In this document: positions 1-64,000 of the stretch, piece by piece
How positions within the stretch are numbered: the first letter of the stretch is position 1
Layout of the letters: every line of letters begins with the position of its first letter
DNA from: Parietichytrium sp. I65-24A
Lineage: Eukaryota; Sar; Bigyra; Thraustochytrida; Thraustochytriidae
Assembly: GCA_012862575.1 (NCBI GenBank)
Contig: BLSF01000008.1
Location: 620,001 to 684,000 of the forward strand
Direction of reading: 5' to 3'
DNA: 64,000 nucleotides
Position numbers and translations under genes: made by a program
Notes under the pieces: model-generated
What the model saw: the letters and a program-made list of their open reading frames with translations, nothing else
Databases searched by the model: none
What the model was told of the DNA's origin: nothing

Positions 1-2233
1 GCCATGCAGCATTCAAAGACCACCAGATCCTCGTCACTGTGCCTCACTTGTCTCACGAGTGGGCCGATAGTATCCATGAGCTGCTCGTCTTTCAATACGT
101 GAGGGTCAGTGGTAACGAAGATCTTCGCGATACAATGAGCTGCAAATTGTTTGGTCTTCTCAGAGCCCTCGGTAGTCAGCTTGAAAAGGGCCCGCAGTGC
201 CCCTTGTGCAATCATCTGCCTGCGAACAGATTGCACTGCCGCAATCTGGCACAGAGCCTTGGAAGCCATTTCCCATACCCGCTCGCTGGAAGTGTTCAAG
301 ATCAGACCTCGCAGAGCGGCGATCCCGTCCGTCTCCACAAGAACCTTGATGCGCATCTCCACGTTCTCGCGCGGGTCCTCCTGACCAGGTTTACGCGTTT
401 GGCTCTTGGTGAGCTTCTCGAACTGCTCCCACTGTTGCTCAGACACTTCCATTTCGCGAAGCTTTTCTCTGCGCTTGTCGTCGATTGACGAGGTGAGATT
501 TTCAAAGATAAATGCAAGCCCGTACGAGTAAGCTTCTCCAGCACTCTCCTTTCCGAGTTTGATCAGCTCCTTGAGCACGTTCAGGCCGTCTCCGGTGATG
601 AACATCATTTTCACTTGCGAGTCGTTGATGACAAAAGAGACTGCCTCCACTCCCTTGGCGTGTTCTTCCTTCGTCGCCTGTTCCTTGAGCAGTGTCACCA
701 CCGATGAAAGAACCAGCATACCGTTCTCGGACTCTGCTTCAAAATCTAAAGCGTTTAGTTTGGCCAGTGTTACAGCGGCCGACGATCGGACTTGTGGAGA
801 GTCTGAAGTAGCGAGAAGTTTGAGCATTTCGGTGGCATCTCCAGCCAGCATCGTGCGGCCGTCTTCAGCGTTTGCAAGGTGGGAGTAGATCTCGGCAACC
901 AACGCTTGTGCGCGTTCACTTCCGAATCGGGAGATAAATTTCAAGCGATCCATCAAGTTTTCATCTTTCACAACAGCGAGTCCGAGGTCGCGATTTGCGT
1001 AACAGATTGCATCAAGACCTGCAACGCCCTTGATCATGTCAATGGCGTCATCAGAGTTTACTAGCTTGACGCAAAACTGAACGGCGCTCGACTTGATGGA
1101 ATCATCGTCTTTAATGGACGGCAAAATTTGTCCAAGTACGACGGAAACTTGCTGAATCGGCTCGTTACGAGTGTGGTCACGCCCGATAATACTCATCAAT
1201 GCGGGCAGTCCTCCTTTAGCGACAAAGGTCTTTGAACGTTCCTGGTCCTCAGAGCAAAGTCTCACAGCTCCCTCAACGGCCACTCGGCGAACGGATTCGT
1301 CGTCGGAACCAAGTCCGTTGATGAGCGCCGCGATGACGGATTCCACAGGGATCTTGCGCTCGTATCCCTCCTTCGCCTTGCTGTCTTGATCCTCGTGAGC
1401 AGCAAGGCGCCAGAGAATATGGAGAGCAGCAGCCGAGGCATCAAATTCCGAAGCTTCCTCGCTTGCTACCAGTTCGCAAAGAGCTTCTGGATTCACCACC
1501 GGTAAAACGAACTCGTACGACCCATCATATTCACTCAATTTTCCAATGACTTTGAGAGCAAGTGGATTTTGTTTGTATGTGCTCCACAATTTCTCGCATG
1601 CGCCTTTCATCGCAATTGCTTTCGCGAGGTGCTGATCCTCCATGATAGAGCCCAGGATCATTCGTAGCTTGGATGCTGTGAGCGCCAATCGGAATGTGTT
1701 AGTCTACTCCAGATCACTCTACTAGCCCAAAATCGATACCAAGAACAACTCTTTCCAAACTTACTACGCTCGGCCTCCGACCCAGACGCTAACACTGCGT
1801 CAAGAACCTCCATCGTCTGCGATGTTGACGAGTTCATATCCTCGGCGCGGCTCTTCAATACTTTCATAAGGTTCATGGTGGCCGCATTCTTTGGGTCCAA
1901 CTCGAGAACCATCCTCAAATCTCTGAAAGCAGGCTCTATCTTTTTCAGCTCCATATACGCCTGAGCTCTGCGGTAGAGCACCTTGACATTTCGCGGCTCA
2001 ATCTCCAGCGCCTTGGAACAGTCCTCCTCGCATTGTGCAAACATTCCCAACTTGAGGTAGCACATGGCGCGATTGCTTAGCAGCGTCAGCTTGAGCCCTT
2101 CCCCCACATCGGCGCTCTCCTGGGGCCCGCGCCCTTTCTTCTCAAGCTGCCTTAGCGCATCGCTGTACACAGTGCTCGCATCTTGGAACTTGCCCTGTTG
2201 AAACAGCTCGTTCCCGTGCTCTTTCAAGTCCAT
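1..2233 (-). CDS. UNC-45/CRO1-type myosin chaperone (TPR + ARM/UCS), partial at left edge
   Basis: Two exons are visible. Exon 1 runs 2233 to 1765 and exon 2 runs 1675 to beyond base 1. The 89-bp intron (1676-1764) has a GTAAGT donor and a CACAG acceptor and keeps the frame. Exon 1 begins MDLKEHGNELFQQGKFQDAS and encodes about three TPR repeats, the Hsp90/Hsp70 docking module. Exon 2 is open for about 558 codons and reads as helical ARM repeats, for example VRRVAVEGAVRLCSEDQ and the UCS-like ALRALFKLTTEGSEKTKQ, ending at the window edge in VFECCM. About 714 residues are seen; the family is usually about 930, so roughly the last 200 residues of the UCS domain lie outside. UNC-45 proteins fold and protect myosin heads with Hsp90. 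The gene implies that the organism has conventional myosins. The family assignment is strong; the exact orthology is inferred. Confidence 0.88.
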
Positions 2234-3956
2234 CTTTGCTTGCTTTCGCTAACTGTCCCTTCCACAAACCCCACAACACACTACCCACCCACTACGCGGC
2301 TCCGCTACTTCTAATTACGCTGGCAATTCCAAATGAACCCTCCGTCTCTCTTCTCCTTCCTCCTCCTTCTCCTTCTCTCTGCAAGTCCGCGCGTACCAAA
2401 GACCAAAAAGACCAAAGACCGGTACTCACAGTGAGTACTCGCAGCTCTCTCTGTTTGTTGTGAGTGTGTATAGCTTATAAGCGCGCATAGGCATTCTTAT
2501 GTGTGTATCTGTTACATATCCATTTAGCGCACCGCTATGACAGGGGCTATAGTTGAGCCCTACCGCTGTTTATCTACTACCTGTGTGCAGGTGCAGATTG
2601 CTAGCTCTAGTAGAGTAGTTCCAACTGCGGCTATAGATGCGGCTAGTATGCGGCTAGTAGCGGTGATGAGAACAACGGGAACACGTCACGGAGGGTCAAA
2701 CGTTACGTGCCTAGTTGATCGTAGTTGGTTACAGTAGGTTTTGGGAGTATTGGGATGTATTGGGGGGAAAGTGTGCATAATCAATCTGTCCTGCATTGGG
2801 TTTCCAGGAATTGAAGTCGAGAGGATTGACTTTAAGGAAAGAAAAAGCATGGCAATGTGCGAATCAAAACAGCAGGCTGCAAGGACGGAACCGAACTCTG
2901 TCCATTTCTATCATCCAGGCGACCCAGGCGACCATCCGCTCCTGCATAGAAAAGAAAAGACATGGAGGACCTGTGCTTTGACTCTTGCGCTACTCACAGT
3001 AGTACCTACCTACCTTTGCATAATCTTGATTGATCAAAAATGTACCGTTGGAGGGGTAGAGAGTCTATCTATTATTATCTATAGGGACGAGGGGGGGAGA
3101 GACGTGTGTGGCAGATTTTGGGGAGGGTTGGCCAAAATAGTGCGGAAGGTGGGCGATTCTCGACTTTGCGCAGAATCCATATAGCCATGCATGGCCATGC
3201 GGGAGTGCGTCCCGGCTTTAGAAGCCCCGAGATAGATGCTCGTATTCGAGAGTTCGGGGAGAGTGTGAAACTGCCGTTCAAAAGTGTCGCACAAGCTACG
3301 GAGGAGCCGGGTCGAAACTGACCCTTCGCCACCGAGTGACACCTGGCCTTAGATCGTCAGAGATTGGTGCGCAAGTATTCAGCAACTCAAAATGATGGTT
3401 CATAGAAACACTGTGAGGAAGTAGACACGATCAAAGGCACGAAATCGACTGGCTAGTGTTTTCCCGCAAGGAAGCGCTCTGCAGGGTCATTCCTCCCTGA
3501 AAACCCGGGCACGACATTTAGGACCACCTTTTTAAAGATTTCAAAGGGGTGGATGGCCATTGGTTCCGGTTTTGCTGTTTTGACGTTGTGAAATTTGGGC
3601 GAGGCGTGTCAACCTGTTGTCCATGTACGGACGCGGGACGCTTGACAGAGGGAACGCTCTGCACATGCCATGGCGTGTGGTAGGACCAGCTTTCGACTGT
3701 TTTCTGTACAAAACTCTGCTGACTTTCCACAACCATAATTCGCTTCTTTGGCCCTAGGTTGCTGGGCACATCACATTTAACGCAGTTTCACTCACTGTGG
3801 AAAGAAGGAGGCTCACAACTATTGATTCGCGTTTTGCGCTGGCCTTTCGAGAAGCCAAAAGAAAGACCATCAGTCCTCAAATCCCAAACTGGAACGATTG
3901 CAAAGCGCACGAAAGGACAGCGCCAGTACAGCAAGCCGACCCACGCAAAATACACG
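2234..3956. other. Intergenic, divergent between UNC-45 and the TIL-like gene
   Basis: This 1.7 kb stretch separates two divergent genes. It holds a perfect short palindrome at 2422-2438 and CT-rich sequence at 2340-2390 just upstream of the UNC-45 start. Small open frames on both strands (for example 3106-3321) have no recognisable domain and overlap each other, so I do not call them genes. Sequence next to 3957 probably includes the promoter and 5' leader of the secreted protein. Confidence 0.5.
2422..2438. promoter_or_regulatory. Perfect palindrome GTACTCAC-A-GTGAGTAC
   Basis: A 17-bp perfect inverted repeat lies 189 bp upstream of the UNC-45 start codon. Near-identical 17-mers occur at 8400-8416 (181 bp upstream of the next minus-strand gene) and 28842-28858. 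The repeated spacing suggests a protein-binding site, but function is inference. Confidence 0.35.
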
Positions 3957-4877
3957 ATGATGGCGAAACATGCAACACTGGTCTCGTTGCTCTTGCTGTC
4001 CGTCTGCGATGGAAGCAACCTTCGAGCGCTTCAAAGTGACGATGATATGGTTGTCATTCTTCCAATCGGAATCCCCGTTGGAGAAAACTACACCGACGAC
4101 AACACCGGAGATATGCGAGGTGCAAACAGTGACATCATTGACATTCAGCCCATTGAAAACATCGACTCGAACAGCACTGTCATGGGAAATGGGTCTGTGT
4201 CGATTCAGCCTCCACTTGTAATCGACGAGAACCAGACCTTCGTGGAATACCCGCCAATCTTCAAGAACTGGACGGAACCAAACTCCACAACTCCTGTGCA
4301 AGGCGACATGCCGATTTTGTTTCCGGACGAAAACTCTACTTTGCCAGATGATGGTGACGGTGAAAACTCAGAATCTCCAGAAATTGATGTCCCAATTGAA
4401 ATCCCAGACGCAGACGAAGATGACGAGTTTGTCGTTATTCAGCCAGTGCCACATAACAAAACTGGCACCAACTCCACTTCCCCCACATCACCTCCGACTG
4501 TCCCAGTTTTCGATGGTAGCGACGACATTGACGACAATGATGAAGGCGAGTACACGAGCTCTGGAGATGGCGGGGACGAGGACGACAACGACGATGAAGA
4601 TGAAGACGGTTACGATGGGACAGTCTCGCTCTTCCGCGCCGCGCAAAGCAGCGATGTTGAAATTGCTTCAGACGACTCCGACATTGCTTGCCCTGGCACA
4701 CTGCAGCTTATCCAATGTGTTGCAGATTGCTCCAGCTCTTGTGGAGAAGAAGCCGCCACAGCTGACTGCTGGCTGAAACGATCTTGCTTGTCAACAGGGT
4801 GCGGATGCCCAGAAGGCCAGTATCAGATTGGGGTAGAGTGCGTGGAGGAGTGCCCACACGAGACCGCATACAATTAG
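3957..4877 (+). CDS. Secreted acidic protein with TIL-like Cys-rich C-terminus
   Basis: A protein of 306 residues starts at the first ATG of the frame (MMAKHATLVSLLLLSVCDGS; a second ATG follows immediately). The N-terminus is a clear signal peptide. The middle (about residues 30-225) is rich in Asp, Glu, Asn, Pro and Thr with many N-glycosylation sequons (NST, NTT, NGS), including a long DDNDDEDED stretch, so it is probably an extended, glycosylated, highly acidic segment. The last about 55 residues hold ten cysteines spaced like a trypsin-inhibitor-like (TIL) domain, including CLSTGCGCPEGQYQ followed by CVEECP. TIL domains occur in protease inhibitors and in extracellular matrix proteins; which role applies cannot be read from the sequence. 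No transmembrane segment or GPI signal follows, so secretion is expected. The gene is single-exon and converges with the minus-strand gene ending at 5133. Confidence 0.75.
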   Translation: MMAKHATLVSLLLLSVCDGSNLRALQSDDDMVVILPIGIPVGENYTDDNTGDMRGANSDIIDIQPIENIDSNSTVMGNGSVSIQPPLVIDENQTFVEYPPIFKNWTEPNSTTPVQGDMPILFPDENSTLPDDGDGENSESPEIDVPIEIPDADEDDEFVVIQPVPHNKTGTNSTSPTSPPTVPVFDGSDDIDDNDEGEYTSSGDGGDEDDNDDEDEDGYDGTVSLFRAAQSSDVEIASDDSDIACPGTLQLIQCVADCSSSCGEEAATADCWLKRSCLSTGCGCPEGQYQIGVECVEECPHETAYN

Positions 4878-5132
4878 ATATTTCTTCTCCGCAGTCAGCA
4901 GCACAGCTCAATTTTATCGTAGAGCAGTGACGTTTCTACAAATCACTGCATGTAGTCTAGAAACAAATTTTGACAATGAATACAAATATGAAAATGCAAC
5001 ATTTTCAACACACTCGCATCCATCATCGACACTGACAAAAGACGGCGAGATGGACTTGAACAAGCACTAAAACAGATAACTGTCTCTTGTTCTGAAGCCT
5101 ATCACTTGGTTTATTGGTTGATGTGTGGTTGG

Positions 5133-8100
5133 TTATATCTTCAGAATTCGGTTGCTTGACATAAATAAATGCCCCGCTGCGTGCAGTGCAACTTCGGAGC
5201 TTGACACCGCATGTCTTGAGGCCAGGTCGAAGATGAGCCTGCTCTGGGATTCCAAGTTTGGGGGAAGAGATTTTACAATGCAGAAAGTCATAATGGCGAT
5301 CATCTCTCGCTTTCTAGGAATGAGACGAGCCTTGTCTCCAATGGCAGAGCGGGTGATCGTCTGCCCGGCGCGGTTCCTTTCGTATGTTGGCCGAGAGTAG
5401 TGTTTGAAGACAGCGTCCACGCATTGCTGGTGTGCCTGTGCCATCGTGCAAAGCTTGCTAGTCGGGGTTCGGCAGCTCACCCAAACGGACACCAGAGTTT
5501 CAATCGCTTGTGCATAAGGCGTCGATGAATCCGACCCACGACTTTTCCGGACCCAAGGATTGAGAACCTCTAGTTGGAAAAATGCTGGGACCCCACACCT
5601 ACTCATTAGAGTCTCCAAGTCCAGTGCGTCCAGCTCCCTGCATTTGGCGAATATCTCAGCGTCAAGATTTCCGTACTGAAGCGAGTATCCCAAATAAAGG
5701 TTGTCCAACAGAGGGTCCAATACGCTGTCTTCCATGCATGTTCGCACCACAAGCATGACATCCCTGGTGAAGCTAGGTATCTCGCCTCCCCTCCGACTGT
5801 CCTGGATTCGGCCATGAGAATTATCCCCGGCAACGCCGCTCACGTTACTCCCCATCAGGCAGGGGTACTTCCAAACGATGCATCGCGCTAATGTGGACAG
5901 AAATGAGCACAGATCTTTGAGAGCGTTCTTGAGTTCTTCTTGCTGGACTGCGTCTTGCACGTTGTGCGTCGGTGCGAATAAGGTGTCCTCGTACAGCTTA
6001 AGAAATATTTTCCGAAAGTTGCTGCAAATCCGCCCCAATGCGAACGCACAGTCGGGGCTGCCAGAGTACGATAGGGCCACATCCTGAGATGGGATTTTCT
6101 TAACGATGTTCGCCAGCGCAGGCGAAGGGGGCAGGCCGCGCAAAACAACATTTAAATACTGTCTCAAAAGCTCGCCATTGACGGTGCCGCTGAGCTTTGC
6201 TTGTCTAGCAATCACGTTTAAGAAGTTCTCATCGGCAACATCTGCGGGGTCACGTTTGCCGTCGAGGGAGATTTCCGAGTCTACAGAATATACCGAAAAG
6301 AGCGGGTCCCAGCACCCGGCTTCAGATATCGCAATCGCAAGCTGCAGAGCTGCATCGCTCTCGTCGCTCCCATCCATATCTTGGGGTGGAACCAGGCGTC
6401 GAAGTGCAACCAGGCAGCTGGCCGTCTTATTAGCAAAACTTCCGGTACTGTGTGAGTTCAGGATAAGGGCTTTCCGGTGTTCAAGCGCAATCGCAAGATC
6501 TTCTGCCTGCTGCCGCATTAGCCTGAGGCGCTCTTCCGATGCTAGCCCTGGACGAAATGATGCATTTTGCATCTTTTGCATCTCCGGCAAGGACTCTTGG
6601 ATGGACGTTTGAAACGTCAGAGGTGATTTCAAGGTAGTTATGTTTCCCTCAATGAGCGCTTCTTTGTGTGCTGACAATTTTCCCTGAAATCGTTCGCGAA
6701 TCAGCTCAAGCCAAGAGGCGAATTCGGTCAAGACGTCCGACGGCCCTCCACCTCCACCTCCACCGTTCCCTTCTGATGTGAATTGCTTGGATGTAGCTCC
6801 CGTGATCTTGTTTTCGAGAAGACTTTCGTGCTCCGCGAGGTCGCTATCATCTCTCGTGTCATCAAATATCGAATTCTCGCTGTCCATACCCTGTGTTTGC
6901 AAACGAGGCGTCTCTTTCCTGGGCGACGAATAGGATGACTTTGCTTTGCCTTGATCGCGATGTTCTTCGACTTGAGCTGCGGCCAACCGAGCTGAATCGC
7001 GGGCTACTTCTTCCGCGTCTCCATGATTCTCTTCAAGTCTGTCGTGTAACTCTTCTCCTTCCTCCTCGGTCGAATAGCCCATCTCCAACATGTCCTTCTC
7101 AGCGTTTTTACCCAGACCAGCAAAGCGACTCATCAAGTCGCTTGCGCTCTGATCGATAGTCTCCTGTTCACTTTCACCGCCCTCCTCGCTTTCTGCATCA
7201 AGTTTGCTTAACATTTCCTCGTCGATCTCCATGTCTTCCTTGCCATTCAAGTCCAGCAAATGCTTTCCGTACTCCTCATCTCTTCTGCTTTCTTCTTTCG
7301 ACAAATTCTCTACTAGATTGTCGTTGACAACGAATGGGTCCGAAGTAGATTCTTCCCCGCCACCTTTTGGGCTGTCACTTGCAGACTCTTCTTCTTCAGC
7401 ACTCGTAGGTTCTTCCTCATGTCGACTAGGCTCGACTGCTTCGCTTTCCTCAACCCCTGTTCCTAGATCCTCAATTTCCCCAGGTGCATGACTTCCTTCG
7501 ACTCCTGTGCCTAAGTTCTCATTTTCACCAGGACCACCGCGCTCAACGTCTCGTGCATTGAGCTCCGGACTTTTCTCGTCGTTCGTAACCTGGTGGGTGC
7601 TGGGAGTCGAATCTGCCTCGCCCGCTTTGCCGTCGTTGCTATCGGCTTTCCCTGAGTCGTTTTCTTCTTCAAAATGGCCATGGCCCAACTGCAACTGGGA
7701 TTCGGCACCGCTCTCTTCAGCAACGTGTGAAACACCTGCTTCTGTTAGGCTAGAGACCTCCAAAGCTTCTTCGCGAGGTTCTCGCTCCTCAAATGCTTCA
7801 TCAATGCCAGCCGTTTGCTCAGCTGTCTCAGCGCCGTCTCCAGCGCCCTGCGCTGCGTCTTGAAAGCTTCCCGTCTCATCGTTCGCTAAACCGAGCACCA
7901 TCGACTGCTCTTCATCAAGTTCATCTTTCGCGCCAAGCTCCTGACCGGAGTCCTCTACGGGGAGCAAGACGTCTTCAGCAGAGCTCGTAGGCAGCATACC
8001 CAACACAGCGGCGTTGTCTCCGCTCTGCGTTTGCACCGAGTCCCCTGCCGCGTCCATGGCTATGGAGTCCTCCTTGCCCGCAGTACCCGCAGTACCCGCA

Positions 8101-8219
8101 GTCCTCTGTTCTTCTTGTTGCTCCTTCACCAGATCATTTTCACCCGGCACGACTTGCGCCTCTTCTACCTGAGAGATTACACTTTCACCAACTCCCTCAG
8201 GCTCGCCGTCGTCGCCCAT
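5133..8219 (-). CDS. Large acidic protein with possible VPS9-like C-terminal domain
   Basis: A single exon of 1028 residues starts at ATG 8219. The first about 480 residues are very rich in Glu, Asp, Ser and Gly, with a near-repeat (LGTGVEGSHAPGEIEDLGTG) and a poly-Gly run near residue 485, and look disordered. From about residue 490 the protein becomes helical and ordered (TEFASWLELIRERFQGKL onwards). The last about 70 residues (REMIAIMTFCIVKSLPPNLE, then a helix ending near HLFMSSNRI) resemble the C-terminal half of a VPS9 Rab5-type exchange domain, where a phrase like FLPVLIYVVIKANPPNL is typical. That match is by eye and short. If right, it is a Rab5-family GEF acting on endosomes; otherwise it is an uncharacterised protein. 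The start is supported by a downstream acidic reading frame with no earlier ATG before the divergent CTR9 promoter. Confidence 0.7.
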   Translation of the reverse strand: MGDDGEPEGVGESVISQVEEAQVVPGENDLVKEQQEEQRTAGTAGTAGKEDSIAMDAAGDSVQTQSGDNAAVLGMLPTSSAEDVLLPVEDSGQELGAKDELDEEQSMVLGLANDETGSFQDAAQGAGDGAETAEQTAGIDEAFEEREPREEALEVSSLTEAGVSHVAEESGAESQLQLGHGHFEEENDSGKADSNDGKAGEADSTPSTHQVTNDEKSPELNARDVERGGPGENENLGTGVEGSHAPGEIEDLGTGVEESEAVEPSRHEEEPTSAEEEESASDSPKGGGEESTSDPFVVNDNLVENLSKEESRRDEEYGKHLLDLNGKEDMEIDEEMLSKLDAESEEGGESEQETIDQSASDLMSRFAGLGKNAEKDMLEMGYSTEEEGEELHDRLEENHGDAEEVARDSARLAAAQVEEHRDQGKAKSSYSSPRKETPRLQTQGMDSENSIFDDTRDDSDLAEHESLLENKITGATSKQFTSEGNGGGGGGGPSDVLTEFASWLELIRERFQGKLSAHKEALIEGNITTLKSPLTFQTSIQESLPEMQKMQNASFRPGLASEERLRLMRQQAEDLAIALEHRKALILNSHSTGSFANKTASCLVALRRLVPPQDMDGSDESDAALQLAIAISEAGCWDPLFSVYSVDSEISLDGKRDPADVADENFLNVIARQAKLSGTVNGELLRQYLNVVLRGLPPSPALANIVKKIPSQDVALSYSGSPDCAFALGRICSNFRKIFLKLYEDTLFAPTHNVQDAVQQEELKNALKDLCSFLSTLARCIVWKYPCLMGSNVSGVAGDNSHGRIQDSRRGGEIPSFTRDVMLVVRTCMEDSVLDPLLDNLYLGYSLQYGNLDAEIFAKCRELDALDLETLMSRCGVPAFFQLEVLNPWVRKSRGSDSSTPYAQAIETLVSVWVSCRTPTSKLCTMAQAHQQCVDAVFKHYSRPTYERNRAGQTITRSAIGDKARLIPRKREMIAIMTFCIVKSLPPNLESQSRLIFDLASRHAVSSSEVALHAAGHLFMSSNRILKI

Positions 8220-9025
8220 ATCTCCGACTTGTCGATCTCCTTCTCACTCGCCTCTTGAACGCGCCGCAACGCACTATCTATCCCTTGGCCGGCTTGAACT
8301 TATTGTTTACTATACAACTGATGAACGCGCTCGCCTAGCTAGGTCTCTTTAACCCGTACGATCAGTCCGATCCTATGGACTCTATGGACTCCGTGTTCTG
8401 TACTCGCAGTCAGTACTCGAGTACTCCACGATGTGACTCTTCTCGCGTGTCTCCTTGTCCTTATTCAATAAGTCAAGGATCAGGCACTATTGGATCTTGG
8501 TATTGTTCAAGAGTCTATTACGGAGCTTCAATACAAGGGTCGTACTGGGTCTGTAGATGGGTTGCACGCGGCGGTGTAGGGAATGTATGCTCTGATGGTT
8601 AGGAGGCGAGAGTGGCGAGAGAGAAGAAAGAAAGAAAAAGAGAAAAAAACGCAAGAAAATGCAAAACAATTGGCGAAAAAATGAGGAGGAAAAATACCTT
8701 CTAGAACGGCCTTAACCCCACTCTTAGCCGTCAGAGCTACTCACGCAGTAGCTAGCTCTACTAGACCGGCGAGCAAATCCTATCTTCCACAGCGTGTGGC
8801 GGTTACGCGCGCACTCTGTCAGCGAGCCTCCCCACACCTGCGCACACCTGCGCATCGCAAAATTGCGACGGAGTCGTTGGCGAATCTCGCGGCGAAGCCT
8901 GGTGACAAAGCACTTGCGTGAGAGAGAAAGAGAGAGAGAGATATAGAGAGAGAGATAGAGAGAGGTGTTGAGGCTAATCCATCGGTGGAGAAAGTGTCCT
9001 CGCAGAGGAGGAGGTAGACGCGAGG
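8220..9025. promoter_or_regulatory. Divergent promoter region between the VPS9-like gene and CTR9
   Basis: This 806-bp stretch is shared by two divergent starts. It contains the near-palindrome GTACTCGCAGTCAGTAC at 8400-8416 and a GA-rich tract at 8919-8964 ending 62 bp before the CTR9 ATG. A purine-rich run (8610-8665, GAAAGAAAGAAAAAGAG type) lies in the middle. No gene is seen. Confidence 0.5.
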
Positions 9026-12000
9026 ATGCGCGAGTCCAAGTACGCAGACGAGGGGGCGGGCGATGAGGAGGAGGAGGAGGAGGAAGAGGAAGAGGCGCTG
9101 GAGATCCCAGTGCGAGACGAGAACGGGCGTGAGAGTGACGAGGTGATCTCTGTGCCGCTGAGCACGTTGCCAAAGAGCGACGACATTCTGGGGTTGTTGA
9201 AGGCGGAGAAGACGGAGCTGCACCGATGGCTGGCGTTTGCGGTGGAGTACTACAGGCAAGGGCGTATTGAGGACTTTGAGAACATTTTGATGGTGGGCTG
9301 CTCGGAGGAAGTGGAGGAGAATTTTTACAATGATTACCAAGGGCGACTCAAGATGCTGAACGCGTTCGCAGCTTATAAGATATCGCTGGACAAAGGCGGA
9401 AACAAAACTACAGACACGCATCTGGCCGAGGCGGTGGAGCTCATCGGCCGCGCGGATAAAATTGATGACCGCAATGGAGGCACCTGGGTCAACAAAGGGG
9501 TCCTATCATTGGTGCGTGGCGAGGACGATAGTGCTCTGCAAAATTTCGACAGTGCTCTGCAGTACGACTCCAAGAATCTTTTAGCCAAGCTCGGAAAAGG
9601 GGTGATGCTCTTCAAGAAACGCATGTTCAAAGAAGCCAGAGACCAGTTCAAGCGCGCAATTCGCGACCATCCAGGGTGCGGCGCTAGCGTTCGCGTGAAC
9701 CTTGGTTTGTGCTATTACGAGCTGGGAGCAGAGTCTCGGGCGATTGAATGCTTCGAGCGAGCGCTGGAGCTTGACGACGAGGACGTGAATGCGCACGTGG
9801 CGCTCGCTGTCATCGAGCTCGGACAAGCGCAGCAGCAAAATTTCAGCTTGAATCTCTCGCAGAGCGCAATGCAGCGGTTGCGAAGAGCGTACGAGCTTCA
9901 ACCCACGGATTCGATGGTTCTAAATCACATGGCAAACCATTTCTATTTCCGAAAGAACCAGCAAGACAGAGACTACACCCGCATCGAGAATCTGGCCCGC
10001 AAAGCGTACAAAAACACGCATTTGGATTCCGTCAAGGCCGAGTCAGCGTACATTCTTGGAAGAAACTTCCACGAGCAAGGCGATTTAGAAGCAGCAAACC
10101 AGTTTTATGAGCGCGCCCTGGAGCACTGGTCCGGCTTCACTCTAGCACAGTTTGCGAAGGCCCAGATGCTCTTGGTGCAAAGCGAACGAGCGCTTGCCAG
10201 CTCCGCCAAAGATGCAGACAAGGAAAAAGCGCGCAAAAAGGTTGAGCAGCTCCGGCAAAAAGCACTCGCCCTTTTGGAAAAGATTTTGAAAGACCAAAAT
10301 CATAAGAACGATCGGGACACTAGCCTCTTCGCGTCATGGATTCACATCAAGATGAACCGTCGTGCTCCAGCAATGGCCCTCTTGAGACAAGTTACCCAGG
10401 AAAACCCTGAAGACACGGAAGCATGGCTTGAACAAGCACGCGTGATGCAAAAGGAAAAGTCGCTTTCTAAAAAGCAAAAGCGCGAGGCTCTTCGGTCCTA
10501 CACGAAGGCTGCCGCCGGGCTGGACCCTGTGCCGGCATTCATCTACACGAATGTTGGGGAGCTCAAATTTAGTCTTGGGGACATTCGTGGCGCGCTGCAA
10601 ACTTTTCGAGCTGGTTTAGAAGAGAGTTCGCAAGGCCGGAGCAATAATCCCTTGAGTCCAGAGGACAGCGTCACGTTGCGCTTCAATCTCGCTCGCACGC
10701 TTGAAGAGGTGGGCGGGTTCGACGAGGCAGAGCACATTTACGAGAATTTGCACCAGGAACTCCCTGCATACTCTGAGCCATTGTTACGTCTCGGTCAAAT
10801 GGCTGAGAGACACGGTCAGAATGGGGAAGCGGAGAAGTACTACACCAAAGCCGCAAACGAAACCAAGACGTGTCCCGATGAGGGCTGGATTATGTTGGGT
10901 CTACTGGCCAAGAAGAAGGGGGAGCCAAAGAAAGCGAAAGAGTATTTTGGCAAGGTTTTCAAAGGAGAGAAAAATCGCATCGACCCATACTCCAAGCTGG
11001 CGCTCGCAAACAACTCGTTTGATTCGGTTCGAGCCCTGAAGAAGTCCAAACCAGATGAGTTTGCGCAAAATCTTGACTATGCGAAAGGATGGTACATCAG
11101 GATTCTGGAGCGCAACAGTGGAAACATATATGCCGCAAACGGCCTCGCAAATGTTTTGGCGATGCAAGAACACTATTCTGAAGCAAAACAGATCTATGAA
11201 CGTCTGAGGGAACCGGATGATGCGGCGAATCCCTCCGTGTGGATCAATCTTGGGCATGTTGCGATGGAAGAGGAACGGTTCGAGACTGCTGTCTCCCTTT
11301 ACCAGCAGTGTATGAAGCGATTCGGGTTGCAGAGCGATGTAGAGCTCTTGCTGTATCTCGCAAACGCTTTTATTTGTGCAAACAAATTTGAAGAGTCTAA
11401 GAGCTTGCTCTTACGCGCGATTCGCGTTGACCCTTCCGACCTCAAATTGCGCTATAATCTCGCGACGCTGCTCATTCAGCATGGCGTGCATGTTTGCGAG
11501 AAAGATCCAGAGAAGAGGACTTTGCAGAGTGTTTTGAAGGCCGTGGAGGGATTTCGAAACGCGAGGCATCTTTTTGAGTGGTTAGCAGGTGCAGTGTCCA
11601 AGGACGGGCCTTCCGGCGGAGACAAAGGTGCAGCTACAAATGGCAGCTCATCCAAGAACGATGGAAGGCAGAGGAGACTCCAAGAGCCAAGCACTCCAAG
11701 AGGTTCACCATCGGAAGAGAATAAGAAATACTTTGATTTGCTGCACCAAGCTCCCACAGAAAACTCAACTTCCACCTCGAATGACTCCACGTCTGATTCG
11801 CAGCGCAGTCTTGCGAAGCGTGCTCCTCGCACTGACTCGTTTAAACATGCAAGCGCTGCCCGGAAGTTCCTCAATGACACCGAGAACCTCCTGGTGGCGT
11901 CTGAAAAGCATATTGCGATTGAACAGCACCGTGAGAGTCTTGCCAAATCGCAATTAGAGAAGATTCAATCAGAGAGTAAGAGGATTGAAAGTGAGCTGGA

Positions 12001-12781
12001 AGAAATCAAACGTCAGCGCGACGTCGAAGCCCTTCGCAAGCGGGAGGAAGAAGAGGAGAAAGCCAAGGAGCAGATTCAGCGGAGTATTGAGCTTGCAGAG
12101 ACCTTTGCACGGTCGAATGAAGAAGTTAAACAGAAGAAGAAGGCTCGAGAGGAAAAGAAAGGGAAGAAGAAGGGCAAAGGCCGAAGTAAGAAGGGCGAAG
12201 AAGACGACTTTGTCGTGGAGGACGACTCCAGCGTGGATGAGGATGGACTCAACGCTCAATCTTCTGGATCGGACAACGATGACGAAGACAACGACGGAGA
12301 CTTTGATCCCGTTGCTGCAGAACGCAAACGCAAAGAGCAGGAAAAGAAACTTCAAGAGCAAGGTGACGATGAAAGCAGTGATGATGAAGGCATGTTCGAC
12401 GGCAGCGATGACGACGATTCTGATGACGGTGGCGAAGACGGGGCTGAAGGTGACGGTAGTGACGGCGAGAAACGGGCCAAGAAGAAGAAGGATAAGAAGA
12501 AGAAGAAGAAGGAAAGCAAGAAGAGCTCGAAAGATGGGAAGCGCAAGGCCTCTTCCGGCGAGGGCGGAGCCACAGCACCAAAGAAGCGCAAGTTGACGAA
12601 GAAGGGCGGCCTCAGCGATTCATCGGAGGACGAAGACGAGAATGGGGTAGAGGGCGGGGCGAACGGGGAGGCTGAAAATGGCGACGCTGGCGCGAAAGAT
12701 GGCGACGACACTGAAGCAGCCCCCAAAAATCCCCGTAAAATGGTGCTTGATGAAAGTGATGAGGAGGAGATGGATTTTTAA
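9026..12781 (+). CDS. CTR9: CTR9, TPR subunit of the Paf1 transcription elongation complex
   Basis: One exon encodes 1251 residues, close to animal and fungal CTR9 (about 1080-1170). After an acidic N-terminus with a poly-Glu run (residues 14-25) comes the typical opening IPVRDENGRESDEVISVPLS and LGLLKAEKTELHRWLAFAVE, then about 15 TPR repeats to roughly residue 850, including GTWVNKGVLSLVRGEDDSAL and NLGLCYYELGAESRAIECFE. A coiled, charged segment (about 965-1060) and an acidic/lysine-rich tail (KKKKDKKKKKKESKKSSK, then DESDEEEMDF at the end) match the family's C-terminus. CTR9 scaffolds Paf1C on RNA polymerase II and supports H2B ubiquitination and H3K4/K36 methylation in the nucleus. The ATG is preceded by a GA tract. 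The gene converges with the kinase gene, leaving 237 bp between stops. Confidence 0.95.
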   Translation: MRESKYADEGAGDEEEEEEEEEEALEIPVRDENGRESDEVISVPLSTLPKSDDILGLLKAEKTELHRWLAFAVEYYRQGRIEDFENILMVGCSEEVEENFYNDYQGRLKMLNAFAAYKISLDKGGNKTTDTHLAEAVELIGRADKIDDRNGGTWVNKGVLSLVRGEDDSALQNFDSALQYDSKNLLAKLGKGVMLFKKRMFKEARDQFKRAIRDHPGCGASVRVNLGLCYYELGAESRAIECFERALELDDEDVNAHVALAVIELGQAQQQNFSLNLSQSAMQRLRRAYELQPTDSMVLNHMANHFYFRKNQQDRDYTRIENLARKAYKNTHLDSVKAESAYILGRNFHEQGDLEAANQFYERALEHWSGFTLAQFAKAQMLLVQSERALASSAKDADKEKARKKVEQLRQKALALLEKILKDQNHKNDRDTSLFASWIHIKMNRRAPAMALLRQVTQENPEDTEAWLEQARVMQKEKSLSKKQKREALRSYTKAAAGLDPVPAFIYTNVGELKFSLGDIRGALQTFRAGLEESSQGRSNNPLSPEDSVTLRFNLARTLEEVGGFDEAEHIYENLHQELPAYSEPLLRLGQMAERHGQNGEAEKYYTKAANETKTCPDEGWIMLGLLAKKKGEPKKAKEYFGKVFKGEKNRIDPYSKLALANNSFDSVRALKKSKPDEFAQNLDYAKGWYIRILERNSGNIYAANGLANVLAMQEHYSEAKQIYERLREPDDAANPSVWINLGHVAMEEERFETAVSLYQQCMKRFGLQSDVELLLYLANAFICANKFEESKSLLLRAIRVDPSDLKLRYNLATLLIQHGVHVCEKDPEKRTLQSVLKAVEGFRNARHLFEWLAGAVSKDGPSGGDKGAATNGSSSKNDGRQRRLQEPSTPRGSPSEENKKYFDLLHQAPTENSTSTSNDSTSDSQRSLAKRAPRTDSFKHASAARKFLNDTENLLVASEKHIAIEQHRESLAKSQLEKIQSESKRIESELEEIKRQRDVEALRKREEEEEKAKEQIQRSIELAETFARSNEEVKQKKKAREEKKGKKKGKGRSKKGEEDDFVVEDDSSVDEDGLNAQSSGSDNDDEDNDGDFDPVAAERKRKEQEKKLQEQGDDESSDDEGMFDGSDDDDSDDGGEDGAEGDGSDGEKRAKKKKDKKKKKKESKKSSKDGKRKASSGEGGATAPKKRKLTKKGGLSDSSEDEDENGVEGGANGEAENGDAGAKDGDDTEAAPKNPRKMVLDESDEEEMDF

Positions 12782-13018
12782 GTTGGGACCTCAGACTCCT
12801 GCCCGTTTACTAAAAATGACAGAGGTGCGAGTTGTCGAATTATTTGCGAACCGAATAAATAGACGAAGAAGAAAAACACGAGCTCAGATTTCTTTCTTTT
12901 GCATTGACTGCAATCAATAAACACAAGATATGGGAAATTTTTTAAAAAAGTTCATGTTCACGTTTACATAATGGCCTCCCGCTGGCCATTATGACAATCG
13001 TGGATGTCATAGGAGAGC

Positions 13019-15803
13019 TTACGCATCGGAAAACTCTTTCGAGAGCCAAGATGTGCCGTTATGAAGCAGATGGTCGGACCCTGGTGGAGTTAGAATTTTG
13101 CACAACTCCTCGCGGCTGCTGAAGGACCCTATTTTATCGAATGGAAAACCTTCAAAGAACGGGTGGTCGCGAATATCTTGCGTACTTCCCGAATGCCATC
13201 CACATCTTTCAAACGGATTTGACGATAGGAGATGCCGAATAAGATCGACTGCAGCAGGCGTGAAATCGATGTGCGAGGGGAATGTGTATCGCCCCGCAAC
13301 GATGTTTCGGTAGATTCGAGCCTCGTTTTTTTGCCTGCCGTTCTCTGTGAACGGAGTCGATCCAGCGAATAGTTCTGAGTATATAGTAGATTGCGCAGGA
13401 GACAGACTGAGTCAGCTTTGGCGTACAACCCACCCGGTAGCTGAGACTTTCAGAAACTAACTTACCAAACAGTAACACACCAAATGACCACCAATCTACG
13501 GGTTCGCCGTGGCCTTGCATTGTAATAATTTCAGGTGCCTGTCAGACAACAGCCATGGAGTTAGAATAGTGCGTAATCGGGATGGAATGGACTCCGAAGT
13601 GACTTACAATATATTCTGGAGTTCCGCAAATGGTGAAGGTCCTATCCATGATGATTTTAGCAAACCCGAAGTCGATGAGTCGCGGAAAGCCTTTCTGATC
13701 CAAAGTGATGTTTTCCGGTTTGAGATCACGGTAGGCAATGTGCAGGTTGTGGAGATAATTAATAGCGGAGTAGATACAGCCCATGTAAAACCTGGCGTCG
13801 AATGGGCTAATAAAAGTTTTTGTCAAAATCAGGCCGTAGAGATCCCCGCCTTCATTCAGTTCCATGAGGGCATGCAGACCATCTGGCAGGCGATACACTT
13901 GAAGCAACTGAGTAATGAACGGGTGCTTACACAGCTGCATCATTCTCATTTCAAGCTCAAGCTGACTTTTAGTGCTTTCATTCTTTTGATCCGCTTTTGG
14001 ATAGGACTTGAGGGCCAGTGATTGAGTCTTGCCCTCCAAAACTCGGGTCACGCGATGAACCACTCCAAAGCTGCCAGCGCCAATAAGTTTGCCGTTCCTT
14101 AGTTGCTCAAAAGGTATGTTGCTCTCTTCCCCAGCGTCGCTTTGCAAATCTTGCCTGAAACGCTCTGATAAAAATTGCCACTGAATCTCCAAACCGTATA
14201 CATTTGTCATGCAGCTAAAACGGCCGAGAAGGTTCTTATTCAAGCCAATGATCTGGCCGGGTCCAAACTTCTGAGCAGCTCCGTCCGAACTGTTTGGAAA
14301 ATACTTGATGGTGCCCCCAATAATGAGAAAAACACAACCAGGAGTCGAAGACAAATCCTCCACTGCAAACAGTGTGTCAATTGGCCATGATATGAGCGCT
14401 GAGTTGGCGAGCACGTCATTTGCAGCAACCTCTTCTCCGGAGGATATGTTCATACTTGGCCAGTCTGCAGTGACGATGTTCTGCAAGAGCCAGCTCCGAG
14501 GGTTCTCGATGACATTCAGGCTTGTGGTGAAGAACCGATTGCAGCTCGCGAGGAAATTGGAGAGCCTACAAACCAAGTACTTGCATGAATGAAGCTCCTC
14601 CACCAAGACAGGTTCATCGATACCCACTACAATAAGCTCAGCGCTCTCTTGCAAGGTTTCGCTCACGATCGTCTGGAAGCACTTCACCTTGGCGGCGTGG
14701 GATGCAAAAATGTTCCGAAGTGCAATTAAGTCACGGGAGTTTTCCGTGCAACAGAAGAACTTGCCTCGCAGCTGCTCTCGGCTACCCTTCGCAACTCCAC
14801 TCATAAAGACCCCAAACGTGTCAGGTTCCATCTTGATACCCTGTTGACCAGTCTCAGACCTTTCCTGGAAAAATGAAGCCGCGAGTGACGATTGAACAGC
14901 ACGAAACCACACGAAAAGGGGGCTCTGGCGGATGAATTTCGAGCTTTCTTGCATCGTCTTTGCAGCTTCCGCAAAACATATCGACCTGTAAAGGTTTCTG
15001 GTAAGAAAATACACTACGGACTTTTCGATTGCCCGAACTGAGGCGGTGCGTGGTCTGTCGTACATCAGGGCAAGCTCCCCCACGCCTGCGCCTTCTGTGA
15101 CCTGGGCAACAGAGACGACTTGCTTGTCCTCCCGGGTAATAAAGACTTCGCATTTTCCTGAACCTACGACATGGAATTCGGTTTCGAATTCCCCTTGATG
15201 AATAAATGTATCCCCAGGGCGAAGGTATCGCCTTTGCATTGCCATGACGCACCTGAACCTTGTGGCATGTGACACCGTCGCGAACAACGCGGGAGTATTC
15301 TCTAGAGCAGCAAGCAGGAGCGCCTTGACTTCTGGTTTTTTGACAATATACGGCCACGATGCAGACTCTTCGTTGAGAAGGTCAGCCCACTTTTCCGGGA
15401 CGATGACCGGGCGGCAATTCGCATACGCGGCCTCAGCACTGGGATCGCCCCCAAGTCTGGAAACCTTCTTTTCACTGTGTATCCAGGATGTCAAACGCGT
15501 TTCGGATTCATTCACGATGTTCTGGTATTTTTCGCGAACTTCTTTGGCAAGGAAATGCTGCAGCTCTCTCTCGATATCCTCAGAGACAGCAACAGAAATG
15601 GACTTTTGCACCTTCCGACTCTTGTTGACGCCTCCCAAAGCAAATTTGCCGTCGCTATTCCATCGAATCGCCTTCAACGGTGGCGCCTTGGTCTGCTGCG
15701 CATCTGTTTCACCGCCTTCCGAGGCGTCTTGCTTGAGGACGACAGTCTCAAAGATGGACCTGTCCTCCACCTTTGGCTTGCCGACTACCAATGCGGACCC
15801 CAT
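13019..15803 (-). CDS. Cyclic-nucleotide-binding-domain AGC protein kinase (PKG-like)
   Basis: Three exons (15803-13608, 13538-13466, 13374-13019) are separated by introns of 69 bp (13539-13607) and 91 bp (13375-13465), both with GTAAGT donors. Spliced, they give 874 residues. Start is MGSALVVGKP at 15803. A cyclic-nucleotide-binding domain lies at about residues 165-270 with an intact phosphate-binding cassette (GVGELALMYDRPRTASV, with the conserved Glu and Arg). Residues 280-560 are divergent and include a weak second CNB-like piece (GCVFLIIGGTIKYF ... FGPGQIIGLN) lacking the cassette Arg. The kinase domain runs about 566-850: GAGSFG glycine loop, Lys599, YRDLKPEN, DFGFAK, CGTPEYI joined across intron 1 to APEIIT, and the C-lobe crossing intron 2 as FGVLLF-ELFAGSTPF. 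It ends in HPFFEGFPFDKIGS and a short tail. Architecture fits cGMP/cAMP-dependent kinase; which nucleotide is bound cannot be told. Confidence 0.9.
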
Positions 15804-16700
15804 TTTCCTTCTCAAAAGCCGGATCTCCACTCACGCAGCGCCGCCTTTGACTCACCGGACGGAAAGATGGTTTGCAAAGAGTCCCAGGCCATGCGAAGCT
15901 CCTCCTCCTTTCCTTGCTGCAAGTTGCCCTCTTTCTTGCCGCAAAGCGCACTCAACTCCGCAGTCTTTCACTTGAAGCGCAGTGACATGGACGGTGCAAG
16001 TCTCTTGACCCAGTCCCGTTACGCGCGCCGCGAGCTATCTTTGACCGCGCTCCTTTTCGAGTGCGTGGAAGAGTCAGGTCCTCGGGTACCGAAGAGTTGC
16101 GCTCAGAACAGCGAAGAACGTATTGCGAGCCAGCTAGCTGCACTGTGAACAACGATAAGTTTGCACGCTCTCAAGCGTCGACTTGTCTGCACTGACCGTG
16201 ACTACCGTAACTAGCTCTTCAGGTGGTGGTCACTGACTGCTGACGAATTTGAGTGTGCTAATCCCTAAAGCGCTCTCTTCTCTTGCTCGACAGCTTTCAC
16301 AAGCTTCACTGCGGCCAGTCCGAGAGCGCAACGCTATGATGGCTCATACCTCTTTGCTGACTACCTTCCAACAGAGAGCGAGAGAGAAAGGGAGAAGGAG
16401 AGAAGGAGAGAAGGAGAGAAGGATGTTGCACTCGTCCGCGAAACCCTACAAGAACTTTCCTTTCGAGGCATGCCCTCGCCCCTCACTTTGTTTCTTCAAC
16501 CTTCAATATATGTCACCTTCAATAAACCAACCAACCATTGCATTGCATTGCATTGCATTACATTGAATTGCAGTATAACTTGACTCTTCCAAAACTATCT
16601 CCAAACATTTCCAAACTCCAAAAACAAAAAACAAAAAACTTAGCGGTAGTACTCAGTACCCTACATTGCCAACACTAATGATTGAAAAGTTTTACGTTAT
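15804..16700. other. Upstream region of the kinase gene with GA and CATTG repeats
   Basis: No gene is supported here. There is a purine tract of GAGAAGGAGA type at 16378-16422 and a CATTG pentamer array at about 16538-16565. Open frames overlapping the start of the kinase on the opposite strand are shadows of its coding sequence. Confidence 0.4.
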
Positions 16701-19700
16701 TGAGTACTACTGATCGACTAGCAATGCATGGGTCCAACTATCCGTTGAGTTGTTTTGAGTCACAGTGGCACAAGTGCACTAAGTCTCAGTTAGTCTCCGG
16801 CAGTGACACTGAGTAGCATACCCAGTATTGTGTCTAAAAATGAAGATGAAAACCAACGAAAGATTCATTTTGGTTGACGCCCTCCTCTGACCTTCCTCCT
16901 TCCACGCGTAGATTTCGTAGATTTGAAGATTGGACTTGCTTTTGTGGCCGGGCTTCCCGCAAGAGGGACTCGGCAAGTGCTCGTGCTTGCTCACCCCATG
17001 TGCATACGTGTTGAAAGCAAGGCTATTCAGGCTACTTGCCGGCCACAGCAAGCGCTTGCCAAACCAGATCATGACGCCATGATTGTGGGGCCCAGCAAGC
17101 TCTTCGCAAGCTCTTCCAGCGTATATGACCGTCGCGAGGTGATTTTACGCGCACGAAGTGGCGCGCATGCAGCTCGTGCAGGGAAGTGATGGAATGACTT
17201 TGACTGCAAGTGTGCGTGCATTCTTTCCCGCCTGCCGAGGGACATGTCACAACTATGTTGGCGGCATGACGCTCGCTCTTCCGATGCTTGTGTTCCTGTT
17301 GCAACAAGCCGTCTTTAATGATGAAAATCTCTTTGCGCCACGTGAACTTTCCAACCATCACGCGAAAGCAGCAGGGGCGTGAACCTCGGTTGGCTTGTTC
17401 CTCATACTAGATTCTACAAATAACGCAGCGCCCAGATTGGGTTCTTTTCTCAGGAACCGAGAAAATTGCGCCTAGCCCACTCAATATCTGTAGCAATACA
17501 TAGACTTCTACTAAAGAACAAAGAGAACAAAATTGAATACGATGTTGCAAATAGGGTTGCGGTATACGACTCGGTAGGTAATGAATTCGACCACTGGGTT
17601 CTTGAGCTCTTACTCATCAAAGCCAGTGAGACTCATGGCAAGTTATGATGGGATCTTCTGTTCTGACAGTGGCTTCTGAATCAACAATTCTGGGCTCGGA
17701 GGCTTAGGAATGGTGGCTGTGTGGCTGGGCTTCTTCTCGGCTAGGTAGTAGAAGGGCAAAACAGATCAGTAGAATCAGGCTGCGCAACAATGGCACTGAC
17801 TGTGAGTACAGCCATCCATCCAACCATCCATTCATCGCTCTAGCTGAAGACTGCAAAGTGGCACAGGCCTTGAGAGCTGACTCGAATTGACCGGGCAGTA
17901 GCCCTCACCCTGGCTGGCCGGTGAAAGTCAGATGAGACTACGTGTGGTGGGGAAGTTCATTCCAATCATTTTGGCGTTGGGGAGTCGGAGTAAGTCACCA
18001 GTAGAAAGAATCCCTTCGGAATTGTTGCGTGAGAATTACCTTGTCGCACCAAAGCCGCCGGTTCGATCGAACTTTTAGTAGCGCCTTTGGCACAGCGATT
18101 TCAGGCCCGGACTGGACATTGTGGAGCTCAGAAGAATTTACAGAATTCAGTTATTAAAATTAATAGTAAAAACATTGTCATGACTATCATTGAGACTGAC
18201 TACCCTTTCCAGTCATTAGTTAATATTTCCCATAAACGCTGGTTTGCAGAAGGAAAAACCAGTATGGCGGCCCTTGACTGCAGAGATGTCTTCGTTGATG
18301 TGATCGAATGTATCCCGCCTCTGCACTGACTGTGAGCTCACTCTACTTGTGTACAAGCCTTGCTTACCCCCCTGATGAGCCCCGTGCACACTGTGTCCAC
18401 CTGCAGAGTCAACTCTGGAGAGCAACATGAGAAAGGCTTGAAGCCCACGCTTTGGAGGCGTCATGTGTTACGATTGCGCACGATGCATTACGCAAGTGTG
18501 TTGAACTTGTGAACGGCAAACTGGAGGTCCACGATTGCCAGGCTCTGATCCTCCAAAAATTTGGAAATGAAAGTTTCGTTGGATCCATTTTGTGACAGGA
18601 GTTACTTGAATTTTGGCAATCTCTACACTGTCTCAGCCTTCGGTGCAATTTTGATTTTGATAACAAAAAATTATTTCTTTTTCTTTTTTAGAATTCAAAG
18701 GTCTGCCAATCCGACAAAATGATTCTGTGGCATCTTTTTGTTCATACTGCCTTGAGTCTCGACAAACCACTTTGTTACTGACGCGTTCTGAATTCTGATT
18801 CTGAAGATCACACGTCGAGCAAGAGTTACAGCGCGTAGAGTCGAATTCATGGAGCTTTTTCAAGTGCCCAGGCATGCATCTCGTCCTTCGTATAGTTCAC
18901 CATCTGACGATCGTACTATGCCTGCAAGGTGTCAAGAAGAAAGAGTAGCTTCAGCACTCGTGGACGATTACGGATGGACAGCCAAGATGGCAACCCAATC
19001 AGTCCTGGCAGACAGAAGGACCTCTGTTATGCAATTCTTCTGACATGAACCCGCTATGCTTGCTAAGAATGATCCAGATTCGCACTGCAATCAATGTGGT
19101 TCTCGAGGTCAATACCAATGCTCGATCGGCTCGGCCTCTACTGGGGCCCAGAAGTCATGGCATTCTTCTGGGAACATTTGAGCAACGGTTTCCACCTTCT
19201 TCGCGAGAGCCCTCGACCTTAGTAAGCTGGAAGCTGATCTGTTCTCGACGTCCAAGGGGCACTGCACTCACACCACACTCTCATCATGCATGCTCCTGAT
19301 GAATCGACTCAACGTGTGATACAGCGACAGCTTGGTGAGTCGGGGCGAGGCGTATCTACGATCCGCTAAATCTTCAAGACGCCGGCGGCGAAATGCATAG
19401 TTTTTATATTTTTCTGTTTTTCGTCCGCGCCGACAGCGTGCATGAGTGGTACTGACTATGAGTATTTCGTATAGAACCGGCACTTCTTTTGTCGCGGCTA
19501 TCTTGATTGTAAAAAATATGTAAAAGAAATGAATGAATAAACTTTCAAATTTAACGCTTTTCATTGAGACTCTACATTTGATCCATTTGATCCATTTTCC
19601 AATGTGGAGCTACTTTAGCTCTCCACAATCTCAGGACTACCAGCAGTGACTACCAGTACAGCTTTTCTACTATTAACGTCATCATAGCCTTGGGATCCGG

Positions 19701-22145
19701 TCACGTGAGGTAACGGTTCGAGTTTAGCCTAATCGCACATAATGTCCTCTAACGCCCATTTCACGGGACATCCTAGCACAAGAGTAGCTACCTTTACGGC
19801 CTGGTTGGCTGCCAACGTTTTTTTCCTGTGCCGTAGGTCCGTCTAGAGTAGCAGTTAAGACCTCTCACCAGACGCTTGGGAGACCGAGTGGCACCAACCG
19901 CCATTTTAGCACTATGGATTCCAGTAGCGGACAGTTACGGAGAGGCTGGGCGAGCGAGGGTACTAGTAGGTGGGGTATACCAGGCCTAGTGCATGGAGCC
20001 GAGCTGGTGTAATCCGGCTGTTGGTTCCCACCTGTCTCTCTATCCATGAGTCTATCTATGTGTCTATCTATTCATCCACTCACGCACAGTCGAAAGTTGG
20101 TTCACATCATCTTGCGAGTTGCATCAAATCCTTCGTTGTCCGTGGCGGCAAAAGGAAAGTTGGCTGATTGGAGCGGTGGTTCGTAAGAAGTTGACAGACA
20201 GGATAGGCAAAAGAGAGGAGAGGGAAAAGGAAACGAAAGACGGAAAGAAAAAGGAGAAAAGATATGAAAATGGAGAGAGAGAGAGAGAGAAATAGAGGTG
20301 GTTTGCTGTTGCACTCACTCACTGCTCATGGAGTCCCATCGTCACTGTCGTCGCTTTGAGAATGGCAGGGCTCAGCGGCTTCCCGGGCTGATGAACTGAA
20401 GATTTAGCGAGTCGACAACTGGGCACGTGAGCCTTGTGGATATCAGTTTTCAGAAGCTTTTGAACTTGGGAGGCTTTTACCTCCGCACTCGCTTCTGCGA
20501 AGAACATTTCTCCCGTGCATGATGAGCGCGCCGCTGTGCAGCTGTTCTTTCTAAATTCTGAGTTCTGAATTCCGGTTTTCGATTGACTGTGAATGGTCAG
20601 GCGCCCGGTAATTGGCTAGACATGATGGAGAGTTGCACTGATTAGGGATATCGTCGGTATTGATTGGGACACAAGCAATTTGCACACTGAGCCATGTACA
20701 CAGATTCCGTACAACGCGAAAACAGCTTCATTCTGTGCAGTGCAGTGCAGACAGGACAGTACTCAGTACCCCAGTGTATTAATTAAAATTGTTGCTGCCT
20801 TTGGACTTGCAGAGAAAAACGGGCTGGTCGAGCAATCAATATTTATTCTTCAGTCCTCAGTTCTAGTGATCATCCACAACACAGAGGAAGGAAAGAGAAA
20901 TTGCACTTTCTAGTTTATTGGTTTGCTGTTTTGTTCTGTTTTGCCCCAGCTCCTGTTCCTCGCACCTTAACATCTACAAGCCTTGCATACGAATCGGGAC
21001 AGGTAATGGATTCGAGCAATTTTTAACGCTCGTGGAGTTGCAGGGCCAGATAGAGAAGCGGTAGAGCCAGATCGACTGTGAGTGGGAGTCAAAGGAAAGA
21101 AACAGGAGCACCGTGGAAGCGGAATCAGGGGGAAGAGGCGGTTACTGAAGTCGATAAAAGAGTCATTTGCGATACTCGATAGCACATATTTGTTGTCCAG
21201 TGCTTCCTAGTAAAAGCAAAGCACGAGAACTAAGCAATTGGTTTCTGCTGCCACATTTTCCAGGTCCTCGAGACACTCACTCCGTGTGTTTCAGCTGCCT
21301 CAACGCTCGGCCAAAGGCTGTGCGGGGGTTTCACGCGTTTCATAGACTGCCTGCTCCCAGGCGGCCCTCCGAAGAGCCGGCCAGCGCGCACGAACGCAGC
21401 TTGCCCATCGTCTCGGCAGCACTGTCGCTGCACGACGAACCTTGCTTGGAGAAACGAGAGGAGCCGTCGCGTCGACCGTTTCCTCAGATATCTCCCTGGC
21501 GATACCGAGTACTCGACCAGCGCTTCCAAAGAACCGCGAGAGGCCCCGAAAACTGGCGCACGTCACGCGAAGATTGTGGCTGTCTCGAATCTGTCATTGA
21601 ACCCAACGAGTGTGTATTGTCTTGTGCAATTTGTTTGGCCTGAAGCCAAGTAATCTCTTGTAATCGTTGCATGCAAGGACCGGACCACAAACGCATCACA
21701 GACTTTCCCATTCGCAGAAGTTACGTCGCTGGACAAGCCGGTCTCGCTCGAGATTCCTGTTCGTCCATAAGTCGCACCTGTTTTTGTGTGGTCACCCGCA
21801 GTGACAGAGCACCTGCCTAACATTCATCTGGTTGCGCAAACCACATCAATTCTGTACACCAAACCTGAGGAGAACAACATTTGTCCACAACACACAATTG
21901 AGGAACCGGGAAAGACGGGCGAGTGGGCAGAATACTATAACTTTTTGTCTTGGAGCAGGTCAGCCAAATTTTTTTCCGTGTTATGATTGCGAGAGCACTC
22001 CACTATCAACCTTTCCTTCATTCAATAGACCCCGGAAGCTGCTGAACGCAACCCCTTTCCCCCCCCAGAGCTGGAGAACGAGTTCAACGCATTCATCGCT
22101 CGGCCGTTGACCAAGCCAGGGCCAAGGCTAGTCAACGCCAGTGAT
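16701..22145. other. Long gene-poor interval, no supported gene
   Basis: This 5.4 kb stretch has only short, mutually overlapping open frames without recognisable domains. Two patches are more GC-rich and open on both strands (16920-17390 and 21240-21700) and could be exons or decayed genes; I cannot assign them. Copies of the GACTGTGAGT motif lie at 17795-17810, 18323-18340 and 21069-21078, TCTGAATTC-type repeats at about 18788-18805 and 20550-20575, and a GA tract at 20273-20291. A pyrimidine tract ending in CAG at 22051-22068 precedes the zinc-finger gene and may be an intron acceptor, implying a 5' exon somewhere in this interval. Confidence 0.4.
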
Positions 22146-23624
22146 ATGCAACCTTCGCAGGACCTTCCCATGAGTTTTTCACGGACACGAATCGGATCGG
22201 AGAGCAGCAACAATGAAGGAGACTACATGGACACTCATCAGTCACCTGACGCCGTTCCACAGGGCTCGCCAATTCGGCAGAGAAACCTTGATGAGCCCTT
22301 GCAATGCACATTTGAGGGTTGTGGCAAGGTATTTAAAGACAAAAAGGTGCTAAGAAAACACATGATGACGCACCAGCCGAGACGGTTCCATTGTCAATTT
22401 GAGGGCTGCGGTAAATCCTTCTATGAGCGTGCAAAACTAAAGCGACATAACCTGGTGCACAGTGGCGAAAAGCGCTTTCTGTGCTCTTTTGAGGGTTGCA
22501 ATAAGCGATTCGCACTTAAAGCAAACTTGCAAACGCATTATCGAGTGCATACTGGGACAAGGCCGTTCGAGTGCCCGTATCCTGGCTGCAGTAAGCGATT
22601 TTCACAAACGAGCGGGCGAAACTCGCACTACAAAACGCACCTCAAGAAGAGCAAGAGGAAAATAGACTCTGACGAGCTCAGTGAAACGGACGGTGCTGGG
22701 GATAACGACAGTTCGCAACCAAACTCCAAGAGAGCATTGACGAGCCCTCAAGAATCCGAAGGCTCGTGGTCAGCGGAGTCCGCTTCTTCGCCAAAGTTGG
22801 CCCCTTCGGAGGGCGAACGGCGACGACTGATGAGTTATCCCAGCAGCGATCTGTCCTCAACATCCAGACTCTCCTTAGAGGGAATAGAATTGGGGAGTCG
22901 GTCCTCAGCCGCAATGTCATACTTTCAGCCCACGAGAAGCTTTTCACTCAGCTCGATGGGCCCTGGTTCGGTAGGTTCAGCACTGGCTGGTAGCTCGCCA
23001 CGCTCGAGCCGTGACTCCCCGTCCTTGCCGCCGGCGGCCGACTTACCGGCGCTTTTGAAATACTTGGGAGCAAGCAGCAGCAGTAGTAGCAGCAGCAATA
23101 GTCTCCAGGTAGATCCGCTTTCGTCGCCTCAAACCGGCCCAATGTCAGCCGTCTTGGCCGCAGCTGCAGCTTCGGTTTCCGCTGCGCCGCCTTCTGATGC
23201 AAAGTCTCCAACTTCGCCATCGGTCCAGATGAACACGCACCCTGGAGCAGCAGTGGCCGCAGCTGCAGGCATTCTCTCCAGCATGCCTAACGCTAATAGT
23301 CCGGCTCCACGTCGAAGCAGTTTACACCAACATCAGCACAGCCAAAATTCTCCGAGCCAGCACAGCCAGCAGCAGCAGCCGCAGGCGCTGGATCCGCAGT
23401 TCTTTCTGTCTCTGCAGAACGAAGCCATCCCTCTTCTACAGCTCCTTCAACAGCACTCTGCAGCTGTGCCATTCGCACAACAGCGCGCTACGCCAGACGA
23501 GCACAAACAGCAACCGCAGCAACAACCGGGCCTCGGCGGATTTGCCGAGTTCGCTCTGCGCAAGCTTCTCTTTGATGCGCAGCACGGCCCTGGCAGCGCT
23601 CACCCTGGCGACGCGCCGCGATGA
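22146..23624 (+). CDS. Four-finger C2H2 zinc-finger protein, probable transcription factor
   Basis: From the first ATG (MQPSQDLPMSFSR) the protein has 492 residues. Four tandem C2H2 fingers with C-x4-C spacing lie at about residues 54-76, 83-105, 113-135 and 143-165, in the TFIIIA/YY1/ZIC style (CTFEGCGKVF, CQFEGCGKSF, CSFEGCNKRF, CPYPGCSKRF) with TGEKP-like linkers (HSGEKRF, HTGTRPF). A basic stretch (KKSKRK) follows. The remaining about 320 residues are low-complexity Ser, Ala, Pro and Gln with a poly-Ser run from AGC codons and a Gln/His-rich part, typical of a disordered activation or repression domain. It should bind DNA in the nucleus; targets are unknown. The frame is open upstream of the ATG to about 22029, and a strong pyrimidine-AG at 22051-22068 makes an extra N-terminal exon possible, so the start is less certain than the fingers. 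Confidence 0.85.
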   Translation: MQPSQDLPMSFSRTRIGSESSNNEGDYMDTHQSPDAVPQGSPIRQRNLDEPLQCTFEGCGKVFKDKKVLRKHMMTHQPRRFHCQFEGCGKSFYERAKLKRHNLVHSGEKRFLCSFEGCNKRFALKANLQTHYRVHTGTRPFECPYPGCSKRFSQTSGRNSHYKTHLKKSKRKIDSDELSETDGAGDNDSSQPNSKRALTSPQESEGSWSAESASSPKLAPSEGERRRLMSYPSSDLSSTSRLSLEGIELGSRSSAAMSYFQPTRSFSLSSMGPGSVGSALAGSSPRSSRDSPSLPPAADLPALLKYLGASSSSSSSSNSLQVDPLSSPQTGPMSAVLAAAAASVSAAPPSDAKSPTSPSVQMNTHPGAAVAAAAGILSSMPNANSPAPRRSSLHQHQHSQNSPSQHSQQQQPQALDPQFFLSLQNEAIPLLQLLQQHSAAVPFAQQRATPDEHKQQPQQQPGLGGFAEFALRKLLFDAQHGPGSAHPGDAPR

Positions 23625-24296
23625 TTGGGACTCTTGAGGTCTCGAGCTTGCACCCTCTGAGACCTTGGGCTCCGATCCGATTGGTTGGTGTCATTCAGCA
23701 TCAAATCTCCACCGGTCCACCGGTCCGGTCTGGGCTCCATCCCGTCCTCGCATCTCCTTCGTTCCTTCCTCTCTCTCTCTACCTTTTCCACTTTGTCCTG
23801 ACACGCGCACTGCCGCACTGCCGCACTGCCGCATGCATGTGCGCTGCCGCACTCACCCACCCGCATACATACATACACCGACTGTGAGCACTACTAGCTC
23901 GTAGCTCCTGCTGCCCCCGCCTCCGTGCGCACGTGCCTGCCTGTCTGTCTATCAACCTATCAAAACCTGAGCTTGATCTGTCTTTTTTTTCGCGTTCGCG
24001 CCTTCCTCGTCCTCGCATTCTTCCTTCCTTCTCTTTCTTTCCTTCCTTACTTCCCCGACGTGTGGCGGTCCTCGGCGGAAGTGTCCTCGGGGACGTCTTC
24101 CACAGTGGGCTCACCACAAACACACACAGACACACACACACACAGCCAAGGTATGCTCGTATATGCTCGAGGGATTCTGCGATGCACAGCTGGCTAGGCG
24201 CTAGGTGTACGAGTGGGCGCTAAGGCAGAACAGGGGGGGGTACGCGGCGCGCACTGCCGGTGGCGTGTCGATAGCGGAAGGGAAGTGGGGCTGCGA
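23625..24296. other. Intergenic between zinc-finger and RWDD2-like genes
   Basis: Pyrimidine-rich (CT tracts at 23755-23790 and 23990-24055), with CA repeats near 24118-24144 and a CGACTGTGAGCACTAC motif at 23880-23895. Probably the 3' end of one gene and promoter plus leader of the next. No gene seen. Confidence 0.4.
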
Positions 24297-25061
24297 ATGG
24301 ACGAGGACGTGTCGCGGCGCGAGGACGAGGTGTCCGCGCTGCGCAGCGTGTTCGGCGAAGCTTCCGTGGTCCTCAGCGGGGACGGGTCCCTCGTGGAAGT
24401 GAGCGTCCGCAGAGGCGTCCAGCTGTGCGCGGTTCTCCCCTCAGAATACCCCTCCGGGGCGCGCGCTCAGGTCCGCGTACGCGCAGGAACGAAATCCCTC
24501 GAGGACACCCTGTCCAAAGTCGCCCTGGACACCGTACGCGCTGTCCCCGACGGCGCAGAGTCGCTGGTGGAGGCCGCCCTCGCCGTGGAAAGCTGCGTTC
24601 GGGAGAGCGAGGAGCTTGCATTGAGCGAGCAGTTGCAGTTGCAGTTGCAGTCGGAGCTGGAACAGCGCGAAGGGGCGGCGACGCGGCAACTGGGGCGCAG
24701 GCTGATGTACAGCCACCACATCATCGCGCAAGGAAAGCGGCAGGCGATCAGGGAATGGGCGCAGGAGCTGGGGCTGGGCGTGCTGTTCAAGGTGGGCTGG
24801 CCTGGGGTCATAGTGTGCGAGGGCGCTGAAGAGGACTGCAAGGAGTACGTGTCCCGCTTACAAGCGCTGCGCTGGCAGCACTTTGTGGTTCGCGGCGAGG
24901 AGGTTGTTGATGCCGCGGACGAGAGGACTGTCCGCGACTTGCGCGTCTTGCCGCTTGCCGTCACGGAGTTCGCGGAGAGTGAGATGAGCCAACTCGCAAG
25001 CACTTGCAAGGCTTGCGGCCTAGAAGACCTCTTCATGACCAGCATGAAAATATACAAGTAG
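24297..25061 (+). CDS. RWDD2-like protein (RWD + DUF1115)
   Basis: A single-exon protein of 254 residues starts at ATG 24297 (MDEDVSRREDEVSALRSVF); in-frame GTG codons further up are not used as starts. Residues about 1-110 form an RWD fold: an N-terminal helix with DEVSALRSVFGE, then beta strands and the YPS turn (LPSEYPSGARAQVRV). A Gln/Leu-rich linker (QLQLQLQSELEQ) follows. Residues about 140-250 match DUF1115: RRLMYSHHIIAQGKRQAIRE, then WPGVIVCEGAEEDCKEYVSR and LRWQHFVVRGEE. This two-domain layout is that of animal RWDD2A/B (about 290-320 residues), here somewhat shorter. The family's molecular role is poorly known; RWD domains usually mediate protein contacts. Codon use is very GC-rich compared with flanking DNA. 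Confidence 0.85.
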   Translation: MDEDVSRREDEVSALRSVFGEASVVLSGDGSLVEVSVRRGVQLCAVLPSEYPSGARAQVRVRAGTKSLEDTLSKVALDTVRAVPDGAESLVEAALAVESCVRESEELALSEQLQLQLQSELEQREGAATRQLGRRLMYSHHIIAQGKRQAIREWAQELGLGVLFKVGWPGVIVCEGAEEDCKEYVSRLQALRWQHFVVRGEEVVDAADERTVRDLRVLPLAVTEFAESEMSQLASTCKACGLEDLFMTSMKIYK

Positions 25062-25748
25062 CTCGTGAAACTGTGTGGTGCGCGCACGTGATACGGTGGA
25101 GGGCCTCTGTCAGACTCGTGCGTTGGTCGGCCCCCTCCCCTTACGGAGGCTGCAGAGGTTGTGGAGGACCACAACGTGATCCGGCTCGCAAGGACTTGCA
25201 AAGCTTGACCGACCTGGCTTGTCTTATTATGTTGCTCCACATGAAACCAAAACACCAATTGGTTCACTTCACTCAGATTGGCTTGATAGACTGCGTGCTT
25301 TCTGTGGACTCGGACTATTTGTGTCATCGTGGAGTCAAGCTGTTGCGCATATTACCTGGCGGGCTTCGACTTGGCTGTGCGCATCTTTTTGACCTGACGT
25401 GCCAAATTTCTCAGCCCGATGAACATGACCTGAGCGTTCTGTTTAATCGGGCGTCTGAGATTTATGCTCCTCATGATATTCTGAAGTATGCGTTACTCGC
25501 TGGTCATGGCTATCTGAAGCTGAGTGGTATCGGCGCTGGAGCAGCATTCATCAACGAGCGTGAAATATTTTTAATAAAGTAGATTGCTGGTTTGAAGTTG
25601 GAAACCTGAGCAGTAAGAAAGAGATCATAAGAAGAAGGGGGTTAGAAAGAAAAATTTGGCTGTAAATGTAAAATTTGAGATCTTTTTTTCTCCGCTGCTA
25701 GAAAATGGGTTTGAAAACACTTTTGTCAACGACGACGACATGGAATAT
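25062..25748. other. Intergenic between convergent RWDD2-like and ABCF genes
   Basis: A frame stays open on the plus strand to 25582 but has no recognisable domain, starts inside the RWDD2-like gene and most likely lies in its 3' UTR. A short imperfect copy of the end of that gene (CTCGCAAGGACTTGCAAAGC, near 25186-25205; original near 24992-25012) is present. Confidence 0.35.
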
Positions 25749-27926
25749 CTACTGCTCCTGTTGCTCGAGAAGAGATTGGAGTGACGACTTTGTTTTTGCC
25801 TTGTCCTCGCCATTGAGGGGTCCGAGCTTACCAAACGTCTCATCGTCGTCACCCTTCTTCTTGAGAGTGAGACCTTCAAACCCTTTCGGTGCCGGGGCAG
25901 GAGCTGGTGCAGGGGTGGAGGCTGAGTCTCCGCCGTTGTTGAGCACAATTGGTTTGATGGTGGTGGCCGGCTTCTTCTCAGCCACTGGGTCGTCTGAAGT
26001 CGACTCTCCCTCCTTCTTCTTGGAGAAATCTCCGCGGAGCTTCTTGCTGTTGCTCGCGGAACCAGTCTCGGCAACCTCCTTCTCGAGATCCTTCTTGAAG
26101 TCCTCAATGGAGCCGTCGTAGGTAATAACAGTGCCTTCATCAACGAGCCAAATCTCTTTAGCGACCTGCGAAATGAGACGGATGTCATGCGACACGACAC
26201 ATACTCCTCCTTCGAATTCGTTGATAGCCTCTGCAAGAGCGTCGATCGTTTCTGGGTCCAAAGCGTTGGTAGGCTCATCCAAGAAGATGATGTGAGGGCG
26301 ACTCTCCGCGATAAAGGCGAAGCAGATACGGGCGCGTTGTCCATCACTAAGAGCCCCGATCTTCATGGTCTGTGCCGCGCCAGTGATTCCAAAGCGTCCA
26401 ACCATGCTACGCACCTTTTCGATGGAGTTGACCTCGCCGGTTTGTTTGTCCTTTGGAAACATCTCGTGCATGTACTCAAGAGGAGTTTTGTCGAATGGAA
26501 GCTGATCTACGGTGTGCTGTTGGTAAGCAGAGATCTTTAAGTGGTGGTGGCGGCGCACCATACCTTCGGTCGGGATCAGGTCTCCCATCAAGAGCTTCAA
26601 GAGGGTGGATTTGCCCGCACCATTCGGTCCCACCAAGCAGACGCGACTATCACAATCAAGGCCACGGTCGATGTTGGAGTACAACAGCTCGCAATTTGGG
26701 TAAGCGAAACCGACCTCAATGAGCTGAAGCACTGGCGGTGGGAGCTTGCCGCAATCGTAAAATTTGATCTTGAGCCTGCGATCTTCCGTCACCCTCTCAG
26801 TCAAACCAGAGCGGACCATCTTGTCCAGAGTCTTCTCCTTGGACTGAGCCTGGCGAGCGAGCTTCGCACTGCCGTGACCGAAACGAGCAATGTAGTTCTT
26901 CATGTCTGCAATTTGAGCCTGCTCCCATTCATATTTCTTCTGTTGCATTGTCTCCTTCTCCATGCGGGTACGGACGTACGAGTCGTAGTTTCCACCAAAG
27001 TATTCTAGCTTCTTTTGGCGCAGCAAGATAATGTTGGTGCAAACACCGTTGAGAAAATCCTGCGAGTGAGACACGAGCAAGAGGATTTTGTTGAATTTTT
27101 TCAAGTACTGCTCAAACCAAACAACGGCTCCCATGTCCAGATGATTTGTAGGCTCATCCAGAATCAAGAAGGTGGGGTTCAAATACAGTGCGCGGGCGAG
27201 CGCGATACGCATGAGCCAACCTCCGGAGAAGTCCTTGGTCTTCTTTGCCTGCATCTCCTTCGTGAATCCAAGACCACTGAGGATAGAACCGGCACGGGTC
27301 TCTGCGGTATCAGCGTCCATTTCATCGAGGCGCTCATACACGTCCGATAGAGATTCACTGATCGACATTGTCTCCTCCTCGGTGATTCCTTCTTTTCCGA
27401 GCATTTCAGTGAGGTGCTCGACCTCCTTTTCGAGCTCCTGTTTCTCGATATCCACCTCAAGCACAGCTTCCAGAGCAGTCTTGTCGGACTTGTCCATTCC
27501 CCTCTCCACGGTGTAAACATCGATGTTCTCAGGGCGCGGCACCATTCCAGAGGCAATGGCTCGGAGCAGAGTGGATTTACCACTTCCGTTCAATCCGACC
27601 AGACCGTACCTATTCCCGTAGGACAAAACCAGCTGTGAGTCCACCACCAGCTCGTGTCCGTGATACGAGACCGTCAAGTTGTCAACAAGCAACTGCTTGG
27701 CGTTCGCGTGGACCTTCTTCTCGTTTGTTCCGTATGTACACACAATGTCTGGGTACATCTCCGGAACCGGCCGTCCAAGTCGCGCAGACGCCGCGGCCTC
27801 ATCTGCGCGCTTCTGCTTCTCATCGACCTCTGGCGTCACGCCATTCTCCCCAGCCTTCTTCGCCTTACGCTCCAATCGCGCCGCCTTCGCCGCTGCCTTT
27901 GCCGCTGCCTTCTCCTTCTTCACCAT
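25749..27926 (-). CDS. ABCF2: ABC-F family ATPase, ABCF2/ARB1-like
   Basis: A single-exon protein of 725 residues starts at ATG 27926 (MVKKEKAAAKAAAKAARLER). A Lys/Ala-rich N-terminal extension precedes two ABC cassettes without transmembrane segments. Cassette 1: Walker A GLNGSGKST, signature FSGGWLMRIALARAL, Walker B LILDEPTNHLD. Cassette 2: GPNGAGKST, signature LSDGQRARICFAF, FLDEPTNALD (Ala where NHLD is usual). The linker between them carries the ABC-F arm, and DALAEAINEFEGGVCVVSHD is close to ABCF2. ABCF2/Arb1 works in ribosome biogenesis and rescue in the cytosol and nucleus. The tail of about 85 residues after the second cassette is low-complexity (APAPAPAPK) and longer than in animals. 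The leader upstream of the ATG contains a GTT/GTTG-repeat tract (27944-27990, CAA repeats on the plus strand). Confidence 0.92.
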   Translation of the reverse strand: MVKKEKAAAKAAAKAARLERKAKKAGENGVTPEVDEKQKRADEAAASARLGRPVPEMYPDIVCTYGTNEKKVHANAKQLLVDNLTVSYHGHELVVDSQLVLSYGNRYGLVGLNGSGKSTLLRAIASGMVPRPENIDVYTVERGMDKSDKTALEAVLEVDIEKQELEKEVEHLTEMLGKEGITEEETMSISESLSDVYERLDEMDADTAETRAGSILSGLGFTKEMQAKKTKDFSGGWLMRIALARALYLNPTFLILDEPTNHLDMGAVVWFEQYLKKFNKILLLVSHSQDFLNGVCTNIILLRQKKLEYFGGNYDSYVRTRMEKETMQQKKYEWEQAQIADMKNYIARFGHGSAKLARQAQSKEKTLDKMVRSGLTERVTEDRRLKIKFYDCGKLPPPVLQLIEVGFAYPNCELLYSNIDRGLDCDSRVCLVGPNGAGKSTLLKLLMGDLIPTEGMVRRHHHLKISAYQQHTVDQLPFDKTPLEYMHEMFPKDKQTGEVNSIEKVRSMVGRFGITGAAQTMKIGALSDGQRARICFAFIAESRPHIIFLDEPTNALDPETIDALAEAINEFEGGVCVVSHDIRLISQVAKEIWLVDEGTVITYDGSIEDFKKDLEKEVAETGSASNSKKLRGDFSKKKEGESTSDDPVAEKKPATTIKPIVLNNGGDSASTPAPAPAPAPKGFEGLTLKKKGDDDETFGKLGPLNGEDKAKTKSSLQSLLEQQEQ

Positions 27927-29564
27927 CTTGATATTGACTTGCTCCAACAACAACAACAACCAACAACAACAACCAATAACAACAACAACCACAGCTACTC
28001 AATCCGAACGGCAAAACTATGTATACCCCAAACTGTTACCCGCACGCTGTACTCGCGGACCAGAACTACTACCGCGCTCTGTAACGACTACGCTCCAGCT
28101 TCGGCGAATTACCCTTCTTTCTTCCCGCGCGTCCCGAGTCCTCTCGCTGTTTGCTGACTGTGGGGACCTTTGTGGGAGAGTTGGGAGAGGGGCTGGTTAA
28201 GGAAAAGAATAATGATTGGTTAGCGTGGGGAAGGGACGTGAGCAAAGAACTGCTCGCTCGCTCACAACCAACCGATTCGCAACGAGTGAACAGAGAGCTG
28301 TTCGCTACAATGCTGGAGGCGCGTCAGCTAGTATGGCTACTATGGGGTGCATAGCCGTTTTAGTGTTACTCTAGCTAGTGCCGGTGAGTTAGAGTGCTAG
28401 TATTAGTGGCAGATCAGACATTGGCAATAGTCATGGGACATGGGATGACGCCATGGGATGACGCAAGACTTTTTGAATGATTGTGGCGATTTGTGCGAGC
28501 TGGGACGGATGGTTGTGTCCTCGGGAGGTGTCCTCGGAACATCAATTATCACCATCGTTCTCATTTTTTTTCTTCTCGTCCTTTGCCTGCCAATGGAGGA
28601 GCCTTCCGCACCTCTCTTGACTCTGAAATTAATCCAGTCGCAACACCATTGTGCAATTTGGAATGAAACAGTTGTTGAGCTGTTGACCAGTCAACTATGA
28701 TTTCCTTGGTCCAATCCATAACAATACAAAATTCAGAATTCAGATTCAGAATTCAGAATTCAGAAAAGAAAGTGAAGAAGGAATTTCGACAGCGCAACTC
28801 ACAGTGAGAAAATCGAAGAAATAGTTTTTTCCAACACACATGTACTCACAGTCAGTACCGGTACCGGTATGTAGCCCATGTGCCAAACCAAGCACAAAAG
28901 ACAGTGGCGATAGTGGCGATTGTGATTGGCATGGCACAAGAACTGCGATCGATTGTATTGATTGGCGCCTTCCTTGCCACATTCTGCCACTCACCCATTA
29001 GGACCAGGTAGTGAATTGCACTACCAGTACCTCCTGCGGCAAGCGGAATGGACACACACAGAGATAGTCCCGAGAGCCAAATTGCATCAAATGCATCCAT
29101 TGCAACAATTGCATTGACGATCTTGGAAGCAACAGCTCCTGACAGACGGAGAGAAAGAGAGAGAGAGATAGAGAGATAGAGAGAGAGAGGGTCAGGGCCT
29201 TTGGTTGGACTGCGGCCTTTTTTCAGTGCCAGGGAGAGAGACAGAGGGAGTGGGGTATGAGGACATGTGAGGACTGTGAGAACAAAAGTAACACAAAGCG
29301 AGAGGGTTAGCGTGGGCCGTAAGCGGATGCGGTTTGTGCCAGTGCGTGCCAGGTTGCGGAGTTGAGAATTCAGAATTGAGAATTGAGAACTCAGAACTCG
29401 GATTGTGCAGATTTTGCAATTGCAGCTGTGTTGGGATCGGCTGTAAAGCTGAAAGAAGGAAGAAGAGAGCCGAGAGAGACTAGCACTGGAGAGGGAGAGG
29501 GAGGCTGCCGACTGCTTGCAAAGTCGAAACGAGTGCGAGTTGCTGTTTCTGAGGACGCGGGGAG
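27927..29564. other. Divergent intergenic region between ABCF2 and threonine dehydrogenase
   Basis: Contains CAA repeats next to the ABCF start (27944-27990), TTCAGAATTC tandem copies at 28731-28765 and again at 29362-29400, the near-palindrome GTACTCACAGTCAGTAC at 28842-28858, and a GA tract at 29149-29191. A long minus-strand open frame (28852-29652) is low-complexity and runs antisense into the next gene, so I do not call it a gene. Confidence 0.45.
28842..28858. promoter_or_regulatory. Near-palindromic GTACTCACAGTCAGTAC motif
   Basis: Same 17-bp motif as at 2422-2438 and 8400-8416, differing at one or two central bases; arms GTACT and AGTAC are identical. Here it lies mid-way between two divergent genes, followed by CGGTACCGGT. 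Confidence 0.3.
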
Positions 29565-30803
29565 ATGTTGGGCCAAGTGAGCAAGCGTGTTGTGAGTGGG
29601 TGGTCGGCCGGGGCAGCTGGGGTCCAGAGGCGCCACTTTTCTGTGACGCCAACGATGACCAGACAGCCGAGCTTTGGGTACCCTGGCGAGTTTCGTAGAG
29701 TGAAAGCGATCGACGAAACCACCCGAATCTTGGTCACTGGAGCTTCGGGGCAAATTGGAGCAGAGCTGATCCCATACCTCCGCCGCGAGTACGGCGAGGA
29801 AAATGTCATCGCGTCAGACATCCGCACGCCAAAGAAGCGCAGCGCAGATTCTGGACCTTTTGTTTACTGCGATGTGATGCACAAAGACGCGCTTGCGCGA
29901 ATCGTCCTCGAGCAGGGCATCAACATGATTGTGCACAATGCGTCCATGCTAAGCGCAATTGGAGAACGTAACCCACAGCTTGCGCTCAAGGTGAACACCC
30001 GTGGGCTGGAGAATGTGCTCGAGGTGGCTCGCGAGAACGAGCTCCGCGTTTTCACTCCGAGCACTATCGCTGTATTCGGACCAAGCACCCCCAAGGAGGA
30101 TACCCCTGACCACACGATCATGCGCCCAACCACCATTTACGGAATCACAAAGATCTACCTTGAGTTGCTCGGGACCTACTATCATTCGCGCTACGGTGTC
30201 GATTTCCGCTCGTTGCGGTATCCTGGGGTCATCTCTGCAGAGACGTTGCCAGGTGGTGGTGTAAGTTGAGAATTTCTTTCCTGTTCTGTCACGGTTCATC
30301 TTTTTTTTTCGAGGCTGACCGTTTTTGTTTTTTGCTTTTCACTTGTTGTTGCAAATGCTGGTTCACGAAATTCCGAAAAGACCACCGACTACGCCGTGGA
30401 GATCTACTACAAGGCGCTGTTGGAGAACCACTACACCTCTTTCCTCAGGGAAGATACTGCTCTGCCGATGATGTACATGGACGATTGCTTGAAAGCCACC
30501 CTTATGCTGTTGCAGGCCCCCGAGGAGAGTCTGACAGAGCGTGTGTACAACATTACTTCCATGTCATTCACTCCCGAAGACCTCGCCAAGTCAATCAAGA
30601 AGCAGATCCCAGACTTTGCGATAGACTACCAACCAGACTTCCGTCAGAACATTGCTGACACCTGGCCAAAGTCCATCAACGACAATCTTGCACGCAAGGA
30701 CTGGGGCTGGAAGCCGGACTTTGACCTCGACGCTATGACCAATGACATGTTGCGCAAGCTCTCTTACCGCCTCGGAGTTACCTATCCGGGCGCAGCGCAC
30801 TAA
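29565..30803 (+). CDS. TDH: L-threonine 3-dehydrogenase, mitochondrial SDR type
   Basis: Two exons, 29565-30260 and 30381-30803, are separated by a 120-bp phase-0 intron (GTAAGTTGAG ... AAAAG). They give 372 residues, as in animal TDH (about 373). The first about 40 residues ([20 protein letters not shown], Arg-rich, few acids) look like a mitochondrial targeting peptide. Residues about 54-70 hold the NAD-binding [14 protein letters not shown]. The catalytic Tyr-x3-Lys of extended SDRs is in [12 protein letters not shown]. The exon junction rebuilds [14 protein letters not shown], a TDH hallmark. The end has [18 protein letters not shown] and a helix. The enzyme oxidises threonine to 2-amino-3-ketobutyrate with NAD+ in mitochondria, leading to glycine and acetyl-CoA. 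The ATG at 29565 is the first in frame. Confidence 0.95.
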
Positions 30804-32257
30804 ACCGACAGACCTTTTATTTTATTATCCTCGTAAACTCCATGCGAACTCGTTCTTCTGATTGTACCCCCACCTTCCTCTACGTTGCCGGCGCGTCCGC
30901 TGTTTTCCTAATTCAGATTCGAATCATCGCTCGGTTTCGCGCAGTCAAAGTGAAAGCTTGTCCATGATAGCCATCTTCTTAGCAAGAACGTAAGAATCTA
31001 TTCTAACGAACAAGGAACTATTACGAGCCCGTGACACAGGCAAATGCCCAGTGGTACCCTCCCCCCAGCGCAGTCTTCAGTCGGACAACTCAAGTCGCCG
31101 TTAGCGTATTGTCTTCGTGCCTTTTCCTCGATGACACCGCTTCGGCGTCAAATTTAAAAAATCAATTTTTTAACAGCTCCGAAAGGAGCCCCACGAAAAA
31201 TTTTCCTCGGCGACCCATGGCAGCGCTGACGAGACACACAGACTGGCGGAGACAGATCCCTGCGCCTTGCGGTCTTTTGGCGAAGCCTTGTCCGGACCGT
31301 GGCCTATTCAGTGTGAAGATGTGTGAAGCGTGAAAATGTGAAATGTGAAATGTGAAACCGTCCTATGAAGCCCTAGCTAGCGGAGTGGGAATGTGTGGGA
31401 TCGTGACGGGCGAAACGGCCGTGGGCCGGTCCACGCACGCAGCAACTTTCTGTCGCGAATGAGTCGAGATGCACGGGTGCTTCTTGCAGGGCTGGCTGAT
31501 GTTAGAGCCCGTCGGTTACAAGGATTCATTCATTCGCCCCGCGCTTTCCAAGAGAACCGACAAGATCTGCACGAATTGGAGGGAGCCCAGGCACTGGGTG
31601 TAATTGCCTCACCTCACCCTTTGCTTGGCAAATAGCCAGGAGCGTGTTGTTGGCCTGTGGGTGAAGAGCAGCGCTCAGGACCACCTCGAAACCGATTAAA
31701 ATCGATCAAACGTGATGTCATTCTTTCATTACTTCATTTCAACTCAACCGCAAACCTGAGACTCGCAAAGAGCCATTCGAAGCGGGAAATTCTCAAGCGC
31801 AATCGCTTCCGACGTTTCCCCTCGGCGAAAATTCAAAAAACTTCCCAAGTGCGAGAAGAGCGAGCTATTGTTGCGGGCAGCATACAGTTGGATAGTGTAG
31901 CAAGTGTAGCAGACGTAGATCTGCGCGTAGCGATGGAGCTGTGGTCGCGAGTAGAGGTTGGTTAATCTAGACGCGGAAAGGCCCAGCACGTAAGTCAAAA
32001 ATACGAAGAAGAATGATTGACTGTGAGAATGAATTTTGTCAGTTTTCCTATGTTTTCCTGTTCCCTTTCCTCCGCACTGGTTGCACTGGTTGCACTGGTC
32101 TCTCTTTCGCTCATTCATTCATTTTCATTCATTCGCTCATTCGCTCTCTTGCTGACGCTGTGGCAAAGGCGTTGACGCGCGAGGCAGCGAGGCAGCGAGG
32201 CAGCCCGAGCGCGGAAAGAAGGGAGAAAGCGAGCGGTAAGGCAGGGCAGAGGCAGAT
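30804..32257. other. Intergenic between TDH and LIS1
   Basis: No gene supported. An AT-rich patch lies at 31145-31205. GTGAAATGTGAAATGTGAAA repeats are at about 31320-31360. A GACTGTGAGAATGAAT motif lies at about 32020-32035, some 225 bp before the LIS1 ATG, followed by TTGCACTGG and CATTCATT-type short repeats (32075-32150). Confidence 0.4.
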
Positions 32258-33673
32258 ATGGTGCTGACGGACAAGCAGCGCAGAGACCTGAACGAGGCCG
32301 TGCTGGAATATCTGCGCTGCACGGATGGCTTCGAAGAGGCGGCGCAGGTCTTTGGCGGGGCCGCGGGGCTGAATGGTGCTGACGCGAAGAAGAGCGCGAT
32401 ACCGATCCTGGAGAAGAAGTGGACATCCGTGGTGAGGCTGCAGAGGAAGGTGCTGGAATTGGAGACCAAGGTGAAGGAGCTTGAGGCCGAACGCAAAATG
32501 CTTGGTAGCTTGCCGAATGGGGCTGGCGGAGGGATTGGGGCTGCCGGAGGCGCCATGCTTAAGAGCGGGGAGAGCTTCCTGCTTCGCACGACGCACAGTC
32601 ATCAGATGGACGGGCACAGGGCGCCCATAACCTGCGTGGTCTTCCACCCGAGATTCAATGTGCTCGTGAGTGCCTCTGAGGATGCCACCGCCAAAGTTTG
32701 GGACTTTGAGACCGGCGAATTCGAGCGCACCCTGAAGGGTCACACTAAGAAGGTTGAGGAGGTGGCTTTCAACGAGATGGGCACCTTGCTTGCCACTTGC
32801 AGCTCTGATCTGAGCATCAAACTATGGGATTTCTCCCCGAGCGGGTCGTACGACTGTGTCAAGACATTGATGGGCCACGACCACAGCGTTTCAGGAGTGT
32901 GTTTTTTGAGCGGTGGCTCACAGCTAGTATCTTGCTCGAGGGACAAGTCAATCAAGCTTTGGGATACAAGCAGTGGATTCTGTCTTCGGACGTTCTACGG
33001 CCATGAAGAGTGGGTGCGCAAGATCACTGTCCACCCTGCAACAAACGCCGTGGCTACGTGCTCCAGCGACCACAACTTGATTGTGTGGAATCTCACCGCA
33101 TCCAGTGACAGTGTCGTGGCAACCCTCCGGGGTCACGAGCACGTGGTGGAGTGTTTAGCATTTTCCTCCGTAGCTGCTGATCGAGCACTAGGCTCCACCT
33201 CATCAGCGCCTGGAAGTACAACTGCGGAGAGCTCCTCAAGCAATGGCGAAGAAACCTTATCGAATGGCGGAGCAGGAGGAAGGAGTCGTCGCAGCGGTGG
33301 TCTGCACCTTGCGTCCGGCTCCCGGGACAGGACGATCAAAGTCTGGCATATTCAAAGCGCCACATGTTTGTTTACTCTCACCGGACATGACAGCTGGGTA
33401 CGCGCTGTTGCATTTCAACCTAACGGCAAATATCTTATCTCTGCCTCTGAGGATAAGTCCATCCGGATGTGGGACCTTGCACAGCAGAAATGCATCAGAA
33501 GCATAACGTCTGCACACTCGCACTTTATTACTTGCCTTACTATTCACCCGTCACTCGCTCTTGTTGCCACCGGAAGCGCAGACCAAAGCGTTGCGACCTG
33601 GGGCGCCGCTCCCGCTGGATTTGCAGGGACCCCGTCAAGCGACGAGCACAGTGCTTCGGCCACAAATGTCTAA
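32258..33673 (+). CDS. LIS1: LIS1/PAFAH1B1 homologue (LisH, coiled coil, WD40)
   Basis: One exon of 471 residues begins [21 protein letters not shown] LisH dimerisation motif covers residues about 5-37, a coiled coil about 50-80 ([18 protein letters not shown]), then a Gly-rich linker and seven WD40 repeats. Repeat 1 starts at [16 protein letters not shown]; later ones include [35 protein letters not shown] and [17 protein letters not shown]. Between repeats 5 and 6 is a Ser/Gly-rich insert of about 40 residues ([20 protein letters not shown] region), longer than the human loop. The human protein has 410 residues. LIS1 binds cytoplasmic dynein and regulates its motility, so dynein is expected in this organism. 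The tail is Ser/Ala-rich and unlike animal LIS1. Confidence 0.93.
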
Positions 33674-34387
33674 TACGCTTGCCGCTCTAATGTCTCAAAA
33701 CTCGTCTCCTGGAACTCCTGGAATGTCTTGCCTCGCTGGTTCATAGGCTCTTGGGTTGGCCCAATCAGTAGATCCGGACATTAAGAAAATGCAACATTAT
33801 TATCGTAGTTGTAGCAACTCTGAAAGCGAAATCGTTTCTATCTGAACTGTTCCGTCGAATGTCTCGCCCTCCTCAAACCTTCCACTTACAATTGCATCTT
33901 CTTGCTGAACTGTTAGTTGATTGAGAAAAAACGTACTTGCAGCTCTGAAAAAAACGAAAGACAAAACAATTACACCAAAGTAAATTGTGGTGAGATTTTG
34001 TAATTAAACAACAAGTGAAGCCAAAAAGTGCAGCGTGAACAAACCCTCTCGGAAATATCGGAAGGTTTAGTGCTCAAACAAACGATCAAGAAGGGACAGG
34101 ATTGCTTTGGTTCCGGAGATGCAACTTTTAGAACGCCAAGACTTTCGATGTATATCGATGTATATGTTGGCGTACTTTTGGAAATTGCTCTGGTTGCTAA
34201 CTGCAAGAAATAGGTTTCAGAAAAGTGCGAAGATGAGGAATAGGTTTTGTTACAATAAATTTTATATATACTCTACAAAGGCCGGAAGCACGGGGCGCGC
34301 AATACTAAGACATCAGGCGTCATTAGCTGCAGAAATCGCAGCACAGAAGGAAAAAGACAGATACTACCAAAGCGAGGGTGTCGGACT
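33674..34387. other. Convergent intergenic region between LIS1 and PP2C genes
   Basis: No gene. It is AT-rich and carries one copy of a dispersed ~50-bp repeat (34014-34065). Confidence 0.4.
34014..34065 (-). repeat. Dispersed ~50-bp repeat, copy 1
   Basis: Reads, on the minus strand, as a diverged form of the motif GGTTTGTTTACGCTGTCACT ... CGTGGCTTCACT seen also at 55158-55207, 59871-59921 and 61893-61946. Not matched to a known family. Confidence 0.45.
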
Positions 34388-35863
34388 TCACTTATGGATG
34401 AGGGTTTTGCGAGGACCATGGCTCTTCAAGAGCTTTTGGTTTCGCATGTCCGGGTTTAAGTCAACAATCACGATGGTGATATCATCCGATGCCATTCCTC
34501 CGTACAGACGCTTCTGCTTGACATGCGCAGCAAGTTTTTGTGCAGCTTTTCCGGGGTTAGAAATTCGATTTACAAATTTGGCAATGTCAGGAGAGTCCAT
34601 GCACTCAAACAGTCCGTCACTGCCCATCACGAAGCGAACGTATTCACCGCGGGGAACTGAGAAAGATGCAACGTCAGGCTCCGCAATAACTGACCGAGCA
34701 GCATACGCATCTCCAATGGAGCGAGTCACTTGGAGGCTGACACCACCGGTGTGTGAAAACACACAGCGTGGCCCAGTGGGAACTCCGTTGAGGTGGCGCT
34801 GCCCAACAAATGAATGCGCCCGAAGACTACGCACGTCACCACTCTGCGCGGCACGCTCCTTCTCCCTGTGCCACAGCTCCGATTCCAGCAAGCCGGGGCG
34901 TGGGGTGTGGTCCGCGTTGAGAATGCGCTGGTGCTCCGTCTCGTTGCAATCGACGCGGTGATCAAGGGTCATATCCGTGATCTCCCCGTGCTGAGAAATC
35001 ATGAAACACCGGCAGTCCCCAACCCAGGCCACCTTGCCTTCGACGGTGTTCGATTCGGCAGAGTCAATAGAATTGCCTGGGTCGTCCTGGTTGATCATGA
35101 GTGTCACAGCGCAGGTTCCTGCGCGAGGATCAGTGTGCCGCTGAGCCTTAACGATATCGTCCACACGCAGGTAGCCGCGAATGACTGCCTCATCGTCGGG
35201 CATGTCAAACGGTTCGTGCGGACCAGATAAAGAGGAGAAAACCTCTTCGTCTGTTCCTGCGCTTTCCACATCGGAACCCTCCATTCTCCGGGAGCAGTTG
35301 CCAATTTCGTCATAAAGACGGTCTACGCAGAGATCCGCGGCAAGTGCAGAGGTTCCATGTCCGTCAAATACGCCAAAGTAGTGCACGTCAGAGCCTCCTT
35401 CTGAGCCGAGACGGATGTCAAAGCGGTCTTGGTCCTTCTTGCCAGGGGCTTGAGCGGCGCCGTACTGCAGATTTCCATAGTCAAAAAAGTCCATGGTCAC
35501 TTTGTTGGATGTGGATCGGTCGAAGCGGGTTGAGGACGTGCGGTGCGGCCCCGAGCGCCCATGCTCGAGTGCAGACATGGCCCCTGTGTCATTTGAAGAC
35601 AGACTAGTGCCACTGGCGCTGGAGCGCACAGAGTTAGCGGAGATGGACTTTTGGTTGAAACCAACGCGAGGCAGAGACTTGCGCAGTGAGCCAAAGCTTC
35701 CTATTGAGCGCTGGAAGGAGTTGCGTTTCTTTCTCGAGTCACCCAGCTTGAGCGCCACCGGGAGTCCGTCGGCCACGGAGCCCGCCACTGTGCTATGAAC
35801 GCTGGTGTCCTCCATCTGAGGGTCAAATTTGGATGAGTGGTTCCGCCGCATAAAGGATGCCAT
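34388..35863 (-). CDS. PP2C-family (PPM) serine/threonine phosphatase
   Basis: A single-exon protein of 491 residues starts at ATG 35863 (MASFMRRNHSSKFDPQ). Residues 1 to about 140 are Ser/Arg-rich and probably disordered or phosphorylated. The PPM catalytic core follows with its motifs in order: KKDQDRFDI, YFGVFDGHGTSALAAD (metal-binding Asp), VAWVGDCRCFMI, MTLDHRVDCNETE, VTRSIGDAYA, FVMGSDGLFECMDSPDIAKF and SDDITIVIVDL. All expected metal-coordinating Asp residues are visible, so activity is likely. An acidic loop (ESAGTDEEVFSSL) is inserted in the core. The short C-terminal tail is basic. Location and substrates are not evident. It converges on LIS1 and is divergent from XRN. Confidence 0.9.
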   Translation of the reverse strand: MASFMRRNHSSKFDPQMEDTSVHSTVAGSVADGLPVALKLGDSRKKRNSFQRSIGSFGSLRKSLPRVGFNQKSISANSVRSSASGTSLSSNDTGAMSALEHGRSGPHRTSSTRFDRSTSNKVTMDFFDYGNLQYGAAQAPGKKDQDRFDIRLGSEGGSDVHYFGVFDGHGTSALAADLCVDRLYDEIGNCSRRMEGSDVESAGTDEEVFSSLSGPHEPFDMPDDEAVIRGYLRVDDIVKAQRHTDPRAGTCAVTLMINQDDPGNSIDSAESNTVEGKVAWVGDCRCFMISQHGEITDMTLDHRVDCNETEHQRILNADHTPRPGLLESELWHREKERAAQSGDVRSLRAHSFVGQRHLNGVPTGPRCVFSHTGGVSLQVTRSIGDAYAARSVIAEPDVASFSVPRGEYVRFVMGSDGLFECMDSPDIAKFVNRISNPGKAAQKLAAHVKQKRLYGGMASDDITIVIVDLNPDMRNQKLLKSHGPRKTLIHK

Positions 35864-38848
35864 TTTGGGTCCGATAGGGGTTTGAAGAAGACGGCTTGCT
35901 TTTGTTGATGATGAGCACCACGCGATTGCTGTGGCGAGCAACTTTGTCCGTATGTCAGGCGGTCAAAAGATCTCGCAGACCCTTGCCCCCAACAAATACT
36001 GCAGGCGCTTTCGTGTCTGTGTCTGTTCGAGTGTTTATGACGCAGGTTGTGTATGTGCGCTTGGCCTGCTCGTTTCGGTGTTTTCTGTCCAGTCTGTCCG
36101 CCAGTAGGCCTTCCCGTTGTTCGAATATGTTCGAATGGATGCTCGGCCCAGTCGTGAACAAAAGGCGTGTGGCGTAAGCGCTGTCGTTCCAAGATCTTAC
36201 TCTGGTGACGAGTGAGAGCTGCAACTGAGCGGAACGGGTCTGCCTTCCTTCCTTCCTTTCTTTCTTTCTCTGTCCTCTCGCACTCTGCACCGGCGAGTCA
36301 GTCACAAAGTGTGTGTTCTTTGACTTTGAAATACTTTGAGCGAGCACAGTAGCCGGCTTGTCGTGTCTTTTGGTGGTTTGACCTCTGTCCTTCCTCTAAC
36401 CTGGCCGGTGACACCCATGCAAAAACGCCAGCTGCAAGACAAGATGATGTTGAGTCGGAGTGCGACGAGCAGTGCCAACACCTTTGATCAAACAATGAAG
36501 GTAATGCCCCCCCGGTACTCAGTACAGTACACTGGCTCAGCTCAGCTGGTGATGACGATGGGGCTGGCGACTCTAATGCAACAAGAGACGAGAAAGAAAT
36601 GTACGACAAGGACTTTCTTTCTTTCTTTCTTTCTTTCTTTCTGCTTTCTCCTTCTGCGCGACCGGGTCAACTGGGTCCCAGCTCTTTGGTTCAATCCGAA
36701 CGAGCAGGCGGACTCCGAGAAGCCTGCCTTTTATAACTTTTATATACTTTGGACGTCCCAGGAGAGAGACACAGAAGTCACAGAGGACACTGTCGACACG
36801 AGCCCACGTCCGACTGTCTCAAACTTTCTCAACTCTGGATTCTGAGGGAAGAGAGATAGAGTAGACACACAGAGAGAGAGAGTGGGAGAGATCCAGATGA
36901 TCCAGAGTCCCACTTCGTCTTCTTGGTCTAAGGCGCACGAAGTACTATACTTGTCCTCCTCGTTTCGCTTCACGTCGCGTCGCGAGTGACAGTGGTTTCA
37001 CTGTCAACTGACTGTGCAAAACGAAGAAGGCCAGCACAACTAACACAGAGACACCTTGTACTCTTGTACTCTTATACTTGAATGTGAGTACGCCAGCANG
37101 GTTGTTGGTGCAGAACAGATTTCGTTGTGTTCTTCTTCTTTTTTTTTTTTTTGTAGGACAAAATTGCAAATTAGAAGGTGAAGGGGAAAACTCGGGTGAA
37201 ATGGAACTACGATCCGGACCGCAGGAGAGATAATTGTGTCGGAAAATACCTCAGGATGTGACTGACCGTTCTCTTTTGCAATGTTTTGCAGCGTGGGAAG
37301 ACTGCAAAACATCTGCAAACTGCAAGAGCTAGGTTTCCACATTTCCCTCGGCGCCGCATACGCGCTAGAGCACCTACTGAATATCATAGTGGTCTCTTTC
37401 CGTCCACTCCTTCCTCTTCCCGACGGAAGGCTTTTAGGTGAAAGGCACTACTATTGTTTCATTTAAGAGATTGCCATTCTAGTGGTGGCGTCAGGGCAGC
37501 CAGCGTTAAGAAGAATTGTTCGGGCCAGTGTAGTGTTTTGTTATGGAGATACATAGACCTAGAACGAATGAAACGAAGTGAGCCAACACACATAGAACTA
37601 ATAGCACGAAATGGTAATCTCCAGGACTTACTAATCGTAATATTGCTCTAGCTTCCTCCCGTCCGAGGTCATACTTTCTCCATACAGTTACGTAGGGAAA
37701 TGTCCTGAGTCAACCAGTACTATCTGTATACATGGCGAGCCTTATGGCTTTCTTCACACGAACTGCGGAGACTTGCCAACGAGATTTCCCCGCTCAATAG
37801 CCTCGCACACGGATTAAACCATAGCTTGGTGTTCGAGGTACCGGCGTAGCTTCCTCTTAGATTTTAGTCTGTGACACCACGAGTGACGAGCACCTAATAA
37901 TGAATAGTCTCTGGATATCGGCATCTGAATTGTAATAACAGTGTATTAGTTCTACGTGGTACACACTATGACGCTCGCAGGTTCGCCAGTCTATAAAGCT
38001 AGTTTTTTCCGTAAGAGAGATGTTGGTCGCTGCTCGGAGCTTGGCACTGCAAGCTTTGCAACGCTGCCCAAAGTCGTGTATGAGAGAAGATACTTGATGG
38101 CGGGTCCATTTGCAACAAAGATGATTGAAATGCTATTTCAGGAACACGAGTGCAATTTACCGTGGAGGGAGCATTTCGTAGTCCCAAATAGGGAAGAGTC
38201 GTTGGCGAGTCATCGCACTGTTTGCTAACACTACCGACACTTCGCCGAGTACTACCAACATTCAGCGAAATGTTCATGGAGGCGGAGCCTCCCTCAGAGA
38301 GCAGCTCCTTGTTCTAGTAGGACAGACTACGTGTTTATCTTGGATAGCTTCTCTATCCTCTGTGCTCCAATACCAGGCATGGTGTAAATAAGCCTGTTTC
38401 TGAATTCAAGGAGCGCGTAGTGTGGTTATAGTTGCACCGCGTTCACACGCCAAGGATTTGAAACGACAAGGGAGACTCCCTGGGTTGTCCACTTTCCGGC
38501 GAACAGAATGTTCATCACGATCAACTCCTTGATCGCGATCAACGAAGGACACAGTGCGAAGAACAACCGAGCTCTTCTCTACTTTGTCTTGCGGAACGTA
38601 ATTTGACTGGAGGAAATTGGAAGCTTTAAGTAATTGATCGAGAGAGGGCGACCGACGGAGTGAAACAGCGCGCAGGTGGCAAGTGCAGACAACAATTCGA
38701 TTAACTGTAAAGTCGCGGTCAACCACAAGCAAACACTCTGTGACTGCGGACTTGAACCTGTGTTGTTGCACTGTTGCATTGTTGCACTGTTGCACGGACT
38801 CCAGGGTGCAGTTGGCTGTGAAGGAGTAGTTTTGAGTGAGCTGGGACA
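35864..38848. other. Divergent intergenic region between PP2C and XRN, with one ambiguous base
   Basis: 3 kb without a supported gene. Contains CTTT/CCTT tracts (36241-36270 and 36613-36641), the motif GGTACTCAGTACAGTAC at about 36514-36530, an undetermined base N at 37099, a T-rich run at 37138-37152, and TTGCACTGTTGCATTGTTGC repeats at about 38763-38797 just upstream of the XRN start. Confidence 0.45.
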
Positions 38849-41410
38849 ATGGGGATCCCGGCGTTTTACTCGTGGCTCCTGCGGACGTTTCCCAAATTGG
38901 AGTCTCCCGCGAACGGTGTGAAATGCGATAATGTTTATATTGACATGAACAGTGTGATCCACCCCGCGTGCCGCGGGAAGCATGGCGCTCTCGAGAGTGA
39001 GGCGGAAATGTTTGCTGCTGTCGCCAAAGGGGTGGACCGCATCATAGCGGCCACAAACCCTCAAAAGACGATCTTTTTGGCGATCGATGGAGTTGCCCCG
39101 AACGCCAAAATGAAGCAGCAGAGGGCTCGTCGTCTCAAATCGGTTCGTGAAACGCGCGAAATCGCATCTCTTGAAGACAAGTTGCGTAAAATGAAGTTTG
39201 AGCACCGAGAGACGATGCCTGAGCATGCCTTAAACACAGAAACGGGATGGGACTCAAACGTTATCACACCTGGCACTGAGTTCATGTCACGTCTCAGTGA
39301 ATTTTTGCAGCACTTTGTGGAAGACAGATTAAAGGCGGAGTGGAAAGGTCTTGATGTCATTCTCTCGGACGCAAGCGTCCCTGGCGAAGGGGAACACAAA
39401 CTATTAGAGTTCATTCGCGCGCAGTCTGAGGAGTTTGCAACTCTGCAAGAGGATGGTGACAATAAATCGAAAGCCGTCTCGAAAAAGGCAAACCTCGCTG
39501 AATCTTCAATCAAGCACTGTCTCGTGGGTGAAGATGCCGATCTCGTCATGCTTGGCCTTGCTTTGCACAAGCCCGGTGTTGCTATTGTTCGAAATATGGA
39601 GCAGCAAGACGCCATGATCGCTCGAAACAAACGCAAGGCGAGAAAGTTGCCCATAGACTATGAGTCTTTCCTGAACCCCGATCGCTCCAGAAACCCTTTC
39701 AGAGTGGTACGAATCGATTCTCTCTACTCTGCGCTGCAAACCATCGTCACCAAGAAGCTCGGCTTGGAGAAACCTGACTCGATCAACTTTGACAACGTCG
39801 TGGACGACATCATCACCATTTGCTTCTTGGGCGGAAACGATTTTTTGCCCCACCTTCCAACGGTAGATATAAGGAACAGTGTTCTGAGCAGGCTTATTGG
39901 CACCTATTTGGTCACTGCAGTAAAAAATGGCAAATATTTGGTGGACCACGACACGCATCGTATCAACATGGATACCATGAGGGATGTGTTGCTCGCTGTT
40001 GTCAAAGCGGAGGAGGCTGGAAAGGTCGAGCTTGAGGCCAGCCTCTCAAAACAGCTTTCAAATGCAATCGTTGATTCTATTGACCCCAAAAGTCACTTGA
40101 GGCGGGAGTGGACTCCGCCACCGAGCATGCAGGTCTGTTATGAATTCGACTCAAAGCGGTTTTGCAGATCTGGATACACCTGCTTCCGATTACACGATAA
40201 TGTTGTTCCGTTTGAGCGATCACTGCACCGGATTTTGTCCAGTGTTGCGACATTTGCGTTGTCTAAATCCGAGTCCATGTATAGAGTTGTAGACGAGGAG
40301 AGTAGCATCAGTCCGCATTTTGGAAACGGGGAGTTCATGCTCCCCGATGGTATGCAGGTTGGCCGCGTGTCGCGTGATGGCAGCAAGCTTTCCATTCTGC
40401 ATTTGGACGTGGTTCAAAAAAAGCACGTACTTGCTCTTGCAAAGGCACTCTGTCTTAGGGTCACTGAGAAGGGCGATCGAATTCATTTTGAGTCTCCTCA
40501 TTTCGAGTCCCAAGAAGCAGGTATGGCATGGGCAAAGAGAAACCGAGCCATCATGTATCTACTTTACAACGAAGAGGTCAAAGATGTACATTCTATGGAA
40601 GAGGACAGTCAGGTATCGCAAGCACGAGCCTCCGATACCATGGTGATCTCACTTGGAGGAGCGAAAATTCGCCCGGATATGTACTATACGGACAAACTAG
40701 AGATCGATGTCAACACCCCAGAGGGTCGAGCTGCGCGAAAGGCCATCGCCGTTGAGTACATTCGAGGCATGCAATGGAATATTCGATACTATTTGGAGGG
40801 ATTACCGAGCTGGGGGTGGGTTTACTCTTACAACTACGCTCCATTCGCTCATGATCTGTACAACGTCGCCAAGACCCTGACTCCGGAAGAATACGACAAC
40901 TGGGCGGACTCCAAGCCGTCCACTCCTGTCGAACAGCTTCTTGCGGTTCTCCCAGCCTCCAGCAGGCATGCGTTGCCGCACTCTTGCGCCAATGTCCTGG
41001 GTCGTGAGGGTTCAGAGTTTTCAGAATTTTATCCTGATGCTGACGATATCGAGCTGGACCCCAATGGGCGGCGCTACAAGTATCAATGGGTGCCACTTCT
41101 TCCCCCCGCGGCCAGCGCGGACTCCCTGCAAGCAGTTGTAGAGTCCTGCAAGCCGGAGTGGACCCCTGGCGAGCTCTCTCGTGATGCTCTTGGCTTGCCC
41201 AAGCTATTCTCATCACGTCCGCGGGTGTCCAAGCTTGCGTCCCCACAAGGCAACCTGGAGCTTCCAATTTTGAAAAAATTCGATCAGCTGCGGTCGGTTC
41301 CCGCTGTTCGAACCCCGACCTTTCAGTTCTTCCAGCGCCGAGCCTTCACTTTTTCAGCGCCCACTCGGCGCTTCCTCTACTCTGCTTTGCGCCGTGTCGC
41401 CAAACCTTGA
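38849..41410 (+). CDS. XRN-family 5'-3' exoribonuclease with inserted CCCH zinc finger
   Basis: One exon, 853 residues, beginning MGIPAFYSWLLRTFPK as in all XRN proteins. The conserved region 1 acidic motifs are present: VYIDMNSVIHPACRGKHG, LAIDGVAPNAKMKQQRARR, VPGEGEHKLLEFIR, VGEDADLVMLGLAL and CFLGGNDFLPHLP. The second conserved region follows (EYIRGMQWNIRYYLEGLPSW, then WGWVYSYNYAPFAHDL). Length fits XRN2/Rat1 or plant XRN4 rather than the long cytoplasmic XRN1. Residues 430-449 contain Cys-x8-Cys-x5-Cys-x3-His (C430, C439, C445, H449), the canonical CCCH zinc-finger spacing, in the loop between the two conserved regions. The family degrades 5'-monophosphate RNA; the CCCH finger suggests extra RNA binding. 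Nuclear or cytosolic location is not resolved. Confidence 0.93.
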   Translation: MGIPAFYSWLLRTFPKLESPANGVKCDNVYIDMNSVIHPACRGKHGALESEAEMFAAVAKGVDRIIAATNPQKTIFLAIDGVAPNAKMKQQRARRLKSVRETREIASLEDKLRKMKFEHRETMPEHALNTETGWDSNVITPGTEFMSRLSEFLQHFVEDRLKAEWKGLDVILSDASVPGEGEHKLLEFIRAQSEEFATLQEDGDNKSKAVSKKANLAESSIKHCLVGEDADLVMLGLALHKPGVAIVRNMEQQDAMIARNKRKARKLPIDYESFLNPDRSRNPFRVVRIDSLYSALQTIVTKKLGLEKPDSINFDNVVDDIITICFLGGNDFLPHLPTVDIRNSVLSRLIGTYLVTAVKNGKYLVDHDTHRINMDTMRDVLLAVVKAEEAGKVELEASLSKQLSNAIVDSIDPKSHLRREWTPPPSMQVCYEFDSKRFCRSGYTCFRLHDNVVPFERSLHRILSSVATFALSKSESMYRVVDEESSISPHFGNGEFMLPDGMQVGRVSRDGSKLSILHLDVVQKKHVLALAKALCLRVTEKGDRIHFESPHFESQEAGMAWAKRNRAIMYLLYNEEVKDVHSMEEDSQVSQARASDTMVISLGGAKIRPDMYYTDKLEIDVNTPEGRAARKAIAVEYIRGMQWNIRYYLEGLPSWGWVYSYNYAPFAHDLYNVAKTLTPEEYDNWADSKPSTPVEQLLAVLPASSRHALPHSCANVLGREGSEFSEFYPDADDIELDPNGRRYKYQWVPLLPPAASADSLQAVVESCKPEWTPGELSRDALGLPKLFSSRPRVSKLASPQGNLELPILKKFDQLRSVPAVRTPTFQFFQRRAFTFSAPTRRFLYSALRRVAKP

Positions 41411-42293
41411 TCTCCTCGCCATTTCATTTGACCTGGAGCAATCGACAACATTCTCTTTCTTTTATTTATCGAGTCCTCCTTTCTATGCTTTCTATTCTTT
41501 TTCTTCTTCATCATCAATCAACAATTGAAATCAATCATCTTGATTTGAAAAACAGAATCAAAATGGTTGTAGCTAGAGCTAGAATAATTGAAGTTTCGCC
41601 GTTTTTCAATCAATGAATTATGACTATGAATTCGCAGTAGTGACCCTGATAGAGTAGCCCACCAATAGCACGAGTAGCTCGATCAAATCTCGATCAAATA
41701 GTCTTTTTGGAATAGAGAACTGTTCGTTTTTGGTCTAGTTCCGCAGGTAGGTGACGGGTACAATCGGAGGTAGGGTCGGGGGAAAACCACAAGAGGTCGG
41801 TTCCACACATGACTCTCCTCGGCCACACTCCTACTTTGGATTTATAAGTACAATTAAGCAAGAACCCATCCGCTACGGGACAGCTACCACCAGAAGTAAC
41901 GATCGGCACTCACAAGAACCGGCCAACCTCCTCCCACCTTTCTTTCCTTCTTTCCTTTCATTCCTTTCCTCCCTTCCTCTCACTACTCCCACTGCGCCAA
42001 CAGCAACGGGACGCTCTCTGCGGAACTGTCCTGTGAGTGGCGAGGTAGCGCAGGGAGAGGAGAGAAAACAAAAAACAAGAGAGTGGAAGCAAGCAAGCAA
42101 GCAAGGAAGGAAGAAGGAAGGAAGGAAGGAAGGAAGGAAGGAAAGTGCTCTCTCATCGAGTCTTTTGTCGTCGGTCAAGGCGGTGGAATTTTTTTGTTTG
42201 TTTTGGTGTGGCGGTGAAAGGTTGTTGGTTTCGCAGAAGCGATTCGGGTTGTAGTAGTTGTTGAGGTAGTTGGGATTTGGTGCGTTTTTTGCG
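41411..42293. other. Intergenic between XRN and PP5
   Basis: No gene. AT-rich in the first third, then CTTT-rich (41937-41985) and AAGC/GGAA tracts (42088-42146) about 150 bp before the PP5 start. Confidence 0.45.
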
Positions 42294-43799
42294 ATGGAGG
42301 AGAGCGGCAAGCAGGAGAGCGCGGCGTCGGAAACACCACTGGCTCCGTCGCCGATGGAGGAGCGCGCGAATGGTCTGAAGAATGAGGCAAACGAGCTGTT
42401 CAAAAAGGGGCACTTTGAGCAGGCGATCGCGGTGTACTCTGATGCGATCAATACGCTGCCCTCCGCAGTATTGTATGCGAACAGGGCATTCGCGCACCTC
42501 AAGGTGGAGGACTTTGGGCTGGCTCGCGCGGACGCGGAGAAGGCAGTGGAGCTGGACGCAGCTTACGTGAAAGGATACTATCGGCTAGGGTCGGCACACC
42601 TGGCGCTGGGACACTACAAGGACGCGCTAAAGGTGTTTCGGAAGGTGGTGAGCTTGGCGCCTCGCGACCGGGATGCGCGCGTCAAGTTCAAGCAGTGCGA
42701 GAAGGAGGTGCGTCGACAGGCGTTTGAAGAAGCCATCGCTCATGAAGCGCATGCGCCTCCGTCTGAATCTATCAAGTTAGACTCCATCGAGGTGCCAGAC
42801 ACATACGACGGACCGCGCTTGGGCGAAGGAGACAAGGTCACCAAGGAGTTTGTCGAGGCTATGGTTGATTACATGAAGAACCAAAAGGTGGTGCACAAGA
42901 GGTACATCACATCCTTGTTAGTTCAGGTGAAGGAGCTCTTGCAGCAAGAGCAGTCACTTGTAGAAGTGACGGTTGGAGAGGAAAAGCTAGAAGGCGACGA
43001 TGAACCCTTCTTTACCGTGTGCGGAGACACGCACGGACAGTTTTACGACTTGCTCAATATTTTCGAGGTTAACGGCGGCCGCCCTTCGCCGGCACGTCCT
43101 TATTTATTCAACGGGGACTTTGTGGATCGGGGCTCGTTTTCTTCGGAGGTCGTTCTCACTCTTTTCGCTTACAAACTGTTGTATCCAAAGCACATGATTT
43201 TGTTACGCGGAAACCACGAGACCAAAAACATGCAGAAGATTTATGGCGCAGCTGGCGAGTTTACGGCCAAATTTGACGCCAAAACCTATGAGCTGTTTTC
43301 CGAGGTTTGCCAGTACTTGCCTCTGTGCGCCACCATTAACAAGAAGGTCATCGTTATGCACGGCGGTCTCTTCACTGATGATGGCGTCAAGCTCGAGGAC
43401 ATTAAGAAGATCTCTCGCGTACGCGAGCCACCTGAAAGTGGTTTAATGAGCGACATTTTGTGGAGTGATCCGCAGCCATTCCCTGGTCGTGGGCCGTCCA
43501 AGCGCGGCGTTGGCCTCTCTTTCGGTCCAGATATTACCAAAAAGTTCCTCGAGGAAAACAATTTGGAGCTTTTGGTTCGTAGCCACGAAGTTCGTGACGA
43601 GGGATATCTGGTCGAGCACGATGGAAAGCTGATCACCGTCTTTTCGGCACCAAATTACTGCGATCAGATGGGGAACAAGGGTGGTCTTATTCGTTTCGGC
43701 GCTTCTTGCAAGCCATCGTTCAAGCAATTCACGGCTGTTCCACATCCCGATATCAAGCCCATGGCTTACGCAGCCAACATGGGGCTCTTCGGTCTTTGA
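42294..43799 (+). CDS. PPP5C: Serine/threonine protein phosphatase 5 (TPR + PPP)
   Basis: A single-exon protein of 501 residues starts at ATG 42294 (MEESGKQESAASETP); human PP5 has 499. Three TPRs occupy about residues 22-125 (NGLKNEANELFKKGHFEQAI, LYANRAFAHLKVEDFGLA, GYYRLGSAHLALGHYKDA), which bind the Hsp90 C-terminus and autoinhibit the enzyme. A linker helix and the PPP catalytic domain follow with metal and phosphate ligands: GDTHGQFYDL (244-248), GDFVDRG (274-280), RGNHET (305-310), MHGGLF, and RSHEVRDEGY near the end, then SAPNYCDQMGNKGG. The C-terminal helix ends in ANMGLFGL. All catalytic residues are present. PP5 dephosphorylates Hsp90 clients and kinases in the cytosol and nucleus. 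Confidence 0.96.
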   Translation: MEESGKQESAASETPLAPSPMEERANGLKNEANELFKKGHFEQAIAVYSDAINTLPSAVLYANRAFAHLKVEDFGLARADAEKAVELDAAYVKGYYRLGSAHLALGHYKDALKVFRKVVSLAPRDRDARVKFKQCEKEVRRQAFEEAIAHEAHAPPSESIKLDSIEVPDTYDGPRLGEGDKVTKEFVEAMVDYMKNQKVVHKRYITSLLVQVKELLQQEQSLVEVTVGEEKLEGDDEPFFTVCGDTHGQFYDLLNIFEVNGGRPSPARPYLFNGDFVDRGSFSSEVVLTLFAYKLLYPKHMILLRGNHETKNMQKIYGAAGEFTAKFDAKTYELFSEVCQYLPLCATINKKVIVMHGGLFTDDGVKLEDIKKISRVREPPESGLMSDILWSDPQPFPGRGPSKRGVGLSFGPDITKKFLEENNLELLVRSHEVRDEGYLVEHDGKLITVFSAPNYCDQMGNKGGLIRFGASCKPSFKQFTAVPHPDIKPMAYAANMGLFGL

Positions 43800-43888
43800 T
43801 GCACCGGTTCCCTTTGAATAGTCTTTTTCCATCTAAATGACGGCGCGCAATATGACCATGCATGTGCCAGCATGCCATTAAGCATTTC

Positions 43889-43926
<38 letters not shown>

Positions 43927-44370
43927 TTTGTTGTTTTTGTTGTTTGCGAGCAACTCGAGTTCTGGCATGTTCTGGCGCGAAACACTGCTCAATCACAACC
44001 CACTGATTGATGCTAATTTACCAAGGGTAATCACAGTCACTACTCCCAGACTCCTGTAAAAGCTATAGCTTTTTGAAAATTCTTCCCACTAGAGCTAGTA
44101 GAAAGGCAAAGCATTTGGTACGACGAGTATACCCAAGTTTGAAAAGCGGCCAAGCTTTGAGCGCTTTGCACTCTGTGGCGGTCTTTACACCTATACAAAG
44201 GCGAGGCAGAGAGCGGAGTTGCCAGCAACGACAAACTCAAACGCTACACATTCACTCGAAACAAGGAGTTCCAGGAATCCCAGGAGCGAAGGGAGAGTGA
44301 CAACCTCGAGCACGAGAGATTCGGAGTTTGCGAGGCAGAAAGGCGAGAAAGCCAATTGCGCAGCAACGAG
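43800..44370. other. Intergenic between PP5 and UBE2E
   Basis: Holds a pure CT dinucleotide run at 43890-43922 followed by TTGTTTT repeats (43923-43945). The rest is AT-rich, then purine-rich toward the E2 start. No gene. Confidence 0.45.
43890..43922. repeat. (CT)n microsatellite
   Basis: About 16 CT units directly followed by a T/G-rich simple repeat, 3' of the PP5 stop. Confidence 0.85.
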
Positions 44371-45128
44371 ATGGAGTGTGCGAAGGAGAATGAGGCAATC
44401 CCAGCGGAGAACAAGGGGGGCAGCGGAGATCGCGAGGGGGCCAGCTCTGTGGAGAAGGTCGTGAAGAGGGAGCGGGCCGAGAGCACAAAGGAGGGCTCGA
44501 GCAAGAAGGTGAAGAAGTGCCAAAAACCAAAGAAAGAGAAGAAAGCGTCCATGTCCGGGAGGTTGAAGAGGTGAGTGATGGCAGTTCTGTGTTTTACGTT
44601 CTACGTTTGAGACTTGTGTGTTAGGTGAGTGTTTCCGATTGGCAGACAAGCTAAACACGTTTTCTGGACTATTTGCGCGTGTTCAACAGAATTCATAGAG
44701 AGCTTGCGGAGATTTCATTAGAGCCTCCGGTGAATTGCAACGCCGGGCCAAAATCAGACGCTAATTTGTGTGAGTGGGTCGCGACGATCAAAGGGCCTGA
44801 AGGTTCCCCGTACGATGGAGGCCTGTTTTACTTGGACGTCACATTTCCGGATGAGTATCCATTTAAGCCGCCCAAGCTAAAGTTCCGCACTCGGATATAC
44901 CATTGCAACATCTCTCCAAGCGGAGACATTTGCTTGGACACTCTTAAAAGTAACTGGAGCCCAGCACTCTCAATCACCCAGGTATTGTTGTCGGTGTGTG
45001 CGTTGTTGGTGGAAGCAAATCCGTCCGATCCTTTGGTGCCTGACATCGCAAAGCTTTACGTGGACGACAGGGCAAAACACGACGAGACTGCAAAGGACTG
45101 GACAGAGCGCTACGCAAAATCTTCCTAG
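44371..45128 (+). CDS. Ubiquitin-conjugating enzyme E2, UBE2E/UBE2D class
   Basis: Two exons (44371-44570 and 44690-45128) joined across a 119-bp intron (GTGAGTGATG ... TTCAACAG) give 212 residues. Exon 1 encodes a charged Lys/Glu/Ser-rich N-terminal extension as in UBE2E1-3 and ends MSGRLKR; exon 2 continues [13 protein letters not shown], so the intron lies at the first helix of the UBC fold. The core contains [17 protein letters not shown] with catalytic Cys148, and [22 protein letters not shown] rather than the HPN found in many E2s is normal for UBE2E. The end ([15 protein letters not shown]) also matches. UBE2E enzymes transfer ubiquitin with RING E3 ligases; the extension limits chain building in animals. 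The start is the first in-frame ATG. Confidence 0.94.
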
Positions 45129-45679
45129 ATCTTGGATTGATCCCAGCGCATCGGCACAGCGGGAGTTTGCCCGTTCCGGGCGGACCGGTGCCGTCGAGGT
45201 TGTTGGCGCGATGAACCAGCGCCCACTCACTCCAACCTCGACCAGAGCACGAATTGTTGCATTGTTGCATTGTTGAAGCAATCTCCCATCCCGCCCCTAC
45301 CTCTATACAAACTGTTCTTGATAATCACACTTCGCTATCAACCTTCCACGCCACGATTCCATACCCATTCGCCGTCCGTGGCACTTTGGCACCGTGGCAA
45401 CCGTGGCAACCGTGGCACCGTTTCTCTAAACTCTGAAAACCTCCCACATCCCCTCAAACCTTTCCTCATGCTGCCCTTGCGTGCTCCTGCGTGCTCCTGC
45501 GTGAACAAAACGCAACTCGCTGGGCAGTTGAGCTCTCTCCACCCACGCTCTCTGCGACTCTCTCGCTCGGTCATTTGCAGTCGCAGCGGCCGCTACACTC
45601 CAAGGCGTGCGCGAAGAGCTGTGCAAGCGCGAGGTGTGTTTCGGAGAGCACTCGGACGACGCGACAACACTGAAACGTG
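45129..45679. other. Intergenic between UBE2E and the SET-domain gene
   Basis: Short simple repeats only: GTTGCATTGTTGCATTGTTG at about 45255-45275 and a CCGTGGCAA nonamer repeat at about 45385-45420. No gene. Confidence 0.4.
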
Positions 45680-47032
45680 ATGGGCAGGCGGCGAGGCGGG
45701 GCCGCGGCCGTGGCCGGGGCGGGAAGAGCGGGTTCAAGTCGGCGCCCCTCGTGGGCAGTCGCGGCAGTAGTTGTCGCTTGCGCGAGCGTGGTGACCTGGT
45801 CTCTGGTGGAGCGGACAGGTGTTTTGCTGGACGCGGAAAGCGCGAGGTTGGCGGCGTTGTCCGCGTGGCTGGAGCGAACGGGGGCAGAGTGGGAGCTCGA
45901 CTTTGTGCTAGATGGGGAAAACGGACGGGTGACAACGGCGAGAAGGGACCTGTCCAGCGGAGAGTCGGTGATGAAAGTGCCGCGCAAAGCGATCTGGGCC
46001 TCGCAAGATGTGGCGTTTCAAGACGACGAGCAATTGGGGGACTCCGCCAAGCTTCAAGAGCTCGCGACCAAGATTCTGGCCCTGGAAGGCAGCGCCGAGG
46101 GCGACGCAGGCGACGGAGACTCGCTCCGCCGTGTCCGACTTTCCAGGCATCAGGTTGTATTGGCCTTAGGGATTGCGTGGCACAGGTCCAAAGGCGGCGG
46201 CAAAATGGAAGCGTATGTGGCGTCTCTTCCAAGTCGTGTCGATGGCTTGCCCAGGTTTATGTCGTCGGCGGATCGGGCCGCGTTGAACGGGACCCAGACT
46301 CTATCGAGGGGCGAGCGCCGAGAGCACGGGATTCGAGACGAGTACGCTTTCTTGCGTGACAAGCTCGGGCTCCGGGAGATCAGCTCTGAAGAATATGTGT
46401 GGGCACGGGACATGGTCGACTCGCGTTGTTTCCGGTTAGCGGAAGAAGGGCAAAGAACGGAACCACTTGTCGCGATGGTTCCATTAGCCGACATGCCGAA
46501 CCATGAGAACGAGAATTGTGCGCTGTCCCACGAACTGAAGAACGGGCTGTTTACAGCTACTTCACGCTGCGCTCTCAGAAAGGGGCAACTGGTTCATAAC
46601 TGGTACGGGTCGCACGGAAACGTCGCATTAATGGCGCAATGGGGCTTTGCGCTGGAAAACAATCCATTCGATGAAATCGCGCTGGAACTGGAGCCGGTCG
46701 GCACGATTTGCTCAATGGGGGCGCAGAACGGGGTGCGGCCATGCGTGGCAGCTTTTGTCCGTAACCTTCAGGCCCTCAGGGGCGACGCGCCAGGCTCTGC
46801 GCTGCGCGAGGCGTGCAAATGGATCCAAAACTTGGCCTCCAAACAATACAAACAGCTCCTTGCTAACAACATACTGCCTCAAGCTGGAGTCAGTGCTCGA
46901 CGAGCTCTAAATTCCGAAATGCGTTTGTGGGAGCGAGCGATGCAAGAGTGCGGAGAGATGCTTTGGAGCATGCGGCACCATATCAATGCCAGCGAGCTTG
47001 CAAGTGCGCTCTTCGGAGTCTCTATCAAATAG
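45680..47032 (+). CDS. SET-domain protein of the SETD3/Rubisco-LSMT type with N-terminal membrane anchor
   Basis: A single-exon protein of 450 residues starts at ATG 45680 (MGRRRGGAAAVAGAGR). Residues 1-24 are basic and 25-42 hydrophobic (WAVAAVVVACASVVTW), suggesting a signal anchor or organelle-targeting peptide. The SET core is split by an iSET insert as in the SETD3/LSMT family: strand VTTARRDLSSGESVMKVPRK near residue 85, then VPLADMPNHENENCAL (about 267-282), where NH contacts S-adenosylmethionine, LRKGQLVHNWYGSHGN (catalytic-site Tyr near 309), and the WGFALENNPFDE motif. The C-terminal part resembles the helical Rubisco-LSMT substrate-binding domain. Family members methylate lysine or histidine on non-histone proteins (actin, Rubisco, ribosomal proteins). 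The substrate here is unknown; an anchored or lumenal location would be unusual. Confidence 0.85.
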   Translation: MGRRRGGAAAVAGAGRAGSSRRPSWAVAAVVVACASVVTWSLVERTGVLLDAESARLAALSAWLERTGAEWELDFVLDGENGRVTTARRDLSSGESVMKVPRKAIWASQDVAFQDDEQLGDSAKLQELATKILALEGSAEGDAGDGDSLRRVRLSRHQVVLALGIAWHRSKGGGKMEAYVASLPSRVDGLPRFMSSADRAALNGTQTLSRGERREHGIRDEYAFLRDKLGLREISSEEYVWARDMVDSRCFRLAEEGQRTEPLVAMVPLADMPNHENENCALSHELKNGLFTATSRCALRKGQLVHNWYGSHGNVALMAQWGFALENNPFDEIALELEPVGTICSMGAQNGVRPCVAAFVRNLQALRGDAPGSALREACKWIQNLASKQYKQLLANNILPQAGVSARRALNSEMRLWERAMQECGEMLWSMRHHINASELASALFGVSIK

Positions 47033-47599
47033 CACTTGTCAAAATTTGTATTTATCATAACATCATGACCATCCTTAAAAACTCCGAACGGCTTTTTTTG
47101 CCTTTCTCTTCATCACTGTGTTGTTCCTGCCAATGGGAAAGCAATTTATTTCTGGAATTAATTCGGTCCTCAGCAACGCCCAAAGCTCAATTGCACGGTG
47201 GGGAAGATCAGTCGATCTCTCGACAGTGTCGGCCAAAAGGCGCGGGCATTTGAACAGTCCAGGCCAATGTGCTCTAATTCCGCCGCTCAAATACGCTCAA
47301 ACACCTGAATTCTCAATTCTGAACTTTGGACAAATGTCGCGAGAAGCACGATGAAGCACGCTCACATTTTGCTCCCATACTATCCCGTACTCCTACTTGT
47401 ACTCACTCCCTGGTTGGTCTCGCTTAGCTCGTTCTACACCCTCTTCTATCTTCGCATCTCCACAATCTCCTCAACTCGTGACAGTGATGACAGTGATGAC
47501 AGTGATGAATGACAGTGACCAGTACTCAGAGTCAGTCCCCCAACATCGCGCAGAGGCGAGCTCGAAAAGATTGACAAGAGCGAGTGAGCGCAGAGCACC
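47033..47599. other. Intergenic between SET and 2OG-Ctr genes
   Basis: Has CACCTGAATTCTCAATTCTGAA near 47305-47327, a GTGATGACA repeat at about 47480-47511 and GTACTCAGAGTCAGTCC at about 47521-47537, roughly 65 bp before the next start. No gene. Confidence 0.4.
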
Positions 47600-49234
47600 A
47601 TGAAGTCTCGGGCTTGCGCGTGCGCTCTGTGGCTGTCGGCGTCGCTGTGGCTATGCGCGAGCAGCGAGTCGGCGTGGCCCGGCGTGCAGGACTTGCGCAC
47701 AACGCTGCAGTCGGAAGGGATGTTTGAGGTGCGCGACGAGGCAGTGGGAGCCGCTCGCGCGGACGCCCTGCGCGCCTGGGCCAAGTGCGCGCTGCAAGAT
47801 GGTGCGAAAGGGTCCGTGCGCACGGTCATGGCCGACGGCGCTGTACGCAAGTCGCTGGGGTGGGCAAACGGCGCGGACATGGAGACGAAAGCGAAACCGG
47901 AAACGGAATTCAACGTGGTGATGGGGTTGGGTGACGCGCGGGGAAGCGCAGGATGCGAGGACTTTGTGAGGGCAGGGAAGAGGCTGCGAAGGGCAGTGAA
48001 GGCAGCGAGCGAAAAGTTCATGGGAGCGGTGCTCGGGAAGGCGGAAGCTGCGTTGGCGTTGGACGAAGGCGAGACGCTCGAGCACTTTCATGTGTTTACC
48101 AAGTCATCAGGGCATGGCGACATGCAAGAGGAGGGCGATGCAGAGAGTGAAGGCGCGCGGCCAGCGACGCTGGAGATGCACACGGACGCGGGGCTCTTTG
48201 TGGCGTTCGTACCCGCCCTGCTCATGAATGATGAATTTGAGGAGCTGCAAGGTGGATCGGGCTTCTTTGTTGAGAACAAGGACGGAAGTGTGTCAGAGCC
48301 TTCATTCGCTGAGGACTCTTTGGTGTTCATGGTGGGCGACAGCTTCAACCAAGTGTTTGGAACCTCGTTCCGCGCTGTCCCTCATATGCTCCGGGTTCCT
48401 GAATCTGCAAAGTTTCGTGCCTGGTTCGGAATGATGTATTTGCCGTCGCAGGACACGGTTCTAGGGGGCCAGCGGACGTATGCACAGCTGAGGGACGAAC
48501 ACATTCAGAAAGGTGGTAGCGACTGGTATCACAGTACGGTAGGGTGCTCCTCGCCCGAATTGGGGCTTGTGGATCTGAGTAATGGGTGCAAAAGCAGCGA
48601 GACCTACTGCTGGATGCAGTGCATGCCCACCCCAGTCTGCCCTGCCGACGAGAATCCGCGGTGTGTTCATCCGGACAAGTCTCTGTGGACTGGGGGAATG
48701 TGCTCAGACTGCAAGATGGAGTGCCTGAGCAAGCCCAACGAGCCCAAGAAGACTGGATTTTGTAATGGATACGGCACAAGCATGTACATGGAAGGCTTTG
48801 TGACGGCAGGAAACAGTGACAATGCTTGCCTTGTGCTCTTGTTTGGCTGGGCCAAGCTAGACTCAGGCATCAAATTCGTCGCTGGGTTGAGTGTGGTGGT
48901 AGGTTTTGGAATCTTTGTGGAGTTCCTGGTGTACCGCAGACGTCTCTTCGAAAAGTCCCAGAAGGAAAAGAAGGGACGTCTGCCAGGGCGCGTGAAAGCT
49001 GCTCGTGCTTTCCTTTACGGTCTGCAACTGGTGAGCGCGTATATTGCAATGCTTTTTGCTATGACCATGTCGGTAGAAGTATTTACAGCTATCGTGGTGG
49101 GGCTCATGACTGGACACATGATGTTCAACGTTGAGCAGCCCGTGCCTGAGTCAGCCGAGCCGTGCTGTGCTGCTTTTGAGGAGGAAGACGACGAAGAGGC
49201 CGGGCAGAGGACAGAGCCATTGCTGTCTTCCTGA
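47600..49234 (+). CDS. Fusion of a secreted 2OG-Fe(II) oxygenase-like domain with a Ctr copper transporter
   Basis: One uninterrupted exon encodes 544 residues. Residues 1-24 form a signal peptide (ACALWLSASLWLCASSESAW). Residues about 30-290 look like a 2-oxoglutarate/Fe(II) oxygenase: the metal motif H194-T-D196 in LEMHTDAGLFVAF, distal H262 in FRAVPHMLRVPES, and R273 placed to bind 2-oxoglutarate. A Cys/Met-rich linker follows (YCWMQCMPTPVCP, MCSDCKMEC), like the Cys-Met segments of algal CTR proteins. Residues about 390-510 are a complete Ctr domain: GTSMYMEGF before TM1 (LLFGWAKLDSGIKF), then TM2 with MxxxM (M484, M488) and TM3 with GxxxG (G501, G505). The tail has a CC pair and acidic residues. 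Ctr trimers import Cu(I) at the plasma membrane. The oxygenase half would face the outside or a lumen. The fusion is read directly; activity of the first half is inferred. Confidence 0.88.
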   Translation: MKSRACACALWLSASLWLCASSESAWPGVQDLRTTLQSEGMFEVRDEAVGAARADALRAWAKCALQDGAKGSVRTVMADGAVRKSLGWANGADMETKAKPETEFNVVMGLGDARGSAGCEDFVRAGKRLRRAVKAASEKFMGAVLGKAEAALALDEGETLEHFHVFTKSSGHGDMQEEGDAESEGARPATLEMHTDAGLFVAFVPALLMNDEFEELQGGSGFFVENKDGSVSEPSFAEDSLVFMVGDSFNQVFGTSFRAVPHMLRVPESAKFRAWFGMMYLPSQDTVLGGQRTYAQLRDEHIQKGGSDWYHSTVGCSSPELGLVDLSNGCKSSETYCWMQCMPTPVCPADENPRCVHPDKSLWTGGMCSDCKMECLSKPNEPKKTGFCNGYGTSMYMEGFVTAGNSDNACLVLLFGWAKLDSGIKFVAGLSVVVGFGIFVEFLVYRRRLFEKSQKEKKGRLPGRVKAARAFLYGLQLVSAYIAMLFAMTMSVEVFTAIVVGLMTGHMMFNVEQPVPESAEPCCAAFEEEDDEEAGQRTEPLLSS

Positions 49235-49597
49235 AGCTGGGCGGTCATCCTTTGGTTCGCGAATCAAATCGCTTGGGCACAGTGTGCCAGGACATGATGG
49301 TCAAATTAGAGAATGTTTTCTTATATATATATATACAAACAGAATACATCGCACATGCGCCAGCTTTTGTCTCTAGGGCTTTGTTTCCTTGGGCATGATT
49401 CGGCTCCAATCCGAATCATCCCAATTCCACAAAGAAAAGGAGCTACGAGAGCGTACTCCCTCAATAATACGACTAACAGCACCACGATAAAAAATAAGAC
49501 GGTGCAAGAGTAAGAATGAACCCCGACTGTCCATCGTGTGTGGCGAATGCCTTCGCATAAATACATGACCGCATAATTCTATCTAGTTCAAGGCTCT
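49235..49597. other. Convergent intergenic region
   Basis: AT-rich 3' region of two convergent genes with a short TA run at 49321-49335. No gene. Confidence 0.4.
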
Positions 49598-50365
49598 TCA
49601 AGCTTTGCCCTGTCCCTTGCCGAGGGCCATGCGCCGTCTCTCCATACTCCTTAAAATCAAGTCCGCCCCGCCACCGAGGGTCTCAGTCGTGGGATGGAGT
49701 GCTCGCCGAGGACCGTTCGGGTCATAAGAGTCTGGCGGCAAACCCTGCAGCGCTTCATCGGAGATCCTGAAGGTCCCGAGCATTTGCCTATTCTTTTCGT
49801 ACAACATGGCGCGTTCCGGGGACGGAACGTAGGCGTTGACCCCATGCTGCAGTGCAGAACCTGCAGCAGGGCTTGCGAGTGTAGGCACCATGGTGGATGG
49901 AGCCGGAGACACAGGAATCTCTTTCTGCGTCGCACCATTCAGCTGTTGCGAAGGAGGAGGAGGGGTCGCTGATTGGGGTTGCTGGTTCATCACCATGTGC
50001 TGCATCGTGTAGAACGGGTTGACCGTGGCCGAACGTATCTCATTTTGCACATTCAAGAAGCCTTCAAAGCCTTGCTTCAGTTCCGAGCCTCCAGACACCA
50101 GCTGATGCTCCTGTACCGTGTCCACGAGCTGCTTCCTCGCCAGGTTCACCTTGGACACGGTCTTGCCCAGCACCCTGCCCACGAGCCTGGCGCCAATCTT
50201 GACCTGCTGCTCGCCTGCACACAAACCATTTCGCGAAATCGTCAGCAAAAACTAAAACCAACGAAAGTAACCGTCATTCTCGGCTCGGTGCACGCGCCAC
50301 TTACCGAGCAAAAAGTAACCGGCAACGCCAAGTACCACCACCTCTCCCAACGAGAGGTCAAACAT
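49598..50365 (-). CDS. TatB-like protein, probably mitochondrial
   Basis: Two exons (50365-50305 and 50214-49598) across a 90-bp intron (GTAAGT ... GTGTGCAG) encode 225 residues. Exon 1 alone carries the membrane helix: MFDLSLGEVVVLGVAGYFLL. Spliced, it continues GEQQVKIGARLVGRVLGKT and VNLARKQLVDTVQEHQL, an amphipathic helix. This is the TatA/B layout (very short N-terminus starting MF-D/G, one membrane helix, a hinge, a long amphipathic helix). It most resembles plant mitochondrial TatB, where IGPKDLP precedes IARTAGRLAGRAIGYVQLAR. The usual Gly-Pro hinge is Gly-Glu here. The rest (about residues 90-225) is Gln/Pro/Ser-rich and ends in a basic helix. TatB works with TatC in exporting folded proteins; some protists keep tatC in the mitochondrial genome. 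Function is inferred. Confidence 0.75.
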
Positions 50366-50392
50366 CTCGCTTTCTCCTTCCTCTCTTCCCCT

Positions 50393-50424
50393 TCCCTTGG
50401 TCCCTTGGTCCCTTGGTCCCTTGG
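50393..50424. repeat. Octamer tandem repeat (TCCCTTGG)4
   Basis: Four exact 8-bp units directly upstream of the TatB-like start codon, read as CCAAGGGA on the gene's strand. Confidence 0.85.
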
Positions 50425-53400
50425 CGAGCGACCTGCACAAACTAGTGACGGTTTCGCGCCAACGTACAAGGATGGATACCTTTTGACCGGTGGACCCGCA
50501 CTGTCGCACGAAAGTTGAAACTTCTGAACGGCTCTCGAAGTAAAGGAAGTAAAGGAAGTAAGAAGCGTCCGACTCCGAGAAGCTGAGCCTCTGAGCTCGA
50601 AACGGCTAACCGATCTCCGTCTCTCTGTCTCTGTCTTTGTCTCTTTCGTCTTGTCTTGTCTTGTCTCTCTCACGTTGCCTCTCTCACGGTCAGTGCCGAG
50701 AGTGCTGACAGAGAGTACCTGTGGTGCTCTTTCGCCTCAGACGATCTCCGCGAGTCAGCGGCAACAACGGCAATAGGAACAGCTTCCTCACTCACCCACC
50801 CACTCACTGCTGGAGAATGAATGAGTACGACTCATAGGAAATACACAGATCGTCTCGTCCAGTCACTTTAGTCACTTTCTTCTTTTCTCACTTTCTCTTT
50901 CTCTCTCTGACATTCCCCTCATTCATTTTGTCTCTTCCTCCTTCTCTCCATCTTGCCATCATTGCCATCCCTCTCTCACTGGTCTCTCCTTTCCACTATG
51001 TGGTGTGTTGAGGCCGTTTCAACAAATTAGTAAGATTAATTAGAGATCTGGCTACAAAACGATGTGATGGATAGGTGACTCGCAGATAGAAGGGCTGAAA
51101 TAGGGATCATTAGGAATTAGTATGGATGGGTGCAACAGCATGGACCTCTAAAACCATCTTTTACTGTGGCGCATAAAACGGTTCCTAAACCAAACTGTAG
51201 CCGCTCCGTAAACACACAACCATGGTACGACGTAGTCGCATAGGAGCCGTATAGAAGGATCTTCCCGCTGTTCAAAAACCCGCATACTGGACCGTAGAGT
51301 AAAGGCGAAAGCTTCATCCAAGCAGTGGTTGCCGAGAGCCAGAGTAGAGGCCTCGATCGGAGAGGACATCAGTGAGTGAGAGTGTGTATGGTCTTGGTTT
51401 GTCTGTCTTCCACAGTACTGGTACCACGGTACCGAGGGAGTGCTAGCAAGGCTTCTTGCCCTGCAAAACGCCATCCCAAGACTTCCGAGGGGTGGTAGTA
51501 CTAGGTATGGTGTTGATAACAATTCAAGATGTCGCAGGGGAAGCGTGGTTTGCGACGGGAATTCTTGGTTGTTATCGTTGACATTTCGAAACAGGACGAA
51601 ATTATAGCGCACTGCCGTATGTTGAGAGCAAAGCGATACAAAATTTCAGTGGTATGTTGCGGCCTGAATTTCTGTTGTTAATTAAACCTGGGCGCAGGAG
51701 GAGATCATCGGTCGCTGACAGAACTGACACACATGACGAGCCAGGACCACTGACGCTACAGACACCAGTTGAGAGAGTGTGCGTGCTGAAGAGTGTGTGG
51801 CTTTTGCTTCTCCCGCTCCTGTCGCTTTTCTTGTTTGGGTCGAGTAGTGAGTGATGATGAGTGGTGAGTGAAAATGTAAATTTCTTCGCGCTGGCACACA
51901 CGTGGTGTGTCGTAGTTAGCTCTGGGCTGTGGAGAGGATGAGTTTGACGACTCAGACACATCGACACATCGTAGAAGGAGGAATCCAATTTTCGTCGGGT
52001 CACGCTGCTCGAGACTATTGGAGACTTTTGCAAGGTTCCAAAAAAGGTGCACTTGACAGACACACGTGTTTTCTGCAACGAATTACTTAGCGAAATGAAC
52101 TCCGATATTATTCCTATAATGGGAACTTCTTAATTTGGCGAGTAATAATGGTAGTACAGTATTGACCCTCGGTCATAGCAGTGATGTGCATTTTTAAGCC
52201 ATAGCTACGACCCTCTTATTCTACGATTCTCTGACCCTATGGCTCGCAGGACACTCCCCACTCCACTACTGGTAACATGTTAGATCTCATTGGTAGCAAA
52301 AGATGAGAGAAAGTAGAGTACGGTACTAGTACTCTGCTCAAGTCAGTATTACGTACCACCAGGACTAACACTTGCAAATAGTTGGACAGCCAAGGCCTGT
52401 GAATACTTGCTAGGCCTTAGCATGCGAAGAAACTCATTGTTTCGTGAAGGAGTTGCTAGAGTGTCATAGTATACACCCAAACAGAAAAAAGTAACCGCTT
52501 TTGTGGTTTCCAGACTCACCGGGAGGGCCAAGCCGAAAAGTGGTCACGCGAGGAGAAAGAGGGCAGTTGGGTGGCAAAAAGGCGTTCGAAACAGCGCGTG
52601 GAGAAAAAATCGCTCCGAACGCGCTTCCAATTCCACCCGTTTTTTGGTTTCAATCACTTTTCAACAGTAAAGTTGACAATTGTACAAGTTCGCGGCCAAT
52701 CTGAAACCGCGCACCGGTGTGCTATTCCGAATGTCTATCACTTCTACTGCTATACCCAATTTTGAAAAGCACGTGGGCCAGCACCACAGAGCCCTACCAT
52801 CTGCTATGCTATGAATGTTGGTACCAGGTAGGATACAGGTAGCACAGGCTATTGCACTCGCTCTCAACCAGTGCGGTAACAGTGTTTAAAAAAATCATAT
52901 GCGCATTAGGCGGGCCCGTGACAGCGCGTGATGGCAGCGTTCTAATAGAGTTAACTCTAGTGAACCTACCCGGCGTTTAGGTGTGCGATTCCTGTTCGTT
53001 AGGTGAAATTCTGAAAACTTTTTCGGATTGCATTCTATTCTACACAAATTAAAAAACTTTTGTGCTTTCAGAGCTTGCCTTTCGAAAGTTGGAATAGACA
53101 AGAAAGAACTGGTCGTTCTGAATTCAATCAGGACTCGTGAGACGAGACAACTGAATCGAAGAAACGCCTGCCAACTGCGGCTCTGAAAAAAGAAGAGCTT
53201 AAGCGGGAAAAAGCGGAAAGAAGCTCTTCCACCACTACTATCACCACCGTGCATTACACATTCCCCTGACTCTCAGGCATTCCTACTTTCCGGGGTAGCA
53301 CACGTGTATGAGAGGTTTGAAAGAGCAAGAAAGCGATGGAGGCGAAACGCGGCAGGCAGAGAAGGAGAGTTGTGCACCCGGTGCTAGTGCGTTACTATTT

Positions 53401-54460
53401 GCTATTATGCAGTGCACTCCCAGGCTGTCTCTCGCCTTTGGAATAATTTGAAGTTGAGAGTGAAGGTGAATGAGTCGTAGCTCAGAGCGAATGACGATGC
53501 CCCCTCTCCACCACTTGACGCCAGAGTTTAATTAGTCCTATCAGCCAAGTAGCTGCTCCCTCGCCGGGAGGTGACGGAGTCGCGCTAAGAATTGTAATTG
53601 ACAAAACTGGGGATTCTGGGGAGTGACAGCGTAAGTGAATTGTGTGGCGTGGGTGTTGTGAGGGGGACGACGGAATTGCGCAGAAGGACGGATGAGTGTC
53701 AATGCAAATTTCGCGAGACGTGTGCAAATTAGCGGTGCACATACTCGCAGCGCTAGCATCCAATGGACAAGCACAAGTGCTAGCACCACGCTTCGAACAA
53801 ATTTTAAGTTAAGTTACTGTCGAATCAACAGAATTCGTTGAGCTTTCAGCTCCTCCTCTCAGAATCCAGAATTATTCAGAATCAGAAATTCAGAACTTTC
53901 GCAACAGACAGATTTAGGCACTAATAGTATCTATCGAGATGCTGGAACTTTCGGCTCCACTTTGCACCGATCAAAGTTTCAGCTAAGAGTTCAGTAAACG
54001 GAGGCAATGGCGCGAGAGAGGGAGGGATTCAGCAGCGGGGTGGCCGGGCCTTTAACCCCTCTATTCTCTTCTCATTTCTCTCCTCTCTCATTATCTACTG
54101 CAGCTCTATATATTCATTGGGTTCCTTTCTTTTTTCTCTCATTCTGCTCTTTCTCCGTTTCTCTGAGACAAAATAATCGAAACAGCAGACACAACTTTCT
54201 TCCGTACTACCTCACACCTTGCTACCAGCGCGCGTTCTCTCTTCTTTCCCTACTTCCTCACGTTCCTACTCTACGCTCTCGTTCCTGCGCCGCAGGTAGT
54301 AGTTTACTATGGGTCGTGCGCGAGTGGTAGGCGGTCTGCGCAACCTTAGCGATCATGAGGAGGGAGTGGTAGATGGTGCTTACTCCGGGCGGTAGGACGC
54401 CGTTGCGCTCCTCAGAGAGGTGCGGAGGTCTGGCTGGACAAGCGAAGGAGCAGCAGTCGG

Positions 54461-54473
54461 GCAGACCCCAAAC
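54461..54473 (+). promoter_or_regulatory. Conserved leader motif GCAGACCCCAAAC, upstream of GPI-type gene A
   Basis: The identical 13-mer sits 62 bp before the ATG of gene A and 60 bp before the ATG of gene B (60799-60811), while much of the sequence between motif and ATG has diverged. It could be a transcription start or leader element. Confidence 0.4.
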
Positions 54474-54534
54474 GAACAAGCACAACAAAGCAGACCAAGT
54501 AAACAGCCGCAAAACACACAACCACAAGTCTAAA

Positions 54535-54819
54535 ATGAAGTTCGCAAACGCACTCCTTGCTGTCGCCGTCGGCGTTGTCAGCTTCTCCTCTGCTTCCGCT
54601 CAGAACAGCACCAACAACACCAACACCACCATGGCACCAACCATGAGCAACAGCACCAACGTCACCGCTTCCCCAACCGCTGCACAGACCATGCAACCAA
54701 CCGCCAGCAACAGCACCAACACCACCACCTCTGCACCAACTTCTGCGCCAAGTGATGCATCCAGCACCGCAGTTCTCATGACTGCTTCTGCTGCTGCCCT
54801 TCTTGCACGCTACATCTAA
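54535..54819 (+). CDS. Small secreted Ser/Thr/Asn-rich GPI-type surface protein, copy A
   Basis: 94 residues starting MKFANALLAVAVGVVSFSSA, a clear signal peptide cleaved near ASAQ. The middle is made of N-glycosylation sequons and Thr/Ser/Pro (NSTNNTNTTMAPTMSNSTN), so the mature chain would be heavily glycosylated. The C-terminus is SDASSTAVLMTASAAALLAR, a small-residue site followed by a hydrophobic tail, typical of GPI attachment. No enzyme domain. A paralogue of 101 residues lies 6.3 kb downstream (60871-61176) and is almost identical at both ends. The in-frame open region upstream of the ATG is rejected as coding because the signal peptide must be N-terminal. Probably a cell-wall or surface-coat mucin-like protein; the role is unknown. 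Confidence 0.78.
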   Translation: MKFANALLAVAVGVVSFSSASAQNSTNNTNTTMAPTMSNSTNVTASPTAAQTMQPTASNSTNTTTSAPTSAPSDASSTAVLMTASAAALLARYI

Positions 54820-55369
54820 AGCGTTCAAGTATTTCGTGTTCTCATTGCGCTGTCTTGAACTGCTCTGTAGTTATCATCTTTGAATCAGAAGAAGCTCGGC
54901 AACAGCATTATCTCTCCTAAATGGTAAATCATGTTCGTTGTTGACTAGTTTTTCTCCCCGTAATTTTTCTAACCAGTCATGCCCGCCGATGATGGCGAGG
55001 AATTGTTCTTTACGGCTGCTGCACTCTTCTCCAAACTTCCCGGCGCGCACCCAAGCTAAGCGGTGTTGTCACACGAACCACACCTGAATAAGAGCTCTCA
55101 TGTGACGGAGGCAGTATTGGCCTTTGGGTTCCTGGGGCCCGGCCCCAAGAGAAAAGTCAGTGAAGCCACGAAGTGACAGCGTAAACAAACCCAATCGGAA
55201 GGTGGGGTGGAGAAAAGTAAGTGGAGCCAGGGTGTCACGAGTGCAGCGCAAATAAACCCCCCTCCGAGGTGATTCGTCAAAAGTCTGTTCAATCATCAGC
55301 GATCCAGGAAATGAATGCATTGGGAGCCACTTTGCTGCGCATGGATTGGGCCAAGTTTATCGCTTTCTA
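54820..55369. other. Intergenic with two adjacent dispersed repeat copies
   Basis: 3' region of copy A, then the dispersed ~50-bp repeat at 55158-55207 and a more diverged copy at about 55216-55265. No gene. Confidence 0.4.
55158..55207 (-). repeat. Dispersed ~50-bp repeat, copies 2 and (diverged) 3
   Basis: The minus strand reads GGTTTGTTTACGCTGTCACT then TCGTGGCTTCACTG. A degraded tandem copy follows at about 55216-55265 (same strand). Related to 59871-59921 and 61893-61946. Confidence 0.6.
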
Positions 55370-55668
55370 GGATCTTCCGAGCTTCTTGGCAACCCCGTCT
55401 TTGACGCTGGGTTCAGTTTTGAGAGGCCTGTTCTATGAGCCAGCGCAAGGGTTTGTGCGCTCTCCAGAGGAGTTTGGTGCCGGCCTTGCGCGCGGGACAA
55501 GATCATTTGTGCGGCATACTGCTAGACTGTATTTCCAAGCTAACTTTTTCGGTTGGAGCTGGGTTTGCCATCTTGTCCATGGACGATCGATACCTCACGG
55601 ACCGTCGCGCGATGATGGTCGATTCCGCACCGCAGCACGTCAGAGAAGTGGTTTTCCTTGGTGACTGA
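55370..55668 (+). pseudogene. VPS13 C-terminal fragment (relic)
   Basis: Three reading frames carry consecutive pieces of the VPS13 C-terminal region: ELLGNPV near 55379, then GLFYEPAQGFVRSPEEFGAG and LARGTRSFVRHT (55430-55530), then ISKLTFSVGAGFAILSMDD and RYLTDRR (55535-55605). In VPS13 proteins this order (LGNP, YEP..G.V.SP..F..G.ARGT, SK.T.S...G.A.LS.D..Y) is contiguous. The frame changes twice in under 200 bp with no splice signals, so this is a broken fragment. No other VPS13 part is visible nearby. An intact parent gene is expected elsewhere in the genome. Identification is by eye but the motif run is distinctive. Confidence 0.7.
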
Positions 55669-56548
55669 AAGGTAGGGTGGAGAGAGGCGTGATCGCACAA
55701 CATTCGCATTAAGCAAGCCTTCATGAATGACGGAGTTGGATTATCAGTTGGATATGCACATTTCCTCGCTTCCAACGGAGCTCTTTTACTAAAAGCCCAA
55801 AAGCCCCTTTCCCCAGTAATTGTAGGTCTCCATCCGAATCTTTCGAAGGGGCGGAGCCAAGGATCGACCAAGAAGCAAGGCATTTCGAGACGACAGTTCC
55901 ATCTTTTCCCTCGCACAGCCGTTCCGCTCCTGTCACTTCCCCGTCGAGCACGAAGCTGCTGCATCGACCGGACCTGTTCATGTGGACTGCAACTAAAGCT
56001 AATTCAAGGGATTTCGCACGACTTCTGCTCTATCCGACTGAAGCATCTTTCACTGGGAGCGGATCTTGGTCCTTGAAATGCATGAGCGTCAATGCACCTC
56101 CGTAGTGTACAACTGGTTGTGTGCACATTCCGGTTTAGAAAAGGACATGTTGTTCGTTAAGGTTCGTCTGAACTTTAAAACGAGCAAGTTTTTGTTCAGG
56201 GCATCCCCGAGCTTAAAAAATATGTCAGCTCGAGCCGAAGATTTTCTTGACCGACAATTTTTTCTGGCAAGTTGTCCACCCACACTGCACGTATCTTTGC
56301 ATTTTGGTAGATCTCTTGCTGGTTCCCCCAGAATTGCCCAAGGGCTTGTTCGAATTCATCGCTTCTCACGCGGAACTCTTGAAAACGAAGAATTATAACT
56401 TCATTGGTTTGTTCTATGCCACAAGCAAGCTCCGGACGGCTGGAACCACTTGAGCTGCCTTAGATTGAGGTGAGCATCCACTATTCAACTTTCCAGAGAG
56501 CGTCAATAGACAAGAACTTTGAAGTTGCTGTTGCCAGTCGCTGTTTAA
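55669..56548. other. Interval between relics, no supported gene
   Basis: Open frames exist on both strands (for example 55723-56076 and 56066-56398, plus strand) but none has a recognisable domain, and neighbouring relics suggest decayed sequence. Confidence 0.35.
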
Positions 56549-57818
56549 TCAAGCCCTTTCGATTTCGAAACCGAAAAATGAGGTTGCATCATCTGATTGT
56601 TGACTGTCGAACAATTTACACTGGCAACCGGCGAGGTATCCAAGGAATACCTCGGGTGTTTTGGAAGAGGCAACTTCCACCGGAACGGCACCTTCGAGAT
56701 GCGATATTTCTTCGCTCACTCTCGATGAATCTTCGATTCCCATATCCTTCATGGACTCGCTCCTACTTGGCCCTCGTTCAAAAACGCCAAGTACACTCTC
56801 ATAACCTCCATCGAATTCTTGCGAGATGTACTCTTGTGCATTTCCCACCTACGTTCGTGCAGCGGTAAGCATCCTGTTGTCGGTCCTACCATTGTAATGG
56901 TCAGATTGGCTTTCCTTCCTGCCTAAAGAAGCAAGTAAAAAATCAAGCAAGTTGGGATTTTGGTCCAAAACACCGAAGTCTGCAAGGTGGATTGGAACTC
57001 TGGCGAAGTCTAGAGCTGTCTGTATGCCATCCACTTCTACAAAACCCAGACGCCGCCGAAGGGGATTGTCTACTGCCGTGACTTTCATAAAGCTTAAAAG
57101 AGCCTCCGTCTTTAAGGGGCCAACTGTCCGGATCTCAGAGACTGCAATTTTTGCAATCTCCAAACATCGCTCGTATCTCTTATACCACTCTGCCTGAGAT
57201 TTCTTTGCTTCAGTTTTTGCTTTTGCTTGCCTGGCATAGATGAAACTTTTTCCTGGATCGTTCAATTCTTCTCGAGCGGCTCTACTTTTGCGTGCCTCGT
57301 GAGTGTTCTGAGCGAGGTATTGAATCTCACTCTGCCCGGAATCCCTGACCCACATGCGATTCAAGATTTGCTGAGTTATACCTGGTGCGCAAAATTTGTT
57401 CAAGTGGAACATGAAGTCTTGAGGGCGAGACGTGTAAGCAATGTTTCGGAGAAGAGTGATCTGGAAAGTGTTACTGACCATCACAGGCACAGTCTTCATG
57501 ATGTCACTTGACGTGTTTAGGACAGATCGCTTGCAGCTGCAGACCACTCGCTTCGTTACCAAGTAAAAGTAATTCGCAAGGTCAAGGACAACCCTGTATT
57601 CCATCTTTCCAGGTTTGAAGGAGATGGCAGCGGAGCAATGCAGGCATTAAGGGTGATCCGATAACTTTGGAAGGAAACTGTTTCAGAGGTTCCCACACAA
57701 AGACTGGCCGAAAGGCGTAGCTCTCTGGAGCAGCTTGCGCCTCGCGGCTCATATCTGCTGGATAAAACCATTGAGATTCACGTCCGCCGAAACTAACTAA
57801 ACCCATTGGCTTTCTCAA
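56549..57818 (-). pseudogene. Degraded gene resembling DUF6729-type proteins
   Basis: On the minus strand, FVWEPLKQFPSKVIGSPLMP followed, in another frame, by YRVVLDLANYFYLVTKRVVC and SCKRSVLNTSSDIMKTVP resembles the Cys-rich N-terminal part of DUF6729 proteins, in which a VP-LW start, a VLD strand, a Y-L-T-x-Y/R strand and a C-x-C pair occur in this order. Downstream, 57590-56849 continues as an open, Lys/Glu-rich segment, and a further open stretch (56848-56549) lies in a different frame without an identifiable domain. The gene is spread over more than one frame and is probably a relic; an intron-containing gene is the alternative. DUF6729 proteins are uncharacterised, often multicopy, and possibly linked to mobile DNA. 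It overlaps the extreme 5' end of the Fanzor frame on the other strand. Confidence 0.4.
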
Positions 57819-59045
57819 ACGAGTCTCTAATTAGTGGTCATACAATTGATTCGTGGCTTCACACTTGTCGTTTTGTTTACAACAAATTGATGGAATGGTA
57901 CCCAAATGTCAAGCAGGTCGTGAAGGTATCTGAAATGCGTGACTATCTCGCCGACACACATCGCGTCAAGTACCCGTTCATCAAAGAAATACCACAAGAC
58001 CTCCTCGAATCTGTGTCAGTACGATCCTTCGATAAAGCACGAAAGGCTGAGAGATCTAAGAAAAAATGCAATCAGGCCAAGCGAGCATACTTCAAACTCA
58101 AGTCAAGGAAAGACGAGCAACAGTCGTTCTCAATTCGCTCGAGAGACTGGACTAATAATAGGGGATTCTTTGCACATTTTCGTCATGTCCGGCCAGCCAA
58201 GAATGAAGTGATCCCTGAAAAAGTGCAGCACGAGGGAAAGTTATCCGAACTCGTCTCGGAGAATATTTACATGTGCTTTACAAAAACGATCGAGCGTAGT
58301 AAGTGGACACGAAAGGAGTGCGGAAAAATGAGCGCCAAAACTGACGAGGTTCGATTGCGCGATAACCAAGCGCCTGATGAATCTTTTCATTCGGTTTTCT
58401 CACTCGACCCGGGTGTACGTACGATGGCGGCTGGTTTTTCAGTTGGCGATGGAATGTGCGTGGAATTTGGCAAGAACGACAGTGCTCGAATCTTTCGTCT
58501 CTGTAAACATATGGACAAGCTCCAACAGCTCAAGGATACGAACGAGCTTTACAAGGCGGCTGGCTTCAAGATGCGAGATAGACGCTGTCTCCGTCTTTGT
58601 ATCAAACGTCGTACGATGGCTTTCCATCGATCCATTCGCAGGATTCTAAACCTCGTTGACGAGCTCCACAAGAAATTGGCTTGTGCGCAATACCTATAGA
58701 GTCATTCTGCTCCACAAATTCGAAACTTCCGGAATAATCGCGCGTAAATTGCGTCGCAAAATTGGTTCCAAAACTGCACGCATGATGTGCTCTTGGGTTC
58801 ATTATCGTTTTCGACAAAGACTCGTTTCACGCGCCACTTTGAACGACTGGACGGCCGTCATCGAGTGTGACGAAATGTACACTTCAAATACGTGCGGAAT
58901 GTGTGGCGCACTTGACCATCATCTAGGATCCTCGAAGACTTTCAATTGCAACAGGTGCCACAACATCAGCGATCGCGACGCGAACGGAGCCAGGAACACT
59001 CTTTTGAGATACCTTACATTGAACGAACACTTTCTCAACATTTGA
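57806..59045 (+). mobile_element. Fanzor2/TnpB-type (IS607-like OrfB) RNA-guided nuclease gene, split by a frameshift
   Basis: Two overlapping frames (57806-58699 and 58656-59045) make one TnpB-type protein of about 410 residues. N-terminal part: WLHTCRFVYNKLMEW and RKDEQQSFSIRSRDW match the TnpB helical/WED region. RuvC-I is SLDPGVRTMAAG (Asp at 58406), followed by EFGKNDSARIFRLCKHMDKL, typical of IS607-group TnpB and Fanzor2. The bridge region ends NLVDELHKKLA. In the second frame, RuvC-II Glu lies in VILLHKFETS (58722), then KLRRKIGSKTARMM, the zinc finger CGMC ... CNRC, and RuvC-III SDRDANGARN. All catalytic residues remain. The frames differ by +1 around 58685; an in-frame stop sits just upstream (57794) and no ATG precedes the first conserved motif, so the 5' end is missing, spliced or eroded. 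No IS607 serine recombinase is visible. Probably an inactive or recently broken copy. Confidence 0.88.
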
Positions 59046-59052
59046 AACAAGA

Positions 59053-59074
59053 GGGCGTGCATTTGCACAAACCC
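59053..59074 (+). ncRNA. Stem-loop after the Fanzor stop, candidate guide-RNA scaffold
   Basis: Eight bases after the stop codon, GGGCGTGCATTTGCACAAACCC can fold as GTGCA/TGCAC with a TT loop and an outer GGG/CCC stem. TnpB and Fanzor guide RNAs are made from the 3' end of the nuclease gene and its flank. The link is positional inference only. Confidence 0.3.
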
Positions 59075-59870
59075 TTTCTCGTGAAAAAGAATTGCGGTCG
59101 TGAGAGTCCATTTCTGAGTTCAGTCTTCATGATTGTTGCAAGGAATTGGAATGTAACGATGCCACTGATGCCACAAAAGCCTCCAGAGAGCTTAATATTT
59201 CCTATTATTCTTAGGTAGTACGGTAAAATTAGTAAGAGCATGAGTATTAGTAGCGGCACTAAGTTATTCTATCCATAGAATGTGTACACGTACAGTGGCA
59301 TGACTTGGTCACTGGGATGATGAGCCAGCCGCCACACATTTGTCTGACACAAGAAGAGTCCGCTGTTGATTCGTAAACACGGCTGAATCGCTTAGGTCGT
59401 CATTTGAGCGCCGCCATCCACTCACCGCTGCTCAAGCTGTGTTAAAAAAGTTAGAGAGTGGATCGCGTGCCGGTCAAGTTTTTCCAGCGCCGAGATCCAG
59501 AATCAATCTTTTCACCTCACTAAAAGAAATACGGATACCCACTGTCAATACTACAATGTTTTTTGTGGGCGTTTGCGCGGAGTTAGTACATTGCGTACAC
59601 ACCACCTTGTCTGTCAGTGACCGCGTCACATGGCAAACGAACCTCAATCACTCGACGCCATCACGATGATCGACTGGGATACCAACGCACTCGACTCTTT
59701 CGCGCTCTCCGCTCCGCCACTCCAGACGACCTTCCAAAAATACTTTGTGCTGCTGTGCAACCTGCGCCACTTATACATTCACGCGCCATAAGGCGGCCAC
59801 CCCAAACCGTAAACGCAGTGTTAGCACGAACGACTAAGAAAGTACAGTTTTGCATTCCCTCACCATCCTT

Positions 59871-59921
59871 CACCCCACGTTCCGATAGGGTTTGTTTGCG
59901 TTGTCACTTCGTGGCTTCACT
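59871..59921 (+). repeat. Dispersed ~50-bp repeat, copy 4
   Basis: CACCCCACGTTCCGATAGGG then TTTGTTTGCGTTGTCACTTC and GTGGCTTCACT; same unit as 61893-61946 and, on the opposite strand, 55158-55207. Confidence 0.65.
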
Positions 59922-60798
59922 TGGCATCCCCTGGAGTTTTTGCGAATGCGAAACGCGCTTTCAAGTGTGCCACACTCAGTACTAAGTACACCGTGAAAAG
60001 AAGTAGCACGCGGAGAGAGTGAGGGTTGAATGAGAATGAGAGTACCACAGTGAGAGCCAGGCGCAACCATTTCTTGCGGTCAGCGACGCATCGGCGAGTA
60101 TCGAAGCTTCTGTTAAGTTTTCGCAGCCTCTTTTTTTTGGAGAGGCTCGCGAGTTGCTTCGAGCGCAAATGTGACAGTTCCCAGTCCTAGCTCTCCCTTA
60201 CTTTGATCCTTGCAGGTCTTGCAGGGTAAGCAGAGGTGTGTGCCGCGCTCTCCCTACCATGTCTACCATGATGGAGAGCACTGCCGCCTTAGCTGGAGTC
60301 CATGGCAAGGCTAGCAATTCAGATAGATATACGAAAACAGCCAGCATCCCCTTCTGTAGTATTCTGAACCTCCTGAGCTGGAAATTTGTGTCGCTGGCGC
60401 AGGAGTCGGAGTGATTGTTTTGAGTTCATGAGTGGATCGATCTCAAGATGAATGAACATGTAAGCGTAGGTAGGTAAATAGAATGGATCGACATTCTGCG
60501 TCACCCACCCATCGTCAGTGACGAATCGGTTTGGAAGGAGGTGTGTTTGTCAATTAAGCTTACCATCCCAAAAATCTACAAAGACCACCACGTGAAGACC
60601 ACCTTAACTTTCTACGCGACTCTTGTTATTTTAATTTTAAAATTGCAATTTTGAAATCTGACTTTTTAGGGAGCCGAAATGAGCCCACTCGAGGAGATAA
60701 CCTTATCGTTTTGGCTCGCGAGTGTTAGTGCCAGACCATTTTCTACCACAGGATTATGCTGAGAATGAAGGTTTTAACTCAGCGCGTTCAGTGCAACA

Positions 60799-60811
60799 GC
60801 AGACCCCAAAC
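60799..60811 (+). promoter_or_regulatory. Conserved leader motif GCAGACCCCAAAC, upstream of GPI-type gene B
   Basis: Identical to 54461-54473 and at nearly the same distance (60 versus 62 bp) from the start codon. Confidence 0.4.
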
Positions 60812-60870
60812 ACTCCATCAAGACAAGAACGCAGAACAACTGATCATCCACAAAACAACAAGTCAATAAA

Positions 60871-61176
60871 ATGAAGTTCACAAACGCACTCCTTGCTGTC
60901 GCTGTCGGCGTTGTCAGCTTCTCCTCTGCTTCCGCTCAGAACAGCACCAACAACACCAACACCACCATGGCACCAACCATGAACAACACCACCATGGCAC
61001 CAACCATGAACAACACCACCAACGTCACCGTTTCACCAACCGCTGCACAGACCATGCAACCAACCGCCAGCAACAGCACCACCACCTCTGCACCAACTTC
61101 TGCGCCAAGTGATGCATCTAGCACTGCAGTTATTCTGACCGCTTCTGCTGCTGCCCTTCTTGCACGCTACATGTAA
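60871..61176 (+). CDS. Small secreted Ser/Thr/Asn-rich GPI-type surface protein, copy B
   Basis: 101 residues, same architecture as the 94-residue copy A at 54535: signal peptide MKFTNALLAVAVGVVSFSSA (one substitution from copy A), a sequon-rich middle, and the GPI-type end SDASSTAVILTASAAALLAR. The length difference comes mainly from one extra NTTMAPTMN unit, a 24-bp tandem duplication in the middle (around 60958-61020). High DNA identity over the coding region and divergence of the 3' flank indicate a recent gene duplication or gene conversion. Confidence 0.8.
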   Translation: MKFTNALLAVAVGVVSFSSASAQNSTNNTNTTMAPTMNNTTMAPTMNNTTNVTVSPTAAQTMQPTASNSTTTSAPTSAPSDASSTAVILTASAAALLARYM

Positions 61177-61800
61177 ATCAATATCTTTCGCCTCCGTTTG
61201 AAAAGCTGTTCTTTCTCTGCTCTTTCACGAGATGTCGCTAAATAAAGCTACCTTTCACGAATTATGAATTAACTGTAAGAGCGCGCACTTTGCCCACTTA
61301 TACATAAATGTTTTCGTCTGCTATTGTCTTTCATTGTTCAAGAAATTGGAGGCGGACCCAACCTTTCAGCTCGTTCGTTTAGCTCTACTTTCTGGCCTGG
61401 AAATAATCATGAAAAGTACGGACGCCAGAAAGGACCTCCGTCGTGAGCCCCTTGAGCGTTGAGGAGCACAAAACTCTGCAGAGTCCAGGGTCTGGAACAC
61501 TTGTCTACATTACGCTGCAACAACGAGGAGGCGCAGCTCTCCTGCACGAAGAGCGCCGGAACCGGGTGCGATTGCTTTGGCAATGTACTAACAGTCACCA
61601 CACATACGCATTCGTACGCGAGAAAGAAGACAAACTTGGGAGGGTCTCGGTGCGGAACCACAACCCCTTGGACAATTCTAGGGTTTGTGGAGACCAGGCA
61701 GACGTGCAATGCGGACCTCTTCAAATTTATCGCCGAGACGGGTTCATCGGTTTGACGCTGTAATCGAGACGCTGCATGGAATCGGAGACTCCACAGACAC

Positions 61801-61834
61801 CCACGGACACCACGGACACCACGGACACCACGGA
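61801..61834. repeat. Nonamer tandem repeat (CCACGGACA)n
   Basis: Nearly four perfect 9-bp units just upstream of the dispersed repeat copy. Confidence 0.8.
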
Positions 61835-61892
61835 CTCGACTCTGGCGTGGATGATCGATTCGGTTCCGCAGTCGTCGGGATCGCCAAGATGA

Positions 61893-61946
61893 CACCCCAC
61901 CTTCCTTCCGATAGGATTTGTTTACGCTGCACTTCGTGGCTTCACT
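61893..61946 (+). repeat. Dispersed ~50-bp repeat, copy 5
   Basis: ACCCCACCTTCCTTCCGATA then GGATTTGTTTACGCTGCACT and TCGTGGCTTCACT; closely related to copies 2 and 4. Confidence 0.65.
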
Positions 61947-61967
61947 GCCAAGATGACTCTGCTCTGA

Positions 61968-62083
61968 GACAATGACAATGACAATGACAATGACAATGAC
62001 AATGACAATGACAATGACAATGACAATGACAATGACAATGACAATGACAATGACAATGACAATGACAATGACAATGACAATGA
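61968..62083. repeat. Hexamer satellite (GACAAT)~19
   Basis: 116 bp of uninterrupted GACAAT units, about 19 copies with no visible mismatch, directly after the dispersed repeat. Confidence 0.95.
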
Positions 62084-64000
62084 TTGAAAGTTACACTAGT
62101 CACGCCATGTCACGCCTGCCGTGAAGTTGCTTTCACAGTCAGAGGATGTCAGGGTGACCTTTATTCTTTTCTCCCAGTCGTGTCTGCAGACTAACCAACT
62201 TAGGCCGCCATTGAAAGAGAGCACCGGGAAACAGCAACGAGCAAAGCCCACGGTCAGCATTGTCAGCATTCGCCATCACTCACGATTCCCCTATATTCCC
62301 CTATCCTTTCCCCACTTACGCTCTCGATTGCTCGCAAAAAGTCACGGAGACTGTTTGTAAACTTGGTACCGCGGTGCATTCCCGCGTTGGTGCGCTTATT
62401 CGGTGAGGTGTGCAGCCTCAGGCTGCCAGTTTACCGATGGATTCCCTGCACTGTATCGCTTGCAGAAACGCTTTCAGAAAACCTTCACAGCACTTTTTTT
62501 TTCAACGACTTGCACACTCGCACGCCTCTTCTACATTTTTATATTTAATAAAATTGAGTGCATGAAGGCATGTAGGCATGTAGGGTTGTTCAGCTCATTG
62601 TTCAACTGAACTGACAGTGAATATTCGTCGCGGACAAGGTCTTGTTCGGAGACTTCTCACGACCGACAACCTACTTAACGAGGCGTTTTCATCTAGGAGC
62701 TCTCTAATTTTAACTATACTAGCTCTAGTGGTTAGAGCGAGAGTGTGTACGGGGGGAGAGTGTGCGCCAGCTTCACTACACCACGTGAGGTGGATCCGAG
62801 GGACGAGTCCAAGTATTCAAAGGAACAGCGTGTGTGGTGTGCTTATGCTTCTCTCACGACTCTCACGATGGCATCCGCTGCCACCTCCTGTGGCGGTGCC
62901 TTGTCCTTGATCAAGAGTTGTTCAAAGTGTTTTCTCCTGTAAACCCACTCGCTTTTCACGTATTTGCGACCTTGTTCACAAGACCCAGGTTTGGTAAGAA
63001 GGAAACGGGTGTTTCGAGTAGTAAAAAAAAATGGGTCAAATCATGTCAAATCTGCGCACACCCAACGCTCTCCATTTTGCCAAACAACAATGAATTTTCC
63101 GCTTAACAAATGCTATACTTACTAACTAAAGCATTGGTTAGCTAAAATAGAAAATTAAAATCGAGCACTGCGAAACTGCGAAAAGGAAAGGATTTGGAAA
63201 ATTGCACATTCATCCGAGTCCTTGATTGATTGATTGATTGAGTAGGTTGAATTATGTTGAGTTATGTTTGAGTGATTGATCTCATTGATCCAACGAATAA
63301 ATTCTTAGATAGGGTTTAAGATAGGACCCAAGTCCTGTAAATCAGCACTTAATCGAAGCTGTGAACATGCTCTTAGACCGAATTGTATGTTGCGATTTAG
63401 AAGTTGTTGTGTATTTTTTCCAGAATTCAGTTGAGAGTGAAAGATCCCAAAACTCCCAGACCCGTACTAGACCTCATTAAACTCGTTCTTCGGCTTTGGC
63501 TGGACTCCGAACACTCGGATCAATTCTCCATCATCCTACACTCTTGATTTTGTCCCTGATCGAGGAGTGAAAGGTCCATTTGCTTTCTTTTCTTCCTTCT
63601 CAATTAAAATTGAAATCAATCAATCAAATCGAATGCAAATATGACCCAAATCAAAGAAAACTGAATGAGCTTTGATCGCATGTGATCGCTTTGATTCGCA
63701 TTTGATCGCTTGATTCTTTTGCCCTCTTCCACTGTTGCCTGTTACCTGTGGCCTGTAGCCCTCCCAACCTCTCCAAGACGACATTGTCATTGACATTGAC
63801 ATTGACTCGCCCGACTCACCGAGGGGCTCGGAGTTGGTGCGAGTCTGAGAGGAAGACAGTCGCCGTGCGTGTGACCCGCGAAAGGAGAGTTTAACTAGTC
63901 TTCAACGGTGCGTACCGTAGTACTACCTAGTCGAGTCCGAGAGTCTCTAGTGGCCAGTTCAGAGGAACGGTTAGTGCTCAGCATCGGGCTGGAATCTCCG

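Follow-up and report, generated by a model that had tools for sequence, protein, structure and literature searches.

The window, by which we mean the whole 64,000-nucleotide stretch of Parietichytrium sp. I65-24A DNA that was analysed, encodes XRN (XRN_N), PPP5, ubiquitin-conjugating (UQ_con), PP2C and WD-repeat proteins, and these genes identify it as eukaryotic nuclear DNA. The features that concern us here are a Fanzor2-type nuclease gene in two pieces, a DUF6729-match neighbour on the opposite strand, a candidate scrap of an IS607 tnpA/tnpB overlap and a dispersed repeat, as follows.

57797–58699, plus strand: N-terminal piece of the Fanzor2-type gene, with the rest of WED, REC and RuvC-I with DPG; 300 codons, stop at 58697
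58650–59045, plus strand: C-terminal piece, with RuvC-II/III and a C4 zinc ribbon; read one base out of step with the N-terminal piece and ending at a stop at 59043
58684–58695, plus strand: net frame change, with 10 nt between the aligned codons on either side; the profile match ends at 252 and resumes at 251
58406–58408, plus strand: RuvC-I catalytic Asp (DPGVRT)
58872–58874, plus strand: RuvC-II alternative Glu (EMYTSNTCGMC), six residues ahead of the first Cys of the ribbon
58977–58979, plus strand: RuvC-III catalytic Asp (DRDANGARN)
57761–57796, plus strand: DKTIEIH, perhaps left over from the first WED strand (NKTIKIRLFP in the viral locus L090), by eye
56849–57818, minus strand: DUF6729-match neighbour, with the match at 56849–57646 and a possible N-terminal part in another frame at 57582–57818
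61643–61745, minus strand: candidate IS607 tnpA/tnpB overlap relic of about 100 nt, with two weak profile matches in register
34014–34054, 55158–55212, 59868–59921 and 61893–61947: dispersed repeat of about 53 bp, four copies, both orientations

The TnpB phrases quoted in a first-pass annotation of this DNA are all present on the plus strand and in order. In translation, the frame at 57797–58696 contains CRFVYNK, DPGVRT, EFGKND...RLCKHMDKL and ELHKKLA, and that at 58650–59042 contains FETS, CGMC/CNRC and DRDANGARN. A profile of 24 IS607-type TnpB cores (A3) was used to search the window's 1551 stop-to-stop frames, each with 25 codons or more. The first frame matches profile positions 23–252 with an E-value of 2e-26 and the second matches positions 251–365 with 1e-37, both far beyond chance, and the third-ranked frame has an E-value of 1.5. 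Residues 1–195 of the N-terminal frame alone match the same profile at 4.5e-11 (Z set to 3000). Additionally, Pfam PF07282 (Cas12f1-like TNB) is found in the C-terminal frame at 7.3e-13, and Pfam returns nothing relevant for the N-terminal frame at 57797–58699. Because the two profile matches meet at 252/251, the frame changes once and without a large insertion, and because the two frames cover one TnpB profile contiguously, they represent a single protein split over two frames. The frameshift that had been placed near 58685 is thus confirmed as one net change within 58684–58695. Splicing had been offered as one way across it, but an intron at this point is ruled out with just 10 nt between the aligned codons, and mis-sequencing is an unlikely cause.

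The RuvC triad is intact, as had been claimed, with D at 58406, E at 58872 and D at 58977, and the D-to-E distance is 466 nt, counted across the frame change. According to the available part of PMC10711439, what defines Fanzors and their closest bacterial relatives is a DPG motif in RuvC-I together with a Glu placed six residues ahead of the zinc finger, and this fingerprint is complete in the window, with both the DPG and the alternative Glu. The ribbon reads EMYTSNTCGMC-x14-CNRC and then D, which conforms to a search pattern of Glu six residues before the first CxxC, x(12,18), CxxC, x(4,8) and D, located 120–160 residues past the DPG. Moreover, 45 columns show at least 90% conservation across 43 relatives, and of these 32 are retained by the window and 29 by mimivirus L79; without the five N-terminal columns, the counts are 31/40 and 24/40, respectively. 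When each of the 43 relatives was left out in turn, it kept 38 to 45 of 45–47 conserved columns. The window copy is therefore more diverged than all 43 relatives, although not more than the eukaryotic-virus Fanzor2 L79.

The two pieces contain no stops in 296 and 116 codons, respectively, and the other frames contain 3 to 21 stops across the same stretches. About 4.3–4.8% of single changes in those codons create a stop, and 5% neutral substitutions (about 62 changes) would leave the stretch free of stops about 1 time in 20. The absence of stops thus indicates that constraint was probably lost less than about 5% neutral change ago, which is a rough estimate for a stretch that was picked as open.

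For the fold, the read-through protein joining both frames, which is a construct, was aligned with 41 relatives and modelled with AlphaFold2 (mean pLDDT 74.3, pTM 0.60). The structure-based search that the first-pass annotation had proposed places it inside the TnpB/Fanzor superfamily: in the PDB, mimivirus Fanzor2 (9b0l) comes first, with an E-value of 9.1e-12 and 17% identity in the structural alignment, followed by ISFba1 TnpB, TnpB 8h1j and Cas12f entries, with Fanzor1 (SpuFz) at 1.7e-5. Similarly, the best ten matches in BFVD include proteins of Pandoravirus, Edafosvirus, Yasminevirus, mimivirus, Heterosigma akashiwo virus, Hokovirus, Cafeteria roenbergensis virus and Klosneuvirus (two) as well as one unnamed protein, and most of the named ones we take to be proteins from large DNA viruses of eukaryotes. 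The fold matches have modest TM-scores (0.4–0.5) and a large rmsd, since the model is uncertain over long stretches.

The sequence searches point to the same relatives. With the C-terminal piece, mimivirus L79 (9b0l) is first in a PDB sequence search (1.3e-10), and it also heads the profile search at 2.5e-53. In a tblastn search of phages, both pieces have their best match in the record of Microcoleus phage My-WqHQDG, whose protein WOL31425.1 shares 49.5% identity with residues 14–120 of the C-terminal piece and 40.5% with residues 187–296 of the N-terminal piece (over 111 aa). Cyanobacterial and cyanophage TnpBs give the highest identities, about 46–50% in the C-terminal piece, and the identity to relatives over the whole protein is 22–33%. 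A scan of bacterial genomes yielded 70 loci, many of them cyanobacterial, and a scan of viral contigs with the two window pieces yielded nothing useful. In the My-WqHQDG locus and in the uncultured viral locus L003, a TnpA frame overlaps tnpB. The L003 frame matches Pfam Resolvase (2.1e-20) and MerR (2.2e-9), which is the make-up of an IS607 TnpA.

Two trees were built to place the window among these relatives. The first has 58 rows and derives from 61 full-length cores out of 86 loci, after 25 short or broken-frame loci and then 5 near-duplicate or partial rows were dropped; in it, 24 cyanobacterial, phage and viral-contig rows form the sister group of the window at 81/84 (not starred). The second has 47 rows, comprising 27 earlier cores and 18 viral loci taken from 45 new ones, with six of the 18 untrimmed at the WED strand. 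Here, the window pairs with L090 (uncultured viral record IMGVR_UViG_3300013105_000001) at 96/64, and both lie beside 15 pro-Fanzor-type rows at 99/91 (starred). L090 is 31% identical to the window over 347 positions. The end branch of the window is 2.2 in both trees, and with such long branches its exact position is unsure. L79, the only certain Fanzor2 in the trees, stands apart from the window in the best trees; topology tests reject neither the grouping of the window with L79 (p-AU 0.21) nor that with L79 and L090 (p-AU 0.12). We also considered whether L090 belongs to a giant virus, as a TFIIB-like look by eye had suggested, but Pfam did not bear this out. Capsid, VLTF3 and DNA/RNA polymerase families were unmatched in its record, and two of these searches matched no control genome either.

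Collectively, these results support the assignment to the TnpB/Fanzor superfamily with IS607-type ancestry in a eukaryotic setting; the window sequence matches a profile of IS607-type TnpB cores, and the trees place it beside cyanobacterial IS607 TnpBs on a long branch. The narrower label of Fanzor2 is also supported, based on the trees, on mimivirus Fanzor2 ranking first by fold, and on DPG with the alternative Glu as given in the available part of PMC10711439.

The 5′ end of the gene is damaged. The first-pass annotation had started the gene at 57806, but this position is a mere TTG; the frame opens at 57797, and its first ATG is at 57890. Profile positions 1–22 are absent next to the core, and with them the invariant residues S, K, I, Y and P; the N-terminal extension is missing beside it as well. 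An in-frame TAA lies at 57794–57796, just upstream of the N-terminal piece, and the in-frame reading ahead of it is DKTIEIHVRRN. By eye, KTIEIH is similar to KTIKIRLFP in L090 and could represent the lost WED strand; no ATG lies in frame ahead of it. A 42-nt intron at 57782–57823 was rejected, as its donor is atypical and it would still leave the gene with no start codon. In the AlphaFold2 model, a strand is placed with low confidence at residues 5–12, the very place at which the sequence lacks the first WED strand, and the 5′ loss is possibly smaller than it appears. The first-pass annotation had noted the frameshift but not this damage; with its 5′ end damaged too, the gene is not one frameshift from intact.

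The Fanzor remnant and the DUF6729 gene stand head to head, and the DNA farther upstream of the core is antisense to the DUF6729 gene. This neighbour matches Pfam PF20499 at 1.8e-6, with 28.2 bits against a cut-off of 27. It is apparently also broken, but this is judged by eye; its short N-terminal piece alone gave no DUF6729 match. Searches with DUF6729 against viral contigs, plasmids and phages, and Pfam searches of nine other frames between 55072 and 59982, returned nothing useful.

The statement that no tnpA recombinase is within reach is correct for an intact gene; it fails to cover the candidate relic at 61643–61745 on the minus strand. The window holds no intact TnpA, and tblastn finds no significant one (E 0.048 with two queries; best 0.022 with 65); likewise, a tnpA profile of 65 sequences reaches a best E-value of 0.74. 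Among the loci of relatives, 124 of 133 have a TnpA match, and L090 is one of the nine without. In IS607 elements, tnpA and the N-terminal extension of tnpB overlap on the same DNA, in neighbouring frames. At the candidate relic, tnpA profile positions 98–129 match 61739–61644 with 4.9 bits, and positions 67–88 of the tnpB extension profile match 61708–61643, one base on, with 11.2 bits (E 0.019), which is the best match of that profile in the window. The extension profile was built from 22 relatives, and two of three control frames scored; the third, L093, had been entered with a wrong start and did not. The offsets of the relic frames, 31 and 1 nt, are those of all 11 reference loci examined. 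Moreover, the in-register pair sums to 16.1 bits, compared with a best of 11.3 among 312 simulated windows (order-3 Markov), none of which has a pair as good. Taken singly, the matches occur by chance more readily, the 4.9 bits of tnpA in 234/312 and the 11.2 bits of the extension in 13/312 simulated windows. A DNA profile of 65 tnpA genes has its top match at the same place (E 0.21), and three weak top matches coincide at 61598–61745. The best tblastn match falls there for just 10 of the 64 TnpA queries with a match, and Pfam Resolvase was not found there. The candidate was noticed after the fact, from three weak match lists. It lies 2.6 kb from the Fanzor core, on the opposite strand. Separately, phage tnpB frames have a long N-terminal part, and the idea that this is a mere tnpA overlap was rejected, as L090 has a matching extension without TnpA.

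Between 53000 and 64000, no inverted repeats with site duplications surround the gene. The inverted repeat 55159–55221/59859–59921, considered as a pair of Fanzor transposon ends, belongs to the four-copy dispersed repeat, and its outer flanks do not match each other. By eye, the copies at 55158 and 61947 carry direct repeats of their own, of 9 and 10 bp (GAGAAAAGT and TCATCTTGGC). A right end of about TAAATG-ATCAG is common to most of 19 aligned cyanobacterial and viral loci, and this motif occurs in the window at chance level (10 matches, 7.3 expected). The 3′ flank at 58990–59250 folds no better than shuffles (z 0.06), and the window has no Rfam match.

Based on these observations, the locus probably contains a 5′-truncated, frame-broken Fanzor2-type pseudogene, a eukaryotic descendant of an IS607-family TnpB, which is the RNA-guided DNA endonuclease of a transposon. 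The loss of the start codon and of the first WED strand marks it as a relic rather than a working system, and with the lost 5′ part, the frame change and no intact TnpA, it most likely gives no working nuclease. The stop-free frames and the retention of most conserved residues suggest that selection probably held until fairly recently; the end branch of 2.2, together with fewer conserved columns than in any of the 43 relatives, makes an older decay possible. Judging from what the available parts of PMC10432273 and PMC10711439 describe for the family, the ancestral protein, when intact, would have associated with a guide RNA derived from the right end of the element, recognised a short target motif, opened the matching DNA and cut it at the RuvC D-E-D, and such cutting would help these transposons to persist.

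How the 5′ end was lost is a matter on which we are tentative. The candidate relic may be the rest of the 5′ end of the element, moved by rearrangement, and one possible, though less likely than not, refinement of this reading is an inversion of an IS607-type Fanzor2 element, with ends near 57.79 kb and below 61.64 kb, that cut off the 5′ part of tnpB. It would have left the core on the plus strand and the tnpA/tnpB overlap on the minus strand; reversing it would restore a single strand and the IS607 order, and this one event would explain why the core is truncated, why a 5′ scrap lies astray on the other strand and why the DUF6729 gene adjoins the core. The exact register of the relic frames, equalled in none of the simulated windows, and the peak of the tnpA DNA profile at the relic speak for it. 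However, each match alone is weak (tblastn E 0.022–0.048, 4.9 bits, 11.2 bits and DNA profile E 0.21), the match spans just about 100 nt without Pfam Resolvase, some 60 codons between relic and core are left unexplained, the relic was noticed after the fact, and the breakpoints of an inversion were not seen. It is unlikely that the gene is intact in the organism, with assembly errors or an unannotated upstream exon behind the frame change and the missing 5′ end, even with the triad, the C4 ribbon and most conserved columns kept and with KTIEIH upstream resembling the first WED strand of L090. A phase-0 GT...AG intron with CTAAC, the 42 nt at 57782–57823 noted above, would by eye join KTIEIH to the rest, but no in-frame ATG precedes KTIEIH, and the donor is GTCCGC, compared with GTAAGT in two kinase-gene introns of the window of about 70–95 nt (by eye). 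Eleven open frames of at least 450 aa, 7,711 codons together and picked as open, also suggest few assembly indels, and the missing extension has a match at another place, on the opposite strand.

The Fanzor and the antisense DUF6729 gene could also be cargo of one eukaryotic non-IS607 transposon. Such captures, termed Fanzor2*, are described for an alga and molluscs in the available part of PMC10711439, and they would suit the lack of an intact TnpA and the two adjacent, divergent and apparently damaged genes. The pair is not, however, enclosed by inverted repeats with site duplications, the sole good pair being the dispersed repeat, and the term DUF6729 was not found in the literature searched; the candidate tnpA relic, moreover, points to IS607 and makes a capture less likely, so that we regard it as very unlikely. 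That both halves are open and conserved, and that the break lies outside the triad, where a long helix gives way to a strand, would fit programmed +1 frameshifting, or two translated chains, yielding a working nuclease. The first-pass annotation had listed frameshifting, and nothing was seen in its support. The gene lacks its 5′ end, inspection by eye revealed no slippery signal, and each of the 61 cores from relatives, chosen as open, runs in one frame. We consider this reading extremely improbable, and attach equally slight credence to a Fanzor2 that, without N-terminal extension or transposase, still serves the host as a split RNA-guided nuclease. It is barely credible that the sequence is recent bacterial IS607 DNA, or contamination, and not a long-resident eukaryotic gene. 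The top identities do belong to cyanobacterial and cyanophage TnpBs, at about 46–50% in the C-terminal piece, but the flanks are eukaryotic, the whole-protein identity is 22–33% with an end branch of 2.2, and an intact TnpA is lacking where 124/133 relatives' loci have a TnpA match.

The pseudogene adds one more eukaryotic genome to the record of Fanzor2-type genes, a kind already known in eukaryotes. Among stramenopiles, the available part of PMC3627910 reports one Fanzor2 family each in three Phytophthora species, and that of PMC10432273 reports Fanzor2 from other eukaryotes. The window shows such a gene in decay, with its nuclease core legible, its 5′ end lost and its transposase gone or reduced to a scrap. 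The relic fits the picture, given in the part of PMC10711439 available, of a passage of IS607 nucleases from bacteria into eukaryotes, and it would gain importance should the genome contain intact copies elsewhere, complete with ends and guide RNA.

In comparison with known systems, the cyanobacterial and cyanophage IS607 TnpBs (WOL31425.1, L036, L031 and L024), called 'pro-Fanzors' in the available part of PMC10711439, share the fingerprint and domain order of the window copy, with 48–50% identity in the C-terminal piece; in contrast, they have an overlapping tnpA, of which the window has no intact example. L090, the nearest neighbour in the denser tree, is likewise without a TnpA match but differs in having an intact 483-aa ORF with the N-terminal extension. 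Relative to Fanzor2 of mimivirus (L79), the window copy is without its 5′ part, is frame-changed and has no intact TnpA, whereas both have the DPG and, six residues ahead of the C4 ribbon, the alternative Glu, and the L79 structure 9b0l is the closest fold in the PDB.

The Fanzor remnant, a 5'-truncated, frame-broken Fanzor2-type gene, lies head to head with a DUF6729 gene, the N-terminal part of which seems to be broken. Additionally, a small gene whose Ser/Thr/Asn-rich product is apparently secreted stands in one copy on each side of the remnant, and the two copies match at 92-97% in blocks.

54531-54820, small gene for Ser/Thr/Asn-rich protein, one copy
56849-57818 (-), DUF6729 gene
60867-61177, small gene for Ser/Thr/Asn-rich protein, other copy

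The window also contains a dispersed repeat of ~53 bp in four copies, found in both orientations. Direct repeats of 9 and 10 bp flank the copies at 55158 and 61947, a pattern that resembles a mobile element of very small size. Close to the candidate tnpA relic, a possible remnant of an IS607 tnpA/tnpB overlap, lies a perfect tandem array.

34014-34054, 55158-55212, 59868-59921 and 61893-61947, ~53-bp dispersed repeat
61968-62083, GACAAT tandem array, 19 copies

Among the 70 loci of IS607-type TnpB from the bacterial-genome scan, 13 belong to Arthrospira sp. PCC 9108 (L027, L028, L030, L033, L035, L037, L039-L042, L045, L050 and L053), and the frames of 11 of these are shorter than 330 aa by the frame extraction used here. 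For the viral relatives, the 174,811-bp uncultured viral record L090 encodes an intact Fanzor2-like protein that carries an N-terminal extension, but the record gave no match to TnpA. The tnpB frames of five viral contigs (L092-L096) are near-identical, each with 576 codons and a basic N-terminus, and in L093 a TnpA frame overlaps tnpB.
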